NCBI GenBank assembly: GCA_018065165.1
Contig: JAGHTV010000073.1
Span: 1 to 14,543, forward strand
Direction of reading: 5' to 3'
DNA length: 14,543 nucleotides
Source of the DNA: Candidatus Sodaliphilus fimicaballi
GTDB taxonomy: Bacteria > Bacteroidota > Bacteroidia > Bacteroidales > Muribaculaceae
Below are positions 1 through 14,543 of the stretch, piece by piece. Both the position numbers and the translations under genes were made by a program. Within the stretch, counting starts at the first letter, position 1. The number at the start of each line of letters is the position of its first letter. The notes beneath the pieces are model-generated. The model was not told the origin of the DNA, made no database searches, and worked only from the letters and a program-made list of their open reading frames with translations.

Positions 1-1242
1 GCCCAACTCACACCGGGTGTGTCCTATGTGCAAGTAGAAAACTGCACCATCGCACTGGCCTACATAGCCGGCGAGTGGTATGATCAACCCTCACGCCGCC
101 TCAAGTTGGTGGGTGTGACTGGCACTAATGGCAAGACTACAACTGCGACACTGCTCTACGACCTCACACGCCTCATGGGTTACAAGGCCGGACTGCTGTC
201 GACAGTAAAGAATATAGTAGATACAAAGGAGATTCCTGCAAAGCAGACTACACCTGACCACCTCACACTCAACCGACTGTTGCACGAGATGGTTGAGGCA
301 GGATGCGAGTATGCCTTTATGGAGGTGAGTTCGCACGCCTGCTCGCAGCACCGCATCGACGGACTGCAGTTTGCCGGCGGCATCTTTACCAACCTCACTC
401 GCGATCATCTCGACTATCACAAGACAGTCGACAATTACATTGCAGCCAAGAAGTCGTTCTTTGACTCGCTGCCGGCTCAAGCATTTGCCCTGGTCAACAT
501 TGACGACAAGGTGGGCGAGGTTATGGTACAGAACACCAAGGCCAGCAAGTATACCTACTCACTACGCACTATGGCCGACTACAAGTGCCGTGTGCTCGAA
601 GAGCGTCTTGATGGCACATCGCTGGTAATCAACGGCAAAGACATAGAGGTGCTGTTCACAGGTCGCTTCAATGCCTACAACCTGCTCTCTGTTTACGGTG
701 CAAGCGTGCTGCTGGGCTTTGACCCTGATGAGGTAGCCGTTAAGATGAGTATGCTGCTGCCAGTATCGGGCCGCTTCCAGACCATTCACGCTCCACAGGG
801 CTACACAGCAGTTGTCGACTATGCTCACACCCCCGACGCTCTGGTCAATGTGCTGTCGACCGTACGCGATGTGCTGGGCAACAAGGGCAACATTATCACT
901 GTGTGTGGCTGTGGTGGTAACCGTGATGCCGGCAAGCGTCCCATCATGGCTCGCGAAGCCGCTAACCGTAGCGATAAGGTGATATTTACCAGCGACAACC
1001 CACGCGACGAGGACCCCGAGGAAATCTTGCGCGAGATGATTGCAGGACTCGATGCCGACACTAACAACTATGTGAAGATAACTGATCGTCGCGAGGCCAT
1101 ACGCACAGCGTGCATGCTGGCACAGCGGGGCGATGTGGTAATAGTTGCTGGCAAGGGACACGAAGATTATCAGGAAATCAAGGGCGTTAAGCACCACTTT
1201 GACGACCGCGAGGAACTGAAGAAGATAATGGGAATTGAGTAG
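1..1242 (+). CDS. murE: MurE, UDP-MurNAc-L-Ala-D-Glu:meso-DAP ligase (5' partial)
   Basis: Cytoplasmic Mur ligase that adds the third stem-peptide residue to UDP-MurNAc-L-Ala-D-Glu using ATP. The reading frame is open from base 1 and its first residues ([14 protein letters not shown]) continue the family fold upstream of the GTG at 19. The gene is therefore cut by the window edge, lacking roughly 70-80 N-terminal residues of a protein usually near 490 aa. Visible motifs are the ATP loop GTNGKTT (nt 121-141), MEVSSHA, the AAKKSFFD segment carrying the lysine that is carbamylated in this family, DYAHTPDAL, and DNPR (nt 994-1005). DNPR is the established signature of meso-diaminopimelate rather than lysine specificity. 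The C-terminus has the usual GKGHE and FDDRE stretches. It ends in TAG, followed at once by a GGTTAA repeat tract and mraY. Confidence 0.96.
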
Positions 1243-1245
1243 TAA

Positions 1246-1305
1246 AGGGTTAAAAGGTTAATGGGTTAATGGGTTAACTGGTTAAATAATGGGTTAATGG
1301 GTTGA
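1246..1305. repeat. Period-8 GGTTAA repeat tract, murE-mraY spacer
   Basis: About seven degenerate copies of an 8-nt unit (TGGGTTAA, AAGGTTAA, CTGGTTAA) run head to tail, with one 4-nt ATAA interruption around 1284-1289. The tract starts directly after the murE stop. A 19-nt stretch, TAAAGGGTTAAAAGGTTAA (1243-1261), recurs exactly at 2612-2630 after mraY. The remaining 46 nt before mraY are AT-rich with no recognisable promoter. The function is unknown. Confidence 0.85.
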
Positions 1306-1351
1306 TTTTTAACTCGGTATAAAATAAGAAAAACAGTAAAATTACAACAAT

Positions 1352-2614
1352 ATGCTTTATCATTTGTTTCATGACTTTATAACAAGCGATGTTCCTGGAG
1401 CGCGACTGTTTGAGTACATTACATTCCGCTCGGGCTTTGCTCTTGTTTTGTCACTTTTCATTGCAATCGTCATAGGCGGTCGCATCATCGACTTTTTGAA
1501 AGGACGCCAGATGCACGACAAGGAGCGTGCTGCCAACGAGGGTGGTAACGCGTCAAAGCAAGGTACTCCCACAATGGGTGGTATCATTATCATTATCAGC
1601 ATCTTGATACCTTGCTTGTTGCTGGGTAAGCTCAACAATGTGTACATGCTGCTCATGATCGTGTCTACGCTGTGGTGCGGTGCTCTGGGCTTTGCCGACG
1701 ACTACATTAAGGTTTTCCACCACAACAAGGAAGGCCTCAAGGGCAAGTTCAAGATTGTGGGTCAGGTGGGTCTGGGCCTCATTGTAGCTGCTACAATGTA
1801 TATGAGTCCTGCCATCGTCATCAACGAGAATGTGTCGGTTACCAACACTCAAACCAACGAGATTGTGGTTAACCACAAGACAGTTGCCGAGAAATCGACC
1901 AAGACAACCATCCCGTTTATCAAGAACCACAACCTTGACTACTCAATGTTCTTCCGCTGGGCAGGCAAGCATGCTCAAACTTGCGGTTGGATTCTGTTCA
2001 CACTGCTCACAATCTTTGTGGTGACAGCAGTGAGCAATGGTGCAAACCTCACCGACGGTATGGATGGCCTGGCGGCAGGTACATCGGCAATAGCAGGTCT
2101 GGCACTAGCCATAATGTGCTATCTGGGAGGCAATGTCATCTATGCCTCATACCTCAATATCATGTATATACCCGACAGCTCGGAGCTTGTGGTATATGCA
2201 GCCGCATTTATCGGTGCGACAATAGGTTTCCTGTGGTACAACTCGTTCCCGGCTCCGGTGTTTATGGGTGACACTGGCAGCCTGTGCCTGGGTGGTATCA
2301 TAGGTGTGTATGCACTGCTCATACGCAAGGAGTGGCTGCTCGTGATACTGTGTGGCGTGTTCCTGGTAGAGACTCTCTCGGTAATGCTCCAGGTGTCTTA
2401 CAACAAGTATCACATGCGCAAGTATGGCACTGGCAAGCGTTTGTTCCGCATGACGCCGTTGCATCACCACTTCACGGCCAAGGAAGAGAGCATAAAGTGG
2501 GACTATGTGTTCCACCTGAAGCATCCCGTCCACGAGTCAAAGGTAGTGATGCGTTTCTGCCTCATTGCCATCTTCCTGGCGGTAATCACATTTGTTACAC
2601 TTAAGATAAGATAA
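1352..2614 (+). CDS. mraY: MraY, phospho-MurNAc-pentapeptide translocase
   Basis: Integral membrane enzyme that transfers phospho-MurNAc-pentapeptide from UDP to undecaprenyl phosphate, giving lipid I. Diagnostic motifs are FADDY with the catalytic aspartate pair D116-D117, NLTDGMDGLA (D235), FMGDTGS (D307) and MTPLHHHF (H371-H373). About ten hydrophobic segments are spread over the protein. At 420 aa it is about 60 residues longer than the E. coli enzyme. The extra length lies in two places: a polar stretch at about 152-206 after a transmembrane helix, and about 14 residues after the HHH motif (380-394). Both fit the enlarged Bacteroidetes form. The ATG is preceded by an A-rich leader without a Shine-Dalgarno, normal for this phylum. 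GGTTAA repeat tracts lie on both sides of the gene. Confidence 0.97.
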   Translation: MLYHLFHDFITSDVPGARLFEYITFRSGFALVLSLFIAIVIGGRIIDFLKGRQMHDKERAANEGGNASKQGTPTMGGIIIIISILIPCLLLGKLNNVYMLLMIVSTLWCGALGFADDYIKVFHHNKEGLKGKFKIVGQVGLGLIVAATMYMSPAIVINENVSVTNTQTNEIVVNHKTVAEKSTKTTIPFIKNHNLDYSMFFRWAGKHAQTCGWILFTLLTIFVVTAVSNGANLTDGMDGLAAGTSAIAGLALAIMCYLGGNVIYASYLNIMYIPDSSELVVYAAAFIGATIGFLWYNSFPAPVFMGDTGSLCLGGIIGVYALLIRKEWLLVILCGVFLVETLSVMLQVSYNKYHMRKYGTGKRLFRMTPLHHHFTAKEESIKWDYVFHLKHPVHESKVVMRFCLIAIFLAVITFVTLKIR

Positions 2615-2661
2615 AGGGTTAAAAGGTTAAAAGGTTAAAGGGTTAACCGTTTAAAGGTTAA
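2612..2661. repeat. Period-8 GGTTAA repeat tract, mraY-murD spacer
   Basis: About six copies of an 8-nt unit (AAGGTTAA, AGGGTTAA and the variants CCGTTTAA and AGGTTAA) begin at the mraY stop codon itself. The first 19 nt are identical to the tract after murE (1243-1261). The self-complementary octamer GGTTAACC sits at 2641-2648. This is the same repeat family as the upstream spacer, and its function is unknown. Confidence 0.85.
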
Positions 2662-2671
2662 GACGACCTTT

Positions 2672-2702
2672 TAGAGAACTTAGACGGCTTAGAAAGCTTA
2701 GA
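2672..2702. repeat. Short CTTAGA period-9 repeat upstream of murD
   Basis: Three adjacent 9-nt units (CTTAGACGG, CTTAGAAAG, CTTAGATAT) at 2679-2705 are preceded by a weaker copy, TTTAGAGAA. They follow directly on the GGTTAA tract, so the 111-nt spacer consists of two different short-period repeats and then a poly-A-rich murD leader. Confidence 0.7.
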
Positions 2703-2725
2703 TATAAAAAAAGAAAAACTACGAT

Positions 2726-4066
2726 ATGAAACGAATAGTAATACTGGGTGGCGGCGAGAGCGGTGCAGGTGCAGCCGTTCTGGCGCAGGTCAAAGGTATG
2801 GATGTGTTCTTGAGCGATATGGGCAAGATTGCTCCCAAGTACAAGGAGTTGCTCAACAAGTATGACATTGCTTGGGAAGAGGGTCAACACACCGAGGAGA
2901 AGATTCTCAATGCCGATGAGATCATCAAGAGTCCGGGTATTCCCTTGACTGCCCCCCTCATCGTTAAGGCACAGGAAAAGAATATCCCCATCATAAGCGA
3001 GATTGAGTATGCGGGCCGCTTCACACAAGCCAAGATGGTGTGCATCACAGGTAGCAATGGCAAGACCACAACTACTATGCTCACTTATCACATCCTCAAG
3101 GAGGCAGGCCTCAATGTGGGTCTTGCCGGCAATGTGGGTCACAGCCTTGCCCTGCAAGTGGCTACCGATCCTCACGATGTGTATGTGATAGAGCTGAGCA
3201 GCTTCCAACTCGACAATATGTATGAGTTCAAGGCCAATGTGGCTGTGCTGCTCAACATCACCCCTGACCACCTCGACCGCTATGATCACAAGATGGAGAA
3301 CTATGTTGCTGCCAAGTTCCGCATTATCCAGAACTTGACCAAGGAGGACTCATTCATCTACTGGCAAAACGACCCCATCATTGCTGCTCAGCTCAAGAGT
3401 CTCAATACCGAGGCTCGCATGATGCCATTCACCGCTCAGGAACACGATAATCCCTGTGCAGCCTACATTGAGAATGGCATGATGAAGTTTGACATCGATG
3501 GCAAGCACTGGGAGATAGACCGTGACAAACTGTCGCTCAAGGGTATGCACAATATGTACAACTCGATGGCTGCCGGTCTTAGTGCAAGCCTGCTCAACAT
3601 TGAGAACGAGGTCATCAAGCGTGCGCTGGCCGACTTCCAGGCCGTAGAGCACCGCTTGGAGTATGTGCGCACCCTCAACGGCGTTAAATACATCAACGAC
3701 TCAAAGGCTACCAATGTGAACAGCACCTGGTATGCTCTCGAGAGCATGACCACCCCCGTAGTACTGGTGCTGGGTGGCAAGGATAAGGGTAACGACTATA
3801 CCGAGATTGAAAAGTTTGTCAAGGACAAGGTAAGTGCTATCGTGTGTCTGGGCGTTGACAACGACAAGTTGCACAAGTTCTTTGACGGCAAGGTGCCTGT
3901 GGTTACCGATGCCCGCAGCATGCAGGAGTGTGTCGACAAGTGTCACGACCTGGCTAAGGAAGGCATGACAGTGCTGCTGTCGCCCTGCTGTGCTAGCTTT
4001 GACTTGTTCAAGAGCTATGAGGACCGCGGCAAGCAATTCAAGGAGTGTGTAAATAACCTGAAATAA
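2726..4066 (+). CDS. murD: MurD, UDP-MurNAc-L-Ala:D-glutamate ligase
   Basis: Cytoplasmic ATP-dependent ligase that adds D-glutamate to UDP-MurNAc-L-Ala, the step before MurE. The Rossmann-like N-domain opens with VILGGGESG (5-13) for UDP-substrate binding. The central domain has the ATP loop GSNGKTTTT (109-117), ELSSFQL (156-162) and NITPDHLDRY (177-186). Lysine 197, in AAKFRI, matches the carbamylated lysine of the family. The C-domain shows EHRLE, NDSKATN (324-330) and LSPCCASFD near residue 418. At 446 aa the length is normal. The ATG is the first in frame and is preceded by an A-rich leader (aaaaaaagaaaaacta) without a Shine-Dalgarno. ftsW follows after 33 nt, so the two are probably cotranscribed. 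Confidence 0.97.
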   Translation: MKRIVILGGGESGAGAAVLAQVKGMDVFLSDMGKIAPKYKELLNKYDIAWEEGQHTEEKILNADEIIKSPGIPLTAPLIVKAQEKNIPIISEIEYAGRFTQAKMVCITGSNGKTTTTMLTYHILKEAGLNVGLAGNVGHSLALQVATDPHDVYVIELSSFQLDNMYEFKANVAVLLNITPDHLDRYDHKMENYVAAKFRIIQNLTKEDSFIYWQNDPIIAAQLKSLNTEARMMPFTAQEHDNPCAAYIENGMMKFDIDGKHWEIDRDKLSLKGMHNMYNSMAAGLSASLLNIENEVIKRALADFQAVEHRLEYVRTLNGVKYINDSKATNVNSTWYALESMTTPVVLVLGGKDKGNDYTEIEKFVKDKVSAIVCLGVDNDKLHKFFDGKVPVVTDARSMQECVDKCHDLAKEGMTVLLSPCCASFDLFKSYEDRGKQFKECVNNLK

Positions 4067-4099
4067 TAACATTTGAAATAATCCCCCCTCTTCAGTCTA

Positions 4100-5467
4100 A
4101 TGACCGAAACTAAAGACAACAAAACCTCGTTGCAAGAGACTAACCGCAAGTATGGCGATCCCTGGATTTGGGGCATCTATATTACGCTTGTGATAATCTC
4201 GATTATTGAGAATTACTCGGCATCGAGCCGCAATGTGGCAACGATGGGTGTGTATATGCCCATCATCAAGCACTGCACATTCTTGATAGCCGGAGCGCTG
4301 TGCGTGTACGGTATAGCAAGAGTTGACTACAACAAGCAGTGGTTCCTCAACACGAGCATTGCCTTCCTGGCCATGTTCACTGTGATCACATTGATATGGG
4401 TAATGTTCTTTGGCGAGGAGGTCAATGGTGCACAGCGTGCCATAAAACTACCGGGATTCTCGATACAGCCAGCCGAGATTGCCAAGTTGTCGATAGTCAC
4501 GCTACTGGCTTATATACTGGCAAAGAGCCAGACGGGTAACGACATATCTAAAAAGGGTATGATATGTGCTGGTATTGCCGTGGCGGTGTATGGCGGCCTG
4601 ATGGTGAAGAATGGTCTCACCAACTTCTTGCTGCTCATCTCGGTGTGCGTGTCGATGCTAGTCATAGGCGGTGCAAGTTTCAAGAAAATCGTCTACTTGT
4701 TTGGCAGCCTCCTGATATGCGGTGGCCTGTTTTTTGCAATATCTCATATAGGCAAGGGCAATGACAAGGTGCTCGACGATGCCGAGCGTCAGATGCGCAT
4801 TGAGCAAAACTTGCCCGAGAATCCTGCCGACTCATTAGGCGTTAAGGAAGAGCAGAGTTTCGGCCGCTCAAGTACTTGGGTAGCCCGTGTAGAACGCTGG
4901 TGGCATAGCGACTCGCTGGTGTACTGGGGCATTACCAGCAAGAACCAGCAGGAGATGTTCTCACGCATGGCACAGGCTCATGGTGGCCTAGTGGGCGTGG
5001 GTCCCGGCCAGTCGCGTGAGTGTGCACGCTTGCCGCTGGCATTCAGTGACTACGTATTCTCTATCATCGTCGAGGAGATAGGCTTCGTAGGCGGTACTGT
5101 GGTGCTGTTGCTGTACCTGTCGTTGCTGGGCCGAGCCATGATGATTGTGCGTCGCAGCAACCGTGTGTTGCCCTCGTTGCTCATCATAGGTATGGCGTCA
5201 CTCATCACATTCCAGGCCTTGTTCCACATGGCTATCAATGTGGGCTTGTTCCCCGTGTCGGGTCAGCCATTGCCTCTCATCTCTAATGGTGGTACATCGA
5301 TACTGGTAATGAGTTGTGCATTTGGCATGATGCTGAGTGTGAGCCGCACCATAACTAACAATAAAAACGCTAACAATAACAATACAAAGGAAAAAGAGGT
5401 TGAGTTGCCCGAGGGTCTTGACGCCGAGAACCCAACCCAGATAATTCCTAGAAATGTGTGGAGATAA
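4100..5467 (+). CDS. ftsW: FtsW, septal SEDS peptidoglycan glycosyltransferase
   Basis: Polytopic membrane protein that polymerises lipid II at the septum together with a class B penicillin-binding protein. It lies between murD and murG, as is standard for ftsW, and has about ten hydrophobic segments. Family hallmarks are NGAQRAIKLPGFSIQPAEIAKL-like sequence (109-130), a MAQAHGGLVGVGPGQSRE loop (290-307), SDYVFSIIVEEIGFVGG with D317 aligned to the proposed catalytic aspartate of SEDS enzymes, and PLPLISNGGTS near the C-terminus. The loop at about 217-290 is longer than in E. coli. The position that usually reads PDxGT has KNGLTN instead (170-175). The hydrophilic, Asn-rich C-tail after the last helix is cytoplasmic. 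The stop is 4 nt before the murG start, which indicates translational coupling. Confidence 0.95.
   Translation: MTETKDNKTSLQETNRKYGDPWIWGIYITLVIISIIENYSASSRNVATMGVYMPIIKHCTFLIAGALCVYGIARVDYNKQWFLNTSIAFLAMFTVITLIWVMFFGEEVNGAQRAIKLPGFSIQPAEIAKLSIVTLLAYILAKSQTGNDISKKGMICAGIAVAVYGGLMVKNGLTNFLLLISVCVSMLVIGGASFKKIVYLFGSLLICGGLFFAISHIGKGNDKVLDDAERQMRIEQNLPENPADSLGVKEEQSFGRSSTWVARVERWWHSDSLVYWGITSKNQQEMFSRMAQAHGGLVGVGPGQSRECARLPLAFSDYVFSIIVEEIGFVGGTVVLLLYLSLLGRAMMIVRRSNRVLPSLLIIGMASLITFQALFHMAINVGLFPVSGQPLPLISNGGTSILVMSCAFGMMLSVSRTITNNKNANNNNTKEKEVELPEGLDAENPTQIIPRNVWR
5460..5463 (+). promoter_or_regulatory. Shine-Dalgarno (GGAG) selecting the murG start
   Basis: GGAG lies inside the last codons of ftsW, 8 nt before ATG 5472. 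Most other genes here have no Shine-Dalgarno, so this site favours 5472 over the in-frame ATG at 5454, which would add MCGDND ahead of the conserved glycosyltransferase N-terminus. Confidence 0.6.
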
Positions 5468-5471
5468 CGAT

Positions 5472-6569
5472 ATGAATATACTGATAAGTGGAGGCGGAAC
5501 CGGTGGACACATCTTCCCCGCTCTGTCGATTGCAGGAGAAATCAAACGTCGTATGCCCGAGGCCAACATCCTCTTTGTAGGTGCCGAGGGTCGCATGGAA
5601 ATGGAAAAGGTTCCCGCAGCGGGCTACACCATCAAGGCACTGCCCGTGAGCGGTATCGACCGCAAAAACCCCGTCAAGGCCGTCAAGGCTGTGCTCAAGC
5701 TGTTCAAGTGCATGAGAATGGCCAAGCAGATAGTCAAGGAGTTCAAGCCCGACATCGCCATAGGTGTGGGTGGCTATGCCAGTGGTCCTGTGCTCAAGGC
5801 GGCTCAAAAGGCTGGTATCCCCACACTGCTGCAAGAGCAGAACTCTTATGCTGGTGTGACCAACAAGCTGCTGGCCAAGGAGGCCAAGTGCATATGCGTG
5901 GCCTATGAGGGAATGGACCGTTTCTTTGACGGCGACAAGATAGTCGTTACTGGCAACCCCGTGCGTCGCAACCTGCTCGAGTGCACTGCCACTCCTCAAG
6001 AGGCTCGCGAGGCTATGGGCATCGACCCCGAGAAGAAGACAATCCTCATCATAGGCGGTAGTCTGGGTGCTCGCACCGTGAACAACGCCATAAAGGCGGG
6101 GCTTGGCAAGATTGCTGCCCAAGACGATGTGCAGGTGGGGTGGCAAACCGGCAAGTTCTATGACGCCGAGTGCCGTGAAGCCCTTGCTGCATCGGGTGCC
6201 AAGAATGTGATACAGATGCCGTTTATCAGCAATATGGATATGGCCTATCGTGCTGCCGACCTGGTAGTATCGCGTGCCGGAGCAAGCTCGGTGAGCGAGC
6301 TGCAGCTGCTGGGCAAGGCTTCAATCCTGGTTCCATCGCCCAATGTGGCCGAGGACCATCAAACCAAGAACGCTATGGCTCTAGTCAACCGCAACGCTGC
6401 CATTATGGTAAAGGATGCCGATGCTGGCGAGCGTATGGTAGATGTGATGCTGCGCACCGTGAGCGATACCGATGTGACCGCTACACTCAGCGCCAATGTT
6501 GCCGCAATGGCGTTGCCAAACTCGGCCGAGGTTATCGTTGACCATGTACTGGAACTTATCAACAAGTAA
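5472..6569 (+). CDS. murG: MurG, UDP-GlcNAc:lipid I N-acetylglucosaminyltransferase
   Basis: Peripheral inner-membrane GT28 glycosyltransferase that converts lipid I to lipid II on the cytoplasmic face. I place the start at ATG 5472 (365 aa, MNILISGGG), because the GGGTGGH motif then sits at residues 7-13 as in the family and GGAG is well spaced upstream. The alternative ATG 5454 adds six residues and overlaps ftsW. Motifs in order are GGGTGGHIFPAL, GVGGYASGP (98-106), LLQEQNSYAGVTN (119-131), VTGNPVRRN (159-167), GGSLGARTVN (195-204) and the UDP-GlcNAc-binding VSRAGASSVSELQLLG (266-281), followed by NVAEDHQTKNA (291-301). The stop is 9 nt before murC. Its place after ftsW is conserved in dcw clusters. 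Confidence 0.97.
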   Translation: MNILISGGGTGGHIFPALSIAGEIKRRMPEANILFVGAEGRMEMEKVPAAGYTIKALPVSGIDRKNPVKAVKAVLKLFKCMRMAKQIVKEFKPDIAIGVGGYASGPVLKAAQKAGIPTLLQEQNSYAGVTNKLLAKEAKCICVAYEGMDRFFDGDKIVVTGNPVRRNLLECTATPQEAREAMGIDPEKKTILIIGGSLGARTVNNAIKAGLGKIAAQDDVQVGWQTGKFYDAECREALAASGAKNVIQMPFISNMDMAYRAADLVVSRAGASSVSELQLLGKASILVPSPNVAEDHQTKNAMALVNRNAAIMVKDADAGERMVDVMLRTVSDTDVTATLSANVAAMALPNSAEVIVDHVLELINK

Positions 6570-6578
6570 ACACTGACG

Positions 6579-7958
6579 ATGAAAGAATTTGACTCACTAT
6601 ACTTTGTAGGCGCTGGTGGCATAGGTATGGCTGCCCTTGAGCGCTACTTCCTGGCAATGAACAAGCGCATTGCCGGCTATGACCGCACTCCTAGCGATCT
6701 TACACGCGCACTCGAGGGCGAGGGCGTGGAAATCGTGTATGACGACGATCCCGCACTTATCCCCGACTACTGCCGCAACCCCGAGACTACACTCGTTGTG
6801 TACACTCCCGCAGTGCCCGAGTCGCACCGTGGACTGCAGTACTTCCGTGCTGGCGGTTTTGAGGTTGTAAAGCGTTCAAAGTTGCTGGGCATAGTTACCG
6901 AGAATAGCAAGGGACTGTGCTTTGCCGGCACTCACGGCAAGACTACAACCTCGAGCATGGCCGCTCACATCATGCAGGTGAGTGGGGTAGGTAGCAATGC
7001 CTTCCTGGGAGGCGTGTTGCGCAACTACGGCAGCAACTTCCTGCTGTCGCACACCAGTCCTTACTCTGTAATCGAGGCCGATGAGTTTGACCGCTCGTTC
7101 CACACACTGCGTCCGCATGTGGCTGTTATCACCAGTACCGATGCCGACCATCTCGACATCTATGGCAACTATGAGAACTACCTCGAGAGCTTCGCTCACT
7201 TCACCGAGCTCATTCGCCCTGACGGTTACCTCGTGGTACACACAGGTCTTGACCTGGTTCCGCGCCCTGTAGAGGGAGTCACTATATATACCTACTCGCA
7301 GACTGAGGGCGACTTTCACGCTCAAAATGTGCGTTATGGCGACGGCGAGATAACTTTTGACATGGTTACCCCATGGGAAACCATTACCGATGTGCAACTG
7401 GGCGTGCCCGTTGAAATCAACATCGAGAACGCTATTGCAGCGATGGCTGCCTGCCGCATCGTGGGCATTGAACCCAAGGATATGAAAGAGGCTATGGCGT
7501 CGTTTATGGGTCCCAAGCGCCGCTTTGAGTTCCACCTCAAGGAGAGTGGCCCCAATGGCAAGGTTGTCATCGACGACTATGCCCATCACCCCGACGAGAT
7601 TAAGGCTAGCATCACCTCGGTGCGCAAGCTGTATCCTGGCCGCAAGATATCGGTAATCTTCCAGCCACACCTGTTCTCGCGCACCCGCGACTTGTGTGAC
7701 GGATTTGCCCAAGCTCTGTCGTTGGCCGACGAGTTGTATCTGCTGCCCATTTACCCCGCTCGCGAGGAACCTATACCCGGTGTAACATCGCAAATTATCC
7801 TCGACAAGGTAACTTGCCCCATAAAAAACATTTACACCAAAGAAAATTTGATTAATTCACTTCAATTTCTTAACTTTGAAGTCTGTTTAACTGTGGGAGC
7901 AGGTGATGTAGTAAACTTGCTGCCTCAAGTGTGCGCCGAGATACAAAAACAACACTAG
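6579..7958 (+). CDS. murC: MurC, UDP-MurNAc:L-alanine ligase
   Basis: Cytoplasmic Mur ligase that adds L-alanine to UDP-MurNAc, the first step of the peptide chain. The N-domain begins with VGAGGIGMAAL (10-20). The ATP loop GTHGKTTT is at 117-124, then EADEFDRS (166-173), TDADHLDIYG (187-196), DDYAHHPDEI, FQPHLFSRT and YPAREEPIPGV in the C-domain. At 459 aa the length is normal. This form could also be called an Mpl-type ligase, but the position between murG and ftsQ and the motifs fit MurC. The last 50 codons contain an AT-rich patch (about 7803-7880) unlike the rest of the gene, in which a promoter-like sequence is embedded. The TAG stop overlaps the ftsQ GTG by one base (TAGTG). Confidence 0.95.
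   Translation: MKEFDSLYFVGAGGIGMAALERYFLAMNKRIAGYDRTPSDLTRALEGEGVEIVYDDDPALIPDYCRNPETTLVVYTPAVPESHRGLQYFRAGGFEVVKRSKLLGIVTENSKGLCFAGTHGKTTTSSMAAHIMQVSGVGSNAFLGGVLRNYGSNFLLSHTSPYSVIEADEFDRSFHTLRPHVAVITSTDADHLDIYGNYENYLESFAHFTELIRPDGYLVVHTGLDLVPRPVEGVTIYTYSQTEGDFHAQNVRYGDGEITFDMVTPWETITDVQLGVPVEINIENAIAAMAACRIVGIEPKDMKEAMASFMGPKRRFEFHLKESGPNGKVVIDDYAHHPDEIKASITSVRKLYPGRKISVIFQPHLFSRTRDLCDGFAQALSLADELYLLPIYPAREEPIPGVTSQIILDKVTCPIKNIYTKENLINSLQFLNFEVCLTVGAGDVVNLLPQVCAEIQKQH
7847..7878 (+). promoter_or_regulatory. Putative Bacteroides-type promoter inside murC, reading into ftsQAZ
   Basis: TTTG (7847-7850), a 20-nt spacer and TAACTTTG (7871-7878) match exactly the Bacteroidetes primary sigma consensus (-33 TTTG, about 19-21 nt, -7 TAnnTTTG). 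The surrounding 80 bases are much more AT-rich than the rest of murC. Transcription would start near 7882-7886, giving a leader of about 75 nt to the ftsQ GTG. It would let ftsQ, ftsA and ftsZ be expressed apart from the mur genes. The consensus is established; activity at this site is inferred. Confidence 0.65.
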
Positions 7959-8857
7959 TGAAACGCATAGTTCAATACATAGTACTACTATTACTCACAG
8001 CACTGCTTGTGTGGGGCATCTTGTGGGCCCGTGGCAAGGCTAACGAGGAATTGTGTGTGGGCGTTGATGTAGAAGTCATCAATGCCGACAGCACTGTGTT
8101 TGTGACACCCGAGGGCATCAAGGAAGACCTTAACAAGCTGGGCATACGCGTCGTGGGCAAGCCCATGGCAAGCATCAATGCCCATGAAATTGAAAAGAAA
8201 CTGCATCAGTCAGAGTATCTGGAGTCGGCCGAGTGTATCAAGGGTGGCAATCACCGCGTGCTCATACGCGTCCGTCAGTTGGTGCCAGTGCTGCGTGTAT
8301 TTGACCAGGACAATGTGTCTTACTACATGAATCGCGATGGCAAGCGTATGAATGCCGTGCCCAACTATCGTGCCAATGTGCCCATAGTACAGGGTCACTT
8401 CGACGCCCGCTTCCCGGCAACGCGCCTGTTGCCGCTGGTTGAGTATGTCGAGAGCGACTCGCTGCTCAGCTCGCTGGTAGAGATGTACAGTGTGCGCGAC
8501 TCTAACAATGTGTTTATCGTGCCCAATGTGTATGGGAAGGTAAACGATGCGGTGCGTGGTCATGTCGTGAACTTGGGGTCGCTCGACAATTACAAGGATA
8601 AGCTCAAGAAGTTGTGCGCATTCTATAAGAATGTTCTTCCCGTCAAGGGTTGGGCCTACTACGACACCATCTCGGTGAAGTGGGACTATCAGGTTGTAGC
8701 AACACGACGCAACAAGAAGGTTCACACCGTGATCGAACTTGACTCTACCGACTATGAGTCGGATGCCGACTTGCAGACCATCAAGTTGAGCGATGATGTC
8801 CAGACCCTTAACCACAGTGAGGGTAATGATAGAATTAAAGAAAACAAAAAGAAATAA
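7958..8857 (+). CDS. ftsQ: FtsQ, divisome membrane protein (FtsQ/DivIB family)
   Basis: Bitopic inner-membrane protein, a scaffold between FtsA/FtsZ and the periplasmic divisome. The proposed 299-aa product has a short basic N-terminus, one transmembrane helix (about 5-23), a POTRA-like segment (about 33-108, including VFVTPEGIKEDL and SEYLESAECIKGGNHRVLIRVRQ) and a beta domain with YYMNRDGKRM and PIVQGHF. The identification rests on this architecture and on its place between murC and ftsA, since FtsQ sequences diverge strongly. I chose GTG 7958 because it overlaps the murC stop (TAGTG), implying coupling, and gives VKRIVQYIV just before the helix. The in-frame GTG 7931 would add nine residues. 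The C-tail is highly charged (KENKKK). ftsA begins 15 nt after the last base. Confidence 0.88.
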   Translation: MKRIVQYIVLLLLTALLVWGILWARGKANEELCVGVDVEVINADSTVFVTPEGIKEDLNKLGIRVVGKPMASINAHEIEKKLHQSEYLESAECIKGGNHRVLIRVRQLVPVLRVFDQDNVSYYMNRDGKRMNAVPNYRANVPIVQGHFDARFPATRLLPLVEYVESDSLLSSLVEMYSVRDSNNVFIVPNVYGKVNDAVRGHVVNLGSLDNYKDKLKKLCAFYKNVLPVKGWAYYDTISVKWDYQVVATRRNKKVHTVIELDSTDYESDADLQTIKLSDDVQTLNHSEGNDRIKENKKK

Positions 8858-8871
8858 ACATATATCCACCT

Positions 8872-10191
8872 ATGAAGAAACAATATATAGTAGCCCTCGA
8901 GATAGGCAGTTCTAAGGTTGTGGGAGCCGTAGCCGAGAAGACTGAGCAAGGCATCGTTGTGGTGCAACATCTCGAAGAAGAGAAGCAGATTAATTGCGTG
9001 CGCTATGGCTGCGTGCAAAATGTAGAGAACATCAAGAATTGCATCAACCACATCTTGCGCAAGCTCGAGAATGCAGTTGACGGCACCATCAACCATGTGT
9101 TTGTGGGCGTGAGCGGTCGTACAGTGCATAGCGAGCCCAGCGAGATTGTGCGCAGCATCGATTCTTCTAAGACTATCTCTCGCGAGCTCATCGACTCTCT
9201 CGTGCGTGAACTGAGCAAGAACACAGTCAAGAAATATGAAACCCTGGCTGCTGTTCCTCGCACATTCTATGTCGACAAGAGAGAGATTGAGAATGTAGTG
9301 GGTCAAATAGGTTCTACCATCAAGATTCAGGCCAACCTCATCGTGGCCAACCCCACCGTGAAGCTCAACTTGGAGCGTGTGATGGGCATGGGTCTGGATG
9401 TAAAGGGATATTATATCACTGCCCTCACAATGGGTCAGCATGTGCTCACAGCCGACGAGCGTAAGCTGGGCTGTATGCTCGTTGACATGGGTGCTGAGAC
9501 TACAACAGTTTCAATATACAAGAACAGCTCTCTCATTTACCTCAACACGCTGCCACTGGGTGGCCGCACACTCACCAAGGATATCGCTAATGCATTCCCC
9601 GTGGTTGAGGAGACAGCAGAGCGCATCAAGAAGAACATCAACAATCCCCTCGACCTGTCGCAGGTTGACTCAATAGTCATTGAGGGTATCAACTCACACG
9701 AGGCTGCTAAGTACATAAGCGCTCGCACAGGCGAGATACTGGCTAATGTGAACAAGCAACTCGAATATGCCGGCGTGGGTGTGGGCGACCTCACCAGTGG
9801 CGTCGTTATTGCAGGTGGTGCTTCGCAACTCAAGGGCTTACTCAATAAGGTGGAAGATGCTACTAAGCTCAAGGTGCGTATGGCTAATTTCCCAGCAAAC
9901 CTCAACATCACAAACTCTCGCATCAACAAGCCCGAGTATGTTGAGATTCTCTCACTGCTGGCCGAGGCAGCTCAAAACATCGATCCTATGGATTCGTGCA
10001 TCGAGATGCACTCTTACAACGATGGTGGATTTGAAGTTCAAGGTCCGGCTCAACCTGTTCAGCCTGCCGAGCCCACTAAACCTGCTGAACCGCAAAAGAA
10101 AGATCCTAAGAAAAACGAGAAAAAGTCAAGTTGGATAACAGGTCTTGCTAAAAGGTTTAATAGCCTTATGGTTGATCCTGATGATGAGTAA
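8872..10191 (+). CDS. ftsA: FtsA, actin-like membrane tether of FtsZ
   Basis: Actin-family ATPase that anchors FtsZ filaments to the membrane and recruits later division proteins. Nucleotide motifs are phosphate-1 ALEIGSSKVVG (8-18), phosphate-2 LVDMGAETTT (203-212) and the adenosine motif VIAGGASQLKGL (312-323). The FtsA-specific 1C domain follows GVSGRTVHSEPSE (79-91). In phosphate-1 the usual aspartate is glutamate (E10). After the globular domain comes a Pro/Lys-rich linker (about 391-418). Next is an amphipathic segment, W421 to about M433 (WITGLAKRFNSLM), which resembles the membrane-targeting helix of other FtsA proteins. An acidic PDDE end follows it here. At 439 aa the length is near normal. 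ftsZ begins after a 53-nt spacer with no terminator, so the two are very likely cotranscribed. Confidence 0.96.
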   Translation: MKKQYIVALEIGSSKVVGAVAEKTEQGIVVVQHLEEEKQINCVRYGCVQNVENIKNCINHILRKLENAVDGTINHVFVGVSGRTVHSEPSEIVRSIDSSKTISRELIDSLVRELSKNTVKKYETLAAVPRTFYVDKREIENVVGQIGSTIKIQANLIVANPTVKLNLERVMGMGLDVKGYYITALTMGQHVLTADERKLGCMLVDMGAETTTVSIYKNSSLIYLNTLPLGGRTLTKDIANAFPVVEETAERIKKNINNPLDLSQVDSIVIEGINSHEAAKYISARTGEILANVNKQLEYAGVGVGDLTSGVVIAGGASQLKGLLNKVEDATKLKVRMANFPANLNITNSRINKPEYVEILSLLAEAAQNIDPMDSCIEMHSYNDGGFEVQGPAQPVQPAEPTKPAEPQKKDPKKNEKKSSWITGLAKRFNSLMVDPDDE

Positions 10192-10244
10192 TCTCTCGAG
10201 CGTTATTATCCCTTATTATTCACGAACCAATAAAACTGAAATAT

Positions 10245-11585
10245 ATGCGTCCAAATATAGATGACATAGCTGGTAACTCAGGTTTTGAGTCAAAGGCAAA
10301 GCAACCCACCATCATCAAGGTTGTGGGTGTAGGTGGCGGTGGTAACAACGCTATCAACCACATGTATTCACAAAACATCGAGGGAGTCTCGTTTGTCGTA
10401 ATCAATACCGACCAGCAGGCTCTCAACATGTCGCCCGTGCCCAATCGCGTGCTCATTGGTCCCAATGTGACTCACGGTCTGGGTGCTGGTATCAACCCCG
10501 AGGTGGCTCGCGAGGCTGCCGAGGAAAGTCACGAGGAGATTGCCGAGCTCTTTGACGACGATACCAAGATGGTATTCATCACTGCCGGCATGGGTGGTGG
10601 TACTGGTACAGGTGCAGCTCCCGTAGTGTCGCGCATCGCTCACGACAAGGGTGTGCTCACCATAGGTATCGTTACCATTCCGTTCCTGTTTGAGGGTCAA
10701 AAGAAGATTCTCAAGGCACTCGCTGGTGCCGACGAGATGCGTAAGTATGTCGACGCACTGCTCATCATCAACAACCAGCGCCTCATCAGCATCTACCCCG
10801 ACCTCGACTTCAACAACGCATTTGGTAAGGCCGACGACACGCTGTCGACTGCAGCACGCAGTATCAGCGAGCTCATCACTGCCGAGGGCCACATGAACCT
10901 CGACTTCAACGATGTTAACACCACACTGCGTGACGGTGGCGTAGCTATCATCAGTACTGGTTATGGCGATGGCGAGCACCGCGTGACTAAGGCTATCGAG
11001 GACGCTCTCAACTCTCCGCTGTTGAAGAATCGCGACATCTACAGCTCAAGCAAGATACTTATCAATGTATATTTCAATCCCGAGTCAAGCGAGCCATTCC
11101 AGATGAGTGAGATGAGCGAGATGGAAAACTTCATGGCCAACTTCAGCCGCGATGTGGATGTCATCACTGGTATCGCATTTGACAAGTCGCTTGAGAACAA
11201 GATTAAGATTACGGTGCTTGCTGCAGGATTTGATGTAAGCCTCACCAATGAGGCTCCTGTAGTAGAGAAGAAGCCCGAGAAGGTTACTCCCGCTCAGGTC
11301 GACGAGAAGCGCATCGTTCAGGAATATGGCGAGGAAGAGGTGAAGAAGATCGAACAAGGCAAGGCCGAGGCTCAATACATCATTCTCACACAAGATGAGA
11401 TTGAAAACGATGACCTCCTGGATATGCTCGAGAACTATCCCGCTTACAACCGCAAGCCCGAGATTAAGACTCGCATACGCAGCCTGCGCGAGACACCTCA
11501 ACAGCCTGCTAAGATTGCAACTGTAACCCCCGCTCGCAATGCGCAATCAGGCCGAGCAACCACTATCAGCTTCGACGAGGAGTAA
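10245..11585 (+). CDS. ftsZ: FtsZ, tubulin-like division GTPase (first copy)
   Basis: Tubulin-like GTPase that forms the cytokinetic ring. Core motifs are the T1 loop VGVGGGGNNA (27-36), NTD (54-56), GLGAGINPEV (78-87), the tubulin signature GGGTGTG (117-123), FEG (149-151) and the T7 loop NLDFNDV (218-224) with D220 and D223, which complete the active site of the neighbouring subunit. The GTPase and C-terminal subdomains end near 333. A charged linker of about 40-50 residues follows, then a conserved-looking module (376-403, ending PAYNR) and a 43-residue tail rich in Arg, Pro, Thr and Gln. The module is probably the FtsA-binding peptide of this group, which is inference. ftsA is directly upstream. 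A strong terminator follows 24 nt after the stop and separates it from the second ftsZ. Confidence 0.97.
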   Translation: MRPNIDDIAGNSGFESKAKQPTIIKVVGVGGGGNNAINHMYSQNIEGVSFVVINTDQQALNMSPVPNRVLIGPNVTHGLGAGINPEVAREAAEESHEEIAELFDDDTKMVFITAGMGGGTGTGAAPVVSRIAHDKGVLTIGIVTIPFLFEGQKKILKALAGADEMRKYVDALLIINNQRLISIYPDLDFNNAFGKADDTLSTAARSISELITAEGHMNLDFNDVNTTLRDGGVAIISTGYGDGEHRVTKAIEDALNSPLLKNRDIYSSSKILINVYFNPESSEPFQMSEMSEMENFMANFSRDVDVITGIAFDKSLENKIKITVLAAGFDVSLTNEAPVVEKKPEKVTPAQVDEKRIVQEYGEEEVKKIEQGKAEAQYIILTQDEIENDDLLDMLENYPAYNRKPEIKTRIRSLRETPQQPAKIATVTPARNAQSGRATTISFDEE

Positions 11586-11608
11586 TATCAGGTTACATTA
11601 ATATAGTC

Positions 11609-11647
11609 GCGTTACCGCATGAAATCATATTGCGGTAACGCTTTTTT
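11609..11647 (+). terminator. Rho-independent terminator between the two ftsZ genes
   Basis: A perfect 11-bp stem (GCGTTACCGCA at 11609-11619 with TGCGGTAACGC at 11631-11641) around an 11-nt loop is followed by six T residues (11642-11647). It lies 24 nt after the first ftsZ stop and 30 nt before the second ftsZ start. It should end the ftsQAZ transcript, leaving the second ftsZ dependent on read-through or its own promoter. Confidence 0.9.
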
Positions 11648-11677
11648 CCAACCAATTTTTAAGATTATAATTTATAA

Positions 11678-12844
11678 ATGATTGATATAGAGAATATTGC
11701 CGATTACTCAGGTTTTAGTTCGGCCGAGGCACCCCAAGCACTCATCAAGGTTGTGGGTGTGGGCGGCGGTGGCAACAATGCCGTCGATTATATGTATGGC
11801 AAGAAGGTAGAAGGTGTTACCTTTGTGCAAGTAAACACCGATAGAGATGTGCTTGCCGCATCGCCCGTACCTGCAAAGGTGTTGTTGGGTAATGGCTTGG
11901 GAGCAGGCAATCATCCCGAGGTGGGACGCGAGAAGGCCGAGACCGACAAGGAGAAGATAGAGAAGATATTTGACGACGGCACCAAGATGGTATTCATCAC
12001 AGCCTGCATGGGTGGTGGCACTGGTACTGGCGCAGCTCCCATCGTGGCCCGTGTGGCCCAGGAAAAGGGTGTGCTATCGGTGGGCATCATAACCATTCCC
12101 TTCATGTTTGAGCGTGCAACTAAGATTAAGAAAGCGCTTGAAGGAGCCATGGAGATGCGCAAGCATGTCGACGCCTTGCTCGTAATCAACAATGAGGAAC
12201 TCATCAACAACTACCCTGACATGACCATTTCACAGGCCTTTGCCAAGGCCGACGATGTGCTGGCAACGGCTACCATAAGCATCAGTGACCTGGTAACCTA
12301 CAAGGGCAAGTGGAACCTTGACTTTGAAGACGTGAAGACTACATTGCAAAAGGGTGGAGCGGCAATCATCAGCACAGGTAAGGCCAAGGGAGCCAAACGT
12401 CTTACCAATGCCTTGCAAGATGCCCTTAACTCGCCTCTGCTCAAGAAGCACGATGTGTTTAGCGCCAAGCGATTGCTCATCAACCTGTACTCTAACCCTG
12501 AGGTGGTGAAGATGGCCGAGATGCGTGAGTTTACCGACTTTATGTGCAAGTTCAGCAACGACCTGGATCCCATCATAGGCCAGACTCATGACAAGAGTCT
12601 AGGCGACGAGGTAAGGATAACTGTGCTGGCAACAGGATTTGAGATAAACCTCGAGGATGTTGACAAGCCCATTATGGTGGCCAATAGCGGTGCTCCGTTC
12701 ATGATATTGCCACGTGAGATAGATGACGAAGAGGTGATAAAGGCCATTGAAGATGTGCCCACCTATGGTCGCATCACCGGTGCCGACGATAGTAAGCCTG
12801 TAGTTGTGGCTAAGCCCAAGAAGGGTAAGGAGATTGTATTCTGA
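11678..12844 (+). CDS. Second FtsZ paralogue, short linker
   Basis: A complete FtsZ-family GTPase of 388 aa, about 60% identical to the first copy over the core by hand alignment (about 182 of 303 positions). The N-termini also match (IDDIAGNSGF and IDIENIADYSGF). It keeps VGVGGGGNNA (26-35), GGGTGTG (112-118) and the T7 loop NLDFEDV (213-219) with both catalytic aspartates (D215, D218), so polymerisation and GTP hydrolysis look possible. Differences are C110 in place of the glycine before MGGGTGTG, FER for FEG (144-146), and four residues missing just before GLGAG. After the core only about a dozen residues precede a module (339-365, ending PTYGR) related to that of the first copy. A short basic tail (KPKKGKEIVF) ends the protein. 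A clear promoter is not seen, though TATAAT lies at 11666-11671. It could be a regulator, a partner or a specialised division FtsZ. Confidence 0.93.
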   Translation: MIDIENIADYSGFSSAEAPQALIKVVGVGGGGNNAVDYMYGKKVEGVTFVQVNTDRDVLAASPVPAKVLLGNGLGAGNHPEVGREKAETDKEKIEKIFDDGTKMVFITACMGGGTGTGAAPIVARVAQEKGVLSVGIITIPFMFERATKIKKALEGAMEMRKHVDALLVINNEELINNYPDMTISQAFAKADDVLATATISISDLVTYKGKWNLDFEDVKTTLQKGGAAIISTGKAKGAKRLTNALQDALNSPLLKKHDVFSAKRLLINLYSNPEVVKMAEMREFTDFMCKFSNDLDPIIGQTHDKSLGDEVRITVLATGFEINLEDVDKPIMVANSGAPFMILPREIDDEEVIKAIEDVPTYGRITGADDSKPVVVAKPKKGKEIVF

Positions 12845-12877
12845 AAAAATAGGAACCTAAAAATAAACAAGACTGTT

Positions 12878-14425
12878 ATGAAACGCATTTATCTGGTAAT
12901 TGTAACTGTGATGCTGGCTATGTCGGCATTAGCCCAGGTGGGCGACTTGGAGCGTTCTACTCCCGCTCAAGAGGGTGTTGACCCCGCTGCTGTAGCCAAG
13001 TTTGTCGACTCGCTGCAGGTGGTTAAGAAAACCGCCATCCATCACGCTATGGTTGTGCGTCATGGCAAGGTGATAGCCGAGGTTCATCCCACGCCCTATC
13101 GTGCCCAGGACGCCCATACGCTGTACTCGTGCAGCAAGACATTTGTGTCGATGGCCATAGGCATTGCCGTGAGCGAGAACCGCTTGCATCTTGACGATCG
13201 CATTGCACTATTCTTCCCCGATAAATTGCCAAGCGTGATATCTCCCCGACTGGCCAAGATGACGGTGAAGGACGTGCTCATCATGGGTTCGGGCATCAAG
13301 CCCGACTGGGTGATGCGTAACTTTGCCGACAGCCCCGACTGGATTAAAGAGTGGCTGGCTAAACCCGTTGAACACGAGCCCGGCACGCTGTTCCAGTATG
13401 ACTCAATGTGTACCTATATGCTCTCGGCTATCGTGCAAAGGGTAACCGGCAAGACTGTACTTGAATACCTCAACGAACATGTGTTCGGTCCTATGCACAT
13501 CACCGAGGTTGACTGGGAACAGAGCCCCGACGGCATCAATACTGGTGGTTGGGGACTGCGTCTGCAAGCCGAGTCGCTAGCTAAGGTGGGTATGCTCCTC
13601 AACGCTCGCGGTAACTGGAACGGTAAGCAGCTCATTCCCGCCGAGTGGATCGACGAGGCCATTAAGCCCTACATCAACTATGCCAATGTGAAGCCTACCG
13701 ACGCTCCCAGCGACAAGAACCAGGGCTACTGCTACCAATTGTGGCGCTGCAAAGACCCACGTGCCTTCCGCGCCGATGGTGCCTTCGGCCAGTACATCGT
13801 GTGTATCCCTGAGCTCGACATAGTGGTAGTTATACTGGGTATGAGTGGCGACGGTCATGGCGAGCTGGGTTGTATATGGAACCACCTGCTGCCCGGTGTA
13901 GACAAGGAGAATGCAAAACCAGAAAAGGCACAAAAGGCCCTCGAGGCATCGTGCGCCAAGGCGTCACTTCCCATGCTTAAGGGCAAGAAAGCCGGCAAGC
14001 CCCTCCCCATTACTTTATCAGTGAGTGATGAAGATCCTCGTACTGAAAGCGGCGAAATAACTATTGACGAGAATTATAACATAACCCTGGATTGCAAGGG
14101 TATGGTTAAGGAAACCATTGCTCTGGGCAACGGCAAGTGGTTATATACCGATTTAAAAGATGTTCCTCCCAACTCAATCGAAGCCGTAGACCGCTTCAAG
14201 GGTCTCAAGCGCAACTTCCATGCTGCCGGATGCTATGCGTGGGAGAGCAAGGATGTGCTTGTTGTGCGCATTGAATATGTAAACTGGATAAGCGCCACAA
14301 CCTTTAGATTTGACTTTAAAGAAGGTACTGTAACAGTTACCGACAACTTCAACGAAGCAAAGCCCAGAACGCTATATATATGCGGAGGTTCGTACGGTCC
14401 CTACATCAACTTCACCTTCCTATAG
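12878..14425 (+). CDS. Secreted serine hydrolase, beta-lactamase/class C PBP fold (COG1680-like)
   Basis: Exported hydrolase of the serine beta-lactamase/DD-peptidase superfamily, 515 aa. Residues 1-19 form a signal peptide (basic MKR, hydrophobic core, SALA cleavage before Q20). Catalytic motifs are SxxK at S84-C85-S86-K87, the second-motif tyrosine Y174-D175-S176, and RADGAFGQ (298-305) at the position of the KTG/HxG box. GGWGLRLQAESLAKVG, GYCYQLW and ARGNWNGKQLIPAEW are typical of the family. A C-terminal all-beta-looking domain of about 150 residues has no function I recognise. The substrate cannot be told from sequence; a D-amino acid peptide or ester is possible. It starts 33 nt after the second ftsZ with no terminator between them, so cotranscription is likely. 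A cell-wall role is suggested only by the neighbourhood. Confidence 0.88.
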   Translation: MKRIYLVIVTVMLAMSALAQVGDLERSTPAQEGVDPAAVAKFVDSLQVVKKTAIHHAMVVRHGKVIAEVHPTPYRAQDAHTLYSCSKTFVSMAIGIAVSENRLHLDDRIALFFPDKLPSVISPRLAKMTVKDVLIMGSGIKPDWVMRNFADSPDWIKEWLAKPVEHEPGTLFQYDSMCTYMLSAIVQRVTGKTVLEYLNEHVFGPMHITEVDWEQSPDGINTGGWGLRLQAESLAKVGMLLNARGNWNGKQLIPAEWIDEAIKPYINYANVKPTDAPSDKNQGYCYQLWRCKDPRAFRADGAFGQYIVCIPELDIVVVILGMSGDGHGELGCIWNHLLPGVDKENAKPEKAQKALEASCAKASLPMLKGKKAGKPLPITLSVSDEDPRTESGEITIDENYNITLDCKGMVKETIALGNGKWLYTDLKDVPPNSIEAVDRFKGLKRNFHAAGCYAWESKDVLVVRIEYVNWISATTFRFDFKEGTVTVTDNFNEAKPRTLYICGGSYGPYINFTFL

Positions 14426-14434
14426 CATGAAAAA

Positions 14435-14456
14435 CTAGGTAAAAATTTTTATCTAG
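14435..14456. repeat. 22-nt AT-rich palindrome after the hydrolase gene
   Basis: CTAGGTAAAAA and TTTTTATCTAG form an inverted repeat with a single G/T mismatch and no loop, starting 10 nt after the hydrolase stop. It could be an operator or part of a weak terminator. A smaller inverted repeat, TGTTC-TT-GAACA, follows at 14461-14472. No other feature is evident up to 14529. Confidence 0.5.
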
Positions 14457-14529
14457 GATTTGTTCTTGAACATTAATAATCTTCTGTTCTTCTGTCAAAA
14501 TAAACCACAAATTTCACTGATTATTCATT

Positions 14530-14543
14530 ATGAAAAATAAAAT
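14530..14543 (+). CDS. Possible start of the next gene (3' cut by window)
   Basis: ATG AAA AAT AAA (MKNK) opens at 14530 after an AT-rich leader, in the style of starts in this window and of exported Bacteroidetes proteins. Only four full codons are visible, so this is a guess from context: an A-rich start and the same strand as all upstream genes. Confidence 0.3.

Follow-up and report, generated by a model that had tools for sequence, protein, structure and literature searches.

The window, that is, the whole stretch of 14,543 nucleotides that was analysed, is one contig (C123) of an assembly of 2.46 Mb in 562 contigs that is 80% complete. It had been predicted to carry two complete ftsZ genes head to tail in a dcw cluster, and this was confirmed: both open reading frames lie right behind ftsA, and neither contains an internal stop. 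The locus is made up as follows:

8872..10191, forward strand: ftsA (439 aa), directly upstream of ftsZ1, with the C-terminal end SWITGLAKRFNSLMVDPDDE; Pfam FtsA PF14450 at 75.2 bits, SHS2_FTSA at 30.3 bits
10245..11585, forward strand: ftsZ1, the main FtsZ (446 aa); TIGR00065 at 341.2 bits; its branch in the genus tree is short (0.21)
11609..11647, forward strand: terminator-like hairpin between ftsZ1 and ftsZ2, an 11-bp stem GCGTTACCGCA/TGCGGTAACGC followed by TTTTTT
11678..12844, forward strand: ftsZ2, the second FtsZ (388 aa); TIGR00065 at 309.8 bits; AlphaFold2 mean pLDDT 79.7
12878..14425, forward strand: serine hydrolase of the beta-lactamase family (PF00144), starting 33 bases past ftsZ2

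The tail SWITGLAKRFNSLMVDPDDE of FtsA is probably a membrane helix. Further dcw genes in the window are presumably murE, mraY, murD, ftsW, murG, murC and ftsQ, judging by their sequences; the profile search covered ftsA alone among the dcw genes named in this sentence and the one before. No Rfam match was found in the window at gathering thresholds. The serine hydrolase probably lies outside the ftsZ unit, and a functional link to ftsZ2 is unsupported, as no relative of the hydrolase was found at the other loci compared. Its best NCBIfam match is 3-succinylated cholic acid synthase, at 499.6 bits and below the cut-off of 800.

FtsZ1 and FtsZ2 each contain the Pfam domains Tubulin (PF00091) and FtsZ_C (PF12327), both pass the NCBI equivalog TIGR00065 ‘ftsZ’ (cut-off 295.2 bits), and they are the only FtsZ matches in the 80% complete assembly. 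They share 54% identity and 74% similarity over 360 aligned residues, somewhat less than the roughly 60% core identity first counted by hand. The matching N-terminal extensions are there (NIDDIAGNSGF in FtsZ1, DIENIADYSGF in FtsZ2), and both proteins keep the GGGTGTG signature and the T7 aspartates, so that the second copy is intact, as had been proposed. The motifs lie at these positions:

10593..10613, forward strand: FtsZ1 T4 loop GGGTGTG (residues 117-123), the same in 66 of 66 FtsZ1 rows of the alignment
10896..10916, forward strand: FtsZ1 T7 loop NLDFNDV (residues 218-224), from the sequence and alignment columns
11439..11453, forward strand: FtsZ1 CTP-like core PAYNR (residues 399-403), by motif likeness; the protein ends in TTISFDEE
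12011..12031, forward strand: FtsZ2 T4 loop GGGTGTG (residues 112-118), with Cys110 two residues earlier where FtsZ1 has Gly115
12311..12334, forward strand: FtsZ2 W212 and T7 loop NLDFEDV (residues 213-219), with W in 11 of 12 FtsZ2 rows
12758..12772, forward strand: FtsZ2 CTP-like core PTYGR (residues 361-365), then a short linker and the terminal KEIVF

The T7 pattern N-x-D-F-x-D is complete in both proteins. Across all 12 FtsZ2 rows the GTP-binding columns and the T7 N/D/D columns are invariant, barring an assembly gap in one row, and the positions flanking the aspartates vary slightly (F216 in 10/12, V219 in 11/12). The clearest signature of FtsZ2 is the tryptophan directly before the T7 asparagine. 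It occurs in 17 of 269 FtsZ rows, one of which is an ordinary FtsZ while the other 16 are extra copies. These 16 include the second tandem ftsZ of RUG14221 and, from three f31/f69 genomes, one extra copy; they are placed elsewhere on the tree. The strongest deviation of FtsZ2 is found in the T6 loop–H7 region (0.36 vs 0.18), a value equally high in 11 of 158 circular shifts. The T7 side and the T6–H7 region are the two faces of the contact between FtsZ subunits.

An AlphaFold2 model of FtsZ2, built with a 60-row alignment, predicts that the protein has the FtsZ fold. Ten-residue blocks within residues 21-320 have a pLDDT of 77-97, except for 61 at 251-260; the best PDB match is SaFtsZ (S. aureus FtsZ) with an rmsd of 1.5 over 306 columns, and the rmsd to a KpFtsZ-ZapA entry is 1.3. 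The tail is mostly of low confidence, with predicted helices at 351-358 and 362-366, and carries a VPTYGR motif. This motif and the cores PAYNR and PTYGR look like the FtsA-binding peptide of E. coli. The hydrophobic moment of the tail is 0.14 in FtsZ1 and 0.16 in FtsZ2. In one relative (G295) the FtsZ2 tail nearly duplicates that of FtsZ1.

A search of 101 genomes of the genus found FtsZ2 in 12, which is a lower bound because many of these genomes are incomplete. In seven (G000, which is the genome of the window, G042, G014, G304, G295, G307 and G293) the gene lies directly behind ftsZ1, in G321 it follows on the same contig after about 3 kb, and in four (G028, G033, G047 and G153) it lies at other loci. 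None of the ten complete FtsZ2 genes has an internal stop; that of G047 ends at the contig end, and that of G293 is interrupted by an assembly gap, on either side of which the frame differs. An FtsZ2 98% identical to that of the window (P0003) was found on another contig of 12,807 bases. Named matches include ‘Muribaculaceae bacterium’ and Muribaculum gordoncarteri, and a scan of named genomes, from which records near the window may be omitted, gave two loci only. The original prediction had raised the chance of a gene confined to one assembly or of an assembly artefact; neither applies, since other genomes of the genus carry an FtsZ2 too. Two sets of candidates were discarded. Second FtsZ matches in 39 genomes of the family were short diverged fragments or pieces, save for G239, a genus member with the paralogue FtsZ3, and G705, in which two near-identical loci lie on two contigs, was left out of the tandem count.

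To assess selection, dN/dS was calculated over up to 308 core codons. The single unsaturated FtsZ2 pair, G028-G047 (213 codons), gave an omega of 0.051 (dS 0.66), and the FtsZ1 genes of this genome pair gave 0.001. Between the FtsZ2 genes of the window and G307 dS is saturated and therefore no omega value is given, but differences at codon positions 1/2/3 number 92/53/160 and an omega of 1 is rejected (2dlnL 159). For these reasons we regard FtsZ2 as being under purifying selection in the relatives, weaker than that on FtsZ1. The relaxed selection that was to be checked for is thus real relative to FtsZ1, but selection in the relatives is clearly purifying. In the genus tree the FtsZ2 branch is about 8-fold longer than the FtsZ1 branch.

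Genomes of the genus contain a further paralogue, FtsZ3, which is degenerate. It lies outside the dcw cluster in partly shared gene islands (loci L059, L060, L062, L064 and L065). Its T4 loop is altered in 7 of 8 rows, chiefly to GGETGTD, its tail is absent and its omega is 0.20-0.29; unlike it, FtsZ2 of the window has both T4 loop and tail intact. FtsZ3 of L065 scores 220.2 bits with TIGR00065, under the equivalog cut-off. Stops occur in some FtsZ3 copies (G036, one of G239).

The fate of FtsZ3 bears on the question of whether FtsZ2 is itself a partly redundant, slowly eroding duplicate, which would have had weak dosage or backup value for a while and no distinct role. The patchy presence in 12/101 genomes, the long branch and the higher omega than that of FtsZ1 in the same pair agree with such a course, and in FtsZ3 a parallel paralogue of the genus did degenerate. 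However, internal stops are absent from the ten complete genes (the other two being cut by a contig end or interrupted by an assembly gap), the catalytic columns are intact, and the FtsZ2-specific tryptophan is conserved rather than random. We therefore consider erosion rather unlikely.

The age of the duplication was addressed with trees. In the 86-row tree the 11 FtsZ2 rows form a single group (SH-aLRT 91) and FtsZ1 of all 12 hosts lies within one FtsZ1 clade of 21 rows (support 83); in the 43-row tree the FtsZ2 group has a support of 98/92. Constraining window-type FtsZ2 (window, G307, G293) to group with its own FtsZ1 clade gave a likelihood 3.2 log units better, and this tree is not rejected (p-AU 0.56). 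Because the FtsZ2 grouping at 98/92 stands against this constrained tree, we keep two readings: the window pair may stem from one old duplication with losses, or from two duplications joined by long branches. The tree favours, but does not prove, that all FtsZ2 go back to one old origin. Import by distant transfer was rejected, since FtsZ2 falls among Muribaculaceae FtsZ in the trees. Of the old local duplication that had been suggested, the local part is supported, and an old age is one of these two readings.

The hairpin between the two genes has a fold z-score of -3.4, and equal stability was reached in 0 of 200 shuffles; a scan restricted to loops of 3-8 did not pick it up. All seven tandem pairs have a stem of 8-19 pairs between ftsZ1 and ftsZ2, and a stem as long was found in 0 of 100 single-base shuffles of each. 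A clear T run follows straight after the stem in the window and in G293 only, and is weak or absent in the other pairs, which is why we call the stem terminator-like in these two alone. Behind ftsZ1 at 51 other loci of the genus and family, a stem of at least 10 pairs lies within 130 bases in 26 cases (1/51 with one shuffle each), 11 of them with a T-rich tail; some other loci run directly from ftsZ1 into another gene. FtsZ2 seems to have come to lie just past the point where the dcw operon ends, and separate or attenuated expression is thus favoured. A promoter scan of the window was uninformative (7 found vs 5.7 expected), and no ftsZ2 promoter is demonstrable in it.

The separate expression that the hairpin suggests, the location of the gene at other loci in four relatives and the changes in both longitudinal contact regions could also mean that FtsZ2 builds its own filament, unmixed with FtsZ1, to serve some task besides ordinary septation or to divide the cell under specific conditions. 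Since the CTP-like tail is retained and the gene adjoins ftsZ1 in 7/12 holders, we judge this improbable.

The islands around FtsZ3 contain WYL/WCX, RNase_T, PLDc and PDC-S26-like genes (L065), as well as a DNA pol III alpha-like gene, two HAD_SAK_2, FtsK-like, MoxR and vWA genes (L059), and FtsZ3 may be the decoy or sensor FtsZ of a defence island. In L062 (G003) FtsZ1 groups with one clade and FtsZ3 with another, owing either to transfer of the island or to a misbinned contig. That FtsZ2 might likewise be a decoy, absorbing phage or toxin inhibitors of FtsZ, is suggested by the defence-type neighbours of this other extra FtsZ, but is very doubtful, as FtsZ3 arose by a separate duplication in the genus tree (100*) and FtsZ2 lies beside core division genes in a window where no such defence families were seen among the four proteins searched with Pfam.

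The explanation we prefer, and to which we give about an even chance, is that FtsZ2 is a true tandem-duplicated FtsZ, expressed separately as a minor co-subunit that tunes the FtsZ1 ring. FtsZ2 would still bind and hydrolyse GTP and polymerise, and the retained tail of the FtsA-binding type would bring it to the division site. There it would co-assemble with FtsZ1 as a minor subunit and alter filament dynamics, W212 and the changed T6–H7 region presumably being what tunes the filament, and the intergenic hairpin would set its level apart from that of the dcw operon. The window pair is real, and FtsZ2 is an unusual form of a protein already known.

The original prediction was too narrow in treating the pair on its own: besides the degenerate FtsZ of the genus outside the dcw cluster, tandem and triple ftsZ genes occur in other families of Bacteroidales. 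A search of 393 genomes of the order, including that of the window, for FtsZ matches at E 1e-30 gave at least two matches in 31 other genomes. Adjacent full-length arrays of two or three copies are present in 20 of the 392 other genomes (loci L114-L133), and the remaining 11 represent split contigs, short proteins or distant copies. An FtsA match was found in 18 of the 20 array stretches fetched. The last copy bears the CTP pattern in 19 arrays; in G512 the arrangement is reversed, the first copy having the pattern and the second lacking it. The 19 arrays have 23 upstream copies, 22 of which end in a strong amphipathic segment (moment at least 0.39; the exception is G405), helix and moment being predictions of our own scripts and no measure of membrane binding. 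The CTP pattern is also absent from 22 of the 23, and the lone match (G392) seems spurious. Some last copies likewise have hydrophobic moments of 0.40-0.54.

Among the 120 best-listed homologues of one upstream FtsZ of Prolixibacteraceae, the moment reaches 0.4 or more in 119, and 24 match a loose CTP pattern; two of these 24 matches were inspected and both appear spurious. For comparison, FtsZ longer than 380 aa among the listed matches of the window search have such a moment in 2/117 cases and the CTP pattern in 113/117. The pair is present in all sampled genomes of the families f23 (5), f72 (4; its matches bear the names Prolixibacteraceae, Mariniphaga and Draconibacterium) and f106 (4). 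Two changes suffice on a 53-row tree for the 22 upstream copies from six families. Monophyly of the amphipathic-tailed upstream copies is absent from the best tree, yet a single origin is not rejected (p-AU 0.199).

Some further arrangements were observed. In four of the five f23 genomes (L115, L121, L130, L133) the copy with the CTP has GKGTGTG for GGGTGTG and the upstream copy is canonical, a pattern possibly reflecting a split of GTPase and FtsA-binding roles. RUG14221 (L112:6896-9448), a more distant member of Bacteroidales, has tandem ftsZ copies that group as sisters (91) in the tree; its second copy, like that of the window, contains GKWNLDFEDV. In a one-contig genome (G644, L136) the second FtsZ, 507 aa long, is encoded at a great distance from the first; it has an amphipathic tail and lacks the CTP pattern. 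Short FtsZ-like proteins with the N-terminal GTPase half only and an amphipathic-looking C-terminus are encoded at L139:6123-6881 and L141:6495-7166.

Our broader proposal, which is tentative and somewhat short of an even chance, is that Bacteroidales repeatedly built rings of two or three FtsZ whose genes adjoin one another after ftsA. Several families would have an upstream copy that attaches itself to the membrane through a C-terminal helix and a last copy anchored via its FtsA-binding tail, so that the ring would be the bacterial equivalent of the chloroplast FtsZ1/FtsZ2 ring; the window pair would be an independent version of more recent date, with the second subunit tuning the filament. 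Adjacent ftsZ genes, in the window, in some relatives and in other families of the order, are at odds with the common view that a bacterial division ring has a single FtsZ. Tandem copies behind ftsA, with more than one origin in one order and constrained where measurable, are a natural test set for heteropolymeric rings, for FtsZ anchored directly to the membrane and for the specialisation of subunits, and the tryptophan before the T7 asparagine, recurring in separate groups of extra copies, is the interface residue of first interest.

Searches of the open PMC literature turned up no description of tandem ftsZ from Bacteroidales. Two ftsZ genes at this place were indeed unexpected: in PMC9871819, extra bacterial ftsZ copies are stated to lie outside the dcw cluster. 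With canonical bacterial FtsZ (TIGR00065) FtsZ2 shares the fold, Pfam domains, GTP-binding loops, T7 loop and CTP-like tail; it differs in being a second tandem copy after ftsZ1, in its shorter tail, the W before the T7 Asn and the hairpin in front. The FtsZ-like proteins FtsZl1 and FtsZl2 also occur beside a normal FtsZ but are far more diverged (PMC2875224), FtsZl2 having a C-terminal region of about 300 aa. FtsZ2 was rejected as a member, for it is an ordinary FtsZ throughout the globular part, matching the canonical model over residues 17-325, with a tail of only about 60 aa. Archaea with dual FtsZ, e.g. Odinarchaeota, similarly have two FtsZ per cell, but these are distant paralogues, one tethered by an N-terminal helix and the other anchored by SepF (PMC12583498). 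Agrobacterium tumefaciens has several FtsZ, one of them the main one; according to PMC13170164, linker and CTP are found on the main FtsZ only, whereas in the window the second copy also has a CTP-like tail. The plant chloroplast pair FtsZ2/FtsZ1 shares with the window two FtsZ of one duplication in one division system. According to PMC12343686, the CTP is kept by one of the two, and chloroplast FtsZ1 lacks it and carries an amphiphilic motif at its C-terminus instead. By contrast, both copies in the window have a CTP-like core and neither an amphipathic tail. The chloroplast arrangement described there is matched by most tandem arrays of the other Bacteroidales families.
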